A stretch of DNA of 64,000 nt. Origin: a virus. The stretch is taken from positions 1 through 64,000 of IMG/VR virus record IMGVR_UViG_3300006112_000008; one strand, 5' to 3'. Below the pieces are notes generated by a model. The model worked only from the letters and a program-made list of their open reading frames with translations, was not told the DNA's origin and ran no database searches. The translations under genes and the position numbers were made by a program. Below, piece by piece: positions 1-64,000 of the stretch (positions within the stretch are counted from its first letter, which is position 1; each line of letters starts with the position of its first letter).

Positions 1-1
1 T

Positions 2-1108
2 ATTGTTACTTTCTTCGTAGGTCCTTCAGAAAATAATTTTATATTCCTAAACCTCACAGGAAATTTCCAATCTCCTAATAGTCCTGTTACACTAGGATTA
101 CACCCCACAAGCGGAACTTTATCTTCATTAATTGATGGAAGATATTATCTTTATGGTTTAACAGGAGCTAATTTCTCTGCCTCCCAAACATTAGTTGTTA
201 AATCGGTGTCTTTAAACGACTACCAGGGTTTTGGATTTGATTATTATTTGTACCCATCTTTTTATATATTTCTCCCAATAACAACCACGACACCAGCAAA
301 CTCAGATCTTGTTAATGGTACTTCTTTAACAGGTAATTTAGTTCCAGGAGACCCTGCGCATAAAAATATAGACCAAGCTGTTACAAACTCCTCCGGAGAT
401 ACAAAAACATTCTGGTTTGGTATTGCTCAGAAAAATTTAGACATAACTTCAGGACAGCAAATAATTAGTTTTCTTGTTGGTCCTTCAGAAAGTAATTTTA
501 CATTTTTAAACACCGTAGGAACATTCACAATATCTAACCCCCCAAAAACCATAGGATTATCTCCTACAAATCAAACTCTTTCTTCTTTAGCTAATGGTAA
601 TTATTATCTGTATGGGTTACCTCAAGCCAACTTTAGCCCCAGCCAGACTTCTGTTGTTAAATCTATATCTCTTAATGATTATAATGATGCTACTTTTAAC
701 AATAAATTATATCCATCATTTTATTTCACATTACCAACATCAAACAGCATAGACCAGGCTGTGAGCTATGCACAAGCAGGACTTCAGGATTATTCTAATA
801 ACGTACAATACTCTTCGTACCCTGTTAATGTTTTAAGCGACGGCTCTAGAACGTTATCAAATACAAACATAACAAATTCTCTTCCAAACAATAAAGATGA
901 ATTTATTTGGTGGGCCGTTCCATCCTCGGCAATACAACCTTCCTTTTGGGTGATTTTACCTGTGTTTGGCCCAAAACAACCTACAGTTACAAGTTATATG
1001 AATAAGTCGTTAGGTTCTAACTTGAATTCTTCTTACGGTCAATGCTACTATAACTTCTACTCTATAAGGGTGGTAGCTAACGCTACTATAACTTTCTACG
1101 TATTGTAA
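2..1108 (+). CDS. Partial tail/virion protein with internal tandem repeat (5' end outside window)
   Basis: The reading frame is open from base 2, so the start lies upstream of the window. It ends with TAA 2 bases before the collagen-like fibre gene. A unit containing FxVGPSExNF, then LSSLxxGxYYLYGL and VVKSxSLNDY occurs twice (about nt 2-225 and 470-680), so the protein is built of near-identical blocks of about 150 residues. It is rich in Asn, Ser, Thr and Tyr and has no Cys-rich or catalytic motif, typical of beta-structured fibre or decoration proteins. Position before the tail fibre suggests a virion protein. The specific role is not recognised. Confidence 0.75.
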
Positions 1109-1109
1109 A

Positions 1110-4100
1110 ATGGACGATTTAACAGGACTACAGGCACTTAGCATTCCAGGAACCATTGTAAGCATTAATGGTCTTGACCCTGTGGTGCTTGATACGGATT
1201 TAAGAGGAAGCTTAAGAAGTATATCAGGAAATTCAGGAGATGACTTAACTGATATCCCTGGCAAAATGCTGAGTGATGGTATGATTGTGTATGTGGTGGG
1301 AGGCACAAACTACCCTAATACATACTGGCGATATTGGTCAGGAAATCAGAATACTAGAGATGTTGATGGGTATTTACCAAATGGTGATTTAGTCACATAT
1401 TGGACTCAACTTCCTAATTTTTTAGGTAACAACAGTTCAGTCACATCTGTTGCCGGACATACGGGAGATGTTACATTATCTTTTAGTGATATTTCCGGGT
1501 TAGGGAGTATGGCTACGGTTAACGATGTTACTGATGCCGGGCAATATGTAAGAACTACTAACGGCTGGGAAATAGTTTCAATTACTTCTGGAATTACAGG
1601 ATCTACAGGGGCAACTGGATCTGCAGGCTCTACCGGAAGCAAGGGAGTCACGGGAGCCACTGGCGTTAGTGTTACAGGATCAACAGGAGCAACAGGATCG
1701 ACCGGAGCAACTGGATATGTTGGAGCTACAGGACCTACTGGATCTACCGGACCTGCAGGCACATCAATCACCATCAGAGCCACTCTACCTGATTTATCTT
1801 ATCTTGCAGGTTTAAGTAATCCTCAACTAGGCGATGCATATTTAATTGCAGGCCATCTATGGGTGTATACTGCAAATCCTAGAGGCCAATATGGTTTTGA
1901 TGATGTCGGACTTATACGGGGACCCACAGGACCTATTGGTGATATTGGTCCAACGGGCTCAACTGGTCCTATCGGACCTGCCGGAATTACTGGAACAGGC
2001 ACAACTGGACCTATGGGTCCTACTGGGCCTATTGGAATTACTGGACCTGTTGGACCTACCGGAATTACTGGAACAGGCACAACTGGACCTATGGGTCCTA
2101 TTGGACCTACTGGAATTACTGGCTCTATTGGGCCTATCGGTCCTACTGGTGTTGGGATTACTGGACCTATGGGTCCTACTGGGCCTATTGGGCCTACTGG
2201 ACCTGTTGGAGCTACTGGGATTACAGGAACAGGCACAACTGGACCTATGGGTCCTACTGGGCCTATTGGAATTACTGGACCTGTTGGACCTACCGGAATT
2301 ACTGGAACAGGCACAACTGGACCTATGGGTCCTACTGGGCCTATTGGGCCTATCGGTCCTACTGGTGTAGGGATTACAGGAACAGGCACAACTGGACCTA
2401 TGGGTCCTACTGGGCCTATTGGGCCTACTGGACCTGTTGGAGCTACAGGTGTTGGGGTCACTGGCTCTATTGGGCCTATCGGAATTACTGGACCTAAGGG
2501 AGACACTGGACCTATTGGACCTACTGGAATTACAGGGTATACCGGTGCAGGTTATTCGGGAGTAATTTCTACAACAGCATTATCATTAACCCTAGGAACA
2601 AAAACTTTTGTAGTTTCTTATACCGCAGGACCAACCGCATTTACTGTAGGAAACTACGTAATACTCAGCCGCTCTGCTACTCAATATATGGTTGGTATTA
2701 TAACCAGTATGGCAGGCACAAGCTGGACTGTTTCAATTTTCCAGGTTGTTGGAACAGGTACATATAGTTATTGGGGAATAGGACTTTCTGGTGTGGTAGG
2801 TACAGGACCCGCCGGAGGTACAGGCGGAACTGGAAAAACAGGAAGCACGGGCCCTCAAGGAGTAACAGGAGCAACAGGAAAAACAGGAAGCACAGGCTCT
2901 CAAGGTGCAGCAGGAAGTAATGCATTCACTATAAAAGGGTCATTAACGGCTTCCTCATTGCTTTCTAGCTTGCCGACTAAAACACTGGGCGATGCATATT
3001 ATATACCCGCAAGCGGAACAACCGGGCCTGTAGATGTATGGGTTTATAATAACATTGCTCCGTCTCCTAACTATCAATCCGTAGCGGGGTTTTTAAATAT
3101 TGGTCCGATAACAGTCACTAGCACAACCTATGGTGTTACAGGTATGGGTATAGAGAATATATACCTAGATGCTAATTATAATTTAAATGTTAATTATATA
3201 GACTGGTTAAATAATGTTTATGGACCATTTATAGTGCCTGGCGGATCTATACTTGGACCTACTGGACAAACTGGAGTTACAGGAGTAGGTGTCACAGGGC
3301 CTACTGGAGTTACAGGGCAAGGAATATACAATATATCCGTAGACTCTTCTGGTAATTTAAACTTTGTGCTTATAGATGCTAATGGGAATTTATCTACTCC
3401 CCAAGGACCTTTTGCATCCATCCTAGGGCCTACAGGCTCAACTGGTACAATAGGTCCTACTGGAATCACTGGCCCTATTGGTCCTACTGGTGTTGGAATC
3501 ACTGGCTCTATTGGGCCTACTGGTGTTGGAATCACTGGCCCTATCGGTCCTACTGGTGTAGGGATTACAGGACCTATTGGACCTACTGGTGTTGGGATTA
3601 CTGGACCTATTGGACCTACTGGTGTTGGGATTACTGGACCCAAGGGAGACACTGGGTCTATCGGGCCTACTGGTGTTGGAATCACTGGGTCTATTGGACC
3701 TACTGGTGTTGGAATCACTGGCCCTAAGGGAGACACTGGGTCTATCGGACCCATCGGTCCTACCGGTGTAGGGATTACAGGACCCAAGGGAGACACCGGG
3801 TCTATCGGACCTATTGGACCTACTGGTGTTGGAATCACTGGCCCTAAGGGAGACACTGGCCCTATTGGTCCTACTGGTGTTGGAATCACTGGATCTATTG
3901 GACCTACTGGTGTTGGAATCACTGGGTCTATTGGACCTACTGGTGTAGGGATTACAGGACCTATTGGACCTACTGGTGTAGGGATTACAGGACCTATTGG
4001 ACCTACTGGTGTTGGGATTACTGGACCTATTGGACCTATTGGACCTACTGGTGTTGGGATTACTGGACCTATTGGACCTATTGGACCTACTGGTGTAGGG

Positions 4101-6932
4101 ATTACAGGACCTATTGGACCTACTGGTGTTGGGATTACTGGACCTAAGGGAGACACTGGGCCCGCCGCCACAATCACAGCCACAGGTGTTACCTCTGCTC
4201 TTGGCTATATACCTATAGGAGATGCTCCCGATACGCTTCATCAGTACGCTAGGACGAAAGGAGCTTGGCAGGCTATTCAAACAGGAAATCCTTTTGACCA
4301 ACTACTCAATACGACAAACGATGTTACGTTTAATTCTCTGTTATTAAACGGAGGCACAACGCATATTGATTCTTCGGGTAACGCAAGTTTGGGTGGAGGG
4401 TCTGCGACACTTAGGCCAGACTTTGCTTATTTTTCTAAAAACGTAATTGGTAAAGATGGGAGATGGGAATTATATGCAGACGGCTCTGCTGAATTTTCAA
4501 ACCTTTCTGTTGTTATAGATAACGCAGGTAACTTTTGGGCAGGTAATTATTTTTTTAATATAGACCCTATAGGGAACGTGAGTGCCCCAAACTTGGGCAC
4601 AATGTCCTCTCAGAACGATGCTCCTGATTCACTTCAAAATTACGCGAGAGTAAATGGACACTGGGTTAGCCCGTTCGGGGGTTATGTCTCAGATAAAGCT
4701 TATATAAGTTATTCTGGAAATCCATCTATAGGGACCATTCCAGGTCTCCCCGGAGGTTCAGCAGTGTTTAAAGTTACGGGTAACGCTGGTGAATGGGACT
4801 ACAATGCTCCTGATGGGTCAAGATGGATTATAGCTGTCACCTTCGACCAAAAAGATATTGGCGGTTATTTAGAGACATTCAGTGAATATTTGTTTCAGTA
4901 TATTGATGCTCAAGGTAATCCTGGACCAGCTGTTTATTTTTGGAATGATAACAATTTATCAATTTTTGATTTTAGTTGGCCTTCAGGAATGACTGTTTCT
5001 AGATTAACAGCAGACCCTGAACCCGTGGGATCTGAATCTTTTGCAGGTACCTCAAAACTTTCCGCAAGGCTCGATCACGTACATAAATTACCCTTCCCCG
5101 AAATTGGGTTATCTCCCACGGCTTGCACATACAACGGTGTGCTGTTTGTGCAAAACGGCACATATAATGGTTATCCTGTTTATTATCACACAGGTACAGA
5201 ACTGTCCTCACTGATAGGAAACAATCAATATCAGTCATTAGTTGTAACCAATATGTCGATCGGTCCGGACGGTAGTGTTGTACCTACATGGTGCTTGGTG
5301 GCGAATTATCATTCTTTTGTGGGGGATAATGGAACTATCTCCAGTAATGCGGATTATAGTTCAACAGTTCCAGCATTTCCTTGGTTAGCCTCAGGCAGGT
5401 ATTGGGGCACAGTTGTTCCATTACCTTCTCCACTACCTTCGCATCCAGAAAATGTACCCTCGGCAGGGACATCCACAATAGCCGCAAGAGCAGACCACGT
5501 TCATCCATTGCCGTATAACCAAGGATTAGATACAACCAGTAATGTTATATTTAACGCTGTAGATGCTACAGACTATATAGGAGCCCCTGCTTATGATGGT
5601 GGGGGAAATATAATTAATAACCCTAACGTTTTTGGCTCTTGGAGAATTTCTTCAGATGGTTCTCTTTATTTAGCATATGGTGCTGCTAGTGTAGATATTT
5701 CTGGTAATCTTTATGCTAATAATATAGGAGCGATGGCTTCTCAGGCAGATGCACCTGATACACTTCACCAATATGCCAGGATAAACGGAAGTTGGGTACC
5801 TGTTAGCGGAGTTAGTGGTGCTGGAGGAAACCCATTCGACCAAAGTCTCAATAGAGGAGACGGTGTTACTTTTGAAAGCATGTCGATAGGTGGGAGCTAT
5901 ACTTATTTACAACCTGAAGCTCTGCATGTTTTAAACTACACATATGACAATTACCAACCACAGGAACTTTATATTGGATGGATAAATCAAGGAGCGTCTG
6001 TAAATGGTGCCGGGTTTAGGATGTATGGCGGCAGCTATGATGGATTAGGAAATTCAGCAGCTATAGTTTCTTCCAGAACCACAAAGCAGTTGATAATAAA
6101 AAACGACTACGAGTCGACCTCAAAGGTCTCTATATATTCTCCTGGCGGTTGTGAATTAAATGGAAATCCATTAATCACGGATGCTCCTGACACACTACAC
6201 CAATACGCAAGAGTTAGAGGTGCATGGCAAATAACTAGTGGAGGACAAATAACTTCACAGCAAGTTACAACAGCACTTGGATATACCCCATTAAACCCAT
6301 CTTTGGTTGGTGCCTCGAATGGGGTTGCTTCTCTAGACAATGGAGGAAAAGTTCCTGTTAGTCAGCTACCTAGTACAGTGATGGAATACCTAGGAGTATG
6401 GAGTGCAGCTAACAACAGCCCTAAATTAACTGATGGAATGACTGGGGTTTCAGGCGGAAGTGTATACAACGTTTCTGCGGCGGGCACTGTATCTTTCAGT
6501 AATGGAGCTACAGGAGCTAGTGCTGCCACAGGCCCTGGCGCGAATAGATTAACTTTCCAGGTTGGTGATTGGGTAATTTATAATGGCACACATTGGCAGC
6601 AATCTCCTGCTAGTGACGAGGTAATCAGTGTTAATGGATATTCCGGTGTGGTTAACCTAACAACCGACAATGTAACAGAAGGAACCACTAATCAGTATTT
6701 CCAACAAAGTAGAGTATTATCCACAACATTAACAGGTTTCACTGGTGCAAGTAATACTTCTGTGTTAGCTTCTGATACAGCGCTAGTAGCATTAGAAAAA
6801 CTGCAAACACAAATAAATAGCAGGGTTTCTTCCGACTCTACTGTTACAAATATTGTAAAAATAGGGCAAGCTGCATACAATGCTTTAAACCCACCTAACG
6901 CAACCACGCTTTATATCATAGTAGGGGCATAG
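1110..6932 (+). CDS. Giant collagen-like tail fibre protein
   Basis: A 1940-residue protein. Collagen-like Gly-X-Y blocks, mostly GPTG, GITG and GPIG, lie at about residues 160-215, 270-480, 560-600 and 770-1020. Between and after them are small globular segments. The C-terminal half carries four copies of an A-P-D-(T/S)-L-(H/Q)-x-Y-A-R motif (about residues 1037, 1170, 1547, 1691) and two copies of A-R-x-D-H-V-H (about 1326 and 1464), both familiar in trimeric phage fibres as shaft or knob boundaries. It ends in a [20 protein letters not shown]-type tail seen in many phage tail proteins. The likely role is a trimeric host-recognition fibre. It starts 2 bases after the upstream stop and is followed 4 bases later by another virion gene. 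Confidence 0.9.
1590..4170 (+). repeat. Collagen-like coding repeats (GPTG/GITG/GVGITG units)
   Basis: Nine-base units encoding Gly-X-Thr or Gly-Pro-Ile triplets repeat in four blocks, densest at 1920-2560 and 3420-4170. The last block is a higher-order repeat of [11 protein letters not shown]-type units, about 36-45 bases each, often interrupted by GPKGDTG. DNA identity between units is very high, so slippage or recombination could change fibre length. The complementary strand yields long Pro/Val/Ile open frames here that are shadows. Confidence 0.9.
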
Positions 6933-6936
6933 CGGC

Positions 6937-7980
6937 ATGATACTGCATCCAGCAGATAATTTAAAAATAGGTTCATCTCAGGTAACTTCGGCTTATCTGG
7001 GAAGCAATTTAGTTTGGAACTATATAGATGTACAGCTAACCAAAGATTGGTTGAACAGAATAAGCACTATTGGTGGAGTAGCTCCCAGCACAACAGTATA
7101 CAATGCATCTATATATTTATTAAACAGCTTGAGGCAGACAGGTGTACTTTCAAAAATTTTAAGAATGAACCTGTTTTGCGGAGGAGACTGGAAAGCCTCT
7201 CTTGTTCCGCTAATAGCCACAGCAGGTATAGGTTATGACTATAATGGTAGATATGCTCCGAACTCAGGCACACAAGGCCCTTTTGGTGCTGGAGATTGGT
7301 CATTAACCACAGGATTTAATGCATCCTCTAACGCCAACTATCAATCTGCCGGAACCATCGCAGGAAACACCAATTCGAATACACTGAAAATAATAGACAC
7401 AACTGTACCTCAAAATTACTCAGCTTTAACAAATTATTCAGTGCACTTCTCATGCTATATAAGTGGAGGTTCGCCAGGAGGTAATATAACCATAAATACT
7501 GACTTAGGTGTGAATGGTTCAGGAGGACAGAACTTTACATTTCAGCCAGCCTATAGTGGAAACGCAGGACAGGTTTCCAGGTTTAACTGCTATAGCCAGG
7601 ATGCGAACAGTACCGCAGGAGGTACATTAGCTTCTCCTATGTCTAATCCTTTGGGGTTTTTTGTGGGTTCTCGTGTTAGCAGTAGTTACTCCACAATATA
7701 TAGAAGTGGACTATCCAGTAACTTACCTATGAAATCGGGATCTGGAGTTAACCCTAACACCCAAACCGCCACAGCCCCTAATCTAGATACCTCTACGTTT
7801 ATGGTGTTTGGCAGAGGCACGGCAGGAACATACGGAGCTGCGAATAAGCAGATAAGCAACATAACAGATAGAACAATGTACATGTATTCTATAGGCACAG
7901 GATTGACTGATGCGGATGTTTTAAATTTTAATAACGCCATAGCTTTTTTTAATACCATGATAGGTAGAACGAATTATTAA
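6937..7980 (+). CDS. Putative tail fibre-associated/receptor-binding protein
   Basis: A 347-residue protein rich in Gly, Ser, Asn and Thr. The N-terminus (MILHPADNLKIGSS, then AYLGSNLVWN) resembles short virion-attachment segments of phage tail proteins. The C-terminal part, with GSRVSSSYSTIYRSG, MVFGRG and YSIGTGLTDADVLNFNNAI, resembles LamG/concanavalin-like repeats of phage appendages. It begins 4 bases after the collagen fibre and probably forms an adsorption-apparatus partner. Function is inferred from context and composition only. Confidence 0.6.
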   Translation: MILHPADNLKIGSSQVTSAYLGSNLVWNYIDVQLTKDWLNRISTIGGVAPSTTVYNASIYLLNSLRQTGVLSKILRMNLFCGGDWKASLVPLIATAGIGYDYNGRYAPNSGTQGPFGAGDWSLTTGFNASSNANYQSAGTIAGNTNSNTLKIIDTTVPQNYSALTNYSVHFSCYISGGSPGGNITINTDLGVNGSGGQNFTFQPAYSGNAGQVSRFNCYSQDANSTAGGTLASPMSNPLGFFVGSRVSSSYSTIYRSGLSSNLPMKSGSGVNPNTQTATAPNLDTSTFMVFGRGTAGTYGAANKQISNITDRTMYMYSIGTGLTDADVLNFNNAIAFFNTMIGRTNY

Positions 7981-8052
7981 TTTTGCAATTGACTCTGAAC
8001 TGTGTAATGTTTCTAATGATTCTTACAAATCAAAGAAAACAATACAAACAAC

Positions 8053-9162
8053 ATGAGCACACTTGCATTAGCAGTAATATTAAAAAATGAAGAGCACGTA
8101 ATTGAGAAGTGCATAGATCCTTTTATTCCCTACATAGATTATTGGGTTTTAGCAGACAACGGATCTACAGATAAGAGTGAAGAATTGGCTACTAAAAAGT
8201 TAGAAGGTATTCCTGGCGAATATCTTCACCATAAATGGCATGATTTTTCTACCAATAGAAATATGTGCATAGAAGCGGCAGAAAAGAAGGCCAAGTACAT
8301 AGTTATGATGGACGCTGATGATGAGTTTGTTATTGAGGATAAAAATTGGAAAAGCCAGTTAGATTCAGATAAAGATTTTTACTGGGTAGAAATTCATCTA
8401 GGAGGCATAAAATATTTCAGACCACACATTATTAAAAATACCGCCAAAATGAGGTACTTTGGTGTGCTCCATGAATATCTCGAATGGGGAGGCAAAGACG
8501 GAGGAACATTAAGTGGAGTACATATCGCGGCAGGTGTTGGAGGTTCTAGAAGTGCGGATCCTGATAAATATTTAAAAGATGCTGAAATTCTTTTAAAGGA
8601 AGTAAAAAAAGATCCCAAAGACACCAGGAGTATGTTCTATTTAGCTCAAAGCTATAGAGACGCAGGAAAACCGGAAGAAGCACTAAAGTGGTATATGACC
8701 AGAGGAGATATGGGAGGATGGTCAGAAGAAGCATGTGTTTCTTTTTACGAGGCGGGAAAACTAATGGAGCAGCTTGGTCACCCCGAGCCAAATATTGTTT
8801 TAACTTATTTAAAAGCCCATTATGTAGACCCTAGAAGAGCGGAGCCCTTATTATTTCTTGCTGATTATTTCACAAGATTGGGAAAGCATGAGATGGCTTA
8901 CGCATATGCACATGAAGGTACACATAGAAAATCATCAGAAGGATTAACTTTATTTACTGACGCTTTTGCGTATAATTATAAAGCACTGATTTATAAGAGT
9001 GTTGCTGGATTTTATACTAATTCTTTTGCGGGAGGATATTCCGCCTGTAAAGAAGCATTAGCTATATGCCCAGAGCAAGATAAACCAATGCATACAACCA
9101 ATTTAAAATTTTACGAAGATCTTCTCAAAGGTCAGCGCGCAGCCAAAGAGAGTCTTAGTTAA
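8053..9162 (+). CDS. Glycosyltransferase family 2 with C-terminal TPR-like repeats
   Basis: A 369-residue protein. The N-terminal GT-A fold shows LAVILKNEEHVIEKC, DNGSTD at residues 35-40 and a DADD metal/nucleotide-sugar motif at 87-90, as in family 2 glycosyltransferases. Residues of about 190-350 look like helical repeats (SMFYLAQSYRDAGKPEEALK), as in TPR-fused family members. The donor sugar and acceptor are unknown. Sitting next to the tail fibres it could glycosylate a fibre or host surface glycan. The start follows an A/C-rich leader (ACAATACAAACAACATG) instead of a Shine-Dalgarno site. Confidence 0.85.
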   Translation: MSTLALAVILKNEEHVIEKCIDPFIPYIDYWVLADNGSTDKSEELATKKLEGIPGEYLHHKWHDFSTNRNMCIEAAEKKAKYIVMMDADDEFVIEDKNWKSQLDSDKDFYWVEIHLGGIKYFRPHIIKNTAKMRYFGVLHEYLEWGGKDGGTLSGVHIAAGVGGSRSADPDKYLKDAEILLKEVKKDPKDTRSMFYLAQSYRDAGKPEEALKWYMTRGDMGGWSEEACVSFYEAGKLMEQLGHPEPNIVLTYLKAHYVDPRRAEPLLFLADYFTRLGKHEMAYAYAHEGTHRKSSEGLTLFTDAFAYNYKALIYKSVAGFYTNSFAGGYSACKEALAICPEQDKPMHTTNLKFYEDLLKGQRAAKESLS

Positions 9163-9210
9163 TTTTAAAAACCGGAAGAGTCTAACCGGAAAAAACCAGA
9201 CACAACAATA

Positions 9211-9405
9211 ATGCCTATAACATTAAACCCGCAGCCAGTAACAGCAAACACAGTACTTCAGCCAGCTGATGTGCAAGCAATAGTCGCAGCCCTCACCCCT
9301 GTGATCACATTGCCAGGCACAGAGTCCTGGGCTGATCTCGTAGCGTTGAATATTTCTATTCAGCCTAACGGTTCAGGAGTATTGAACGCTCGTTTCAGTA
9401 AGTAA
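9211..9405 (+). CDS. Small hypothetical protein (64 aa)
   Basis: Not recognised. The 64 residues are Pro/Thr/Val-rich with no membrane segment. It starts after the A/C-rich leader CAGACACAACAATA and ends just before a perfect inverted repeat. It is the last gene of the rightward tail cluster and may be a minor virion component; that is inference from position. Confidence 0.6.
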   Translation: MPITLNPQPVTANTVLQPADVQAIVAALTPVITLPGTESWADLVALNISIQPNGSGVLNARFSK

Positions 9406-9415
9406 CCAATAAATC

Positions 9416-9449
9416 CAGAGCATACCTATATTTTTGTAGGTATGCTCTG
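9416..9449 (+). terminator. Perfect 13-bp hairpin at end of tail cluster
   Basis: CAGAGCATACCTA (9416-9428) pairs perfectly with TAGGTATGCTCTG (9437-9449) around an 8-base loop. It lies between the last tail gene and the lysis promoter. No U-run follows, so it may be a terminator without a classic tail or an RNA-stabilising hairpin. Confidence 0.6.
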
Positions 9450-9491
9450 AGAAGGTTATATCTTAAGTTCATTTGAATTATTGAGATATAA

Positions 9492-9520
9492 TTGACAATA
9501 AATAGCCCGTTTTGTATCAT
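9492..9520 (+). promoter_or_regulatory. Consensus sigma70-like promoter for lysis cassette
   Basis: TTGACA (9492-9497), a 17-base spacer and TATCAT (9515-9520) match a strong housekeeping promoter. The first ATG of the lysis cassette is at 9532, so transcription from the usual distance would give a leader of only about 4-6 bases, close to leaderless. Confidence 0.7.
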
Positions 9521-9531
9521 TCTATTAAATT

Positions 9532-10017
9532 ATGGGCACAGAAGAAAACAGCACTAGATCAGAGGTTAATGATGCTGCGTTAGCCGAAATCAATAGAAAG
9601 ATATATGATTTATCTATTGAATTAAGGAATACTAGAGATATCGCCAGAGATGCATTAGCCTCTGTGATAGGTATAGACGGTAATAACGGACTAAAGAGCT
9701 CTATGAAGTCTCTGGCGGATACGGTGGATAGGATGAAAGAAGATTTCTTATTTTTAAGAGAGACTGCCCACAACTATAAAGAACTTAAAGGGCTTATACT
9801 GAGATTTTTATTCACAGGGTCATTTGCTTTCCTATTCCAGTTAGGTGGAGTAGTTTGGTTTTTCTCTGCAGATCACAAGTCTAACGAAAATATCAGCGAA
9901 CAAATAAGAATGATGGCTTCAGACGTTCGCCAAATACAAAAAGATAATACCCAGAGAGATATAACTGAGGCCGAAACAATAGATAAGCTCAAAGACCTAT
10001 TAAATAAAAAACCATGA
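9532..10017 (+). CDS. Membrane protein, lysis cassette (possible holin/accessory)
   Basis: A 161-residue protein with a charged, helical N-terminal half, one hydrophobic segment at about residues 86-115 (LRFLFTGSFAFLFQLGGVVWFF) and a charged C-terminal helix. It is first in a five-gene cassette driven by a consensus promoter and overlaps the next gene by 4 bases. Single-membrane-segment proteins here can be holins, antiholins or tethers. No family was recognised. Confidence 0.65.
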   Translation: MGTEENSTRSEVNDAALAEINRKIYDLSIELRNTRDIARDALASVIGIDGNNGLKSSMKSLADTVDRMKEDFLFLRETAHNYKELKGLILRFLFTGSFAFLFQLGGVVWFFSADHKSNENISEQIRMMASDVRQIQKDNTQRDITEAETIDKLKDLLNKKP

Positions 10018-10199
10018 AAAAATATATACTTTTAGGATTGGTAAGTTTATTTGCAGGATGCGCCACAACGCATTTAAAACAAACCTCAGTCACAGAAAAC
10101 ACTGAGGAAGATTTAGATGCTTTGGATAGCACATTAAATACAGCGGAGTATAAGGCAGTTATTATTAATACCTGGCTAACAGACCATAATAAAAAATGA
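10014..10199 (+). CDS. Small lipoprotein, possible outer-membrane spanin
   Basis: A 61-residue protein with signal peptide MKKYILLGLVSLFAGC. LFAGC is a lipobox, so Cys16 would be lipidated and the mature protein would have about 45 residues. It overlaps both neighbours by 4 bases (ATGA). A tiny lipoprotein next to a coiled-coil membrane protein in a lysis cassette is the usual o-spanin arrangement. This implies a host with an outer membrane. The spanin role is inferred. Confidence 0.7.
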   Translation: MKKYILLGLVSLFAGCATTHLKQTSVTENTEEDLDALDSTLNTAEYKAVIINTWLTDHNKK

Positions 10200-10669
10200 A
10201 CAAGTATTTGATTAATTTTTTAATTTTTTTTGGTTTATGCTTTTATGCAAAAGCCAATCTATCTCGCCATGACATAGATAACTTGCCTGAATCTGTGATT
10301 ATTAAAGCTTCAGGGGAGTTAATAAACCTTTATAACTCAGCTGAAGATGAGGTAAAAAAAACCAAAGCAGACTTAGCTGAAGTACAGAAAAAATATAATG
10401 ATTCTGAGCTTAACTTAAAACACGCGGAGGAAGATAGAGATAAGTACAAACTAGCCGCAGTTAGCGCAGCCAAGCAGAGAGACGTTGTTGTTATTTGCTT
10501 CGCTATATTATTCTCTATGTGGTTTGGAGGATTCTTGGGTAAATTCTTATATTTAGCTCCTCCCCCTTGGGATTTTTTTGCTCCTCTTGCTGGCTATGGC
10601 TTGGGCTTAATTCTTGGCTATGGTCTAGGTAGATATATATTACTCTGGCTCTCTGGATTAATCCCATAA
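10196..10669 (+). CDS. Signal-peptide/coiled-coil membrane protein, lysis cassette
   Basis: A 157-residue protein: hydrophobic N-terminus with a likely signal sequence (about residues 1-21), a charged coiled coil at about 45-88 and two or three hydrophobic segments at about 95-157 rich in Gly (GYGLGLILGYGLGRY). The periplasmic coiled coil plus membrane anchor would fit an inner-membrane spanin partner of the preceding lipoprotein, though the C-terminal membrane domain is unusual for i-spanins. Alternative: a holin-associated protein. Confidence 0.6.
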   Translation: MNKYLINFLIFFGLCFYAKANLSRHDIDNLPESVIIKASGELINLYNSAEDEVKKTKADLAEVQKKYNDSELNLKHAEEDRDKYKLAAVSAAKQRDVVVICFAILFSMWFGGFLGKFLYLAPPPWDFFAPLAGYGLGLILGYGLGRYILLWLSGLIP

Positions 10670-10670
10670 A

Positions 10671-11024
10671 ATGCAAAAAATAATAAACTGGCTCAAAGCT
10701 GTACTTTCGGAAGCCAATGGCGTTCCAAGTAGTATTAGAGTCTGTTTATTCCTCGTGGTCGCGGCAGTTGTGGGCTGTGTGGTTTATGTGATAGTTCACC
10801 ACGCCATAAATCACACAATAAACAACATGATAGATATTCCTAAAAATTTATCCGATCTACTCGCTTTCACAATAGGTGCTTTGGCGGCAGCTAAAACAGG
10901 AAGCAAATTCGGAGAAACAGATTCTCCGGAAAACGTAAGTGGGAATATCGGAAAGCTCGGCATGGCGGCCGCCGAGGCAGTGCAGACAAAATTATCCGCT
11001 AAAGCTAAAGATACAGATATTTAA
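10671..11024 (+). CDS. Holin-like protein
   Basis: A 117-residue protein with an N-terminal amphipathic region, the SSIR motif leading into a strong hydrophobic segment (VCLFLVVAAVVGCVVYVIV, about residues 22-42) and a second weaker hydrophobic segment at about 62-75. The hydrophilic tail is Ala/Lys-rich. This resembles two-segment phage holins of the type preceded by (S)SxR. It lies 1 base after the previous gene and 4 bases before the endolysin. Confidence 0.65.
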   Translation: MQKIINWLKAVLSEANGVPSSIRVCLFLVVAAVVGCVVYVIVHHAINHTINNMIDIPKNLSDLLAFTIGALAAAKTGSKFGETDSPENVSGNIGKLGMAAAEAVQTKLSAKAKDTDI

Positions 11025-11028
11025 TATT

Positions 11029-19130: not shown

Positions 19131-19316
19131 TTAGATCATTTCGTTGATCAGTGCCATAACCTCTGCATAGTTCTTATGCTTACCATTCCTGGTTTCGAGG
19201 TTATTTTTCAGCCAACGTAAATCATCATTATGTTTTACTGACTTTCGATAGTCAGGCAAATCCATTTTTTTGATTAGCAGGGCTATCTTAGCCAGTTTGT
19301 CCAAATACTCTGTCAT
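19131..19316 (-). CDS. Small protein (61 aa)
   Basis: Not recognised. It is charged and helical (LDKLAKIALLIKKMDLPDYRK). It starts 2 bases after the recombinase stop, so it is co-transcribed with it and could be an accessory factor. Confidence 0.5.
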   Translation of the reverse strand: MTEYLDKLAKIALLIKKMDLPDYRKSVKHNDDLRWLKNNLETRNGKHKNYAEVMALINEMI

Positions 19317-19317
19317 T

Positions 19318-20508
19318 TTAGTTTTCCATATCTATTTCTAGATCAGACTTTCTCTTTCTTCTGGTCTTGTTTTTAGCTTCGATGGCTTGAGCTGTTTGCG
19401 GATCAGGCATATCTGGGATTCCAAATGCTTCTCTCACAATCTCTTTTGCCTGTGGACTATTCATTATAACGTAAGCCAGATCTTGGTCACGATATTTTTT
19501 ATCTGTATCGATAGCTACTTCAGAGCCATCACCATCCGGCGGAGTCCATTTAATATCAGGAATTTTCCAGGTATACCATCCTCCTGTTTTTCCAACGATA
19601 GAGGTATACACTTCTCCTAGATGTTTGACCAATGGAGTATACCAATCAATACCTCCGTTGATGTATAGATCAAACTCTACCTTTTGGCTATTCCCCTCTC
19701 GGCCAAGCTTGTTTCTTTTTACAACCAGGCTATGTGTGGATCCGGCTTTGCGCTTAACCCCTACGTGGTCGTCTAGCACAATATCTTTAGTTCTTGCTAC
19801 CTTAAACTGGTAGGTAGAATTAAATCTTTGGGCTTCACCACCAATAAGGGCTTCTGGCTTTTCCTGACCGAACCCTGTCATCCCACCAATTTGTTCTTTT
19901 AACTGATTGGTAACCACGAGAATAGCTTTCTCACTCTCGAGATAAGGAATGATGTGCCTGTAGAATCCACTCATAAGTTTGGCATGCTCGCCAACCTTGG
20001 TGTCTCCTATGGTGTCTTGTTCACGCTCATAGTCGGTAGCAGCACCAGCAATAGAATCTAATGCAATCATGATAGGCATCTTGCCCTCAGGGTCAGCCTT
20101 GGGAATGTTCTCTATGATTACCTTGATCAATGTAAGGGCTTCTTCTAACGACTTTGGATTGTGATATATGGTATTCTCAGGATCAACACCCTGACGTTTC
20201 ATATAGTCGAAGTCAGGAGCATTTTCTGTTTCCACCCATATAAACTTACCACCTTGACGCTGAAAGACCTTAGCCAGTTCGAAAAGAAAAGAGGTCTTAG
20301 AACAACCCTTCTTTCCGTAGATAAGGTAGCATCGACCGTAGGCTACAAACCTACGATCGAATACATACTCCATCAATGGATTATCTAGAACAATTCCTGT
20401 GGGAGGAAGTTCCTTGTCCACTGTGTTCAGCTCTAGGTTTTCAGCCTCTTCTTTGAAAGACTTTTTAAAGTCCTTCTTAATACCGTTCAGGAATTTTTCT
20501 ATATCCAT
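19318..20508 (-). CDS. RecA/UvsX-like recombinase
   Basis: A 396-residue P-loop ATPase. Walker A is GKKGCSKTS (65-73), the catalytic segment WVETENA is at 91-97 and Walker B is IMIALDS (146-152). LVVTNQLKEQIGG matches the RecA loop before L2. The N-terminal VDKELPPTGIVLDNPLMEYV is typical of phage RecA-like recombinases. It forms filaments on ssDNA for strand exchange. The C-terminus is basic, RRKRKSDLEIDMEN. The SSB-like candidate lies immediately upstream. Confidence 0.85.
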   Translation of the reverse strand: MDIEKFLNGIKKDFKKSFKEEAENLELNTVDKELPPTGIVLDNPLMEYVFDRRFVAYGRCYLIYGKKGCSKTSFLFELAKVFQRQGGKFIWVETENAPDFDYMKRQGVDPENTIYHNPKSLEEALTLIKVIIENIPKADPEGKMPIMIALDSIAGAATDYEREQDTIGDTKVGEHAKLMSGFYRHIIPYLESEKAILVVTNQLKEQIGGMTGFGQEKPEALIGGEAQRFNSTYQFKVARTKDIVLDDHVGVKRKAGSTHSLVVKRNKLGREGNSQKVEFDLYINGGIDWYTPLVKHLGEVYTSIVGKTGGWYTWKIPDIKWTPPDGDGSEVAIDTDKKYRDQDLAYVIMNSPQAKEIVREAFGIPDMPDPQTAQAIEAKNKTRRKRKSDLEIDMEN

Positions 20509-20515
20509 GATTTAA

Positions 20516-21595
20516 TTATTTGCTAGATAGGAAGTTTACCGCTGCTTCTTTTGAATTAAGTCTAGCCATAGGGTTAGGTGGAAGCTTGCTCAGGTCGATT
20601 TCGCCTGGGTCAGCAAACACCTGGTCCTGCTGGTTTGACTGGGCAGAAGGAATTTCTGTGTTGATAGGTGCACCGATCTGGGCCTTCTGAATAGGTCCAG
20701 AGAATACTGGCTGTATCCTTGCCGGAGCCTGAACTGGGGCTGCTGGCGCAACCACAGGAGCCGCCACAGGGGGATTAATTCCACCTGAGGTGCGCTCTAT
20801 ACCAGGAACGCGAGCACTACGAGTAAGGCCAGGAAAACCATCCATGCAATGCTCAAATATTTGAGCGGGATACATATCCCTGAGCTTGGCAATGATTTCT
20901 TCCTTGCTCTTAACAATCAATACATCGTCCAGGTTATACAGATTCTCTGACTCCGTGAGTTCAGGAGGAAGTACAGCTGGCTGAGATGTCTCGATATTAA
21001 TGCACCAAGGATTAGAGCTGTTCTCCTTGAGCTGAATAAACACAGGGAGTGCGCGCTCTGGATCATTGATCATAGGACGAGGATTACCGGACACATCCAG
21101 CTTGCCCATCCATTCAAGAATCTGGCTTGCACCATTGTAGCTAGGAAGATCCAGCACATGAGCACCCGCCGAAATGTTATTAGCATAAACAACATTAAAG
21201 ATCAGACGCTTTGTGATCCTACCAAAGTTCGGATACTTCTTGAACTGCTTGCCGTTAACATTAACGGTGGCGTTTGCTTCATCGTTATCTGCATAACCAA
21301 GACCCTTGTAATTATTTGCAAAATACTCTGCAGGGTCTTCATAACGATTAGGAACATAGTACTTCTCCTTGAACTTATCCCCGAAATTATCGCGGATGTC
21401 GATAGACTTGTACCATACACCATTACCAAAAGAGTCAGCCTTGTAGCCGCTCAGGAAATAAACATAAACACCTTGCTGATTGGTGTTTTTGTTGAAGATC
21501 ATCCTTCTTACGTTTTCACGAATATAAGGAGCAGTATTTACGGCTTGGCCGGTTTCAGCTCCCTCAAATTTAAGACTAGGTTTGATATATGCCAT
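20516..21595 (-). CDS. Probable ssDNA-binding protein (context-based)
   Basis: A 359-residue protein. Residues 1-245 are a mixed aromatic/basic domain (for example FLSGYKADSFGNGVWYKSIDIRDNFG), followed by a Pro/Ala-rich linker at about 265-315 and a terminal tail. No textbook OB signature can be read, and the tail is not very acidic. It sits 7 bases upstream of the recombinase, the usual place for gp32-like proteins, so an SSB role is the best guess. Alternative: a recombination mediator. The start has the A/C-rich leader CCCACAAACAACACAAAA. Confidence 0.5.
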   Translation of the reverse strand: MAYIKPSLKFEGAETGQAVNTAPYIRENVRRMIFNKNTNQQGVYVYFLSGYKADSFGNGVWYKSIDIRDNFGDKFKEKYYVPNRYEDPAEYFANNYKGLGYADNDEANATVNVNGKQFKKYPNFGRITKRLIFNVVYANNISAGAHVLDLPSYNGASQILEWMGKLDVSGNPRPMINDPERALPVFIQLKENSSNPWCINIETSQPAVLPPELTESENLYNLDDVLIVKSKEEIIAKLRDMYPAQIFEHCMDGFPGLTRSARVPGIERTSGGINPPVAAPVVAPAAPVQAPARIQPVFSGPIQKAQIGAPINTEIPSAQSNQQDQVFADPGEIDLSKLPPNPMARLNSKEAAVNFLSSK

Positions 21596-21597
21596 AA

Positions 21598-21918
21598 TTA
21601 ATTTTGTGTTGTTTGTGGGTTATTGTTTATGTTTGTTGGATTTTCTTCGTTCAGGTTTGTAAAAAGGAAGTACTGATCTCCTAGTTTTGTGCTCATGGCT
21701 TCTGCCACTGCGTATATGTTGTCATATTGACTAAACCAATACCGCAGGTAGCCAGAATAATCCAGTGGAATTTTGTTCCACTCGCGAATAATGGCCTCTG
21801 CGAGCTTTTCGTCAATGTTCCATTCATCTATTTGAATATGTAGTCTCTGGCAGACCTTGTCAAGGCACTCCCTGAGTTTATTTTCAATGATGCGCTTGTT
21901 TGTTTCCTGATAATCCAT
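21598..21918 (-). CDS. Hypothetical protein (106 aa) linked to ThiF-like gene
   Basis: Not recognised. The protein is helical, with a Trp/Tyr-rich middle (EWNKIPLDYSGYLRYWFSQYD) and an Asn/Gln/Pro-rich tail. It starts on the last base of the ThiF-like gene stop, so the pair is translationally coupled. It has no E2-like Cys (its only Cys residues are in helix 1), so a conjugating-enzyme role is not supported. Confidence 0.5.
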   Translation of the reverse strand: MDYQETNKRIIENKLRECLDKVCQRLHIQIDEWNIDEKLAEAIIREWNKIPLDYSGYLRYWFSQYDNIYAVAEAMSTKLGDQYFLFTNLNEENPTNINNNPQTTQN

Positions 21919-22514
21919 CAGATCATGAACAGCTTCTTGTCTGTTCGTTCTCCTCTTATGAAATTAAGGAACGTTTGAACCATCATGCCTGCCACAACAG
22001 TAGGAAGAGTATGACTGATGTTTGACTCTTTCTCGTGCTTTAGCAAGCAACCTCCCCGGATCTCCTCGTCATTGATATACTTCTTCAGCTCGTCCTCTGG
22101 AAGCTTGGAATTAAACAAAGCACCTTGACGGCTGGTGCAACGACCATCTATCCAGAAAGCCTTGTCCTTGTTTTCAAACCCCCAGGTATACAGGGTTTTA
22201 CGGAACTGCATACTGTCCACGCAGCTGAAGATTACATCATATTTCTTGAAGTCCTTTTCATCCATGAACTTATTAATGCCGTTCACCACATATTTGTCCT
22301 CTAGCACTTTTACTTTAGGGCGACCAACGTCATCAATCTTGTAGTTTTGGTGAAGAAGATTGCTGGTATCCACAGTGTCGTCGTCATAGATATCAACATC
22401 CACACTGGAGTAATCGAACTGCTTACGATTAAATCCATAGTCGAATAGTATAGCCAATAAGTTAGAACCAATACCGCCAGCACCTGCAATTCCGATTTTC
22501 TTTATTTTATTCAT
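21918..22514 (-). CDS. ThiF/E1-like adenylyltransferase
   Basis: A 198-residue Rossmann protein of the ThiF/MoeB/E1 superfamily. The glycine motif is GAGGIGSN (11-18), followed by the Asp cluster YDDDTVD (43-49), SNLLHQ (51-56, in place of the usual SNLxRQ), GRPKV with Lys67, and FSCVDS (97-101). Cys126 (DGRCTS) and Cys156 (RGGC) are candidate thioester residues. No CxxC zinc pair is present. It should adenylate the C-terminal glycine of a ubiquitin-like protein. It overlaps the JAMM protease gene by 8 bases. The nearest candidate substrate is encoded at 25998-26264. Confidence 0.85.
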   Translation of the reverse strand: MNKIKKIGIAGAGGIGSNLLAILFDYGFNRKQFDYSSVDVDIYDDDTVDTSNLLHQNYKIDDVGRPKVKVLEDKYVVNGINKFMDEKDFKKYDVIFSCVDSMQFRKTLYTWGFENKDKAFWIDGRCTSRQGALFNSKLPEDELKKYINDEEIRGGCLLKHEKESNISHTLPTVVAGMMVQTFLNFIRGERTDKKLFMI

Positions 22515-22953
22515 TGTTTGTTATGTGTAGTAGTGTTTCCAGACCCATTACAAATGTATGAAGGTCTTTTTGTGGTGACCATTCAGAGAATGAAAAGGCT
22601 CTGTGTTTTTTAGAATATATGTAATTATATTTGAATCCTTGGAATAATTTATCGTAATCAAGCTGACTAGGAGTAGGTGCGAATTGAGGATGTGTATGAA
22701 AGCTTGCATACATATTCCAACCCTTACCTATCATAGATATAACTTTCTCGCCAAAGTCTTTAGGATCTGTGACATAAAGACCATAGGCTACTTCTTCACC
22801 GGCATGGAGATTTTTTACTTTAACAAAAACAAAATCAATTTCGTTCTTGGTGAGTATTATTCCCCCCTCTTCCTCGTTATCTAGGGGGCAGCTTATCGCT
22901 GCCCCCGTAATAACTCTGGATAACTTTTTATTTATTTCTTTTATAATGCCCAT
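22507..22953 (-). CDS. JAB/JAMM metalloprotease (deubiquitinase/Ubl-processing type)
   Basis: A 148-residue protein with a full JAMM motif: Glu27-29 in NEEEGG, then HTHP at 86-89, seven residues, Ser96, two residues, Asp99 (HTH-x7-S-x2-D). This binds zinc and cleaves isopeptide or peptide bonds after Gly-Gly. I chose ATG 22953, which overlaps the upstream stop (TAATG). Direct overlap with the E1-like gene is the gene pairing seen in bacterial ubiquitin-like systems. Alternative: a tail-assembly JAB peptidase, but no NlpC or tail gene is nearby. Confidence 0.85.
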   Translation of the reverse strand: MGIIKEINKKLSRVITGAAISCPLDNEEEGGIILTKNEIDFVFVKVKNLHAGEEVAYGLYVTDPKDFGEKVISMIGKGWNMYASFHTHPQFAPTPSQLDYDKLFQGFKYNYIYSKKHRAFSFSEWSPQKDLHTFVMGLETLLHITNNE

Positions 22954-23612
22954 TATACCAGGCCCCACTTTTCCGCAATCTTCTTGGTGAGGATCAGATC
23001 ATTCTTTAGATAATCTTTTGCGGCCTCTGGGTTTTCTGAGTACTTCTGATAGAATAGCTTGTCATCTTTTGGTTTGTCGCCCACACCAAGGTGTAACGCC
23101 AACTCTTTCAGGCTGGTGTAATCCTTGCGCCGACAATCCCACATAACCGCTAGATCCACAAGGCCGGAATCATAACCAATGCCACCATCTGTTCTGAAGA
23201 ACTTGGTGAACATGTTATTACCATACTTCAGACCTCTGCGGCAAAGAAACGGAATATCAAAATTGTTTCCGTTAAATGTGATTATCTCGTAGGCTCTTCC
23301 AGAAGCACCATTAGCGTCTGTGCTGAATGTGAGAAGATCGCTGAAAATATTAATCAGCTTTTCTTCTGCCATAGCGCAATACAGTTCAGGCTCTTCTTTA
23401 CCAATTTCCCAGATGCCTAATGCACATACTTTAGATGTTAGTGCAGACAAGGTGGACTTCTCGTAGAAGTTAACTTCCTTGGACTTAAGATCTTCTGCGA
23501 TTTTAACAGGATCCTTTAGTCGGCTATCTGCCTTGAACTCCGGAACAAACGGAGCAAGCTCTTCTTTTTCAAGTGGTTCTGTCTCTATATCGATTACGTA
23601 TTTCTTGATCAT
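22953..23612 (-). CDS. DnaQ-like 3'-5' exonuclease
   Basis: A 219-residue protein. VIDIETEPL holds the DxE motif (Asp8, Glu10), FNGNNFDIPFLCRRG the second acidic motif and YLKNDLILTKKI the late Asp region. This resembles the PolB-type proofreading exonuclease family found as stand-alone phage proteins. It could serve proofreading or DNA end resection. I chose ATG 23612 because the upstream frame runs into a hairpin (23627-23651). It is coupled to the JAMM gene by TAATG. Confidence 0.75.
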   Translation of the reverse strand: MIKKYVIDIETEPLEKEELAPFVPEFKADSRLKDPVKIAEDLKSKEVNFYEKSTLSALTSKVCALGIWEIGKEEPELYCAMAEEKLINIFSDLLTFSTDANGASGRAYEIITFNGNNFDIPFLCRRGLKYGNNMFTKFFRTDGGIGYDSGLVDLAVMWDCRRKDYTSLKELALHLGVGDKPKDDKLFYQKYSENPEAAKDYLKNDLILTKKIAEKWGLV

Positions 23613-23626
23613 ATTATTAAAGTTGC

Positions 23627-23651
23627 GGGGTGGGTGATAACCACCCACCCC
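23627..23651 (-). other. 10-bp perfect intergenic hairpin
   Basis: GGGGTGGGTG (23627-23636) pairs with CACCCACCCC (23642-23651) around 5 bases. It lies 15 bases upstream of the exonuclease start, with no T-run, so it is more likely an mRNA boundary or stabiliser than a classic terminator. Confidence 0.55.
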
Positions 23652-23661
23652 TGGGTTACTT

Positions 23662-23838
23662 TTATCTTCCGTAATAGTCTATATCCGCGAAGTTTGTTTT
23701 CTTACACTCCGCATACATTCTATTATTTGTGATTCTATTGAATACACTGAGTAGCTTACTAACCATCAATTCCCTGCTATGGGTATTACCAATCTTTATT
23801 TGCGCCTTTACTTTTTTATTTTTTGGAACGCGTTTCAT
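23662..23838 (-). CDS. Small basic protein, possible bS21-like ribosomal protein (58 aa)
   Basis: The frame begins MKRVPKNKKVKAQIKIGN and ends ADIDYYGR. The core LLSVFNRITNNRMYAECKK can be laid on the bS21 core ([20 protein letters not shown]) with one gap: Phe, Arg, Ala-Glu and basic positions line up, and length and basic character fit. Phages are known to encode bS21. The match is short and no profile was run, so this is tentative. Alternative: an unrelated small nucleic-acid-binding protein. Confidence 0.4.
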   Translation of the reverse strand: MKRVPKNKKVKAQIKIGNTHSRELMVSKLLSVFNRITNNRMYAECKKTNFADIDYYGR

Positions 23839-23851
23839 TGGAGTTTGATTT

Positions 23852-25924
23852 TTAAGCCAAGTCTAGTTTCTCAATAATTTCTTCTGTTACATCTCTTTCT
23901 GGTTGGTAGTCGTTATGCACATTCTCATATTGAGGCTGTGCTCCTCCTTGCAGTGTTCCGATCTTTTTCTGCATAACAGAGTCATTCTTAAGAACATACA
24001 GTCTGGCTGCGATATCATCATAGCCAACACCACGGAAATGCCCGTCGTTCACAATGCAACGATACTGCTTTGTATCGAAGTCATAAACCTTGGCATTTTC
24101 CACAACGATTGCATATGTTCTCAGACTGCCCTGAACCTTGAACGCTTTCTTACCCAGGAACTCAATCTGCTCTGCTCCTGTGACTTTAACCGCACTGTTC
24201 AAGAACTCTTTACTGCGTTCTATGGCCTTTTTCTTGGCTTCGTCCGCAACATCGATAATCTTCTTGATGTCTTCTCCTGTTACAGAAGTTGTGGTTATTG
24301 TATTGGTAGTACCGTCCTCGTTCTTGGTTACTGTGGTATGTGTACAGCAATCTTTGATAGCTTTTGCAAGCTCTTCACGAGCCCAGCGCCAGCTACGGGA
24401 TTTACCTGCCTTGTTAGACCAACGGTCATTGGTTTTCTTGTTGATCGTGTCTATCTTGGTGATGAGTCTTCCGAGGCTTACCTTGCCTCCGTCATCTCCT
24501 TCTACCCTGATCTTGATACAGCGGGCAGCTGGATCAATCCAGAATTTAACTGCCGGGGCTGTGGAGCTGGGCTCTTCGGAGTTATACTCCTCTCTGGTAA
24601 TAACGCTGTGCATTTTAACAGGCAGACCATTAGCGATAGCATCATGCCATCTGATGCTCATCTTGCTAATACGGGCAACAAACAGATTATACTCGGCAAG
24701 ACTGTGATGACAGCTCGCCCTGTATAGTACCTTGCCTACCTCTGCTGCATTTATCCTCTTACCATTAATCTTTCTTACACCTGTGTGGGTCTTGCAGATA
24801 TTCACGGCGAATCCATTGATCTTTATCTCTGGGAACTCGTATGTACCCTCTGCCACCTCTTTCTCATCCACCTGTTCTTTTGTATTCTCTGAGTATGCCT
24901 CTATTATAGAATATATATCGAACTCTCCACCGAAGTTAATCTTGTTGTATATAACATCAAGTAAATCAGGAGCTTCCAGACTTAGATTCTCATATGTGGC
25001 GGAAGTTTTTGTGAGAGTGATATTGTTGATACTGGTCTTCTCAATCTCTCCCGTCATGAGCTTATTGATAACAATCAAAGAGGTATTGTTTTGATAGTCT
25101 TTCTCTATATAGGCCCTGAGCTCATCATACTTTACCTTATGCCTTGCTGATAGACGTTTCTCCATCTTCAGCCTAACCATTTGAGCCTCGTTGGAGTGTA
25201 TAAAGCAACCTCCCTTGAGGAATGAGGTAAGCTTTGCATCCATAGTAACCAGTAGGAATACATGCATGGTATGTACATCCAGTTGGTTCGTGATTACCAA
25301 ATGCCGCTTTTCATTTCCATTACTAGAGACTTCTTTAACCACCATCATGAAAAATCCCTTGTCGAGATAGTCATAGATATCGTCGTCATCTCTACCAATA
25401 ATCAAAACAGAGGACGAATGTGGTGTATTGGTGTATACCAGCCTATAGGTATGCACACCCTCCATTACTTCTAATGGAGCATTTTGAAAAATAAAAGGAA
25501 GATACAGACTATCAGGTACTTCCTTCGGGATGAAACGCATGCTCTTAAACGCTTTAGCCAGTTCCTGGCCGTTTGTTTTTGTGAGCTTCTTAACAATTCC
25601 CTTGGTGTCTACCTTATCTGCTCTGGTGTCTGAATAGAATCTCTCACCAGCGCTTCCTGGAGTTGTTCTTGATTTTGACAATGGAGCTATGTCAAGACCC
25701 TGCACAGGGATCTTGCTCATCTTTGAGTAACTCCATGCAGCTTGGAGTGTTTTAAATTTCAGATCACTAATCTTCAGTCGCACTGCGGGGTCATAAGGAT
25801 ACTGAATACCATGGTTCATCTTCTGCCAGTCATGATCGAACCTCACACTACCACCGGAAGCGAATTTTTTTATTTTATTAAAGTTATTTACTAATGAATT
25901 AAATTTTTTAAGTGATATTTCCAT
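23852..25924 (-). CDS. Large unknown protein (690 aa)
   Basis: Not recognised. It is mixed alpha/beta. Residues of about 480-560 are Arg/Lys/Trp-rich (KAGKSRSWRWAREELAKAI). A Thr-rich segment separates it from a C-terminal domain with GKKAFKVQGSLRTYAIVV, FDTKQYRCIVND and ARLYVLKND, a pattern I have seen at the end of other large phage proteins. It lies between the Ubl candidate and the JAMM/E1 genes, so it might be a target or partner of that system, but no E2 or E3 signature is readable. The start has the leader AACACACATACACAAA. Confidence 0.6.
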   Translation of the reverse strand: MEISLKKFNSLVNNFNKIKKFASGGSVRFDHDWQKMNHGIQYPYDPAVRLKISDLKFKTLQAAWSYSKMSKIPVQGLDIAPLSKSRTTPGSAGERFYSDTRADKVDTKGIVKKLTKTNGQELAKAFKSMRFIPKEVPDSLYLPFIFQNAPLEVMEGVHTYRLVYTNTPHSSSVLIIGRDDDDIYDYLDKGFFMMVVKEVSSNGNEKRHLVITNQLDVHTMHVFLLVTMDAKLTSFLKGGCFIHSNEAQMVRLKMEKRLSARHKVKYDELRAYIEKDYQNNTSLIVINKLMTGEIEKTSINNITLTKTSATYENLSLEAPDLLDVIYNKINFGGEFDIYSIIEAYSENTKEQVDEKEVAEGTYEFPEIKINGFAVNICKTHTGVRKINGKRINAAEVGKVLYRASCHHSLAEYNLFVARISKMSIRWHDAIANGLPVKMHSVITREEYNSEEPSSTAPAVKFWIDPAARCIKIRVEGDDGGKVSLGRLITKIDTINKKTNDRWSNKAGKSRSWRWAREELAKAIKDCCTHTTVTKNEDGTTNTITTTSVTGEDIKKIIDVADEAKKKAIERSKEFLNSAVKVTGAEQIEFLGKKAFKVQGSLRTYAIVVENAKVYDFDTKQYRCIVNDGHFRGVGYDDIAARLYVLKNDSVMQKKIGTLQGGAQPQYENVHNDYQPERDVTEEIIEKLDLA

Positions 25925-25951
25925 TTTGTGTATGTGTGTTTATTTTTGATG

Positions 25952-25983
25952 TGTGGGGAGAGGGATCGGACCTCTTCCCCACA
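25952..25983 (-). other. Intercistronic hairpin
   Basis: TGTGGGGAGAGG (25952-25963) pairs with CCTCTTCCCCACA (25971-25983) with one bulge. It separates the Ubl candidate from the 690-residue gene and is followed leftward by the A/C-rich leader. Confidence 0.5.
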
Positions 25984-25997
25984 ATATAACAGACTAA

Positions 25998-26264
25998 TTA
26001 CAGAGAGGCGCCACCAACCAGAGTACCAGAGAGTACGATGTTGGTGTCTTCTGCTGCAGCCAGGCGAGTAGCGAGCTTCTCGCGGTTCTTGTCCGAGGTA
26101 ACATCATTACCGTCGAACTCAAACAGCTGACCATCAACCCATACCCAGTGGGCATGAGAGGCAACCTTGGAGGTGATGGCATCAACCGCCTGGTCGATGG
26201 TCTGGTCTGCGAGCTCGGTGTGGCCCGTGTTGTCGGAGATCTTGACGACGAATTTCTTGTTCAT
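25998..26264 (-). CDS. Ubiquitin-like (beta-grasp) protein candidate with C-terminal GG-ASL
   Basis: An 88-residue protein. It opens with a beta-hairpin-like FVVKISDNTGHTEL, a helix (TIDQAVDAITSKVA), strands WVWVDGQLFEF and a last strand TNIVLSGTLVGG, followed by ASL. The ending is very like ThiS/MoaD and ubiquitin tails, in which the last strand runs straight into Gly-Gly. Gly84-Gly85 plus a three-residue extension is what a JAMM protease would remove to expose the diglycine. E1-like and JAMM genes lie 3 kb downstream on the same strand. Fold assignment is from reading alone. Confidence 0.6.
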   Translation of the reverse strand: MNKKFVVKISDNTGHTELADQTIDQAVDAITSKVASHAHWVWVDGQLFEFDGNDVTSDKNREKLATRLAAAEDTNIVLSGTLVGGASL

Positions 26265-26318
26265 AACTGCGTGTTTTTGGGTTGGTTGTTGTGTTTTTGT
26301 TGTTTACCTGCGGGGTGA

Positions 26319-26576
26319 TTATTCACCTTTTGTTGTTTTACTTTCCGGCTGGGATGTACTCAATGCCTGAGTATCTCCTGCAGTGCCGTTAACTGCTTCT
26401 GCTGTTGGAAGGGTGGCTGAACTATCTCCACCCGTTAATGACTGCTCTGAATGTAGCTGACTTTCGTAGTGAGCCAAAAGTCTCTTAAGGTACTCTATAG
26501 CATCCTCTATTGATTTGGCCTCGCCTGACAAAAAGGGCTTTACCTCGCTTACAATTTTATGGATATCAATATCCAC
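26319..26576 (-). CDS. Hypothetical protein (85 aa), GTG start
   Basis: The likely start is GTG 26576, which begins just after the upstream TAA; the frame extends further upstream but would then overlap by 74 bases. A helical, charged N-terminal half (DIEDAIEYLKRLL-like) is followed by a Ser/Thr/Gly-rich tail. Function unknown. Confidence 0.5.
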   Translation of the reverse strand: MDIDIHKIVSEVKPFLSGEAKSIEDAIEYLKRLLAHYESQLHSEQSLTGGDSSATLPTAEAVNGTAGDTQALSTSQPESKTTKGE

Positions 26577-26577
26577 T

Positions 26578-27321
26578 TTACTTCTGCTCAAACATTGCTT
26601 GAGCCACGATGTGCAGGTTCTCCAAGTAGCCAGCATTCGTGATACGATCAATGTATGTAGTACCGGAATAGTTTTTTGCTTTTCCTAGTCCACATTCCTC
26701 TAAGGTATATCCCTGCTTACCTAATTCGATACGCATAATACGATCAAACTGAGCGTACAATGCTTTGTAGGCTGTGCGATGCTCGTACCGATCATTCTCC
26801 TCTTCCTGCTTGGGAGTGATCTGCTTGGCATTCATTTGCCTCATTGCCTCCTTATGCACAAGCTTGTTGATCTCACTCTTGAGATTCCGCTTGGCGGTTT
26901 CTTCTGGTGACGAGATATGATTACGCACCTCTTCCAGGCTGAGCTTAGGAGGAGTGGGTAGTGCTCGAGCTGCAGTAATATCCTGCATTACATCAGTCGG
27001 GATTTCCTCAGCGATTTGATCGTTAGTATTAACAACCTTCACGGAAGTTCCTCCAGTGATGTTCTGCTGTGTTACCTCCACAGTCTTTACAGCTGTTTGG
27101 TCACAGAGTAGGTTGTATGTATCCACGTCATTAACATTAACAAGTTGACGATTACGGGTAACTCCTCCCACAGTAACGCGGGACATGAATACCGCCCCGT
27201 CTTTCTTGAACGTATTCACGGGAGTCATTCCGGCACAGTCGATCAAGTCACTAACGCAATAGGCTTTTTGCCCATTAACTTCTACAGTACGCATGTTTGC
27301 GGTGTTTATCTTCAGTTTCAT
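26578..27321 (-). CDS. Hypothetical protein (247 aa), possible DNA-binding N-terminus
   Basis: I chose ATG 27321, which has the leader AACAAAACACACAAA. The N-terminal 75 residues (YCVSDLIDCAGMTPVNTFKKD) have the look of a small anti-repressor or DNA-binding domain. The C-terminal 80 residues (AYKALYAQFDRIMRIELGKQ, then GLGKAKNYSGTTYIDRI) look like a second domain found in phage regulators. No firm family. It is the first gene of the transcript that includes the Ubl candidate. Confidence 0.55.
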   Translation of the reverse strand: MKLKINTANMRTVEVNGQKAYCVSDLIDCAGMTPVNTFKKDGAVFMSRVTVGGVTRNRQLVNVNDVDTYNLLCDQTAVKTVEVTQQNITGGTSVKVVNTNDQIAEEIPTDVMQDITAARALPTPPKLSLEEVRNHISSPEETAKRNLKSEINKLVHKEAMRQMNAKQITPKQEEENDRYEHRTAYKALYAQFDRIMRIELGKQGYTLEECGLGKAKNYSGTTYIDRITNAGYLENLHIVAQAMFEQK

Positions 27322-27373
27322 TTTGTGTGTTTTGTTGCGCCTGGTCACTATGGATAGGCTTTGTTTTTGTTTA

Positions 27374-27393
27374 TTCCTATCTGTGGATAGGAA
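27374..27393 (-). other. Hairpin overlapping a stop codon
   Basis: TTCCTATC (27374-27381) pairs perfectly with GATAGGAA (27386-27393) around TGTG. It spans the TAG stop of the GP88-like gene. Confidence 0.45.
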
Positions 27394-28111
27394 ATTGTAT
27401 GTGTCTCAATTCTCCTGTTTTAAGAGTTCTATCTATACAGGCCCTGCATCTGCTACAGGCACCATAGTCTTTTGTACTCTTTAACTGCTTTGCTACAGCG
27501 GGGCATGTTAGGAATTTTCTGTCATTTATTTTGTCCTCGGGGAAGTTATCTCCCATCCAGGCAATAGCCACATTAGGATAATTTCTATACGGCTCATATG
27601 CCTCTAACACAGCATCTATGTTAACTGGGTCACAGCTAATATAGATAGACATGTTTTTTACCTCAGCCAGGATAGGTATTGCAAATAAGGATCTGGTATA
27701 TCCCCAGAATCTTACTAGCGGCCATTCCTCCATAACATGGGCCCAAGCTCTTGCATATTCCTCATTGAAGAAATCCCCACCCATGTGTAGGCGGAAATAC
27801 TGCTTCATGAATCCTCCGTTAAGAAGAAACTTCAACAATGTATTTCTAAGGATTTCAACCTTTAGTGAGTAATCTGCGTTGAGTAACATGAAAGTATTGT
27901 AATCTTCTGTCTTCTTGTAGTTTTTGTATATCCTGCTTGTGGTGCAGGCATAACAAACATCCAAGCAACCCTCTTTACCCTTGGTCGCTCCTGGACAGGT
28001 ACCACCTTCATTAATCTCTCCTGTTTTTAACCCAAAAGTATTCTTATGCTCTTTAAAGAATCTTGTTTTCCTGTTTTCTGATAACTTTAAACTTAGTAAG
28101 CTTTTAGCCAT
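27377..28111 (-). CDS. GP88-family phage protein (Cys-rich)
   Basis: A 244-residue protein. The N-terminal LSLKLSENRKTRFFKEHKNTFGL, then the Cys cluster GTCPGATKGKEGCLDVCYAC, the FRLHMGGDFFNEEYARAW region and the C-terminal CSRCRAC match the mycobacteriophage gene product 88 family, which is widespread in phages and of unknown function. The Cys pattern suggests metal or iron-sulphur binding. ATG 28111 overlaps the upstream stop (TAATG), so I prefer it to the longer frame. Confidence 0.7.
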   Translation of the reverse strand: MAKSLLSLKLSENRKTRFFKEHKNTFGLKTGEINEGGTCPGATKGKEGCLDVCYACTTSRIYKNYKKTEDYNTFMLLNADYSLKVEILRNTLLKFLLNGGFMKQYFRLHMGGDFFNEEYARAWAHVMEEWPLVRFWGYTRSLFAIPILAEVKNMSIYISCDPVNIDAVLEAYEPYRNYPNVAIAWMGDNFPEDKINDRKFLTCPAVAKQLKSTKDYGACSRCRACIDRTLKTGELRHIQFPIHR

Positions 28112-28311
28112 TAAAATTGAATGTGTTCTTCTGCTTCTTGTTTTTCTTTCACTGTGTCTGATACCTCGTAGCTGCACCTGTTGCACATTGTTACTACACA
28201 GGTATCTCCGGCTGTATTCCTACACGTCCAGCTAGAGAAGTCTTCACTTCCACAGCACGGGCATTCTTCAGTTTTACTAATTGCTAATTTTGTTTTTTTC
28301 TTGATGGTCAT
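28111..28311 (-). CDS. Zinc-ribbon protein (66 aa)
   Basis: CPCCG, then SWTCRNTAGDTCVVTMCNRC gives two CxxC pairs typical of a zinc ribbon. The rest is charged. It lies between the polymerase and the GP88-like gene with 1-base spacing on each side. It could bind nucleic acid or a protein partner. Confidence 0.65.
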   Translation of the reverse strand: MTIKKKTKLAISKTEECPCCGSEDFSSWTCRNTAGDTCVVTMCNRCSYEVSDTVKEKQEAEEHIQF

Positions 28312-28312
28312 A

Positions 28313-31006
28313 TTAGTTAGCCCATTCCCAGGTTTGCTTGGATTTATTCCAAACAGTTTCTTTTTCGAATATTTTCTTACCTTTCCATCTGTCGCTAACC
28401 ACTAGCTCGCAACCAAGATTATCTCCTGTGGCAATTTTTGTATAATCACAGAAAACATATCTAAGAATCTCTGGCAGGTAGTTACCATTCATGAGATCCT
28501 TGTGAGCTACCCAGTAATTAGCATCATGAACTACGTTTACTGGATAAATATATTTCATCCATAAACCTTCGTCTTTCAATATTTTACGCACATTCACAGA
28601 GGCTTCCCACATAAACAAAGCTAACTCAGAAGCCACAGGAAAAGCCAAACTCTCATTCAACCATCCTGCTTTTATACCAAAGTTATCTGTTTTTTCATAG
28701 GATAACTGCATGCCTCTTGCGTTAGATATTCTTTCATGTGCATTAACCTCTGCATTACAGGCTTCTCTATAAGCCATGTATGTGTCATATCTCTTCCAGG
28801 TATCCAAAGCATATTGGATCAGTTCTAGCGGAACCCTCAATCCGTTTTCTGCATAGATTTCAGCTTGAATAGGTATAGCCGCATAATCCAATCCTGCTGT
28901 GTATGAAACCCGGAATGTAATACTCTTGGATATAACGTATTTAGAAACATCTTTCTTTGATAGTTCAGGATCTTGGAAGTATTCCCTCATTTTTGTTTGA
29001 TGGAAATTACCTGCCCTGATGTCGCTTATGAATTTAGGATCTCCACTGAGGAAAGCCATAATCGCCAAGTCTGCACCAGCAATGTCTAGCTCTACCCAAT
29101 GATAATCTGGATCACCTGAATAAAATATGTTTCTTATATTCGCCGGTAATTTATCGCTATGTTTCTTCTGCTCTTCTGTGGGCATTAATGAATATCCTGG
29201 TACGAAGATATTTGGAATGTGCGCCAACACCTTTGAAGCAGGATTCTGCACATTAGGTGAGCTAGAAGATCTGAAGTTTTTTAGTAGCTCGAAGAAGCTA
29301 GCATGGATTTTTCCATCACCAGCAATAGCTGCCCAATAACTCTGTTTAAGTGGTTCGTCTTCATCAGCTTCTTCTCCATCCAACTGCTCAGCTTCGTCTA
29401 ACGTAACGCCTTTCTTGGATAAGAACTTTGTAGCGAATACACCTATCCTAGAAATATTCAACAATAGCTCTACTGCCCTGTGCTTCAGTTTCAGTTCTTC
29501 TGAGTCATTCTCTTCCATATCCTCCTCAAGCTCGAACTTGATAGTGGACAAGGATTTACCATTAGTTGATGGAGAGAATAATCTTTGAGTCTGAGGTGAC
29601 TGCTTCTCATACCATACTCTGGGCTTGGGTGATTTGCCTGCCTTTGTATAATATGCCGGAGTAAGCTTTAGTATGTTAAACATGAAATCCTTCTTCTGTA
29701 GAGAAGAGTTTGGATTAAATCCTTTTATACCAAAGTTTTTCTCCATGAATTCATCCATCTCGGTTCTGAGGCTCTCATACTTTTCAACATATTTATCCGT
29801 AATCTCTCTTAAAACTTTCATGTCTATGGGAATGCCTGTGCTTTCCATATCCAGGAAGTAGTTTGTGAGAGGAAGATAAACCTCGCTGTAGTAACGCCAT
29901 AAGTGCTTAGGGAAATTACCCCGCATGTTCAGGCATGCCTCTCTGTGAGAAACAGCGTCACCAGCGCAATAGTCATAGTACACTTCAGGCTCGAAAAACT
30001 TCATCTTGGCCAGCGCATTCTTGGGTAACTTATGCTCACGCATTTTCCTGTAGAATGGCACATAGTAAGGAGTGTAGTTTGTAAACTTCTTAATGCCGGT
30101 ATCCAACCCCTTGGATAATCTGGAATCATAGAAAGCCACAGCCTTCATTCCGTCAAAGCCCATTGTCTCGTCTGCTAGTTTGAAACCTCTATGTGTTAGT
30201 CGTAAATCGTCAGCCCTGATGTTCCAGCCCAATCTATCCGCTTTAGGATGCTCTAGAATGAGCTTCATGGTGTTCAGTAGCTCAAGATTCTCGTGTTCGC
30301 CGTCAGGGGCTATGTTAAGAACCACAGCAACATCTTTCTCACACGAGTACTGAAACTCATACATCACCTCATCATCCGTGAATTTACTTCCGTACCACTC
30401 AGCGTCATAACCTATAGAGAACATTCCCCTGGATATATAATCATTAAGAATAGTTATGTTCTCCTCAGGAGAATTAACTATCTTATATGTGTATTTATCA
30501 TATTGGAGGTTGTTATCCACAGCCTTCTTAGCCAGCATGAAGATATCCTGGAATTCAGGTCTTTTTGTAGGATCCTGCACAGTAACCATACCTGCGGAAT
30601 AATTTGCAAGTAGCTTACCATAAGGAGAATCTATGATCTCACCAACATAGTCTCCCATCTTCATGTTGGTCTTCATCATTCTCTTGAATACCTCCGCACC
30701 CAGGCTAATGATAATCTTTGGCTTTATCTCTTCTATTTCCTTGTCTAACTTTTCACTCCAAAACTCAATGTCTTCTGCCGGGGGTTTGGGTTTGCTACCT
30801 ATTCCGTTTCTCACCATAGCCGTGAAGTAGCATTCTTCTATAGGTATTTCCGCTATTTCTATGGCATCTATTACTTCGTTAGCTGAACCTCCCGCCCTAC
30901 CGAAGTAACCGACCTGTAAATCGTCTTTTGATGGGTGAGAAAATACAATCATGTATTTTGCTCCAGGGCCTCCTCTTGGTTTTACTTCTACTTTATTTTC
31001 GTTCAC
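28313..31006 (-). CDS. UDG-like domain fused to family A DNA polymerase with 3'-5' exonuclease
   Basis: An 897-residue replicative polymerase. Residues 1-165 (IVFSHPSKDDLQVGYFGRAGG, FTAMVRNG, KIIISLGAEVF) match a family 4/5-type uracil-DNA glycosylase superfamily fold. The exonuclease follows: YDAEW (Asp201, Glu203), GWNIRADD (about 261-267) and YYDYCAGDA (Asp350). In the polymerase domain motif A is VELDIAGADLA (Asp641), motif B is KSITFRVSYTAG (Lys694, Tyr702) and motif C is VVHDAN (His827, Asp828), with Ala in place of the usual Glu. It starts at GTG 31006. Confidence 0.85.
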   Translation of the reverse strand: MNENKVEVKPRGGPGAKYMIVFSHPSKDDLQVGYFGRAGGSANEVIDAIEIAEIPIEECYFTAMVRNGIGSKPKPPAEDIEFWSEKLDKEIEEIKPKIIISLGAEVFKRMMKTNMKMGDYVGEIIDSPYGKLLANYSAGMVTVQDPTKRPEFQDIFMLAKKAVDNNLQYDKYTYKIVNSPEENITILNDYISRGMFSIGYDAEWYGSKFTDDEVMYEFQYSCEKDVAVVLNIAPDGEHENLELLNTMKLILEHPKADRLGWNIRADDLRLTHRGFKLADETMGFDGMKAVAFYDSRLSKGLDTGIKKFTNYTPYYVPFYRKMREHKLPKNALAKMKFFEPEVYYDYCAGDAVSHREACLNMRGNFPKHLWRYYSEVYLPLTNYFLDMESTGIPIDMKVLREITDKYVEKYESLRTEMDEFMEKNFGIKGFNPNSSLQKKDFMFNILKLTPAYYTKAGKSPKPRVWYEKQSPQTQRLFSPSTNGKSLSTIKFELEEDMEENDSEELKLKHRAVELLLNISRIGVFATKFLSKKGVTLDEAEQLDGEEADEDEPLKQSYWAAIAGDGKIHASFFELLKNFRSSSSPNVQNPASKVLAHIPNIFVPGYSLMPTEEQKKHSDKLPANIRNIFYSGDPDYHWVELDIAGADLAIMAFLSGDPKFISDIRAGNFHQTKMREYFQDPELSKKDVSKYVISKSITFRVSYTAGLDYAAIPIQAEIYAENGLRVPLELIQYALDTWKRYDTYMAYREACNAEVNAHERISNARGMQLSYEKTDNFGIKAGWLNESLAFPVASELALFMWEASVNVRKILKDEGLWMKYIYPVNVVHDANYWVAHKDLMNGNYLPEILRYVFCDYTKIATGDNLGCELVVSDRWKGKKIFEKETVWNKSKQTWEWAN

Positions 31007-31008
31007 TA

Positions 31009-31215
31009 TTATATATGGTTAGCTTGTGGTGGGTCATACTCAAATCCCAGTTTTGTTCCTTCTGGTAAAATATAACCCACAGATATCAAGAATTTCTCAA
31101 AAGCGTCCATCACTTCTATAAGAGAAGCCTCTGGATGTATCTCTACTGATATTATTGCCGGATTATATGTAGGAGGTGATTTGATAATGAATGTGTGATC
31201 TTTTTGTGTAGTCAT
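31009..31215 (-). CDS. Small protein (68 aa) between helicase and polymerase
   Basis: I chose ATG 31215, 1 base after the helicase stop. The short beta/alpha protein (TFIIKSPPTYNPAIISVEIH, then IEVMDAFEKFLI) is not recognised. Position suggests a replisome accessory role. Confidence 0.5.
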   Translation of the reverse strand: MTTQKDHTFIIKSPPTYNPAIISVEIHPEASLIEVMDAFEKFLISVGYILPEGTKLGFEYDPPQANHI

Positions 31216-31216
31216 T

Positions 31217-32629
31217 TTATAAAAATTTACCATCTGCTGACGGCAATAGTTGTTGCTTGTCAGGTATGTTATTAAACCTAGATTTATTTTTTTTACCTGT
31301 TAGCTTTGGTACTAAATCTATTTCTGTTTGCTCTCTGGCTTCTCCACCAACATCGGATGTATCAAAACGCATAAATTCCATATTTGCTCTGTGAGGAACA
31401 AAGAAGTTCTTTGTGTGTCTGGCCTTGATAGAGAAAATATTAACTATCTTGGCATCGGGTCCGTCCTTTCCTATACCTACCACAATATCTGCAGGCTTGA
31501 TCACTCCCTTGAATCCAGATATCTCTGCGTTTGTAAAGTGGCCTTTCATCTTTCCAGTGGCCTGGTGAAGCAGCCATACAGAAAACTTATGTTCCCCATT
31601 AATCAAGTGGTTTGATAAATCTTCTACCTCGAAAGCTATCTTTGAGTATTTCTCCCAAGATGCGTCTGTACTTTCAGCGGGCTCCATGTAATCCATCTGG
31701 TCTATATAAACAACCTCCGGAATAAATCCTGTTCTTTCTGCATACCTGTCCAGATAAGCTCCGATATCTTTGGCGGTCATGGCTATGCCTTTTAAGTTTT
31801 CAACTTTCAAATTACGCATAACCTCACGCTCCTCGTCGGTCATATCATTCCATTTACTTATTACCTCGGCCTCAGCTACTGCTTTTCCCTGGTGAAGGTC
31901 AGAATAGCTCACGCAAAAATAGTTAGAATAGAACCGAGCAATGATATGCTCTGCAGGTTCTTCCATAGACAGATACATTACCCTATGCCCTAGCTTACAT
32001 GTCTCTAATGCAGAATGTACAGCCATTGCCGTTTTGCCTCCACCAGAGTAACCCAGGATCATTCCAAACTCTTGAACACCCAGTCCCTTGATTATCGCGT
32101 CAATCTCTCTAAACCCGGTAGGGAAAGTTTTTCTCTTTTTACCGAACACAGGGCGGTCGAAAGGCGTGAAAGATAATTCCTCTTCGTTGATAGCTGCGTC
32201 CTTAAAGTCGAACACCAATGAGTTCAAGCTAGCTGCAATCTTATCTGGATCTTTTTCTGCGGTTCTAAGAATCGCCCCAAATCTACGCTGCTTCAACATC
32301 TTAGGCAGATGTTCCATGATGTAGTCTGAATTCAGCGGACTGTCATCATAGATCCATCCGTAGAATTCTCCTATCTGTTCCTCTTGGCCTTTACTTAGTG
32401 CCCCTTTGTTCAGATAGCTCTTCAGATTAATAAGCATCAACTTTTCGTTTATAGGTGCTTCATTGATCTCCAGAGCGATTTGTATAAATGCCTTGTATAT
32501 ATCTATTCCGCCAAAGTCTTCAGGCACGATTTTTAGGTTTTTAGCCAGGGCAAAAACCTTTGGCTCTCTGATAATATTTTTTATTACCAGTTCAATAAAA
32601 TCCGCATCATTGTAAATATCGTTATTCAT
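31217..32629 (-). CDS. DnaB-like replicative helicase
   Basis: A 470-residue protein. A helical N-terminal domain (1-150) precedes a RecA-fold helicase domain with Walker A GYSGGGKT (193-200), YLSMEEPAE (219-227) and Walker B VVYIDQMD (about 306-313). This is the DnaB/gp41 family and would unwind DNA at the fork. It overlaps the upstream gene by 4 bases (ATGA) and shares its operon with primase and polymerase. Confidence 0.85.
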   Translation of the reverse strand: MNNDIYNDADFIELVIKNIIREPKVFALAKNLKIVPEDFGGIDIYKAFIQIALEINEAPINEKLMLINLKSYLNKGALSKGQEEQIGEFYGWIYDDSPLNSDYIMEHLPKMLKQRRFGAILRTAEKDPDKIAASLNSLVFDFKDAAINEEELSFTPFDRPVFGKKRKTFPTGFREIDAIIKGLGVQEFGMILGYSGGGKTAMAVHSALETCKLGHRVMYLSMEEPAEHIIARFYSNYFCVSYSDLHQGKAVAEAEVISKWNDMTDEEREVMRNLKVENLKGIAMTAKDIGAYLDRYAERTGFIPEVVYIDQMDYMEPAESTDASWEKYSKIAFEVEDLSNHLINGEHKFSVWLLHQATGKMKGHFTNAEISGFKGVIKPADIVVGIGKDGPDAKIVNIFSIKARHTKNFFVPHRANMEFMRFDTSDVGGEAREQTEIDLVPKLTGKKNKSRFNNIPDKQQLLPSADGKFL

Positions 32630-33168
32630 TGTATTCTTTCTACGTCTAATTGTTTGGATTTAAGAAACGTTAAGAGCTCGGCCGTCATCTCTTTCCGCGC
32701 TGCCTCACTGTAAGCTTCGATTATTTCTTTTACTGGCTCTTTTGTGGCTAGTATTCTGAACCAGGCATAAAATCTTAGCCTTGGATTTAACAAAGTAGAT
32801 ACGGCATCTCTACCCATCTCCAGCACCATGTGCCTTAGCATCTCTTTCTGATATTCATACAGTTCCTCTAATGGAACGCTGAAATTTTTACTATAATCTA
32901 TAGCCACTTGGTTTGCTGAAGTGGATCCAAAATAACTTGGATAAAAATTCTCCCTATGCCCATCCAAGCTCTCCAATAGGGCAATAGCATATTGTTCTGG
33001 GGTTATTTTGTGCGCCTTACAGAACACAGCGGCTTTCTTAAACGCTTTTTCAAATGCAGGAGCAGAATGATAGATATAGTGAGGCTGCACCAAACAACGC
33101 AGCCTGATATATTCACTCTCTAGTCTGTCTTTTAAATCTCGCAATTCAGAATCTTCTACTTCGTCCAT
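32626..33168 (-). CDS. Hypothetical replication-operon protein (180 aa)
   Basis: Not recognised. It is all-alpha by inspection, basic and aromatic. It overlaps the primase gene by 13 bases and the helicase gene by 4, an arrangement in which helicase loaders often occur, but no ATPase motif is present. Confidence 0.5.
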   Translation of the reverse strand: MDEVEDSELRDLKDRLESEYIRLRCLVQPHYIYHSAPAFEKAFKKAAVFCKAHKITPEQYAIALLESLDGHRENFYPSYFGSTSANQVAIDYSKNFSVPLEELYEYQKEMLRHMVLEMGRDAVSTLLNPRLRFYAWFRILATKEPVKEIIEAYSEAARKEMTAELLTFLKSKQLDVERIQ

Positions 33169-34073
33169 ATGTCTTTTATGATTTTCTTTAAATCCTCTGT
33201 GGTTGCTTCGTCAGGAGAGGAGAATCCATAGTCTCTAGGATCTACATTAATACACTTCCTGCCGTTAGCATTGAATTCTTCCGCCAACTCTCTGGCCTTT
33301 TCCTGTGTTGCATCTTCACCATCAAGCATTATGGTTATTTTTTTCCATTCCTGTATGAGTTGTTTTTGATTAGAAGATATGCCCTTACCTAATGTAGCCA
33401 CGGCGTTCATGCACTTGAGAGCTTTTTTTGCCCCCTCTACAACTATCACATGGTCGAATTTTTTAGCCACATCATAGTTGAATAGATAATCTCCTTTAGG
33501 AAACAGATGGAGGTAACGCATATACTGCAAGCGATCACCGTTGAATGTTCCAGGAATAAACCTGAGCTGCCATCCCACATATTCTCCTCTGTGTATTATA
33601 GGAAAGTGTATGCTCTCTGCTGTGTTTATCTTGAACCCAGAGTCAAATGATATATTTATTCCTCCTGATTGAGGTATGTATCCTACCCCCAGATAGAAGT
33701 AATATTCAAAGTTTGTGAGATGGTCTTTCTTTAAGAATTGCACCGCTGGATGATTTTCATCTAGTGATTCAAAGCCCACGATATCTGTGTATGGTGGAGT
33801 CTTGGCGTGAGGATAATCTTCTTGCTGATCTACCTCAGAAGAGGAGAATGATTGAAATTCTAGCGCGTCTCCTTTGAGTAAATCACTAACCTTGAGCATC
33901 TGCCCGCAAATAAAGCAATTACTCACTGCCCACCCAGGAGAGATGTATCTTTTCATCTTCTTCGAATCCTTGGGATCGCAAGTAGGACAGCATACTCTGT
34001 AGCTACCTCCACTCACACCCTTGGCTTTTCCAAACCTGTCTTTTAGTTTTTTGAGTAAGTAGCTATTTACCAT
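33156..34073 (-). CDS. DnaG-type primase (zinc finger plus TOPRIM)
   Basis: A 305-residue protein from ATG 34073, which has the leader CAAATACACACAAA. An N-terminal zinc finger has Cys28 or 29, Cys32, Cys53 and Cys56 (CCPTC, then CFIC). The TOPRIM part shows VIVVEGAKKALK and ITIMLDGEDA. It is shorter than bacterial DnaG and lacks a helicase-binding C-terminal domain. It makes primers for the fork. It overlaps the downstream gene by 13 bases. Confidence 0.8.
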   Translation of the reverse strand: MVNSYLLKKLKDRFGKAKGVSGGSYRVCCPTCDPKDSKKMKRYISPGWAVSNCFICGQMLKVSDLLKGDALEFQSFSSSEVDQQEDYPHAKTPPYTDIVGFESLDENHPAVQFLKKDHLTNFEYYFYLGVGYIPQSGGINISFDSGFKINTAESIHFPIIHRGEYVGWQLRFIPGTFNGDRLQYMRYLHLFPKGDYLFNYDVAKKFDHVIVVEGAKKALKCMNAVATLGKGISSNQKQLIQEWKKITIMLDGEDATQEKARELAEEFNANGRKCINVDPRDYGFSSPDEATTEDLKKIIKDIWTK

Positions 34074-34089
34074 TTTGTGTGTATTTGAT

Positions 34090-34121
34090 GTGGTGTGATG
34101 GAAATTAACCCACCACACCAC
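34090..34121 (-). other. Intercistronic hairpin with TTAATTTC loop
   Basis: GTGGTGTG (34090-34097) pairs with CACACCAC (34114-34121). Read leftward the loop is GGTGGGTTAATTTCCATC, sharing TTAATTTC with hairpins at 13436 and 18243. It lies 16 bases upstream of the primase start. Confidence 0.55.
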
Positions 34122-34137
34122 CATAGTCAAATGAAGT

Positions 34138-35613
34138 TTACCTGATTTTTTTGATATGCTTGGTTTGATGCCAATCAATATCTTCAATACTATCAACTTC
34201 GTTTATTTTCCAGCCTTGCTCCTTGTAATACTGTATTCTTTTTCTAGCCATTCCGTTAAGCACAGGGTCATGGTCATCCATAAAATCAATCAGGATAAAG
34301 TGGGTTTTTTCTGTTAACCCAAACTTATCTATCTGCTCTTGGGTAAGTATTCTACTGCCTCTCAAAGCTTCCTGAAGTACTTCGACCTTTGATGATCCAC
34401 CTGCTCCCTGTATCACGACTCTGCAGTTAGGAATATCCACACCCGCCCTGAAGGCATCTGTGGCAATTAATCTTTGAAATTCGTTATTAGCGAATTCCAG
34501 AGCTATATCTTTTTGCTGCTTGTTTGTTAGTGCAAAAGAGCCTACTGATTTTTTGCTAGACTCTCTGTGTAAATACTTTGTACCTGGTGGTAAATATTTA
34601 TATAGGGGAATCAAGTGATCTTTCACATGATCCACAAATATTATAGTTTGCCACCCTTCTGGTATCTTAGTACATACCTGCCCAATCAGCTCGTTCCTAA
34701 CAGCACAGCCCTTGATGCCGTGCTTTATCTTGGTTTCTATAGATGAGTATGCCCCAAACACATAGTCTTTGGGCATATTTAACATATACACAACCCCAGG
34801 CACAACAGCTCCTGATTCTTCTGCATCTGTGTATGGAAAGTAAATCAAGTCTTCACCAAACAAACCAACCAATAGCTTATCACTGTTATTGAATAAACCC
34901 TCTGTGGTGGCACTAAATCCGAACACACGTTTAGGTCGCAAAACCTCCATGCAGTTCTTAAATGTAGGGCTACCCGCGGATTGCATTTCATCAACAAGTA
35001 ATAATTCACATTTTTCCAGTGAGCAACTCTTGAGGCTTTTGAATGTGGTGATTGTTATGTCATTACTAACATCATGCACACCATCACCAACAAGACCTAC
35101 ATGCTTTTCAGGGAAAAATGTTTTAAACTTCTGGTAGGTTTGTCTAACTACTTCTTTTAACGGAATAGCCAATATTGTGTTTAAGCCATTCCACGCGGCG
35201 TAAGTAACTGCGGCAATATGGGTTTTACCAACTCCACCCGCCGCATTGATTACTCCACTGTCTTGTTCTCCCTTTATTATCAAATCAGCCACCAGCGGTA
35301 TCTGATAGTCTCTAAGTTTGAACTGTTTTATTCTTTCCCAATCCACAGGGGGCAGGGCTGACCGTAGGTCAATCACGTTATATGTGTCATGATTCCTATG
35401 AATCAACCCTGTTAATTGATGGAAAAACCCAGGCAACGTGAATGCATAACCATCACTATCCAAAGAGTACAGCAGCTTTTCTACAAACACACAGTCGCGT
35501 TTGTATTGTATAGTCTGCATTTCTCTATGATGATACTTGAGATACTTGGCCATATACGGAGTAAACGGCTTTAGTCTCAACCCACCATCAAACCTGGTTA
35601 TTTCTATCTGCAT
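34138..35613 (-). CDS. Superfamily II helicase (UvsW-like)
   Basis: A 491-residue protein. LRDYQIPLVADLIIKGEQ (Q/motif I region), AAGGVGKTH (Walker A), LLVDEMQ (DEAD box variant), GFSATTE (motif III) and the C-terminal helicase domain with DAFRAGVDIPNCRVVIQGAGG and QEALRGSRILT. The layout matches phage UvsW-type branch-migration helicases. It lies with the Rad50/Mre11-like and primase genes, as in T4-type recombination-dependent replication. Confidence 0.85.
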   Translation of the reverse strand: MQIEITRFDGGLRLKPFTPYMAKYLKYHHREMQTIQYKRDCVFVEKLLYSLDSDGYAFTLPGFFHQLTGLIHRNHDTYNVIDLRSALPPVDWERIKQFKLRDYQIPLVADLIIKGEQDSGVINAAGGVGKTHIAAVTYAAWNGLNTILAIPLKEVVRQTYQKFKTFFPEKHVGLVGDGVHDVSNDITITTFKSLKSCSLEKCELLLVDEMQSAGSPTFKNCMEVLRPKRVFGFSATTEGLFNNSDKLLVGLFGEDLIYFPYTDAEESGAVVPGVVYMLNMPKDYVFGAYSSIETKIKHGIKGCAVRNELIGQVCTKIPEGWQTIIFVDHVKDHLIPLYKYLPPGTKYLHRESSKKSVGSFALTNKQQKDIALEFANNEFQRLIATDAFRAGVDIPNCRVVIQGAGGSSKVEVLQEALRGSRILTQEQIDKFGLTEKTHFILIDFMDDHDPVLNGMARKRIQYYKEQGWKINEVDSIEDIDWHQTKHIKKIR

Positions 35614-35614
35614 A

Positions 35615-35806
35615 TTAATCCTCTATGATTTCTCTCAAGAAACTTTCAATGATGGGGTATATCAATATTCCTCCTAGTCCACCCAGTATAAAATTTATAT
35701 AGGGCTTATCTAAAAGCAATCCCACATAAATTGCTACGAACATAATAACCCTAACCGTAGGGCTTAAGTTATACGTTCTTAGCTTTTGTAGGTTTTTGTG
35801 TTCCAC
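35615..35806 (-). CDS. Small membrane protein (63 aa)
   Basis: Two hydrophobic segments, VIMFVAIYVGLLL and INFILGGLGGILIYPIIESFL. It overlaps its upstream neighbour by 38 bases. Function unknown. Confidence 0.5.
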   Translation of the reverse strand: MEHKNLQKLRTYNLSPTVRVIMFVAIYVGLLLDKPYINFILGGLGGILIYPIIESFLREIIED

Positions 35807-35996
35807 GGTTTTTGTTTTTTGGCTTGCTGGGATTATTGTTCGGTTTTGAGCCAGACAATACCCTGTTAGCGGTAGATTGCGCTATATCTGTTAACTTTGT
35901 ACTTTTGTCTCTGCTGTTCCAAGCATGAAACAATGACGCAGTCGTGATTATCAAAGAGGCGATGTTTTGTTTTATATTATTTTCTTGTTCACTCAT
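35769..35996 (-). CDS. Small basic-tailed protein (75 aa)
   Basis: An N-terminal helix and a Lys/Asn/Pro-rich C-terminal tail (SKPKNKNRGTQKPTKAKNV). It starts on the last bases of the Rad50-like gene (ATGA). Not recognised. Confidence 0.5.
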   Translation of the reverse strand: MSEQENNIKQNIASLIITTASLFHAWNSRDKSTKLTDIAQSTANRVLSGSKPNNNPSKPKNKNRGTQKPTKAKNV

Positions 35997-38050
35997 AATT
36001 TTACAGTGTTATCCACCACATCTATCAAATCTTCATCGTGGTCGATTATTATTATTTGTTTTAGCTTACTCATCTCATTCATGTTCTTTATGACTTCAAA
36101 ATAATTCTTTTTTGACTCTTGAGAAAGATGAACCGATCCCTCGTCAAATATCATCATAGGGAAAGCCTCTCCGAACATAGAATGCAATGCCAGTCGCAAT
36201 GCCACACCTATCATAATTTCCTGGCCGCCTGACACAGAAGGTAACTTTCTACCCTGATCATCAAAAACATCTATTCCGAAATTATCATTAACTTCTGCCC
36301 TATACGGGAAATTGAAGTTTCTTAGATTTTCTGAAAGATACTCTGAAACATTTGAGCTATATGTCTGTATAAGCTTTCTTGGAAATTGAGATGTGGCAAG
36401 CATCTCATACAAGTCATTAAGAATACCAACATATTTATTCCTTGCGGAGTTATGTTTCTTGGTGTTCTCGTTTCTTTCCAGTTCTCCCCTTTTCAGGGAG
36501 ATCATATTTTCATTATTGGCGAGTTTTATTTGAAGATCTTTGCTGGTTTCTAATGCTCCGACAATATTATTTATTTTTTGCTGTATATCGTCCTGCTCAA
36601 CCTCTATCGAGATTTTTACCTGATCATATGCAGGCAAAGTAGCCTTCTTGATATTTAGGCTAGAGATGCCGGACTCTATAGAAGGCAGAGACTGACTCAG
36701 CTTCTGTTTCTCTAAACTCATGGAGTTGTATTGAGAAACTACTGCCGAGTATATCTCATAGTCATTTTGATCAAAAGATATACCTTCTAAAGGAGCCAGA
36801 CCCGCCAATATCTTATCGTTATCAGCTTTCCAACTATCAAATAAATTCTTGTTGTACTCTATGTCCTTAATAGTTACCGAAATATCGTTGTATTCTTTCT
36901 GGATAACTTGAATCTTGCTATGAATCTCCTCTGCCTTTTCAGCCATATGAGCGATATACACGCCTATGTCTTTTAATTCCGACCCACAATGTGGGCAATT
37001 ATCCACGTCTAACAACCCCTTGGACTTATAATTGTCTACCGTTTGGATAGCGTCATTGTAGTCTTTAGCCAGAACATCATATTCTGTTTTTAGTTTATTC
37101 AGATTCTCCCTGAGGGTAGCTAACCTAGCTATTTCTTCTTGCGGTACTTCTTCGGGTTTTTTGTTATTAGAAGCAACCAAAGAATCCGTTAACTGCTTTT
37201 TATTCTCATAGAGCGGTCTAGAGGCTTTCAACTCCTGCAGCTTTTCAGTTATATCAGAGATGTCCACAGAGTTAAGCTTTGTGTCTATCTTGTTAATTTC
37301 TTCGCAAATATCTAGTTTATTATTTTCTAACTCTGCGATTTTTTCAGAAATTACATTCCTTTCTGCTTCTGCCTGATTACAGGAGTCTAAATATTTTAAT
37401 CTAGATATCAAGTCTGCATGTGTGCCAGAAAGGTCGGGATCAAGCGTATCTAACGTCTTTTTAATATCTGCGGAACTTTCTGAAATATCTTTTATTTCCT
37501 GCAGTATGGCGGGTTCGTCCAATAGCGGATATTCAGGAGGAGCGGTTTTGATATATTTATTCCATATTGTGTCTCTTACCTTTGTGGTATTAGGTACTAG
37601 AAATATCTTCTGGAATATCTTTTCTTTCACAGAGTTATCACCAGAGAAAAGCAATGCAATATCGCCCTGTCTGGCCACAACGATATTTTTAAATATATTT
37701 TTATCTATTTGGAACAGCTTATCCCATATCTCGGCAACTTCTCCTGACTTTTTATAGGTGATTCCGTCATATTTAAAGTTAACCTTTGATGTGTCGAGGT
37801 GTCTCTCTAACACTGCCTCTTTTCCATCAATCATTATGTTACCCATAACATAGCCAGATTCTTCACCTACAGAAAGCATATCACCTTTAAAACCATAACC
37901 TTCCCCCGTGAACAGAAAGATTATGGCTTCCACAATACTGGATTTGCCTGTGCCGTTATTTCCAACAATCCCAGTTATTCCACTCTTAAAGTCTATCTCT
38001 AACTTACGGTGTGTTCTGAAATTTTTAAGTGTTAGTTTTTTAAGTTCCAT
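35993..38050 (-). CDS. SbcC/Rad50-like (T4 gp46-type) SMC ATPase
   Basis: A 685-residue protein. Walker A is GNNGTGKSS (30-38), the Q-loop follows (RQGDIALLF), two long coiled-coil arms flank the zinc hook CPHC (352-355), the signature is SVSGGQEIMIG and Walker B is MMIFDEGSVHLS. It forms the DNA-end resection complex with the Mre11-like protein encoded at 38926-40020. The size is compact relative to bacterial SbcC. Start shares a base with the downstream gene stop (TAATG). Confidence 0.9.
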   Translation of the reverse strand: MELKKLTLKNFRTHRKLEIDFKSGITGIVGNNGTGKSSIVEAIIFLFTGEGYGFKGDMLSVGEESGYVMGNIMIDGKEAVLERHLDTSKVNFKYDGITYKKSGEVAEIWDKLFQIDKNIFKNIVVARQGDIALLFSGDNSVKEKIFQKIFLVPNTTKVRDTIWNKYIKTAPPEYPLLDEPAILQEIKDISESSADIKKTLDTLDPDLSGTHADLISRLKYLDSCNQAEAERNVISEKIAELENNKLDICEEINKIDTKLNSVDISDITEKLQELKASRPLYENKKQLTDSLVASNNKKPEEVPQEEIARLATLRENLNKLKTEYDVLAKDYNDAIQTVDNYKSKGLLDVDNCPHCGSELKDIGVYIAHMAEKAEEIHSKIQVIQKEYNDISVTIKDIEYNKNLFDSWKADNDKILAGLAPLEGISFDQNDYEIYSAVVSQYNSMSLEKQKLSQSLPSIESGISSLNIKKATLPAYDQVKISIEVEQDDIQQKINNIVGALETSKDLQIKLANNENMISLKRGELERNENTKKHNSARNKYVGILNDLYEMLATSQFPRKLIQTYSSNVSEYLSENLRNFNFPYRAEVNDNFGIDVFDDQGRKLPSVSGGQEIMIGVALRLALHSMFGEAFPMMIFDEGSVHLSQESKKNYFEVIKNMNEMSKLKQIIIIDHDEDLIDVVDNTVKL

Positions 38051-38586
38051 TATGGTAATTCTTCATTCTCTAATCTACCTGATTGCTCCGCATGCCATGG
38101 GCATAGTGTTCTAAACCAACCTCCTTGATATACTTTTCCAGGCTTACCGCAATCCTCACAAGTTCTACCAGACAAGTAGCTTGCATAGTTTTCATATGCG
38201 TGGATTGTTGTCCATACCTCGTCGAAGATTTTATCTATTGAAGATTCTTCGAAAGTGTCGTGATTCTCTGGAGGCGTTGGATATGTAATATCAAAGTACA
38301 ACCTGAGTGTTCCGAACTTTTCTTTTATCTGTAAAAACTTAAATACAGGAGATGGATATTTATCGAATTCCTGATCACCCTTACAGTATTCTGGTTTTAA
38401 CTTAGCATATCTACGATTGGACTTGAGTGTATTCTGCGTGAGTTTACAGAAGGTATCTATAATCTCATACCAACCATCACCACATTCACAACCAAATGAC
38501 ATTAGATTTTGTGTGAGTGGTTCGTTTCTACCGCTGAAGAAATCAGGGTAGTTTTCAACTAATTTTTGCTCCAGATCTGGGCTCAT
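38050..38586 (-). CDS. Hypothetical protein (178 aa)
   Basis: Not recognised. C-terminal CEDCGKPGKVYQGGWFRTLC is a likely zinc ribbon (CxxC plus a later Cys-Pro-x-His). Position between the two nuclease-complex genes suggests a DNA-end processing accessory role, unproven. Confidence 0.5.
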   Translation of the reverse strand: MSPDLEQKLVENYPDFFSGRNEPLTQNLMSFGCECGDGWYEIIDTFCKLTQNTLKSNRRYAKLKPEYCKGDQEFDKYPSPVFKFLQIKEKFGTLRLYFDITYPTPPENHDTFEESSIDKIFDEVWTTIHAYENYASYLSGRTCEDCGKPGKVYQGGWFRTLCPWHAEQSGRLENEELP

Positions 38587-38924
38587 TTTTTACTCTTTTT
38601 GGTAGGTTTTGATTCGCTGCTGTTTTGTTTATTGGGGATCTCTAGTTTTTCTAGCCCCCTGCTAATTACGTCAGCTATAACGTCATTAACGCTCTTATCT
38701 TCCTCGCAAGAAATGCGTACAAAGTACTCCAGGACTTCACGAGGGAATTCCGATAAATCCAATTCTAGTTTAACGTATGGCCTCAAAACAACAGAACCGT
38801 CTTCTCTGGTCTCTAGAGTGAATTTTTGCCCTTTCTCCCAGCCGTAAGTAAGCAATTCCTCTTCATCAAACTGCAGGTATACATCTTTCGATGGTAACAA
38901 ATTTTTAACTGTGGTGTTTTTCAT
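38583..38924 (-). CDS. Hypothetical protein (113 aa)
   Basis: Not recognised. The N-terminal half is a beta-rich unit (VYLQFDEEELLTYGWEKGQKF, SVVLRPYVKLELDL), the second half helical with a basic tail. It overlaps the downstream gene by 4 bases and lies 1 base after the Mre11-like gene. Confidence 0.5.
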   Translation of the reverse strand: MKNTTVKNLLPSKDVYLQFDEEELLTYGWEKGQKFTLETREDGSVVLRPYVKLELDLSEFPREVLEYFVRISCEEDKSVNDVIADVISRGLEKLEIPNKQNSSESKPTKKSKK

Positions 38925-38925
38925 T

Positions 38926-40020
38926 TTAGCTAATTAATAATTGTGCTTTTAGTTCGTCCAGTATTTTAGCTGGATCATCCTCTGTTAAAAGCTTTACCGC
39001 TGTGTTATATAAGGCATCAGCTTCTTCTTTACCGTTAGTAAGCTCATGCAATACTTGAGATATCCTGTCTGTGGTTTTAAGCTCAGATCTGATATTAACG
39101 CACTCTTCTTGATTGTTTTTATCTAACTTGATTCTGGTGAATTTAACTATTCCAAGTTTGTACAAAAACTGGAGCTTGTCTAGCTGTCCGGATACCTCTG
39201 AAGTATATTTGCAAAGAAACACAGGACGATTTTGCTCATACATATAGTTTGCATATTCAGAAGGAGCAAAGCTATCTATGTTATCTTTATCTATATTCAG
39301 TGTTATGAACTTCCTAGGCAGCTCATATTCTACCAGATCCAGTTTATCCTCATTCCAGTAATAGATTCCGTCTTTGCTTGTTTCGTCTGCGGCAGTCACA
39401 CCCAGACTTCCACAATAGCCAACGAATATCTTTCTATCGCAAACAGGGTCATGATACCACATTTCCAGTCTCTTATGTATATCTCCCAAGAATATGGCTT
39501 GTATAGACCCGCATTGGTTGGAGAAATCTATATCTTTGATAGAAACCTTTTTCTTTTCGGAGATAAAGAAGAATAGCTCTGGTACTTGTTGGTGCAGGAA
39601 TATAAACTTAACAGAGTTTGTGGGTCTGCTGTTTAATTCCTGATTCAATAAATCTATCACATGTTGCGGATTATCATTATAGTCTATTCCCACAAACTCA
39701 GGCTCTGAATTTATAGGATCGAATCCTGCGATCTTTTCCCATGTAACTCCATCCACAGGCTTGCTGTGGTCTCCAGCAATACCTAATGGGCGTATACTAG
39801 CCGAGCGCAGCCTGCGTAGCTCTGAGGCCACAAAGTCTATGGTCTCTGACGATGGCTTGTTGTTGTCGAAAAGATCACCCACGCTAACCAGATAATCTAC
39901 CTTTAACTCTATGGCCAAGTCTATGGTCTTAGAGAATAGAGCTCTGCAGTCATTTTCTAGCTCTTGAAAGTTATACAGCTTACTCCCCAAATGCTCGTCG
40001 GATATTGCTAAAAATCTCAT
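38926..40020 (-). CDS. SbcD/Mre11-like (T4 gp47-type) nuclease with altered metal motifs
   Basis: A 364-residue calcineurin-fold protein: SDEHLGS (Asp8, His10), SVGDLFDN (Asp49), then GIAGDHS in place of GNHD (Asn replaced by Asp84; His85 kept), FIFLHQQ, and FLGDIH in place of GHxH. So three of the usual phosphodiesterase motifs are intact and two are changed at metal ligands. It is the partner of the Rad50-like protein. The changes may alter activity or metal use. Confidence 0.8.
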   Translation of the reverse strand: MRFLAISDEHLGSKLYNFQELENDCRALFSKTIDLAIELKVDYLVSVGDLFDNNKPSSETIDFVASELRRLRSASIRPLGIAGDHSKPVDGVTWEKIAGFDPINSEPEFVGIDYNDNPQHVIDLLNQELNSRPTNSVKFIFLHQQVPELFFFISEKKKVSIKDIDFSNQCGSIQAIFLGDIHKRLEMWYHDPVCDRKIFVGYCGSLGVTAADETSKDGIYYWNEDKLDLVEYELPRKFITLNIDKDNIDSFAPSEYANYMYEQNRPVFLCKYTSEVSGQLDKLQFLYKLGIVKFTRIKLDKNNQEECVNIRSELKTTDRISQVLHELTNGKEEADALYNTAVKLLTEDDPAKILDELKAQLLIS

Positions 40021-40397
40021 GCTTCTAATTTTCTGTGTTGTTCCGTGAAAACTATCTTTTGTGTATTAGGTCTGCCGGGTGCGACAGCATTATCACTATC
40101 CACATATTCTTGGGTATAGTCAAGCATATGGGCTAGGCCGTATAGATTATCCCCATCTTCTACAAATGTATACCCCTTGGATGTCTTATTCTCCAGGGAA
40201 AGATTATACATGTCCCTGGCTAGCTCCTCATCCATCCAAACTTTTAATATTTCGGTCTTGCTGTAATTTCCCGTGCGTCCACATAGAGAGTTTTCAAAAA
40301 CATAATAGATTTCATTACGGTTCTTGACTAACTCCACAGCTAATACCTCGGTAACATTACCTCTGATTATTTCTTCCTTTTTAAGGAAGCTTGTCAT
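40017..40397 (-). CDS. Hypothetical protein (126 aa)
   Basis: Not recognised. It is acidic and aromatic. The start at 40397 (ATG following GGAGCGAATA) is preferred; another ATG lies 12 bases upstream. Overlaps the Mre11-like gene by 4 bases. Confidence 0.45.
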   Translation of the reverse strand: MTSFLKKEEIIRGNVTEVLAVELVKNRNEIYYVFENSLCGRTGNYSKTEILKVWMDEELARDMYNLSLENKTSKGYTFVEDGDNLYGLAHMLDYTQEYVDSDNAVAPGRPNTQKIVFTEQHRKLEA

Positions 40398-40653
40398 TAT
40401 TCGCTCCATAATTATTTTCTATTTGTGTGTTTAGGTAGTCTCTCTCTATCTCAATGAGTTTTTCCCTGAATTGATGTGTTCCTATCACATTCCCTTTTAG
40501 ATCTTTTGCCTCCCACATTTGGATTCTTGGATTGAATTCTATGTTAGAGACTCGCTTGACTACCCTCTGACCGAGGGTAGCAAGCTTGTCGAAAAGGTTA
40601 TCTGATAGTCCAGAGAGGTTTCCCTCGCTGTCTATATAGATAACGCTGCGCAT
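40381..40653 (-). CDS. Small conserved phage-type protein (90 aa)
   Basis: The pattern VKRVSNIEFNPRIQMWEAKD, then FREKLIEIERDYLN resembles a family of small phage proteins with R-x-S-x-x-E and a Trp-Glu-Ala core. Function unknown. It lies next to the Ycf-like module and may belong to it. Confidence 0.5.
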   Translation of the reverse strand: MRSVIYIDSEGNLSGLSDNLFDKLATLGQRVVKRVSNIEFNPRIQMWEAKDLKGNVIGTHQFREKLIEIERDYLNTQIENNYGANNDKLP

Positions 40654-40654
40654 A

Positions 40655-40852
40655 TTATAACTCTATTTGGTTATCTTTGTTTTGAATAGGCTCATTGTAT
40701 TCCTCTGTCATCTCTCTGGTGCCTTCCTCAGCACCACCGAGCCTATCCTCAATGAGTTTTGTTGCCTCTAAGCAACCGGATCCGTAACCCTCTACCTTGT
40801 CGACTTTTACGTTGCCGGTTTTATCTATAATGAAAACAATACTCTTAGACAT
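40655..40852 (-). CDS. DUF2997-family protein (65 aa)
   Basis: IVFIIDKTGNVKVDKVEGYGSGCLEATKLIEDRLGG matches the DUF2997 pattern (beta-rich I-x-I-x-x-x-G-x-V, then Gly-x-x-C and a helix). In bacteria and plastid-related genomes this family occurs with Ycf35 and Ycf46. It overlaps the upstream gene by 8 bases. Confidence 0.65.
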   Translation of the reverse strand: MSKSIVFIIDKTGNVKVDKVEGYGSGCLEATKLIEDRLGGAEEGTREMTEEYNEPIQNKDNQIEL

Positions 40853-41108
40853 ATTGCATAGAGTTACGAATAAACCTGCCGGTTTTGTCGTGTTGGAAAC
40901 GAATATTTACGGAGTGTGTTTTCTCCCCTGGGCAATACACCACATACGTAACCTTAGCTCTGGCCCAACCTGGTGACTTCTCAGGCACCAGGGTATGCCG
41001 GTGAACATACACCTTGGCGGGTGGATATGGTTGGCACTCGTTGTAGAGTGTTTCCACGATGGACTTTTCGAGCTGCGTTGAGATGGATTCGAATTCGTTG
41101 CTGTTCAT
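40845..41108 (-). CDS. Hypothetical protein (87 aa) in Ycf-like module
   Basis: Not recognised. It is basic, with a Trp-containing beta region (SPGWARAKVTYVVYCPGEKT). The start has the leader AACCCAACCAAAAACAAAT. It lies between the Ycf35-like and DUF2997 genes. Confidence 0.5.
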   Translation of the reverse strand: MNSNEFESISTQLEKSIVETLYNECQPYPPAKVYVHRHTLVPEKSPGWARAKVTYVVYCPGEKTHSVNIRFQHDKTGRFIRNSMQYV

Positions 41109-41126
41109 ATTTGTTTTTGGTTGGGT

Positions 41127-41516
41127 TTATTTGGTTGCGATTATTTTTAATTCTCCTGTGGATAATGTTTCCACTTTGTAGTTCAAATCCTCCTCATTCA
41201 TGAACTGCTTTACTTCAGCTAATGAATAATTCTGTTTAATATATTGCAAGTTATGACCTAGCTGTTTTGCGATAGATGAATCGTAAAAGTCGCAGGTAAA
41301 CTGTGCTTCACCGTCACTATTGATATCTATGCCTACATCATATCCCATAGGGGATGGGTTCAGGGCTACATATTGGTGCACCACATTCCTGCTTGGGTCT
41401 GTGGGATAAGTGGTGCATACCTGGTTTTCTACAACCTTCCAACCCATGTTTTCGAATGTATTAAGCAACAATCGCTTGTTTTTAAACTTTGTTTTAATTT
41501 TTACTGAATGACTCAT
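41127..41516 (-). CDS. Ycf35-like (DUF1257) protein
   Basis: A 129-residue protein starting MSHSVKIKTKFKNKRLLLNTF, then NMGWKVVENQ, YDVGIDINSDGEAQFTCDFYD and a C-terminal helix-rich part. The MSHxxxIKTxIKxxxxLxxxLxxLGW start and the G-x-D-I-G-F-like centre match the Ycf35/DUF1257 family of plastids, cyanobacteria and other bacteria. The biochemical role is unknown. It overlaps its upstream gene by 4 bases. Confidence 0.75.
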   Translation of the reverse strand: MSHSVKIKTKFKNKRLLLNTFENMGWKVVENQVCTTYPTDPSRNVVHQYVALNPSPMGYDVGIDINSDGEAQFTCDFYDSSIAKQLGHNLQYIKQNYSLAEVKQFMNEEDLNYKVETLSTGELKIIATK

Positions 41517-41842
41517 GTGTTTATCGGTATTTGTATTACTTTATTTGTTTTTGCAGGTTGCACACTTAATCTGATTATCTTTTTTCTCTTAAACCCCTGT
41601 TCTTCCCAGCAGGTGTTTAGAGAATTTTCAATAATCTCTTTAAACTCGTCAGGAGGGATGTCAAACATCTCCTCTTTCGCGAGTATTGATATGTTATCGT
41701 GAGATATAGCTCTTACCTCTCCGTTGCTCACCTCACAATATGGAATTATTAAGCTAAATATGTTCTCTGGATCCCCCCTAAAGGAGATCCAGAGCATATC
41801 AAATGAGGGTAGGTCTAACACATTCTCCTCTTTATTAAACAT
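41513..41842 (-). CDS. Hypothetical protein (109 aa)
   Basis: I chose ATG 41842 (MFNKEENVL), which lies next to the upstream stop at 41844. Not recognised. Within the Ycf-like module. Confidence 0.5.
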   Translation of the reverse strand: MFNKEENVLDLPSFDMLWISFRGDPENIFSLIIPYCEVSNGEVRAISHDNISILAKEEMFDIPPDEFKEIIENSLNTCWEEQGFKRKKIIRLSVQPAKTNKVIQIPINT

Positions 41843-41843
41843 A

Positions 41844-42848
41844 TTATACTTCCAGCTTGCGGAAATACTCCCCGGAGATGTTAGCCACATCGCTAACATT
41901 TTTAGCCTCTGTGATTACCCCAGTAAGCATAGACTGCAGTTCTTTAACGGCATCTTTGTCTTTAGCCAGGTCCTTATTTCCCTTAAGCAGGTTTTCAACC
42001 TTGCTAAGCTCTGCCTCGATGTTCTTATCTTCTATGAAGTTAAGATCACGAAACTCATTGATGTGCTTCATCAGCGTCTTGATATTGGTTTCTGAAACAA
42101 CCTCCTTTTTGGAGATTTTTTCCAACACAACAGAGCAATGCTCTACAACCTTTGAACGCAGGGTATCAATCACATCGCCAACAAACTCATTGATTTTGCT
42201 CATATGAGTGCTGAGTTGATTTGAATATTCCTCCCTGTATTTTCTGGCTGCTGCAACCTTTGCTTCGTTGTTTGCCTGCTCACGGCCAATTTCCGTATGT
42301 ATGTCCACATTAGAAAACTCCGTGGGCAGCTTAACCTCAAACGACACAATATCGAAAGAGAACTTCGACTTAACCTTCTCAACGTCTGGATATAGGTTTT
42401 CCATGTCCTCTACCTTGACTTGATCCTCAAACTGCTTGTAGTAGTCGATGGCCTCCTGCTTATACGTGGGATACTTTTCGATAAACTCATCCCGCATATT
42501 AATGAATGCCTCCTTGTACTCGTTGAGCTTCTGATACACCTCAACATACCTCGCCTTGGGAACGAAGTGTGCTTGGGGAACCAGGGGAAACTGGAACGAG
42601 TTTGAATACAGGTAGTTACGGGCACGTTGCTGCAAGCTGCGGAACAAGTTATGCACCGCGGGCTTGATGAGCATCTTTTTACCCAGCTGAATCATTTCTG
42701 GCAGCTTTTGATCCAGCTTGATGTCCTCTTCTGTGAGGCTGTAGCTCATGCCCCACATCGCAATGTGTACGTTAACGAGCTTACCATCCTCGAAAACCTT
42801 GTCGTAATACTTCTGAAGCGTTTCTGATATTTTGTTGTTACTGTCCAT
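41844..42848 (-). CDS. Coiled-coil protein in Ycf-like module (334 aa)
   Basis: The protein is highly helical and charged, with probable coiled coil from about residue 120 to 334. No domain recognised. It starts 1 base after the AAA+ gene stop. Its DNA is GC-richer than its neighbours, with very stable, evenly spaced codons, as is the adjacent AAA+ gene. A structural or substrate partner of the AAA+ ATPase is a reasonable guess. Confidence 0.6.
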   Translation of the reverse strand: MDSNNKISETLQKYYDKVFEDGKLVNVHIAMWGMSYSLTEEDIKLDQKLPEMIQLGKKMLIKPAVHNLFRSLQQRARNYLYSNSFQFPLVPQAHFVPKARYVEVYQKLNEYKEAFINMRDEFIEKYPTYKQEAIDYYKQFEDQVKVEDMENLYPDVEKVKSKFSFDIVSFEVKLPTEFSNVDIHTEIGREQANNEAKVAAARKYREEYSNQLSTHMSKINEFVGDVIDTLRSKVVEHCSVVLEKISKKEVVSETNIKTLMKHINEFRDLNFIEDKNIEAELSKVENLLKGNKDLAKDKDAVKELQSMLTGVITEAKNVSDVANISGEYFRKLEV

Positions 42849-42849
42849 G

Positions 42850-44418
42850 TTAGTCCATTGATATGCTAAGCTTGCGCATAGCGGTTTCTACTGTTTGTGT
42901 TTCTCCCTCGTCGTTAAGCATAACCAGCTTACCGCGAGCCTGTTTACGCATGATTTGCAAGTCCTCCTCGTGCGAATGAGCGAACGGGATGAACTCGTCA
43001 AGTTCTGCCAATACTTCTTTATCTGATATTTCTTTACCGGCGTAAAACGCCCTGAACAATGCTGACTTTATAACATCCTCGATCTCTGCGCCTGTGAACT
43101 CGTCGGATTCATCCACGAACTTCTTCAGGTTATAGTTATCGGGGGTTCTACCATACTTCTTAAGCACCACGCTAAAGATCTCTTTACGCTCCTGCTCTGA
43201 AGGAAGATCTACCCAGAAAAGCTGGTCAAACCTACCTTTGCGAATAAGAGGGGAAGGAAGAATAGTGTGATCGTTCGATGTGGCCACAATGAACGCAGGG
43301 TTAGTACGATCATTCAACCAGCCAAGGAATGTACCGAAAATACGAGAGCTAACACCTGTGTCTCCCTTACCTGATACGGCATCCTTACTGAGGCTCTTTT
43401 CTATCTCATCAATAAGAATAACGCATTTGCCGATACTCTCGATTACCTTGATAGCTTCTCGCATATTACGCTCACTGTTACCTACATGCGAGTCGAACAC
43501 GGAGCCCATATCAAACTGAAACAATGGGCAATCGAATTCTTTGGCAATAGACTTACTGATCAGCGTTTTACCTGTACCCGGCACAGACGCAATGAGAATA
43601 CCCTTTGGGAGAGGGAGTTTGTATTCCCTGGCTTCTTGGGTGTACGCCTTCTTCCTGGAATGAATCCAGCTCTTAAGCCCGCTCAAACCACCTACGTTAT
43701 CAAATGAGATATCGCTAGGGATATATGTGAGCAATCCATTCTTCTTGAGTTGCTGGATCTTCTCATCAAACACCGTGGAGGTGAATTCTTTGTTGAATGT
43801 TTTTGCAGAGGTATATGCCATTGCAAACGCATTCTCAATTTCTCCAAAGGTCATACCCTTGGCTGCCTCTATAGCTGCCTCTTTGATGTCCTGGGGAACC
43901 TCTATGATCTCCATCTTTTTATCTTCTCTGGCTTTATTAACAGAGTCGATGATGTAGTCCAGGCGTTCTCCTATGCTTTTAACACCCGGAAGATCATAAT
44001 CTATAAGCTGGATTTCTTTCTCCATCTCCGCAGGGATTGCAAACTTATGACCAACCAATACAATCATATTGCCCTTACTCTTTAGAATGTTCCAAAGATT
44101 CCTGAGTAAACGAATGTTAATCACCTTGTCGAAATGCAGGTGAAAATCTTTTAGGATAAAGATATTATCCTCTTCTCTGTATCCTTGCAGATACTTGAGA
44201 AGCTCTGTGCTGTTGTTAAGCCCTTCGGGATGGTTTTGATTATTATCTTTCAAATTAACCAACCCTCGCTGAGCATCCCAGGCATGTAATTTTGTAACCT
44301 GGTCATTAGAGAATAACTCTAATAAGTCCTTAACCACCCGTTCTTCCTCGTGGGTGAGAATGAACAGGCTAGGATAATGTGCTTTGTAATAATTTTTGAA
44401 TTTTTGTGTGAATTCCAT
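42850..44418 (-). CDS. Ycf46-like AAA+ ATPase
   Basis: A 522-residue protein. The N-terminal 230 residues are a degenerate P-loop-like domain (IFILKDFHLHF, NMIVLVGHK), then the AAA+ module: FDNVGGLSGLKSWI, Walker A SVPGTGKT (278-285), SERNMREA, Walker B ILIDEIEKS (334-342), and IVATSNDHTILPSPLIRKGRFD (sensor 1/arginine finger). The double-domain layout and the VGGL-x-x-LK-x-W motif match Ycf46. It likely remodels a protein complex in ATP-dependent fashion. The downstream Ycf35 and DUF2997 homologues support the assignment. Confidence 0.8.
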   Translation of the reverse strand: MEFTQKFKNYYKAHYPSLFILTHEEERVVKDLLELFSNDQVTKLHAWDAQRGLVNLKDNNQNHPEGLNNSTELLKYLQGYREEDNIFILKDFHLHFDKVINIRLLRNLWNILKSKGNMIVLVGHKFAIPAEMEKEIQLIDYDLPGVKSIGERLDYIIDSVNKAREDKKMEIIEVPQDIKEAAIEAAKGMTFGEIENAFAMAYTSAKTFNKEFTSTVFDEKIQQLKKNGLLTYIPSDISFDNVGGLSGLKSWIHSRKKAYTQEAREYKLPLPKGILIASVPGTGKTLISKSIAKEFDCPLFQFDMGSVFDSHVGNSERNMREAIKVIESIGKCVILIDEIEKSLSKDAVSGKGDTGVSSRIFGTFLGWLNDRTNPAFIVATSNDHTILPSPLIRKGRFDQLFWVDLPSEQERKEIFSVVLKKYGRTPDNYNLKKFVDESDEFTGAEIEDVIKSALFRAFYAGKEISDKEVLAELDEFIPFAHSHEEDLQIMRKQARGKLVMLNDEGETQTVETAMRKLSISMD

Positions 44419-44422
44419 GTGT

Positions 44423-44887
44423 TTATTGTGGTTTGTGTGTTTCTTTTAGTAACTGTCCGATTTCTGTGCCTTTAACGCCAAAAAAGTCTAGCATATGCTC
44501 CATGATGGTATTCAATGGTGTTGTACCTCTCTTTCTGGCCATCTTCTTGATATATTCATCCTCGTGATGAGGTAACTTCGATAGCAACCAAACAGCTGCA
44601 CCATACAGCTCATGAGAGCTTATTTTAAACTCCGTCGAATTCGACGGGGTTACTTGCTTTTTTATTGTCTTAACAACAGCAGGCTTTGACTCTCGCGGTT
44701 TGTTTTTAGGCTTGGCTTTTGTAACCACAACTTGTGGTGCTAATACAACCTTTGGAGGTCTACCTCTTTTCCTTTTAACCGCAACAGGAGGCTCTGGCTG
44801 AATTACTTTTCTTGGGCGTCCTCTGCCTCTCTTTTTTACCTCTACTACTTCTGTCTTTTTATTAACCTTTTTAGCCTTTTTTTTCAA
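44423..44887 (-). CDS. AT-hook DNA-binding protein (154 aa)
   Basis: Two AT-hook motifs, KKRGRGRPRK and KRKRGRPPK, in a Lys/Arg/Pro-rich N-terminal half, followed by a small helical domain (YGAAVWLLSKLPHHEDEYIK). AT-hooks bind the minor groove of AT-rich DNA. The start is TTG 44887 with the leader CTAACACACACA. It lies next to the terminase, so a role in DNA condensation or packaging is possible. Confidence 0.7.
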   Translation of the reverse strand: MKKKAKKVNKKTEVVEVKKRGRGRPRKVIQPEPPVAVKRKRGRPPKVVLAPQVVVTKAKPKNKPRESKPAVVKTIKKQVTPSNSTEFKISSHELYGAAVWLLSKLPHHEDEYIKKMARKRGTTPLNTIMEHMLDFFGVKGTEIGQLLKETHKPQ

Positions 44888-44908
44888 TGTGTGTGTTAGC
44901 TTGCTGGT

Positions 44909-45106
44909 TTATACTTTCTTTGGCCTAGGTGGTGCCTGCGGCTGAGGAGGGGGTTGCACCTGTTGGGCATAACTATCCGCCAAATCCTTGCGCTGAGCAG
45001 ACTTGCTACTGCCTGTATAATATTTATCTAATAGCGGCTTTATTACCGGAGATACATATTGTTTAAGCCTGTCTCTGACCTTATAATAAATTGCTGTTTT
45101 ACTCAT
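44909..45106 (-). CDS. Small basic protein (65 aa)
   Basis: Basic helical N-terminus and a Pro/Gln-rich tail. TATAAT (45114-45119) lies 7 bases before ATG 45106, so a transcript from it would be leaderless or nearly so. Function unknown. Confidence 0.5.
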   Translation of the reverse strand: MSKTAIYYKVRDRLKQYVSPVIKPLLDKYYTGSSKSAQRKDLADSYAQQVQPPPQPQAPPRPKKV

Positions 45107-45113
45107 AACTACG

Positions 45114-45119
45114 ATTATA
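45114..45119 (-). promoter_or_regulatory. Leftward TATAAT promoter for 45106 gene
   Basis: Read leftward: GTAGTATAATCGTAGTTATG. Seven bases separate TATAAT from the ATG. The -35 (TTACCC at 45144-45139, 19-base spacing) is weak. Confidence 0.45.
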
Positions 45120-45275
45120 CTACCTTTTCCTATATACTGGGTAATATTTTTTATTTACCTCTGCCTTTGGGGTAACAACTGAAATAAGCGATTCGAGCGC
45201 TTCATATGTAAAATTATATATTGTAACAAAGTTGTTGATTTGTTTTTGATTTTTACCTAACTTCTTTCTTGTACT

Positions 45276-46979
45276 ATGTCCCATTACGATGTTAAAGAAA
45301 CTATAGAAAAACTGCTCAAGGCAGGAACCAAGGAGTCAGTTTTTCGTGCTCGACAGCTAATGTTTTCGGTACTTCCTCCCTCTCATTTTGTCGAGAACTA
45401 CTTGTTTGATAATGAGGGCAGGCTTCAAGATTTAAATGATTTCCCGATGCTTAAGCATATTTATGACAATATGCCGCAGAAATTGCTCCTTAAGTGCAGT
45501 CGTAAAACTTTGAAGAGTACACTTTTGAGTAATTTCGTTTGTTTAAACATGTTGAGATGGAATTACTACAAGCTACTATATATTGGTCCGCAGGAGTTAA
45601 CTGTTAAATATTTTTCTAGTAATTACCTTCCACCTAGATTTGATAGCCCTAAGGTTAAGAATATGTTGGTGAAAGGCTGGGATAAGAATGATGTGTTTGA
45701 AAAGATTTTAGGGGACACTAGAAGTAGTATCTTGTTTCGTTATGTTAAAGATGATGCAACGCGAGTTCGTGGTCCCGCCGTGGATTGTATTGTTTATGAT
45801 GAGGTGCAGGACATACATTATGACCAGATACCTATTATCCAGGAAACAATGGCATTGAGTCCTTACAAACGAGAGATATTCGCAGGTACGCCGTTAGACT
45901 CCTCGAATACTATTCATAGTTTGTGGAAAACAACAAACCAACTGGAGTGGATGATGCGTTGTGGGTGTGGGCATTGGAATAGCCTTACAGAAGGCAATGA
46001 CCCTATGAAAATGATTTTACCTCATGGATTGAGTTGTTCAAAATGCTCTAAAAAATTAGATGCTAGGCAAGGAGAATGGGCTGCGGGTAATCCCAAGAAT
46101 TTTTTAATGACGGGATATCATCTTGCGCAGCCAATCTTACCATTCTTCAACGAGAGCGAAAAAGAGTGGAAAGAAATTTATGAAAAATGCACTAGCGGAA
46201 AATATGATCAGAAAAAGATAATGAATGAGGTACTGGGCTTGAGCTTTGATATAGGTACAAAGCCAATTACTGAAGAAGAACTTAGAAAGAATTGTGTACT
46301 TGGTAATATGATTGAGCCTGGCAGCGATAAGCATGCCGTATTCTTGAAGAATAGGGGAAGGTATAAAATATTTACTGTGGGTGTGGATTGGGGTGTTTCT
46401 ATGGTGCAGAGCAGAACAGTATGCACTGTTGGAGCATTGAGAAACGATGGGATATTTGAAGTATTTTTTGTTAAGATTTTTTCTGGTTTTGATCATGAAG
46501 CACACATAAAGAGCATATCCGAGATAGCAAATGGCTATAATGCCTATTGTGTGTCTGACTCTGGACCTGATCCTATCAGAGGAATAAAACTCTGCGAAAT
46601 GACCAGCCCAACAAGATCACAGTTAGCTGCATATAGACGCAGTAAAGTGATTCAGTACTTTGACATGGGTGACTATGACTGGCGACAAAACAGATGGATA
46701 CTGCACAGGTCTGATGTTATATCTCTGGTGATCCGTCAAATAAAAGAAGGCAAGATCCTGTTTCCTAACTGGGAAGATGTGTCTGACTATATGCAGGATC
46801 TTTTAAACGTATATGTTGAAGTAAAAGACGGCCTGTATGGCCAGGAGATGTTCTATAACCATAATCCCAACCAGCCCGACGACGCCATGCACAGCCTTGT
46901 ATTCGCCGCTTGCGCCGCCTACATGGCCGCTGGAGATATTGTTCTCCAGGGCGCAAGTAGCAGTGCTAGGGAGATTTAA
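45276..46979 (+). CDS. Terminase large subunit (TerL)
   Basis: A 567-residue packaging motor. ATPase: SRKTLKST (75-82, Walker A-like) and CIVYDEVQ (171-178, Walker B plus catalytic Glu). A zinc-like Cys set, CGCG (229-232) and CSKC (254-257), sits between the domains, as in some phage terminases. The RNase H-like nuclease shows GVDWG (Asp371), CVSDSG (Asp428) and PDDAMHS (Asp535/536). It cuts concatemers and translocates DNA into the prohead. It is transcribed rightward between two leftward operons and overlaps the next gene by 4 bases tail to tail. Confidence 0.9.
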   Translation: MSHYDVKETIEKLLKAGTKESVFRARQLMFSVLPPSHFVENYLFDNEGRLQDLNDFPMLKHIYDNMPQKLLLKCSRKTLKSTLLSNFVCLNMLRWNYYKLLYIGPQELTVKYFSSNYLPPRFDSPKVKNMLVKGWDKNDVFEKILGDTRSSILFRYVKDDATRVRGPAVDCIVYDEVQDIHYDQIPIIQETMALSPYKREIFAGTPLDSSNTIHSLWKTTNQLEWMMRCGCGHWNSLTEGNDPMKMILPHGLSCSKCSKKLDARQGEWAAGNPKNFLMTGYHLAQPILPFFNESEKEWKEIYEKCTSGKYDQKKIMNEVLGLSFDIGTKPITEEELRKNCVLGNMIEPGSDKHAVFLKNRGRYKIFTVGVDWGVSMVQSRTVCTVGALRNDGIFEVFFVKIFSGFDHEAHIKSISEIANGYNAYCVSDSGPDPIRGIKLCEMTSPTRSQLAAYRRSKVIQYFDMGDYDWRQNRWILHRSDVISLVIRQIKEGKILFPNWEDVSDYMQDLLNVYVEVKDGLYGQEMFYNHNPNQPDDAMHSLVFAACAAYMAAGDIVLQGASSSAREI

Positions 46980-48112
46980 ACTCCTCCAAACCCAATAACT
47001 TTTTTGGGCTCTTCTTCTTTAAGGTGGTTATCCTCCGTGAGATAATAAATTTCTGCGATAGTCATAGGCGATTCTACTTTATGGTCTATCTTTAGAGAGT
47101 CTATTAACTTCTGAGCATCTTCCACACTTAACTTATCGAACTCATGACTGAACTTTAACCTACCTTTTCTAAGGAGGGCCTTATCAAGATTTTCTTTCTT
47201 TGTATTGAATGTGGCTATGATAGTTACATTCAATGTGCTGCTGATAAAGCTGTCTGTAAGATTCAGAATAGCAGACACAATGGATGCGTTACCGGTATTC
47301 TCTTCACGAGATACCAGAGCCTTTTCTGCGTCTTCTATCACCAAGATCATATTCCTATTGTTCATGAGCAACGGAATAAAGTCTGGTGAAATCAAATGGT
47401 CTATAAGATTGATAGGGATATAAACAATCTTTCTCTCTGAGATCACAGATAACAAATGCTTAATATATGAGGACTTTCCTGTGCCTGGTTCTCCGTAGAA
47501 CAAGTACAAGCCAGAGCTCTTATTGTTTAGAGAATTTATTATCTCGTCGTGCAGAGGTGGAAATTTAGAGCCGTAGTTTAGAGCTAAATCAGAAGTAGAT
47601 TCAGGCACATCCAAGGGCTTTAAAGTTACCTCACCATACTGTGTAGCTAATAGATATATCTTTGACTTGGATACATACTTAAACTCTTTTAAGGTTTCCC
47701 AAAGTTTCTTTAATACTTTTTCATCAGGACCTACAGCCGATATTGTGCAAAGCTCTGGTTCTTCAGATTTCTTTTTACCGCCTCTTCTTCTGATAGCAAA
47801 CTCTTCTCCTGATATAGACGGATACTCACCATGCTCTGAGTCGCTAGTTTCTAATACTACTCCCTCGAAAGTTGTGCCGACTTTACCTATCCAATAAGTA
47901 CCACGAGATAATGAGTCGCCTCTAGAAGTATATTCTATCGAGAAGCTATCAAAATGCTTGGATACATATTTGATTGTTTTGTCTGCATATAGAGATTCAT
48001 TAATGTTCAACTTAGATGGAATTGTTCCATACTTTAGGTTATACAAATACTCTATTCGGATTTGTCCTAAGGCAGCTGGTGCCTCGAACAGGTGTGTGTT
48101 GTCTCTGATCAT
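46976..48112 (-). CDS. AAA+ ATPase, phage type (378 aa)
   Basis: An unknown 190-residue N-terminal domain precedes the AAA+ core: YLFYGEPGTGKSS (Walker A, 207-215), MILVIEDAEKAL (Walker B, about 254-265) and VTIIATFNTKKENLDKALLRKGRLKF (sensor 1 and arginine region), Bcs1-like in layout. The substrate is unknown. Tail-to-tail overlap with TerL and coupling to the unknown 184-residue gene upstream suggest a role in assembly or packaging. Confidence 0.75.
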   Translation of the reverse strand: MIRDNTHLFEAPAALGQIRIEYLYNLKYGTIPSKLNINESLYADKTIKYVSKHFDSFSIEYTSRGDSLSRGTYWIGKVGTTFEGVVLETSDSEHGEYPSISGEEFAIRRRGGKKKSEEPELCTISAVGPDEKVLKKLWETLKEFKYVSKSKIYLLATQYGEVTLKPLDVPESTSDLALNYGSKFPPLHDEIINSLNNKSSGLYLFYGEPGTGKSSYIKHLLSVISERKIVYIPINLIDHLISPDFIPLLMNNRNMILVIEDAEKALVSREENTGNASIVSAILNLTDSFISSTLNVTIIATFNTKKENLDKALLRKGRLKFSHEFDKLSVEDAQKLIDSLKIDHKVESPMTIAEIYYLTEDNHLKEEEPKKVIGFGGV

Positions 48113-48113
48113 A

Positions 48114-48668
48114 TTAGCTGTGTTTTGTCATATATTCTGTAACCTTGTCTACTTTCATGTTAAATATTTCTTCTAACGCTTTGTTCTTCTCTGTATCATC
48201 TCCGTCAGTAGGATATCCTTCTGGCATAATAGCATCAGGAAATAAATCAGGAGCCTTGCAGAAGCCGTATTCATGGAATACCCACCCAGCATAGGCTCTA
48301 ACCGCCTGGCTGTATTCTAGTTCTTCCATCTTGAGTAACATAACCTCTGTCATGCCCACAATAAGCTCCTCGGCCTCTAAAGGCTCAAAGTCTTCAAAAT
48401 CTTGATGATTATGATTTATTAAGCTAGTACAAACCTCAAAAGTTCTCAGGTCAGTCTCGTACATATTAGTTGTTAATATGGTAAGCGCGGCCTGCAGTTT
48501 ATCAGATTGTAAATCTGTTAGAGTGACATCAAACTCATGCTCTAATTCATTTCTAAGAATCTGTGGCTCCCAACTAAAAGAGTCTACCCCAAACGCTTTC
48601 TGAATAACATATAATAGGGCCATTAATGGGGCAGTTTCGTCTTTTAATATTTCTTTAGAGGATTTCAT
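48114..48668 (-). CDS. Hypothetical protein (184 aa)
   Basis: Not recognised. It is acidic and mostly helical, with a Trp-containing tip (GWVFHEYGFCKAP). It lies 1 base upstream of the AAA+ gene and probably works with it. Start ATG 48668. Confidence 0.5.
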   Translation of the reverse strand: MKSSKEILKDETAPLMALLYVIQKAFGVDSFSWEPQILRNELEHEFDVTLTDLQSDKLQAALTILTTNMYETDLRTFEVCTSLINHNHQDFEDFEPLEAEELIVGMTEVMLLKMEELEYSQAVRAYAGWVFHEYGFCKAPDLFPDAIMPEGYPTDGDDTEKNKALEEIFNMKVDKVTEYMTKHS

Positions 48669-48684
48669 GAGAAGATTAGAATTT

Positions 48685-48755
48685 GGCAGGGCCGGGGATC
48701 GAACCCGGGATCTCGTGATTATGAGCCACGCGACTTAACCGCTTGTCCACCCTGC
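48685..48755 (-). tRNA. tRNA-Met (anticodon CAT)
   Basis: Read leftward: acceptor GCAGGGT pairs with GCCCTGC, T-arm CCCGGGTTCGATCCCCGG and anticodon stem CGTGG/TCACG with loop CTCATAA. There is no three-G anticodon stem or initiator mismatch, so it is an elongator Met or an Ile-type (lysidine) tRNA. CCA is not encoded. Confidence 0.85.
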
Positions 48756-48786
48756 GTTAATTCAAGTTCAGATAAGATATCAATGA

Positions 48787-48792
48787 TTATAC
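48787..48792 (-). promoter_or_regulatory. Leftward TATAAT upstream of tRNA-Met
   Basis: Read leftward: AGAGTATAATCATTG, 32 bases upstream of the tRNA 5' end and downstream of the short hairpin CTCTTTTGCAAGAG. A -35 element is weak. Confidence 0.35.
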
Positions 48793-48810
48793 TCTTTTGC
48801 AAGAGATGGA

Positions 48811-49278
48811 TTAATTATTTTGCTGCGGAGGTGGTTCCTCCATAGTGAAATACTCTTTACCCTGATTATAAATCATTTGTACCGCGGCATGCACTCTTTC
48901 TGTGGTCTCTATAGGTATATTTGTCCAGCTGTCAAAATTAATCCTATCACAAGTCCACTGGCTCCTGTGTATGGTTGTATTTTTGTAATATAACTTACAA
49001 GAAGAGCTGGACCATAAATGCCAAGGATTTTCGTCATTATATGCTCCGGGATTATGGAACGGGTTTTCCAACAGAGACCAAATTACGCAAAATACCTTGT
49101 AATAGGTTTTAAGCCATAACTGAGGCCTGGCTATAATTATGGTGTTATAGCCTTCGGCTCTGCAGTTGATGAGTATATCTTTTAAGTCTGTGTTCCTCCA
49201 ATCCAATAAATCCACAGGAGGTTCTATCCGCCTTGCATGTCTACCTTTCTCCCAAAATACTTTAACTACAGGTTGCAT
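48811..49278 (-). CDS. Hypothetical protein (155 aa)
   Basis: I chose ATG 49278, which follows the next gene's stop by 2 bases. It is rich in Trp (WDWRNTDLKD-like, WHLWSSSSCKLYY) and Tyr. Not recognised. Confidence 0.5.
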   Translation of the reverse strand: MQPVVKVFWEKGRHARRIEPPVDLLDWRNTDLKDILINCRAEGYNTIIIARPQLWLKTYYKVFCVIWSLLENPFHNPGAYNDENPWHLWSSSSCKLYYKNTTIHRSQWTCDRINFDSWTNIPIETTERVHAAVQMIYNQGKEYFTMEEPPPQQNN

Positions 49279-49280
49279 AT

Positions 49281-49472
49281 TTATATCTCCCAGAACCCCC
49301 ACTCTACTGGAGGTAGGGTTTGTTCATATTTGAATGGTTGTAATTTTGAGCCGTCAGGATACTTTCCTGATTTTAAAATTTCGGCAGCTTTGTCTTTAGC
49401 TTCCCATGGGGCATCTGCTTCCACAGGTATTATCAAGCTATATATCTTCTTTATTTTTACTTCATATTTCAT
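49281..49472 (-). CDS. Small protein (63 aa)
   Basis: ATG 49472 overlaps the upstream stop (ATGA). N-terminal beta strands (KYEVKIKKIYSLIIPVEA) and a helix (PWEAKDKAAEIL). Not recognised. Confidence 0.5.
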   Translation of the reverse strand: MKYEVKIKKIYSLIIPVEADAPWEAKDKAAEILKSGKYPDGSKLQPFKYEQTLPPVEWGFWEI

Positions 49473-49690
49473 TTGCTTTGCCCATCGAAGGGTGAGGCGT
49501 AGTTCCATGAAGGCTGTGGGCTAACCCTGAAAAACAGGGCGTACCAAGGAATAGTTGCATCTTTTTTAACTTTATCCAAATAACTTACATATGCCCAAAT
49601 AACACAAATAGAAAACAATATCATAAATGTTACATTAACTCTACCTGTATAGCTTCTAAATAATAATTTTGTTCTGTGGTTTACTTTCAT
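49469..49690 (-). CDS. Small single-pass membrane protein (73 aa)
   Basis: One hydrophobic segment (VTFMILFSICVIWAYVSYL) after a short basic N-terminus. The start has the leader TACACACCCACACAAA. Function unknown. Confidence 0.5.
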   Translation of the reverse strand: MKVNHRTKLLFRSYTGRVNVTFMILFSICVIWAYVSYLDKVKKDATIPWYALFFRVSPQPSWNYASPFDGQSK

Positions 49691-49707
49691 TTTGTGTGGG
49701 TGTGTAA

Positions 49708-49753
49708 AATAAAAAACCTCCCTTGGTGCGCATCGTTGAGAGGCGTGGGAGGT
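49708..49753 (-). terminator. Rho-independent terminator
   Basis: Read leftward: ACCTCCC (49753-49747) pairs with GGGAGGT (49722-49716), followed by six T. It lies just after the gene ending at 49777. Confidence 0.75.
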
Positions 49754-49776
49754 ATTGTTTATTTTATTTTTATTTA

Positions 49777-50829
49777 TTATACGGGTCTAACTCCCGAAAT
49801 TTCTTCGAATAACTTAATGTCTGACCTAGGCATGGTGGGGAAAACCTCAGCCAGTTTCACTGAGTCCGTAGGATCCAGATCAAAACCAAAAGCTTCCTCA
49901 TACTTATCCTTACCAACTTTCTGCAAGTCATCTACTAAATACTTATCTCCGTGAGCTTCTATAAAGTTAAGATCTTCTGCGACCTTATCTATGCTCTTGG
50001 TGAATATCATGTCCACAGGATCTTTTAAAATCTGGGCAATCTTGACGTTATCATATAACCCTTCCATGTTTTCCACATGGAAAAGAGTTTCAGCCAGCTT
50101 CATAACCTCTTCCACAGAAGAGATATTCTCTACGTCTTCTGCGAGCTTTTCATACATTTCTTTATGTTCTGCCTGCTTAAGCTTTGTGCTTCTTCTCCAC
50201 ACCTCGGTCTTTAAGCCGCCGAAGTCAGGATAAAAATAACCAGCATATTTCAAGAGAAGGTCAGGAATGTCGTCCACGGATAAATCCTTGGCGATCTTAA
50301 TAGCCTGTTCGGCCATCTTGGTTCTCCATGCGAATGGATATTGATGCATGTGTCCCACAATATGCTCAACATTTTCCCTCAGGTCTGCGGCAGTTTTAAC
50401 AGGATAAAGATTTAGAACATTGCCGTCAGCCAATTCAAATTGGCCGAGGTATTGTTCGGGGTAATCAGAGTTGGCCTGCTTAACAAACTCTTGAGAGTAA
50501 TTAGAGATATCCTCAGAAATCTCAAAGATTTCGGCGGCTTCTTTAATTTTGTTTTCTAGTTGACTAGTATAACCTTCGCCGTATATTTTCTGTATATCGG
50601 CCTTCTTACTAATAAAATATGCATTGCTTACAAAAGTACGCGCAGGAGTGTTCAGGGGATAAATCCTTCTCGTTTCATCTGCAAACGCCTCTTTTGGAAG
50701 ACCTTGAAGTGTGTCATAGTCGTCCACAGATGCGGTTTTCACATATGCAGGCAAATCAGAAACACGTAAGAGCTTATAAAGATCTTTATTTGAATAATCT
50801 GTAGACTGGTCGAAGTTGAATGAACTCAT
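49777..50829 (-). CDS. Unknown virion-type or accessory protein (350 aa)
   Basis: Not recognised. Highly helical and acidic with repeated short motifs ending in AxK/AEx (VKTAADLRENVEHIVGHMHQ). It starts 24 bases from the divergent 427-residue gene and ends at a strong terminator, so it may be highly expressed. An internal virion or scaffold-like role is possible but not shown. Confidence 0.55.
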   Translation of the reverse strand: MSSFNFDQSTDYSNKDLYKLLRVSDLPAYVKTASVDDYDTLQGLPKEAFADETRRIYPLNTPARTFVSNAYFISKKADIQKIYGEGYTSQLENKIKEAAEIFEISEDISNYSQEFVKQANSDYPEQYLGQFELADGNVLNLYPVKTAADLRENVEHIVGHMHQYPFAWRTKMAEQAIKIAKDLSVDDIPDLLLKYAGYFYPDFGGLKTEVWRRSTKLKQAEHKEMYEKLAEDVENISSVEEVMKLAETLFHVENMEGLYDNVKIAQILKDPVDMIFTKSIDKVAEDLNFIEAHGDKYLVDDLQKVGKDKYEEAFGFDLDPTDSVKLAEVFPTMPRSDIKLFEEISGVRPV

Positions 50830-50853
50830 AATTTATATTTACCTTATTTTAAC

Positions 50854-52137
50854 ATGAATATCAATGATTTTAATAGCAAAATTAATCTACCCAGACTAGT
50901 CTCTAAATTGGGACTAAGAGAAGAAGATTTTGATTTTGTAAGAATACCAGTGTTTGGTTGGTTTGCAAGGTCTAAAACCTCTTCGTTTGTGGGTACTGTG
51001 TTTGATTTTTTTGAAGCTAATGACTGGCCAAAATTATACACCACTGTATTAGATAATTTTGATGACTGCTTGGATTTCAAGCTTCCTAGATCTGAGTATG
51101 CAGAGAAAAAGTTATGGAGTAACTATTACCTACATGCTCAGTATCAAGGTGCCTGGTTGTTGTCAAAAGAGGAGGCTGTATCTCACAGAGCCAGGCACGG
51201 AGATAAAGTTATGTATTTCAAGGATATCCTCACAGTGGCAGGTATGCCTGGATTTCTGGAAAACGAGATTGGTTATCTTACCGAAAACGTTGTAAAAGCA
51301 TTTCCTAAATTAAATCTCGGACCAAAACAGAAGTATAAGAAGGTATTAATGATTCCTACTTTTGTTTCACCTAAACACATATGCTCTATAGAAATTGCTA
51401 AGTTTCAGACACCCCAAGAAAGAGAAAAAATATACATGAACGGTGAAATGGGATGGTATGGTAAGCTCTGTGATACCGTACTAGCTGATTTCAATGATCT
51501 AAAAATTAAGAAGGGCTTTACATGGAATTACAAAGCAGACTGGTGGACAAATCAAAACATAGATTTGCCTCCTGAAATAGATACTTCTAGTTTGATAAGG
51601 ATTTGGAGCGAAGCCAGGAGGTCTGAATTTAACATAGATCCTATGGATCTTTTGATTGGTAAAGAGGGCACTCCTAACCTGCATCACCATGTGGCTAGCT
51701 TATCATATGAGCAAGTCAAAGAATTAGGTGAAAGATCTGGAGAAGACTTGATGCGCTCTTGGAGAGAATCCAGAGAGCAGCAATTCACCGTGCAGGGTAA
51801 AACATTCGTGCGTAGGGGTACTTCTTATTTCTTGGTTAAAGAGCGTGAGGAGGAACAGCTTACAAACTTTGCATTAGAGGTAAAAGAGATACGTAAAAAA
51901 ACGGAGAACAATGAAGACTCTTTTTACTGGCATGGATTCATTCATCACGGAAACAGTGTTGTTCCTTTTGAGATGAATGATAAGTTTTTTAACAGCTCTC
52001 ACCTATTCTCCAAAGGAATAAGAAAGCAATTTATGAGTCTTGGTTTAGGTATTCCGTTTATAAATGAAAGGTATGTGAGGCAGGTATTGAACATGATTCA
52101 ATTAACTGCGTATAAAGTACCTATAATATCGGAATAG
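50854..52137 (+). CDS. Unknown protein (427 aa)
   Basis: Not recognised. It is rich in Trp, Phe and Tyr in the first half (WSNYYLHAQYQGAWLLS) with charged helical C-terminal regions. It is the only rightward gene between 47 and 64 kb and is divergent from the 350-residue gene, with hairpin GGCTGC/GCAGCC right after its stop. I cannot assign a function. Confidence 0.6.
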   Translation: MNINDFNSKINLPRLVSKLGLREEDFDFVRIPVFGWFARSKTSSFVGTVFDFFEANDWPKLYTTVLDNFDDCLDFKLPRSEYAEKKLWSNYYLHAQYQGAWLLSKEEAVSHRARHGDKVMYFKDILTVAGMPGFLENEIGYLTENVVKAFPKLNLGPKQKYKKVLMIPTFVSPKHICSIEIAKFQTPQEREKIYMNGEMGWYGKLCDTVLADFNDLKIKKGFTWNYKADWWTNQNIDLPPEIDTSSLIRIWSEARRSEFNIDPMDLLIGKEGTPNLHHHVASLSYEQVKELGERSGEDLMRSWRESREQQFTVQGKTFVRRGTSYFLVKEREEEQLTNFALEVKEIRKKTENNEDSFYWHGFIHHGNSVVPFEMNDKFFNSSHLFSKGIRKQFMSLGLGIPFINERYVRQVLNMIQLTAYKVPIISE

Positions 52138-52174
52138 GCTGCCCTCCCTGGATAGAGAGACAGAGAGAGCAGCC
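52137..52174 (+). terminator. Bidirectional hairpin between convergent genes
   Basis: GGCTGC (52137-52142) pairs with GCAGCC (52169-52174) with a purine-rich loop. It lies between the ends of converging genes. No T-run, so assignment as terminator is tentative. Confidence 0.45.
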
Positions 52175-52189
52175 CGCACCGAACTGAAA

Positions 52190-52564
52190 CTACCACCAAG
52201 AATCGTAATAAACCTTCTTACCGTTTCGTATAGCGGTCCTGGCTTTTTCTATAAACGCAAGGTCTTCTGAATTAGAGTCTTCGTCTGGAGGATTATTTCC
52301 AAAGAAAAAACCTCTAGTTTGCGGCAAATGTGAACTTTCTATAGCGCAATGAAGGTTATTTAAATCTTCCTCTGTTAATTGAACTGGGGTGCAGTTGAAT
52401 TGACCTGTACCACCTTTACTGATATAGAGCTTCTGCATCCAACCGTGCAGATCGTGATGCTTTCTCCAATATTGAATTTCTACCGCCTCTGCTCCCTTCG
52501 GTATACTGAGAGCTGTTGCCATTGGATGATCTTCCACGGCGTATGCGTACATGTCTAATCCCAT
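52190..52564 (-). CDS. MGLDMY-type conserved phage protein (124 aa)
   Basis: It starts MGLDMYAYAVED and contains YWRKHHDLHGWMQ and a C-terminal FFFGNNPPDED, then KVYYDSWW. This pattern belongs to a family found in many phages, sometimes mis-annotated as a kinase, with unknown function. The leader is CAAACTAACACACAT. Confidence 0.65.
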   Translation of the reverse strand: MGLDMYAYAVEDHPMATALSIPKGAEAVEIQYWRKHHDLHGWMQKLYISKGGTGQFNCTPVQLTEEDLNNLHCAIESSHLPQTRGFFFGNNPPDEDSNSEDLAFIEKARTAIRNGKKVYYDSWW

Positions 52565-52571
52565 ATGTGTG

Positions 52572-52751
52572 TTAGTTTGTTGTTTTTTTAGTTGCTAGGA
52601 ATACTTTACCTAGGAGTGTTTCCTCTGTGGCTTTTGCCCCGAATCGCACTGCGGCTCCTGCTTCTTTTATTAGGCTTTCTGAATGCTCTTTGGATAATAT
52701 AGCTCTACCCACAACCAACCGGTCAAATTTTGGTAAGTACAGTACTCTCAT
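52572..52751 (-). CDS. Small hypothetical protein (59 aa)
   Basis: The frame starts MRVLYLPKFDRLVVGRAI and ends FLATKKTTN. It overlaps the upstream gene by 29 bases in another frame. Its short length and overlap leave its reality uncertain, but it fills an otherwise empty gap. Not recognised. Confidence 0.45.
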   Translation of the reverse strand: MRVLYLPKFDRLVVGRAILSKEHSESLIKEAGAAVRFGAKATEETLLGKVFLATKKTTN

Positions 52752-52941
52752 CTTTCTTTTTAGTGGGACGATAATACATTTTCATATAACCACTGATCAA
52801 CATATCCTTATCAAAACTAAGGTTTTTGAACTCCGCTATATCTTCTTCTGCTTTCTTCTTACAGTACTTCAGGCATTCGGCCTCTGACATACTCTCCGTA
52901 GCCTTATAATGATCTACTTTTGTTTCTTTTTGCTTTGCCAT
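52723..52941 (-). CDS. Small hypothetical protein (72 aa)
   Basis: A Lys/Glu-rich helical protein (SEAECLKYCKKKAEEDIAEF). The leader is ATTCAACACACA. It lies 15 bases downstream of the tRNA-Tyr gene. Not recognised. Confidence 0.5.
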   Translation of the reverse strand: MAKQKETKVDHYKATESMSEAECLKYCKKKAEEDIAEFKNLSFDKDMLISGYMKMYYRPTKKKDESTVLTKI

Positions 52942-52956
52942 TGTGTGTTGAATATA

Positions 52957-53039
52957 TGGGCAGAGAAGGATTCGAACCTTCGAAGTCTAATGACAGAGGA
53001 TTTACAGTCCTCCCCGTTTGGCCGCTTCGGTATCTACCC
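52957..53039 (-). tRNA. tRNA-Tyr (anticodon GTA)
   Basis: Read leftward: acceptor GGGTAGA pairs with TCTGCCC, discriminator A. Anticodon stem GAGGA/TCCTC with loop CTGTAAA, a long variable arm and T-arm with GGTTCGAATCC. CCA is not encoded. Confidence 0.85.
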
Positions 53040-53048
53040 ATTTTAAAG

Positions 53049-53123
53049 TGGTGCACGATGAGGGGATCGAACCCCCGACCTTGCCCGTGTAAAGGGCCTG
53101 CTCTACCGCTAAGCTAATCGTGC
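53049..53123 (-). tRNA. tRNA-Val (anticodon TAC)
   Basis: Read leftward: acceptor GCACGAT pairs with ATCGTGC, then A and an encoded CCA. The anticodon loop is TTTACAC on stem GCCC/GGGC. T-arm GGGGGTTCGATCCCC. It is the only tRNA here with encoded CCA. Confidence 0.85.
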
Positions 53124-53129
53124 TTGAAT

Positions 53130-53570
53130 TTACTTATTGTTAACCTTTTTTAACTCAGGTTCAATTACTTTATATCCTAAAGACGTAAGAATTTTCTTAC
53201 TGGTTTGGATTTTTTCCTGGATTAGTTTGGCTGAAAGCTTTTCGATTTCTTTGAGGGTCGTTTTTGCCTCTTTCCAATCCAGGTCGTTCACATAATAATA
53301 AAAATCTGAACCTAACTCAGCAAGTTTGTCATCCACGGGCTCACCATCAAAATCTCTATCAAGAATGCTGCATTGGTTTCCGCAGGCGCAGGTAACCCAA
53401 TCACCTGCCATCTTTATTTCTTTTTTAAATTTCTTTCTCGTGTTGATAATATCTTTGTCTGGCATATTATCAACGGATGTAACGCCTTTGGGCTGCTCTT
53501 TGATACGTTCTGCTAGAAAGCTGAACCAATCAAACTTTTTTTTATCTTTAGTTTCTGTGTATGTTTTCAT
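53130..53570 (-). CDS. Hypothetical protein (146 aa)
   Basis: Charged and helical with a WVTCACGNQC stretch that could be a single CxCxxxC metal-binding turn. The leader is TTATCACACAA. Not recognised. It lies between tRNA genes. Confidence 0.55.
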   Translation of the reverse strand: MKTYTETKDKKKFDWFSFLAERIKEQPKGVTSVDNMPDKDIINTRKKFKKEIKMAGDWVTCACGNQCSILDRDFDGEPVDDKLAELGSDFYYYVNDLDWKEAKTTLKEIEKLSAKLIQEKIQTSKKILTSLGYKVIEPELKKVNNK

Positions 53571-53657
53571 TTGTGTGATAAGTTGTGCAGGGTTTATTTT
53601 TATACTCGTTGGCCATACTCCTGCTTATGCCCTTCAGTTATGAGCGACATAACAAAA

Positions 53658-53728
53658 CTACCCCTCATGGATTCGAACCATGACAAAGAGAGCCAAAATC
53701 TCTTGTGCTACCGTTACACCAAAGGGTA
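53658..53728 (-). tRNA. tRNA-Gln (anticodon TTG)
   Basis: Read leftward: TACCCTT pairs with AGGGGTA (first pair U-A, as usual for Gln). The anticodon stem is AGAGA/TCTCT with loop TTTTGGC. T-arm CATGGTTCGAATCCATG. CCA is not encoded. Confidence 0.85.
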
Positions 53729-53737
53729 ATAAATCTA

Positions 53738-53812
53738 TCGGGGTGGCCGGATTCGAACCGACGACATCTTGCTCCCAAAGCAAGCGCTCTAGCCAAGCTG
53801 AGCTACACCCCG
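53738..53812 (-). tRNA. tRNA-Pro (anticodon TGG)
   Basis: Read leftward: CGGGGTG pairs with CACCCCG, discriminator A. The anticodon stem is CTTGC/GCAAG with loop TTTGGGA. It overlaps the stop of the following gene. Confidence 0.85.
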
Positions 53813-54007
53813 TAAAACATTGACGGAACGATCCTGCAGAATCTTTTCAACATCCGGGTTACCATGGTTAAAGAAGTTACTCAGCGCTTTATAGGGTGCC
53901 ATACCGTTTAGAGCTCTTCTACCCGACCACACCGGTATACCTATCAACCGTGAAGATTGAGGAAGGGATGGTCCGGTCGTATTTATGATGCTGCCGTCAA
54001 AATTCAT
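53789..54007 (-). CDS. Small protein whose stop lies inside tRNA-Pro (72 aa)
   Basis: The frame starts on the stop of the upstream gene (TAATG), and its TAG (53789-53791) is in the D-loop of tRNA-Pro, so 24 bases of coding sequence overlap the tRNA. The protein is basic with no recognised motif (LIGIPVWSGRRALNGMAPYK). Overlap makes its reality a little uncertain, but coupling supports it. Confidence 0.5.
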   Translation of the reverse strand: MNFDGSIINTTGPSLPQSSRLIGIPVWSGRRALNGMAPYKALSNFFNHGNPDVEKILQDRSVNVLRGVAQLG

Positions 54008-54630
54008 TACATATATCTATATATCCACATTCCAAGATTGTCCAGTCTGGAACCAAGGAATCTTACTCCTCTGGCAACCCCTCTCCAAGATGAGTTCCAA
54101 TAATTAAATGTAATCTTATTTAGTACTCTCTTGGTCTTATTCCAGGGATGATTGTATACCTTTTCATGGCGCTGCTCGAAATCTACCCGCTGTTGTTCTA
54201 TTTCTTCAGCGGTATGCACAAGCTCAGCCTTGATTTGTTTGGCCTTTTTAAGCTTTCCATTGTGTAGAACCAGCTCAAATTCAACCCACCACTCGTTACC
54301 GGCGTTATCGTACTCACTAGCGTATATTTGTACAGTTCCGCAAATATTTGTTTTAACTAATTCACGACCTGTTTCAATGAACTTATAATTAAGATAGAAT
54401 TTATTTTTCTTATTTTTCTTTATTTCTTCTTCAGCGAGGGGTTCGTAACTGCCCTCTATTTTCTCTAAGTACAAGTTACCGTTAGCTTTAAGATAATAAT
54501 AAGCCATGGCTAGATCTAAATCTTTCGTTTGAAAGTCGATCTTTTTCCAGTCTTTACCCTTGAACGCTTTTTTAACCTCAGGAGAGAGGGGCAGAGCTTT
54601 CTCTACAAATACAGTATCGAACATGCCCAT
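54007..54630 (-). CDS. MGMFDTV-type conserved phage protein (207 aa)
   Basis: I chose ATG 54630 (MGMFDTVFVEKALPLS), 1 base after the upstream stop. The N-terminus with FQTKDLDLAMAYYYLKANGNLY is typical of a phage family that begins MGMFDxV and has a QTKDL motif. Function unknown. The C-terminal third is basic. Confidence 0.65.
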   Translation of the reverse strand: MGMFDTVFVEKALPLSPEVKKAFKGKDWKKIDFQTKDLDLAMAYYYLKANGNLYLEKIEGSYEPLAEEEIKKNKKNKFYLNYKFIETGRELVKTNICGTVQIYASEYDNAGNEWWVEFELVLHNGKLKKAKQIKAELVHTAEEIEQQRVDFEQRHEKVYNHPWNKTKRVLNKITFNYWNSSWRGVARGVRFLGSRLDNLGMWIYRYM

Positions 54631-54631
54631 A

Positions 54632-54832
54632 TTATTCCTTATCCTCCTGAGGTCTGGATTCTTTTCTTGCGGGGGCTTTTGGAGCATTGCCTAGAACAAT
54701 AAGCTTGTTTAGCTTGAAGTCCGCAACATACTCCTTCCAGTCGGCTTCTTTCATACCCTTGGGTCTACGCGACAAGAACTTGGACTTGTCGTACGATTTG
54801 CATGTTTTAAGTAGTTTATTTGAGAATATCAT
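54632..54832 (-). CDS. Small basic protein (66 aa)
   Basis: Lys-rich with a Lys/Trp centre (KGMKEADWKEYVADFKLNKL). Not recognised. It starts just after a hairpin-rich stretch. Confidence 0.5.
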   Translation of the reverse strand: MIFSNKLLKTCKSYDKSKFLSRRPKGMKEADWKEYVADFKLNKLIVLGNAPKAPARKESRPQEDKE

Positions 54833-54844
54833 ATTTTTTAAATT

Positions 54845-54992
54845 TAATGACCTGGAAGGACGCTAACCCTTCACTGTTTTGGTGTCCCTGGGCTTCGAAG
54901 CTCTCCCCCGGAATTTCCAGAGGGACAGGGTGGCTGCAGACAACTTACTGCGTAACAAATGTATGTTCTCTTCCATACAGTCAGGTCAATTT
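54845..54992 (-). ncRNA. Candidate small structured RNA
   Basis: No coding frame on the leftward strand. Outer stem TGACCTG/CAGGTCA (54848-54854 and 54982-54988) closes a region with hairpins TGTATG/CATACA, GCAG/CTGC and TGTCCC/GGGACA and the self-complementary GCTTCGAAGC. It could be a 140-nt regulatory RNA. Only pairing supports it. Confidence 0.35.
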
Positions 54993-55002
54993 TGGGGGGA
55001 TT

Positions 55003-55146
55003 TTATCGGGTGATTGCGAAATAGATTACATAGAACCATCCCAAGATACCATGAACAATCGCCCATAGAATACTTTGATGAAGGCTCCATGAAATGGTGA
55101 TAGCCAGCGCTGTTCCGAAACCGATTCCTGCTTGTGTTATTTCCAT
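55003..55146 (-). CDS. Small phage-type membrane protein (47 aa)
   Basis: The frame begins MEITQAGIGFGTALAITISW and ends VIYFAITR, with one or two hydrophobic segments and a GWFYVIY centre. This pattern is frequent in large phages, where such 45-50 residue membrane proteins have no known function. The leader is AAATAAAACAAACAT. Confidence 0.65.
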   Translation of the reverse strand: MEITQAGIGFGTALAITISWSLHQSILWAIVHGILGWFYVIYFAITR

Positions 55147-55161
55147 ATGTTTGTTTTATTT

Positions 55162-55461
55162 TTATTCTTCGTAACCGGCAATTATTGCAGCGCAGCGGAT
55201 ATATCCCGCAGCATCTACAAAATTGTCACGCTTTGATGTATACACATCTCTGGCGATTTTCAATAGAACCATTAGCATAGCTGCATCATATGGTGATATC
55301 TCTGCCAATGGATCTTTTCTGATACTGAGATAAGCGTTCCACATAGTAGCTATACGTTTATGGTTGGGCTCTGGATGATCATAATCTCTTCTACGATCAC
55401 CCGAAGTAACCCGCACGGCTTCTTCTAGAATGCTTTCTTTTGTGTGTTGTGTGTTTGTCAT
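55162..55461 (-). CDS. DUF6378-like phage protein (99 aa)
   Basis: ILEEAVRVTSGDRRRDYDHPEPNHKRIATMWNAYLS, then ISPYDAAMLMVLLKIARDV and KRDNFVDAAGYIRC match the phage family with GDRxxDYGHP, a DVALMMVLLKxxR helix and DNLxDAAGY. It resembles a nucleotide-metabolism-like helical fold, function unproven. Confidence 0.7.
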   Translation of the reverse strand: MTNTQHTKESILEEAVRVTSGDRRRDYDHPEPNHKRIATMWNAYLSIRKDPLAEISPYDAAMLMVLLKIARDVYTSKRDNFVDAAGYIRCAAIIAGYEE

Positions 55462-55526
55462 GGTGGATAACCCTACACCTAGTTTTTTGGTGTGTCAAAT
55501 GGGTTTTTTGAATAGTTAAAAAATAA

Positions 55527-55609
55527 GAGCCCAGGACAGGGCTTATAGATTTCTGCTTTCCATCAGATTTCCCGCCTAATACCAGAGGGTTTTTGGTTGT
55601 CCTGGGCTC
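55527..55609 (-). other. Perfect 12-bp stem with 59-base loop
   Basis: GAGCCCAGGACA (55527-55538) pairs perfectly with TGTCCTGGGCTC (55598-55609). It lies between the DUF6378-like gene and a large gene-free stretch, and may be a leader, terminator or processing boundary. Confidence 0.45.
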
Positions 55610-55639
55610 AAATAAATAATTATCCGCATAGAGGGCAAT

Positions 55640-56245
55640 AATCAAATAAAAAATTTCCGGATTGTGTTAGTCACTGCCGGACCAGTGCTCCTGTGTATGT
55701 GTGGCAAACCAGGAAAATATTGGTTGTTGGTTTATTATTACCGAGCATGTTTTGAGATTTGGACTCTGTTGTATGCTCAATCTGTTATTTTTTTGGGCGG
55801 GAAAGATATACATCTCGCGGCCACAGACGGTTCCAACACACATGATCTAACCGATAAAAGATCATTACCAAAACAAAAGTCCCCAGACAATAGAGCTCCC
55901 AGATGGTTAACTTCCTTTTTCCTCAGAGAGCATCACCTGTAGCCCCTGAGAGGATTAATATGTTATCTTCGGGATTTCCACATATACACAAAGCGCAATG
56001 CCCTGCTTCTCACAGTGGTTTTTATATCTATTGTTGGGGGGAAATTTTTCCTCAACCCGCGGTTAGCTTCTTTCCCCCGCAATGACTAATTGCGTTTCTA
56101 TCCAACATGCCTGTTAATGATAGAGGGATTACACGTACTGGGAACCGCGGTCTCGTTTGTCTGAGTAGTCACAGATAGTCACTTTGTAACCGTTAGACTA
56201 TGAGCAAGGGATACGATTATCCCCAGGAGGAGTACTGATTTTCAT
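55640..56245 (-). ncRNA. Candidate large structured RNA A (~600 nt)
   Basis: No leftward frame of any length is convincing. The leftward strand shows successive hairpins: CGCAAT/ATTGCG (loop 5), GTTG/CAAC, CCAC/GTGG, CTCAG/CTGAG, ATGATCT/AGATCAT, GAGCAT/ATGCTC, AACCA/TGGTT and CACTG/CAGTG. Two CCGCGG palindromes and a D-arm-like segment lie near its 5' end (about 56150-56210). It lies next to tmRNA and tRNAs, where giant phage RNAs such as ROOL and GOLLD occur. It is a candidate only. Confidence 0.5.
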
Positions 56246-56253
56246 CAGTAGAT

Positions 56254-56688
56254 TGGTGGAGGCGACGGGATTCGAACCCGTGTGTTCCAGAAATATCTAA
56301 CAACCGTTTACATGCTTAGCTCAGCCTATTTCATCTGTACCAGTACGCTGAGCGGATACAGATGGATCTTCAACTTAACGCGAATTGAGTCGTATCTAAA
56401 TTATACCCTCACAAGATAATTGAGGTACCCTTTTGTATCTCTCCGGCATCGGGCGTCCAGAGAGCGTTTTACTACTAGCGGCTTCAAGCCGCTGCGGTTA
56501 GGCAGCGAGAAGCTCGCTGTCAGCGTAGCCATACTTTGCAAGAATGGCATCCGCCTCAGCGAGGCTAGGAGCAAGCATCTCGTTAGAGTTTGCTTTTATT
56601 TTTTTCCCAGATGATTATAGAGGCCAACTGAGATCCTCTGCATGTAGGCTGATATCAACTCCTGGAGTCGATTTCCAATTACGCCCCC
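56254..56688 (-). ncRNA. ssrA: tmRNA (ssrA)
   Basis: The 5' end (56688) GGGGGCG pairs with CGCCTCC at the 3' end, followed by A and encoded CCA (56254). A T-arm with ACGGGTTCGAATCCCGT precedes the 3' acceptor strand. Inside is a coding frame starting GCA (56593) that ends GAGCTTCTCGCTGCCTAA (56498), reading ANSN... and ending ...SELLAA. The Leu-Leu-Ala-Ala end is the classic degradation signal for ClpXP-type proteases. A tmRNA rescues stalled ribosomes and tags their products. Confidence 0.9.
56498..56593 (-). other. tmRNA tag peptide frame (31 aa)
   Basis: Thirty-one codons plus TAA within the tmRNA. The tag begins ANSNEMLAPS and ends ADSELLAA. It is about three times longer than the 10-residue E. 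coli tag. The start codon GCA (Ala) is supported by the A-rich run just before it. Confidence 0.8.
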
Positions 56689-56711
56689 AAATGTTACAAA
56701 AGCTTATTCAA

Positions 56712-57485
56712 TTACTTTATCAGTGTAAAGCAAAAGCTGCCCTCTGGAACAAGATGGTTTTCATCTCTTCCCGGACTGTAATATATATGTGGTTTTGAGG
56801 GGAGTAGAACTTTTCCGAATTTCTTACCAAGCTGTAAGATAGTTTCCATAATGCCGATAGCATAAGGATGAACTTCATCAGATTTGGTATTACTGCTGTA
56901 TCTGTTCCACAGCATGTCATCATCAAAATAAAGTAAATCTGAATATTTTGATGCTCTGCCTATCTCTAGGGTTTCTTCTCTGATATCCCTCAATCCACGT
57001 CCAAGCAGGAATGTAAAAATAATATTACCCAAGGGCTTTATCATTTTTTTATCCTCTAGCATGTGTGAGATATACTCTATTATATTTCTGTTAAAGGTAC
57101 CCATGAAATCACCGTAGATTATATCAAATTCAGCTGTTGAGCTATCAAACAAGCTGGAATTAAATTTCCTGGTGACTACATCTTCCCATGATGTTTTTTG
57201 GTCTAGTAGATCAATCTGGTTTCTTTTATTCTTGTGATTGAGCTTTAGAAAATTTCTTGAAGATTCATTCACATAAGGATCAGATTCAACACCAACAATA
57301 TTGAACTTATTTTCAGGGAAATTTTGAATTAACTGCCGCTCCCATAGCCATTTTTCACCAGGCAGAGAGAGTATGTTGATATCTTCTCTATAACGCAACA
57401 GCTTCTTTAGCTCTTTGTTTAGGTAGATGTCGTTGTCTCGTTTTTCTTTACGTGCTGACCAATCTATCCTGCGTACGTTTTTCAC
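56712..57485 (-). CDS. Putative class I methyltransferase-like protein (257 aa)
   Basis: INILSLPGEKWLWE (about residues 36-50) and IVGVESDP resemble motifs I and II of a Rossmann methyltransferase, and FDIIYGDFMGTFN could be the substrate/IV region. An Asn-Pro-Pro-Tyr catalytic motif is absent, so DNA amine methylation is not shown. It starts at GTG 57485 with the leader CCAACCAAAACCAAAAA. It lies between tmRNA and candidate RNA B. Confidence 0.5.
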   Translation of the reverse strand: MKNVRRIDWSARKEKRDNDIYLNKELKKLLRYREDINILSLPGEKWLWERQLIQNFPENKFNIVGVESDPYVNESSRNFLKLNHKNKRNQIDLLDQKTSWEDVVTRKFNSSLFDSSTAEFDIIYGDFMGTFNRNIIEYISHMLEDKKMIKPLGNIIFTFLLGRGLRDIREETLEIGRASKYSDLLYFDDDMLWNRYSSNTKSDEVHPYAIGIMETILQLGKKFGKVLLPSKPHIYYSPGRDENHLVPEGSFCFTLIK

Positions 57486-57504
57486 TTTTTGGTTTTGGTT
57501 GGTT

Positions 57505-58095
57505 GTTTGGTTTCAGGGGTTAAAAAATAACTCTGTGTGATCATCACCGTGATCTGTAAAAATAACACCCAGCATTAGGTTGTTTATCTTTACAGAGCGT
57601 GTTATGGGAATTACCCATACTCTACTCACAGAATTATTTTAAAAGGTTTAGGCGCGTTCCTACCACGATGTCTGCAAACCTCGTGGTGAGGCGAATGATT
57701 TGTTCACGGTGGTTGCAGTATCCGTGAGATTGTCATTTAGTGTGGGGGTTGTGCCACACCAGTTTCCACCAATAAGTTGGAAACCCTTTCAATAAACTCG
57801 TCAGTTTATTCCTTGCTGCGCCATTTTTTGCTCTCTGCTTTTCAGGCGGCCATGATTCCACCTCTTCCCGACTTGAGACGGTTTACGACTCTGGTTATAG
57901 TCCAGACTAATCGCAAGTAGCATTACAAAAATAGATGGATCTGTGTGCCCGTTTGCTATGTGTCTCTATGCGGTGCTCGGCCGAGCAGAGCGCCATTGTA
58001 CACACAATATCAGCCGTGGACCTTTAGCTAATTAGCGGACACACAGATCCGAATCTATAAACTAAAAAATATAGCCTAACAAATCTTGTTATCAA
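57505..58095 (-). ncRNA. Candidate large structured RNA B (~600 nt) with kissing loops
   Basis: No coding frame. Stable pairings: AATAAxTCTGTG with CACAGAxTTATT near 57525-57640; ACCACGA (57662-57668) with TCGTGGT (57681-57687); TCACGG (57704-57709) with CCGTGA (57722-57727); GTGTGG/CCACAC; GTTTCCA/TGGAAAC; AATAAAC/GTTTATT; and an 11-bp stem GGATCTGTGTG (57937-57947) with CACACAGATCC (58040-58050) around TGCTCGGCCGAGCA. Loops CTGCAAACC (57672-57680) and GGTTGCAG (57711-57718) are complementary, so they may kiss. Such architecture and tRNA/tmRNA neighbourhood recall ROOL/GOLLD RNAs. Confidence 0.65.
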
Positions 58096-58098
58096 TTT

Positions 58099-58104
58099 AT
58101 TATA
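58099..58104 (-). promoter_or_regulatory. Leftward TATAAT upstream of RNA B
   Basis: Read leftward: CAGGTATAATAAATTG, 50 bases before the first long stem of RNA B. This would be its promoter. The -35 is not clear. Confidence 0.4.
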
Positions 58105-58134
58105 CCTGAAAAGTTAAGCTATATTATGGGGGGG

Positions 58135-58236
58135 TTATTTATTTCCTGTCAGTGAATTAATTGCTAATCCTGAAATAATCAGGAGAACAAATGATGTAGC
58201 CACTAGGCAGAGAAGGTCTTCTTTTTTTCTGGTCAT
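58135..58236 (-). CDS. Tiny membrane protein (33 aa)
   Basis: The frame starts MTRKKEDLLCLVATS and contains one hydrophobic segment (VLLIISGLAI). It overlaps the upstream gene by 4 bases (ATGA). Function unknown. Confidence 0.45.
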   Translation of the reverse strand: MTRKKEDLLCLVATSFVLLIISGLAINSLTGNK

Positions 58237-58517
58237 ACTCCGTTAAGTAATTGGTTTAATCTTGCTATTTCTTTTTTGTCTTTTTTTCTTAAACAAAAAA
58301 TGTCGTCCACCGAAACGTAAGTGTCGTCACTATTTTGAATTTTAACGATCTTCGTATCACTCTCTAGTACCTCTATTTTAGCCTTTGCTTGTTCGAGAGC
58401 CTGGGTGAGTTCGCCTATCGTATTCGTTAGTTGTACCGCAATATTCTCGTGTATATCAAGCCTAGTTTTAAGATTTTTATTTTCCTCTATAAGTTTATCA
58501 ACTATTTCGTGACTCAT
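58233..58517 (-). CDS. Coiled-coil protein (94 aa)
   Basis: Leu/Glu/Lys heptads through residues 1-60 (NLKTRLDIHENIAVQLTNTI) indicate a coiled coil, followed by a basic tail. It overlaps neighbours on both sides. Not recognised. Confidence 0.55.
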   Translation of the reverse strand: MSHEIVDKLIEENKNLKTRLDIHENIAVQLTNTIGELTQALEQAKAKIEVLESDTKIVKIQNSDDTYVSVDDIFCLRKKDKKEIARLNQLLNGV

Positions 58518-58689
58518 GTTTATTTAGTGTGGTTAGATACACAAGGGTGCCTTCACGATCAAAAAATAAGTCATCCCAACCGTTTATGGTTAAGACTACT
58601 AGATTTTTGTCTTCTGGCCACTTTCTGTATGGTTTTTCTTTGAACCCCAATGCACTTGCTTCGGGGTTTGTTATTACTTTTTTATTCAT
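58498..58689 (-). CDS. Small protein (63 aa)
   Basis: Basic N-terminal half and a Trp-Asp-Asp motif (TINGWDDLFFDREG). It overlaps its neighbours by 20 and 8 bases. Not recognised. Confidence 0.45.
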   Translation of the reverse strand: MNKKVITNPEASALGFKEKPYRKWPEDKNLVVLTINGWDDLFFDREGTLVYLTTLNKHESRNS

Positions 58690-58936
58690 TTATAAAAAGT
58701 ATATATCCCGCTCTTCTTAACGCCTCCATATGACTTGTTCCTGTGTAACTTCCTGGCAGGTCCTCAAAGTCTAGAGGATTGCCGTACTTATCTGCGCCAT
58801 AGATTGCTGTGTCTGGAATCTGTCCTTCTGAGGAGGACACAATTATGTAATTGTGTCCTTTTAAGGGGGACGACAAACTATACAACCTAGAGTCTGAAAC
58901 CCAATCTAATTTTTCTAAGAATTTTGCAACAAGCAT
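58682..58936 (-). CDS. Small protein (84 aa)
   Basis: Beta-rich (YIIVSSSEGQIPDTAIYGAD). TATAAC (58970-58975), preceded by TTTTGG, lies 33 bases before ATG 58936 and is a promoter candidate. Not recognised. Confidence 0.5.
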   Translation of the reverse strand: MLVAKFLEKLDWVSDSRLYSLSSPLKGHNYIIVSSSEGQIPDTAIYGADKYGNPLDFEDLPGSYTGTSHMEALRRAGYILFINE

Positions 58937-58969
58937 TTAAATAAATGGCGAAACATTGCCACTTATTAA

Positions 58970-58975
58970 GTTATA
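58970..58975 (-). promoter_or_regulatory. Leftward extended -10 candidate (TTTGGTATAAC)
   Basis: Read leftward: TTTTTTGGTATAACTT, TG-N-TATAAC, upstream of the small operon ending at 58135. No clear -35. Confidence 0.35.
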
Positions 58976-58995
58976 CCAAAAAATAAGCGGAGTAA

Positions 58996-59706
58996 TTAAA
59001 GGGGGTACTGACTAGGAGCTGTGTATGTGTTGTGGTTTGTTGATGTCCCGATTATATCAGCCGCAGGTGGCCAGGTGTTCTCTAGCTCTCCTCTATTAGG
59101 CAAACCGCCAGAGTTAGACGAGTTTTCTGGATGTTTGCTACCTGCGCTATACTCTACGTTAAAAATATATGTTAACAAGAACATGGTGCGGTCTTTAACG
59201 CCAGCACCTTTACCGACGTGTTCTTTAAGAATAACGTCTAAATAGTACGAACCAGCAAAAAGATTCTGTGTGGTTGCTGACGGTATCCAGATCTGGTAGA
59301 ACCCCACTCTATCTGTAGAATAAATTCCATTATCAATACTACCTACCCATGTGGGAGTTAAAGAGTGAGGATCAGGCTTAACTACTACAGAAATTGTGTA
59401 TTTATTGTGGTCTACCATTTCCCCAAGATAAACAAGCATACTATCTAATACGATATCCTCTCCCTGATAATATGTATCAGGGTTTGGAACTCCTTGCTCA
59501 TAAGGTACACCAGGAAAACCCCTATAACCTAGGGGTGAAACATACTCCTGCAGCGGTGAATTTTTCCTGCACCTGATTATAGACTTTTTGCAATCTATAG
59601 ATCCATCTATGCTCTCCAGGGGTAATGGTATGCTTTTACCTGCCGATGAATTTATATAATATGCAATATGCTGATTTTCTGGGTTCATACTGCTTATTAT
59701 ACCCAC
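58996..59706 (-). CDS. Virion or accessory protein (236 aa)
   Basis: Pro/Gly/Tyr-rich with a segment (YYQGEDIVLDSMLVYLGEMVDHNKYTIS) resembling the carbohydrate-binding or Ig-like modules of phage structural proteins. The frame opens with GTG 59706, but ATG 59688 (MNPENQ) is 7 bases after a TATAAT. It is part of the leftward virion cluster. Confidence 0.55.
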   Translation of the reverse strand: MGIISSMNPENQHIAYYINSSAGKSIPLPLESIDGSIDCKKSIIRCRKNSPLQEYVSPLGYRGFPGVPYEQGVPNPDTYYQGEDIVLDSMLVYLGEMVDHNKYTISVVVKPDPHSLTPTWVGSIDNGIYSTDRVGFYQIWIPSATTQNLFAGSYYLDVILKEHVGKGAGVKDRTMFLLTYIFNVEYSAGSKHPENSSNSGGLPNRGELENTWPPAADIIGTSTNHNTYTAPSQYPL

Positions 59707-59709
59707 TAA

Positions 59710-60027
59710 TTAAACGCAAATCATCTCTAATCTACCGTTTCCTGCAATCCGCTTGTAATAGCAAAGCTCATCTAGTCCAAGCACTCCTTTGATCGTCAAG
59801 AAATCGGCATCTGTGAGAGAAGATAATGTATTCTCAAGCATCTGTTTATTGATATCCGGGGTTATGATATTTTTAGAGCAATTGCAGCTTTTAACAGGGG
59901 CAGTACTCAACTCAGCGTTCTTGAATGTGGCAAACCTCGGTAGTTGCTGAAGAGCTGGAGTGGATTTGATCAAATTTAATATTTGATTAACACTTGTAAA
60001 TACCATTTTTTTCTTAGGTGTATTCAT
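59710..60027 (-). CDS. Hypothetical structural-cluster protein (105 aa)
   Basis: An AT-rich gene with ALQQLPRFATFKNAEL and a Cys cluster CNCSK. It overlaps no neighbour and lies in the tail cluster. Not recognised. An internal ATG near 60006 is an alternative start. Confidence 0.5.
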   Translation of the reverse strand: MNTPKKKMVFTSVNQILNLIKSTPALQQLPRFATFKNAELSTAPVKSCNCSKNIITPDINKQMLENTLSSLTDADFLTIKGVLGLDELCYYKRIAGNGRLEMICV

Positions 60028-60037
60028 ATATGTATTT

Positions 60038-60940
60038 TTAATTATTTGTAGGCAATAGCTGTACAGGAGAGCATAAATCAGATTCTAAGAATGTCAACCC
60101 TACAAATACTGTGTTGTTGTTAAGTCCTGTTTGCTGATTTCCAGAAATATCTGTATAGCTACCTAGCGGAGGAGATATATTTGTATCTTGTATAGGCTGT
60201 TGTACAGAATTCCCGTCTACTAAATAAATGTTATTGCCTTGCACAAACTTGAAAATACCGTCGCTGTCTGGCGGAATTCCATTAATATAAGAAACAATAT
60301 CTGGGCAATCATGATATTGGGGAGGTAAAAATCTTGTTGTGCAGTCCATTTGTAAGCCTAACGCATATGCCGCAGTCATGTTTATCAAACTATTATCAAA
60401 ATTTATTTGATAGTTATAGCCAGGAATAAACTCCACGTCACCTGCAGTAGCTATTCCACTTATTGAAGTCAGGGGTAACGCCGGAGAAATATCTCCCGAG
60501 TTTGTGGCATAGTTGGGAGTTTGGTTAATACTTCTAACACCCAACCAAGCACCTCCAAATTCAAATACTGTGGCGGGCTCAACAGGTAGGTTGTATGTAG
60601 TAGGAGTATTTACAGGTATTTTTAAAAGCCCATCTCCTAAAACTAAAAGACTGCCTGAGGAATTTCTGATATACAAAGGAAACTGTATGTCTGAAAACGT
60701 GTTTAAGTTGTTATCGATTAAACTATAGTAAAATGAATTTTCTGTAAAATTAATTGAAATATCTTTAGACACACTGCTTATTGTGATATCTATTAATTTA
60801 GCTCCAGATACGTTTGAAGGAGAATTTAAAATCAGCTGCAAATCTAATATAGCGCTCTCTGGTAAACCATTAGCCGGAACGTCGTCAAGTAATGGATAAT
60901 TCCTTAGGGAGTTTTCATTTAACCATTCTAGTGCTTCCAT
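60038..60940 (-). CDS. Virion protein of YPL-motif family, paralogue 1 (300 aa)
   Basis: It starts MEALEWLNENSLRNYPLLDD. The (W/F)LNxNxxRxYPL motif is shared with the next two genes, so the three are paralogues in the N-terminal region. The rest is Asn/Gly/Thr-rich and beta-like. The probable role is a tail or baseplate appendage. Function is inferred from position and composition. Confidence 0.7.
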   Translation of the reverse strand: MEALEWLNENSLRNYPLLDDVPANGLPESAILDLQLILNSPSNVSGAKLIDITISSVSKDISINFTENSFYYSLIDNNLNTFSDIQFPLYIRNSSGSLLVLGDGLLKIPVNTPTTYNLPVEPATVFEFGGAWLGVRSINQTPNYATNSGDISPALPLTSISGIATAGDVEFIPGYNYQINFDNSLINMTAAYALGLQMDCTTRFLPPQYHDCPDIVSYINGIPPDSDGIFKFVQGNNIYLVDGNSVQQPIQDTNISPPLGSYTDISGNQQTGLNNNTVFVGLTFLESDLCSPVQLLPTNN

Positions 60941-60941
60941 A

Positions 60942-61730
60942 TTACATAGATAATGTGGTCAATACTAAGTTAGAAGAACTAGCTCCGCCTTGACCGGCGA
61001 CATATATTTCAAGATTTTGATTATTTATAGAATTAAACTTAATAATATCATTTCCGCCTATGGTAATATTATTATTTTTAGGTTTTGTTAAGTTTATTTG
61101 TTTTAATGGATATATATTGTTAGTAGCCGGAGGAACACTATTTCCCACAGCATTAAACGTGATAGATGGAGGGGAATTAACGGCATTATAAAATATTGTG
61201 TTACCCCCTGCGGAGGTTTGATAAATTATTCCACCAATATCTGTAAAAGTGTCCGCTATGTCTTGATTTGCTCCTAATGAAATAAACCCGTAAGAGCTAT
61301 CTAAAGTATACACCGCGTCATTGAGAGGGATGCTTTTTACTGTGGATGGTACGAATGGTATAGGTCCTCCTGTTAAAGCTCCAGCTATTAAGTTTTCACC
61401 TACATAACTGTTCCATGCTTTCAATGCACCAACGCCTATAGTTAAACAACCTATATATCTATCGCCACCATGGTCATAAAATCTTAAATTTTTAACGCCG
61501 GTTGAATAATCTGAATGGTTGTATGTGGCGGTAACTTCACCTAAGTCAAATAAGATATTAAATGTCATGTAGTCCGCACCAATAAGTACGTTTACAAAAG
61601 AGGGTACATAATTATCAAATTGTATAAACGAAGCATCTACAATCAAATCGTTTATTTCAAACGGCAAAGTTAATGGATAATTTGTTAATCCATTCTCATT
61701 TTGCCAACCTAATGCAATATATTCAGACAT
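60942..61730 (-). CDS. Virion protein of YPL-motif family, paralogue 2 (262 aa)
   Basis: It starts with ALGWQNENGLTNYPLTLPF, the same N-terminal motif in slightly degraded form. The rest is Gly/Asn/Thr-rich. It lies 1 base upstream of paralogue 1. Confidence 0.7.
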   Translation of the reverse strand: MSEYIALGWQNENGLTNYPLTLPFEINDLIVDASFIQFDNYVPSFVNVLIGADYMTFNILFDLGEVTATYNHSDYSTGVKNLRFYDHGGDRYIGCLTIGVGALKAWNSYVGENLIAGALTGGPIPFVPSTVKSIPLNDAVYTLDSSYGFISLGANQDIADTFTDIGGIIYQTSAGGNTIFYNAVNSPPSITFNAVGNSVPPATNNIYPLKQINLTKPKNNNITIGGNDIIKFNSINNQNLEIYVAGQGGASSSNLVLTTLSM

Positions 61731-61733
61731 ATT

Positions 61734-63134
61734 TTATCTATAGTATATATATGGCTGCAGTGTAGACACTCCACCAGAAACAGAATCAAATGATACTGTA
61801 AAATGATCTCCGTTAGCAATGCCTATAAATGTATCATGATACGTATAGTTACTATCGCTGGTGCTTCTAACAGTTACAGAGCTATTGGCTTTTACAACTA
61901 CTCCGTAAAAGCCATTTAGGCTAACTCCATTTTTAAATAACGATATAGTTAAATCTGCTGTACCTTTGTTTACATATACAACAGTCAGAGTATACTTGGG
62001 TGATGGAACACCGGAGATAGCCGCATATCCAACACTTCCTGTTGTTCCTTGGTTTGCAACAATCGGGCTATTTGGAGTTATGCTACTGTATGTAAAAAAT
62101 TGCGGCCACCATACAAATTCTGGATCTACTGCAGAATAAAAATTTGCAGGTTTGTAATTTGATTTTGTATAATAACTAGCCAAGCCAAGGGCACCTGTGG
62201 TTCCTGTTGGGGTAGTAGGATCCTGTAGGTGCCCTGAGTTTATATAAATTGGCGCGGTTGGAGGCAACACTGAATTTCTAGCGTTACATAGAGTATTCAA
62301 AGTAATTGGTGCACCTGTAGAGGCAGAGAATGTTTCAGTTTTTAAGCCTCCTAAATATTCTAAAGTTCCTGAAGCTCCTAAATTTTGTTCGTTTTTAAAT
62401 GTGATTGGTGAAATACCTACCATAAATAGATTTCCCTGCAACTCCGGAACATAATTACTGTTACCTGAGGAGTCTACGGAATTTGAAGCTTGGTAGAATG
62501 GTGTGGCCCCATCTATATGTCTTATTACAGGAGTATTACAATTATTAAAAATAGAAGATTTGTCGGCCAGGCTTGTTACACTCACGGTGTCTATCACACC
62601 AAAATTAATTTGATTATTATTTGGTCTGGATTTAATTATATTGGTAAGCACTCCAAAATTAACATTTCCCCTTAATTGTGCTCCATTGTTTTGTACACTA
62701 GTAACACCTGGCGGAGTGTAATAAAAAATAGTAGATTCTTCTAATTGCAGGGCTTCTGTATCAAAAGTATAAGTACCGGCCATGCTTGCAACTGCGTCAG
62801 CTGTGCCTATTATTAAGCTGCCGCTAGTGAATCTCATTGTTTCTGTTAAAGGAATGCTTGTGAAGTCACTAGTTATTGTTCCGTAAAACACACCTAATGT
62901 CTCAAAAAAAGAATTAGATAGCTGGCAAGCTAAAGTAACCCTTATATTCGAGCCATTCACATATACTTGCTTTATAAATATATTTTTACGATCGATTGTG
63001 GTTGTTATACTCGCCCCTACAAATAATTCATTTGTTATTTTTTTACCGTCTATAGAAGTCAATGAAGATCCTGATTTAAGAGGGTATCTCCTAAATTGGT
63101 TTTTGTTTAAAAAATTAAGAGTATTGATAGCCAT
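61734..63134 (-). CDS. Virion protein of YPL-motif family, paralogue 3 (466 aa)
   Basis: It starts MAINTLNFLNKNQFRRYPLK, the third copy of the motif. It is longer than its paralogues, with a Tyr/Ser/Thr-rich beta-like body (YIYYR at the end). The 3-base gap to the next gene supports a polycistronic structural operon. Confidence 0.7.
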   Translation of the reverse strand: MAINTLNFLNKNQFRRYPLKSGSSLTSIDGKKITNELFVGASITTTIDRKNIFIKQVYVNGSNIRVTLACQLSNSFFETLGVFYGTITSDFTSIPLTETMRFTSGSLIIGTADAVASMAGTYTFDTEALQLEESTIFYYTPPGVTSVQNNGAQLRGNVNFGVLTNIIKSRPNNNQINFGVIDTVSVTSLADKSSIFNNCNTPVIRHIDGATPFYQASNSVDSSGNSNYVPELQGNLFMVGISPITFKNEQNLGASGTLEYLGGLKTETFSASTGAPITLNTLCNARNSVLPPTAPIYINSGHLQDPTTPTGTTGALGLASYYTKSNYKPANFYSAVDPEFVWWPQFFTYSSITPNSPIVANQGTTGSVGYAAISGVPSPKYTLTVVYVNKGTADLTISLFKNGVSLNGFYGVVVKANSSVTVRSTSDSNYTYHDTFIGIANGDHFTVSFDSVSGGVSTLQPYIYYR

Positions 63135-63177
63135 CTGTATTTATTTATATCTTAATTTAAAGCAGTTTTACAAGAGA

Positions 63178-64000
63178 TTAATAATTGCGACCAATTAACT
63201 GAAGTGTGGTGGTAGCTGGGATAATATTATAGTCAGTGCTGTTGCTAGGATAGAAAGTAGCTGACCAAGTATAGCTACCTCCGTAATCATACTCCGCATA
63301 ATCTGGGGCATAAATGAATGTACCAGGAACAGAAGCAGTGGCTCCATAAGCCCCCGTAAACCAGGGAACACCTACGTGAGTTATTTGTGGCCAAGTAATT
63401 ACCGGATCTTGTTTGGGTATACCTAGCGTAATATATATTACCTGTGCGCTGTATACCAAATTATCGGGAGATATAGATATCGAGAAAAGTCTATCTATAT
63501 CATTACTGCTTGGGTTGCCAACTATGTTTCCATTTGCACTTATCGATAATCCTTCAGGCAACCCTATTGCCTGAAATCCAAATGGAGGATTATCTGTGGT
63601 TATTGAAATTAATGGATTATCGTCTGTGTATGGTCCTGAATTTAAATAAACAGAAGGCATAATAGTGTATACATTCACATATACAGGGAAAGAATAATTT
63701 AGGCCCGGAGGTTTTACATAACTAACCTGACTTGTTTGGCTAAGGACTGGAATATTTACTGCTACCCCTGTTATGGTTACTAAGTTTGTTGTTGCTGGCA
63801 CTACATTTATATGCACGGTTTTCGTGACGGGTATAAAATCACTTGAGTTTGGCGTGAAAGTGACGTGTAGCGGAATATTTGTACCAACCATTAAAATTGT
63901 TCCTGGGACGGGATCATATACGTATTTACCCAAAACGTCAGTTGTGGCATTCAACTGGGCTCCAGGAATTAACTGTGTTTTATAAACTATATCTGCAGGA
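63178..64000 (-). CDS. Partial Ig-like (MBG-type) repeat adhesin/virion protein
   Basis: The frame is open through the end of the window, so the start lies beyond 64000. It reads on into YKTQLIPGAQLNATTD, then YVYDPVPGTILMVGTNIPLH and VTFTPNSSDF: a typical Ig-like repeat with a second copy ending in ATFYPSNSTDY. Such repeats form stalk domains in large phage tail fibres. TTG 63954 is only an internal codon. Confidence 0.75.
   Translation of the reverse strand, partial: PADIVYKTQLIPGAQLNATTDVLGKYVYDPVPGTILMVGTNIPLHVTFTPNSSDFIPVTKTVHINVVPATTNLVTITGVAVNIPVLSQTSQVSYVKPPGLNYSFPVYVNVYTIMPSVYLNSGPYTDDNPLISITTDNPPFGFQAIGLPEGLSISANGNIVGNPSSNDIDRLFSISISPDNLVYSAQVIYITLGIPKQDPVITWPQITHVGVPWFTGAYGATASVPGTFIYAPDYAEYDYGGSYTWSATFYPSNSTDYNIIPATTTLQLIGRNY

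Follow-up and report, generated by a model that had tools for sequence, protein, structure and literature searches.

Which kind of RNA, if any, is encoded by the coding-free stretch at positions 57486–58120 of this phage genome, and does it belong with the large ornate RNAs, of which GOLLD, ROOL and OLE make up the working class? To our knowledge, the purpose of GOLLD-type RNAs, as well as that of the small self-cleaving ribozymes of bacteria and phages, is largely unknown. A giant structured RNA with kissing loops, possibly of the GOLLD or ROOL kind, had been proposed at this place in the window (the whole stretch of DNA analysed, 64,000 nucleotides). We examined its strand and fold, its homologues in related phages, the ribozymes found at one of its junctions and its relation to GOLLD.

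Strand, extent and fold of the RNA

The longest open reading frame in the stretch, both strands counted, encodes 47 amino acids, and the alignment of relatives across the RNA displays numerous insertions and deletions of varying lengths, which argues for a non-coding sequence. The coding-free stretch of about 590 bases noted earlier is therefore borne out. The minus strand of the 635 nt folds at -205 kcal/mol, as compared to -153 kcal/mol (sd 6) for shuffled sequences (z -8.8, none of 20 shuffles being as good), with a z of only -3.7 for the plus strand. A separate fold computation on 57505–58062 gave z values of -6.9 (minus) and -3.5 (plus). The 5′ hairpin alone (z -4.8) and the 3′ part alone (z -6.2) also exceeded their shuffles, so that the original prediction of a structured RNA holds well past chance. 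Because the minus strand folds far beyond the plus strand, we consider the RNA to be real and minus-stranded, a correction to the earlier reading. The genes directly flanking the stretch are on the minus strand as well. The features of the locus are as follows.

58098..58106, minus strand: promoter -10 box GGTATAATA, kept in all six homologues, with a predicted start near 58092
about 58092 to 57520, minus strand: large structured RNA of about 570 nt, from the fold and the homologues
57931..58058, minus strand: long 5′ hairpin H1 (ATAGAT..GGATCTGTGTG / CACACAGATCC..ATCTAT), z -4.8
57974..57987, no strand assigned: 14-nt palindrome TGCTCGGCCGAGCA at the tip of H1, which could pair two molecules
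57825..57931, minus strand: divergent twister-type ribozyme candidate, from a sub-threshold Twister-P1 match and the support of 23 sequences
57651..57822, minus strand: central domain of several hairpins closed by GGCGC/GCGCC, from the six-homologue alignment, recurring in sister phage G016
57704..57727, minus strand: kissing hairpin 1, loop CUGCAA at 57713–57718 kept in 6/6, stem with a compensatory change from C-G to U-A
57662..57687, minus strand: kissing hairpin 2, loop UUGCAG at 57672–57677 kept in 6/6, stem with compensatory changes
57523..57641, minus strand: 3′ domain GUGAGUAGAG..GGUGAUGAUCACAC ending in a U-run, 17 of 36 pairs changed on both sides among six sequences
56712–57485, minus strand: ORF of 257 amino acids without known family, between the RNA and the tmRNA gene
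56254–56688, minus strand: tmRNA gene (98.9 bits), downstream of the RNA

Scanning the stretch with Rfam revealed no family at its curated score, and weak matches (U2, mir-971 and similar, E 0.5 or worse) were rejected. The outer helix of the minimum free energy structure (TTTCAGG/CCTGAAA) was discarded since it takes in promoter bases. No -35 consensus precedes the GGTATAATA box, and a consensus promoter scan picks another site, TTGATA-16-TATATT at 58095–58068.

The nearby tmRNA gene that had been anticipated is present, separated from the RNA by a single ORF. Homologues of its 257-aa product, with 57–59% identity, occupy the same place in three related phages (G012, G014 and G035); used as a search bait, this protein returned only a near-identical contig. 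The predicted tmRNA tag peptide of the window phage is unusually long (ANSNEMLAPSLAEADAILAKYGYADSELLAA). Elsewhere in the window, an abiF RNA match (RF03085) lies at 49716–49752 on the minus strand, with 50 bits, above cut-off, and the ORFs adjacent to it have no Pfam family.

Two details of the 5′ leader stood up to inspection: the 11-bp outer hairpin, formed by GGATCTGTGTG and CACACAGATCC on the minus strand at 58040–58050 and 57937–57947, and the 14-base palindrome at 57974–57987. H1 is found in the window phage and three of its relatives (G012, G035 and G038) and is absent from G014 and G015. The tips differ in sequence and carry palindromes of 12, 8 and 6 nt in the relatives, against 14 nt in the window phage; the combined shuffle P is 2e-4, the 6-mer by itself being no better than chance, and part of this signal can arise from stem selection alone. 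As judged from the sequence, a palindromic tip would favour intermolecular pairing.

Homologous RNAs and conserved domains

Using the terminase (45276–46979) as bait, 29 related phage contigs were collected, one of them near-identical to the window phage. A DNA search of the other terminase-related records identified homologues of the whole RNA in five (G012, G014, G015, G035 and G038), which are environmental contigs. A tmRNA gene of the same strand lies downstream of each of the five RNAs, immediately adjoining it in G015 and G038; the tmRNA matches of G012 and G035 are below cut-off. The GGTATAATA box, the central domain and the 3′ domain are kept in the six-way alignment, which represents about four independent lineages. 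Comparative folding, suggested along with the original prediction, revealed a conserved structure with compensatory changes among the homologues. The E-values of the models are rough. More distant relatives possess a tmRNA gene, and the flanks read contain no RNA of this kind; no annotated phage matched at the DNA level when the window RNA, the G012 RNA or the GOLLD stretch of G016 served as query. In two related phages (L155 and L156), a group I intron match of 68.7 bits lies 17 nt past the tmRNA gene, at 1931–2140 on the plus strand.

Compensatory change affects 7 of 25 central-domain pairs in the six sequences. Adding the G016 sequence raises this to 13 of 19 pairs, a figure that leans towards the model because the G016 alignment was fitted to it. 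A search with the central-domain model over other twister-bearing, tmRNA and pistol loci found nothing. An eight-base complementarity between two loops had been described earlier; the loops are indeed complementary, but through six contiguous pairs (CUGCAA/UUGCAG), with two more past a bulge. The hexamers exceed chance, since all six homologues retain them on stems that themselves change. Since they are invariant among the six, they are evidence of conservation and not of covariation. Such kissing loops could act within one molecule or between molecules.

The 3′ domain is present as a second copy inside the same RNA in three relatives, and distant matches to it were detected in other phages. 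Similar structures occur in unrelated phages (L213 1194–1274, minus strand; L214 1379–1502, plus strand; L235 2552–2637, plus strand). In the first two they come directly after an ORF and are followed by a U-run, as if the 3′ domain were a widespread 3′-end element of phage RNAs. Pattern matches in L176, L178, L179, L181 and L182 proved to be unrelated sequence.

The ribozymes between leader and body

A feature overlooked by the original prediction lies between H1 and the central domain. When Rfam was searched in E-value mode, a type-P1 twister (RF03160) was matched at 57929–57827 on the minus strand with 29.6 bits (E 3.8e-4). This falls short of the Rfam gathering score of 67.2, for which reason we label the element a divergent twister candidate. 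A scan of viral contigs with core pieces brought up nine other phage contigs that contain the motif UAAUGCUACY ... AACCGUCUCAAGUCGG ... GCAGAGAG, and six of these also scored as sub-threshold twister matches, at 29 to 45 bits with a best E of 8e-7. A broader pattern yielded 23 usable sequences, all viral copies. From these, an excerpted core alignment (A1) was made, in which the variable loops are cut out and the columns are consequently ungapped.

The 23 sequences support helices P1, P2 and P4 as well as the pseudoknots T1 and T2. Core pairing reached 85.1% of cells, as compared to 69.7% in shuffles and 30–46% with the partners slid. P4 is 100% paired, and both P4 and P1 contain many changes on both sides. 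The T2 pair is A-U in 16 sequences, G-C in six and G-U in one, and is unpaired in none. T1 is CUC/GAG, with a U-G pair in two sequences, and differs on both sides from the CCC/GGG of the Rfam consensus. The U-A step and the invariant core beside P2 and in L4 (UAA, GUCUCAAG and GCAGAG) are found in the window and in 23/23 sequences, an invariance that is partly due to selection because the scan patterns preset some of the letters. U-A is the cleavage step described for twister (PMC6154101). The window element is thus a candidate for a divergent double-pseudoknot twister fold, whose cleavage is predicted to fall between U57925 and A57924.

The same twister variant is present in other phages (L003, L004, L006, L007, L008, L012, L014, L015 and L036). 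In several cases it appears to lie within a short, independent RNA gene, which is preceded by promoter-like sequence and followed by a terminator-like hairpin. A tmRNA gene scored above cut-off in seven of the twelve twister-variant records searched, the window phage included. L053 carries, on its reverse strand at 7822–8250, a tandem pair of twister-like motifs around a short ORF, with a long hairpin before each. Six matches to the twister pattern in bacterial genomes (L016–L021) all miss the 3′ half of the motif and were judged to be chance.

At the place of the window twister, all five homologous RNAs carry a pistol ribozyme (RF02679) with a consensus core (L174 alignment), scoring 59.7–61.5 bits for a cut-off of 34.5. 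It sits at the junction where the 5′ leader, including H1 in those RNAs that have it, meets the GGCGCA of the central domain. Conversely, a search of the window phage genome for pistol gave none, and no twister sequence appears in the alignment of the five relatives. A first look at the genomes with RF03160 had failed to pick up even the twister of the window itself, and the negatives that it gave for the relatives were therefore set aside; that they lack twister is concluded from the alignment and from the pistol match. Next to the tmRNA of G034 and G027, pistol scored weakly (18–20 bits), and these matches are unconfirmed.

By sequence comparison, then, this homologous RNA appears to carry one of two unrelated ribozyme classes at a single site. 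Because twister occupies in one phage the place held by pistol in five, cutting at the junction would be conserved and not the ribozyme class, which suggests that evolution preserves the act of cutting. It has been reported that several ribozyme classes share similar genomic locations and proposed that cleavage is needed, the class being unimportant (PMC10085705); here that pattern is seen within a single homologous RNA. The predicted cut sites are at opposite ends, pistol cutting at its own 3′ end and twister at its own 5′ end. Twister would therefore stay on the body, whose end would differ by about 100 nt, and the only outcome predicted for both classes is the separation of leader and body.

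Relation to GOLLD and proposed maturation

Membership in GOLLD or ROOL was not supported by the searches: the window RNA has no GOLLD or ROOL match even at E 10, its five homologues have neither at E 5, no other known large RNA matches the window RNA, and the ROOL covariance model matched nothing in the rest of the genome either. The only GOLLD match in the same genome, of 15.8 bits (G000:177443), is weak, overlaps ORFs and was rejected. What stood of the earlier reading is a large, conserved, structured phage RNA next to a tmRNA gene, with conserved complementary loops. The GOLLD hunch was nonetheless close. In sister phage G016, whose terminase is 85% identical and whose upstream genes are in the same order with 43–63% identity, the same locus consists of about 2.1 kb (L217 3913–6089) containing only two antisense ORFs of 84–86 aa. 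This stretch unites, in order, the central domain (27.2 bits, E 1.9e-4 with the six-sequence model; closing helix UUGUUGCGC/GCGCAACA), a GOLLD match of 141.2 bits (just below the cut-off of 150, E 1.7e-37) and, 10 nt past it, a pistol ribozyme of 47.4 bits. Of the kissing loops CGCA/UGCG is left, with four pairs only. The pistol is located 3′ of GOLLD and not 5′ of the central domain, and the latter is outside the Rfam GOLLD match; a search of three GOLLD loci (L251, L253 and L254) did not recover it. By its synteny with G016, the window RNA shares the locus and a neighbouring domain of a GOLLD transcript, which by itself does not define GOLLD. Past the pistol, L217 continues with about 1 kb more of strongly folding sequence.

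The association of pistol with GOLLD extends beyond this group. A pistol pattern scan gave 26 further records, and GOLLD was detected in four of them (three closely alike), against none of 14 other records save for one partial 19-bit match. The pistol is directly 5′ of GOLLD, within one coding-poor stretch, in the three similar records (G040, G057 and G063), and 1.5 kb upstream of it in the fourth (G055). Another record, L235, has a pistol followed by a 3′-domain match (E 1.6e-4). Comparison of the window RNA with its relatives shows a conserved RNA with a conserved structure, a position upstream of tmRNA, an exchange of ribozymes and a domain and locus shared with a GOLLD transcript.

Our preferred explanation, which we hold to be probable, is that this is a large phage RNA of the GOLLD locus from which autocatalytic cleavage removes the 5′ leader, leaving the conserved body. 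RNA polymerase would start near 58092 and transcribe the minus strand, producing in turn a leader with the long hairpin H1, a self-cleaving ribozyme and a body made of the central kissing-loop domain and the 3′ domain. During or after transcription the ribozyme would fold and cut the RNA, detaching the H1 leader and leaving the body with a defined 5′-hydroxyl end. The body would most likely act as a stable, GOLLD-like structural RNA that loop-loop contacts hold together and possibly join to other copies. We infer transcription, cleavage, a purpose in 5′-end maturation and self-association from the features described above; a maturation step fits because the body is kept in 6/6 whereas the leader is the most variable part. 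Counting against this explanation are the sub-gathering score of the twister, the opposite predicted cut ends of the two classes, the pistol of G016 being 3′ of GOLLD, the invariance of the hexamers among the six together with their reduction to four pairs in G016, and the small number of lineages.

The ribozyme could instead be a passenger, mobile among phage genomes, that landed or was swapped in an RNA that does not need cleavage. The same twister variant does occur in unrelated short RNAs of other phages, and an enrichment in the vicinity of phage genes is general to both twister and pistol (PMC10085705, PMC4604425). However, two classes at the same junction of one RNA, one or the other kept in every one of the six homologues, are not what a passenger would leave, since loss in some relatives would be expected, and independent phages likewise have a pistol beside GOLLD; we think this explanation unlikely. 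The RNA could also serve operon processing, separating or protecting adjacent transcripts, for instance the precursor of the tmRNA or the message encoding the 257-aa protein. It is always upstream of tmRNA in this group, adjoining it in two phages, and its 3′ domain, which terminates in a U-run, is seen again behind ORFs of other phages. Yet the ribozyme is internal, about 300 nt ahead of the 3′ end, and so would not split the RNA from the tmRNA; furthermore, the body is far too elaborate for processing needs and the tmRNA of distant relatives lacks such an RNA in the flanks read, which makes this role very improbable.

Multimeric cages, assembled by way of kissing loops and further contacts, have been described for the phage RNAs GOLLD and ROOL (PMC12286853), and the window RNA might be a true nanocage of this type, a reduced GOLLD devoid of the conserved 3′ region and multimerising via the kissing loops and the H1 tip. 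The locus and central domain in common with the G016 GOLLD transcript point in this direction, as do loops kept in 6/6 and tips that change in sequence while staying palindromic. What bears on a homo-multimeric assembly comprises just these complementary loops and palindromic tips. The failure of GOLLD searches at permissive E-values, the central domain lying outside the Rfam match in G016 and missing from three GOLLD loci, and the lack of H1 in two relatives all speak against it, and we regard it as doubtful. Returning to the maturation of a GOLLD-locus RNA, a bolder version, which we advance tentatively and with rather less assurance, is that a family of large phage RNAs overlapping GOLLD depends for its maturation on a built-in, exchangeable ribozyme, either pistol or twister.

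If true, these phage ribozymes would have a clear function, namely to define the 5′ end of self-associating RNA particles or to trigger their assembly. Small self-cleaving ribozymes and GOLLD-type RNAs meet here at one locus, and pistol in five phages with twister in the sixth, at the same junction, amounts to a natural class-swap experiment indicating selection for cleavage. The long-open question of the role of a ribozyme in a large RNA thereby becomes directly testable. No paper in the open literature searched contains both “GOLLD” and “pistol ribozyme”, and the portions of that literature available to the search hold no description of ribozymes in GOLLD- or ROOL-type RNAs. Nor was any paper found there on a ribozyme-carrying large phage RNA with an exchanged ribozyme class.

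As compared to known systems, the window element has the P1, P2 and P4 helices, both pseudoknots, the U-A step and the conserved core of type-P1 twister (RF03160), and differs from it by its CUC/GAG T1, its enlarged loops, its sub-gathering score and its embedding in a large RNA. The pistol ribozyme occupies the same junction in five homologous RNAs, whereas the window phage has none and the pistol fold is unrelated to twister. ROOL is likewise a large phage RNA, located close to tRNA islands and equipped with kissing loops (PMC12286853), but its model does not match the window RNA. GOLLD (RF02032) is a large coding-free phage RNA with loop-loop contacts located near tRNA or tmRNA genes. Unlike GOLLD, the window RNA and its five homologues are without the conserved GOLLD 3′ region, and the window RNA is shorter (about 570 nt) and has an internal ribozyme candidate. 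Like GOLLD, it is a large, coding-free phage RNA with complementary loops close to a tmRNA gene; it has its locus and one domain in common with the GOLLD transcript of G016, and in other phages pistol is found beside GOLLD itself.
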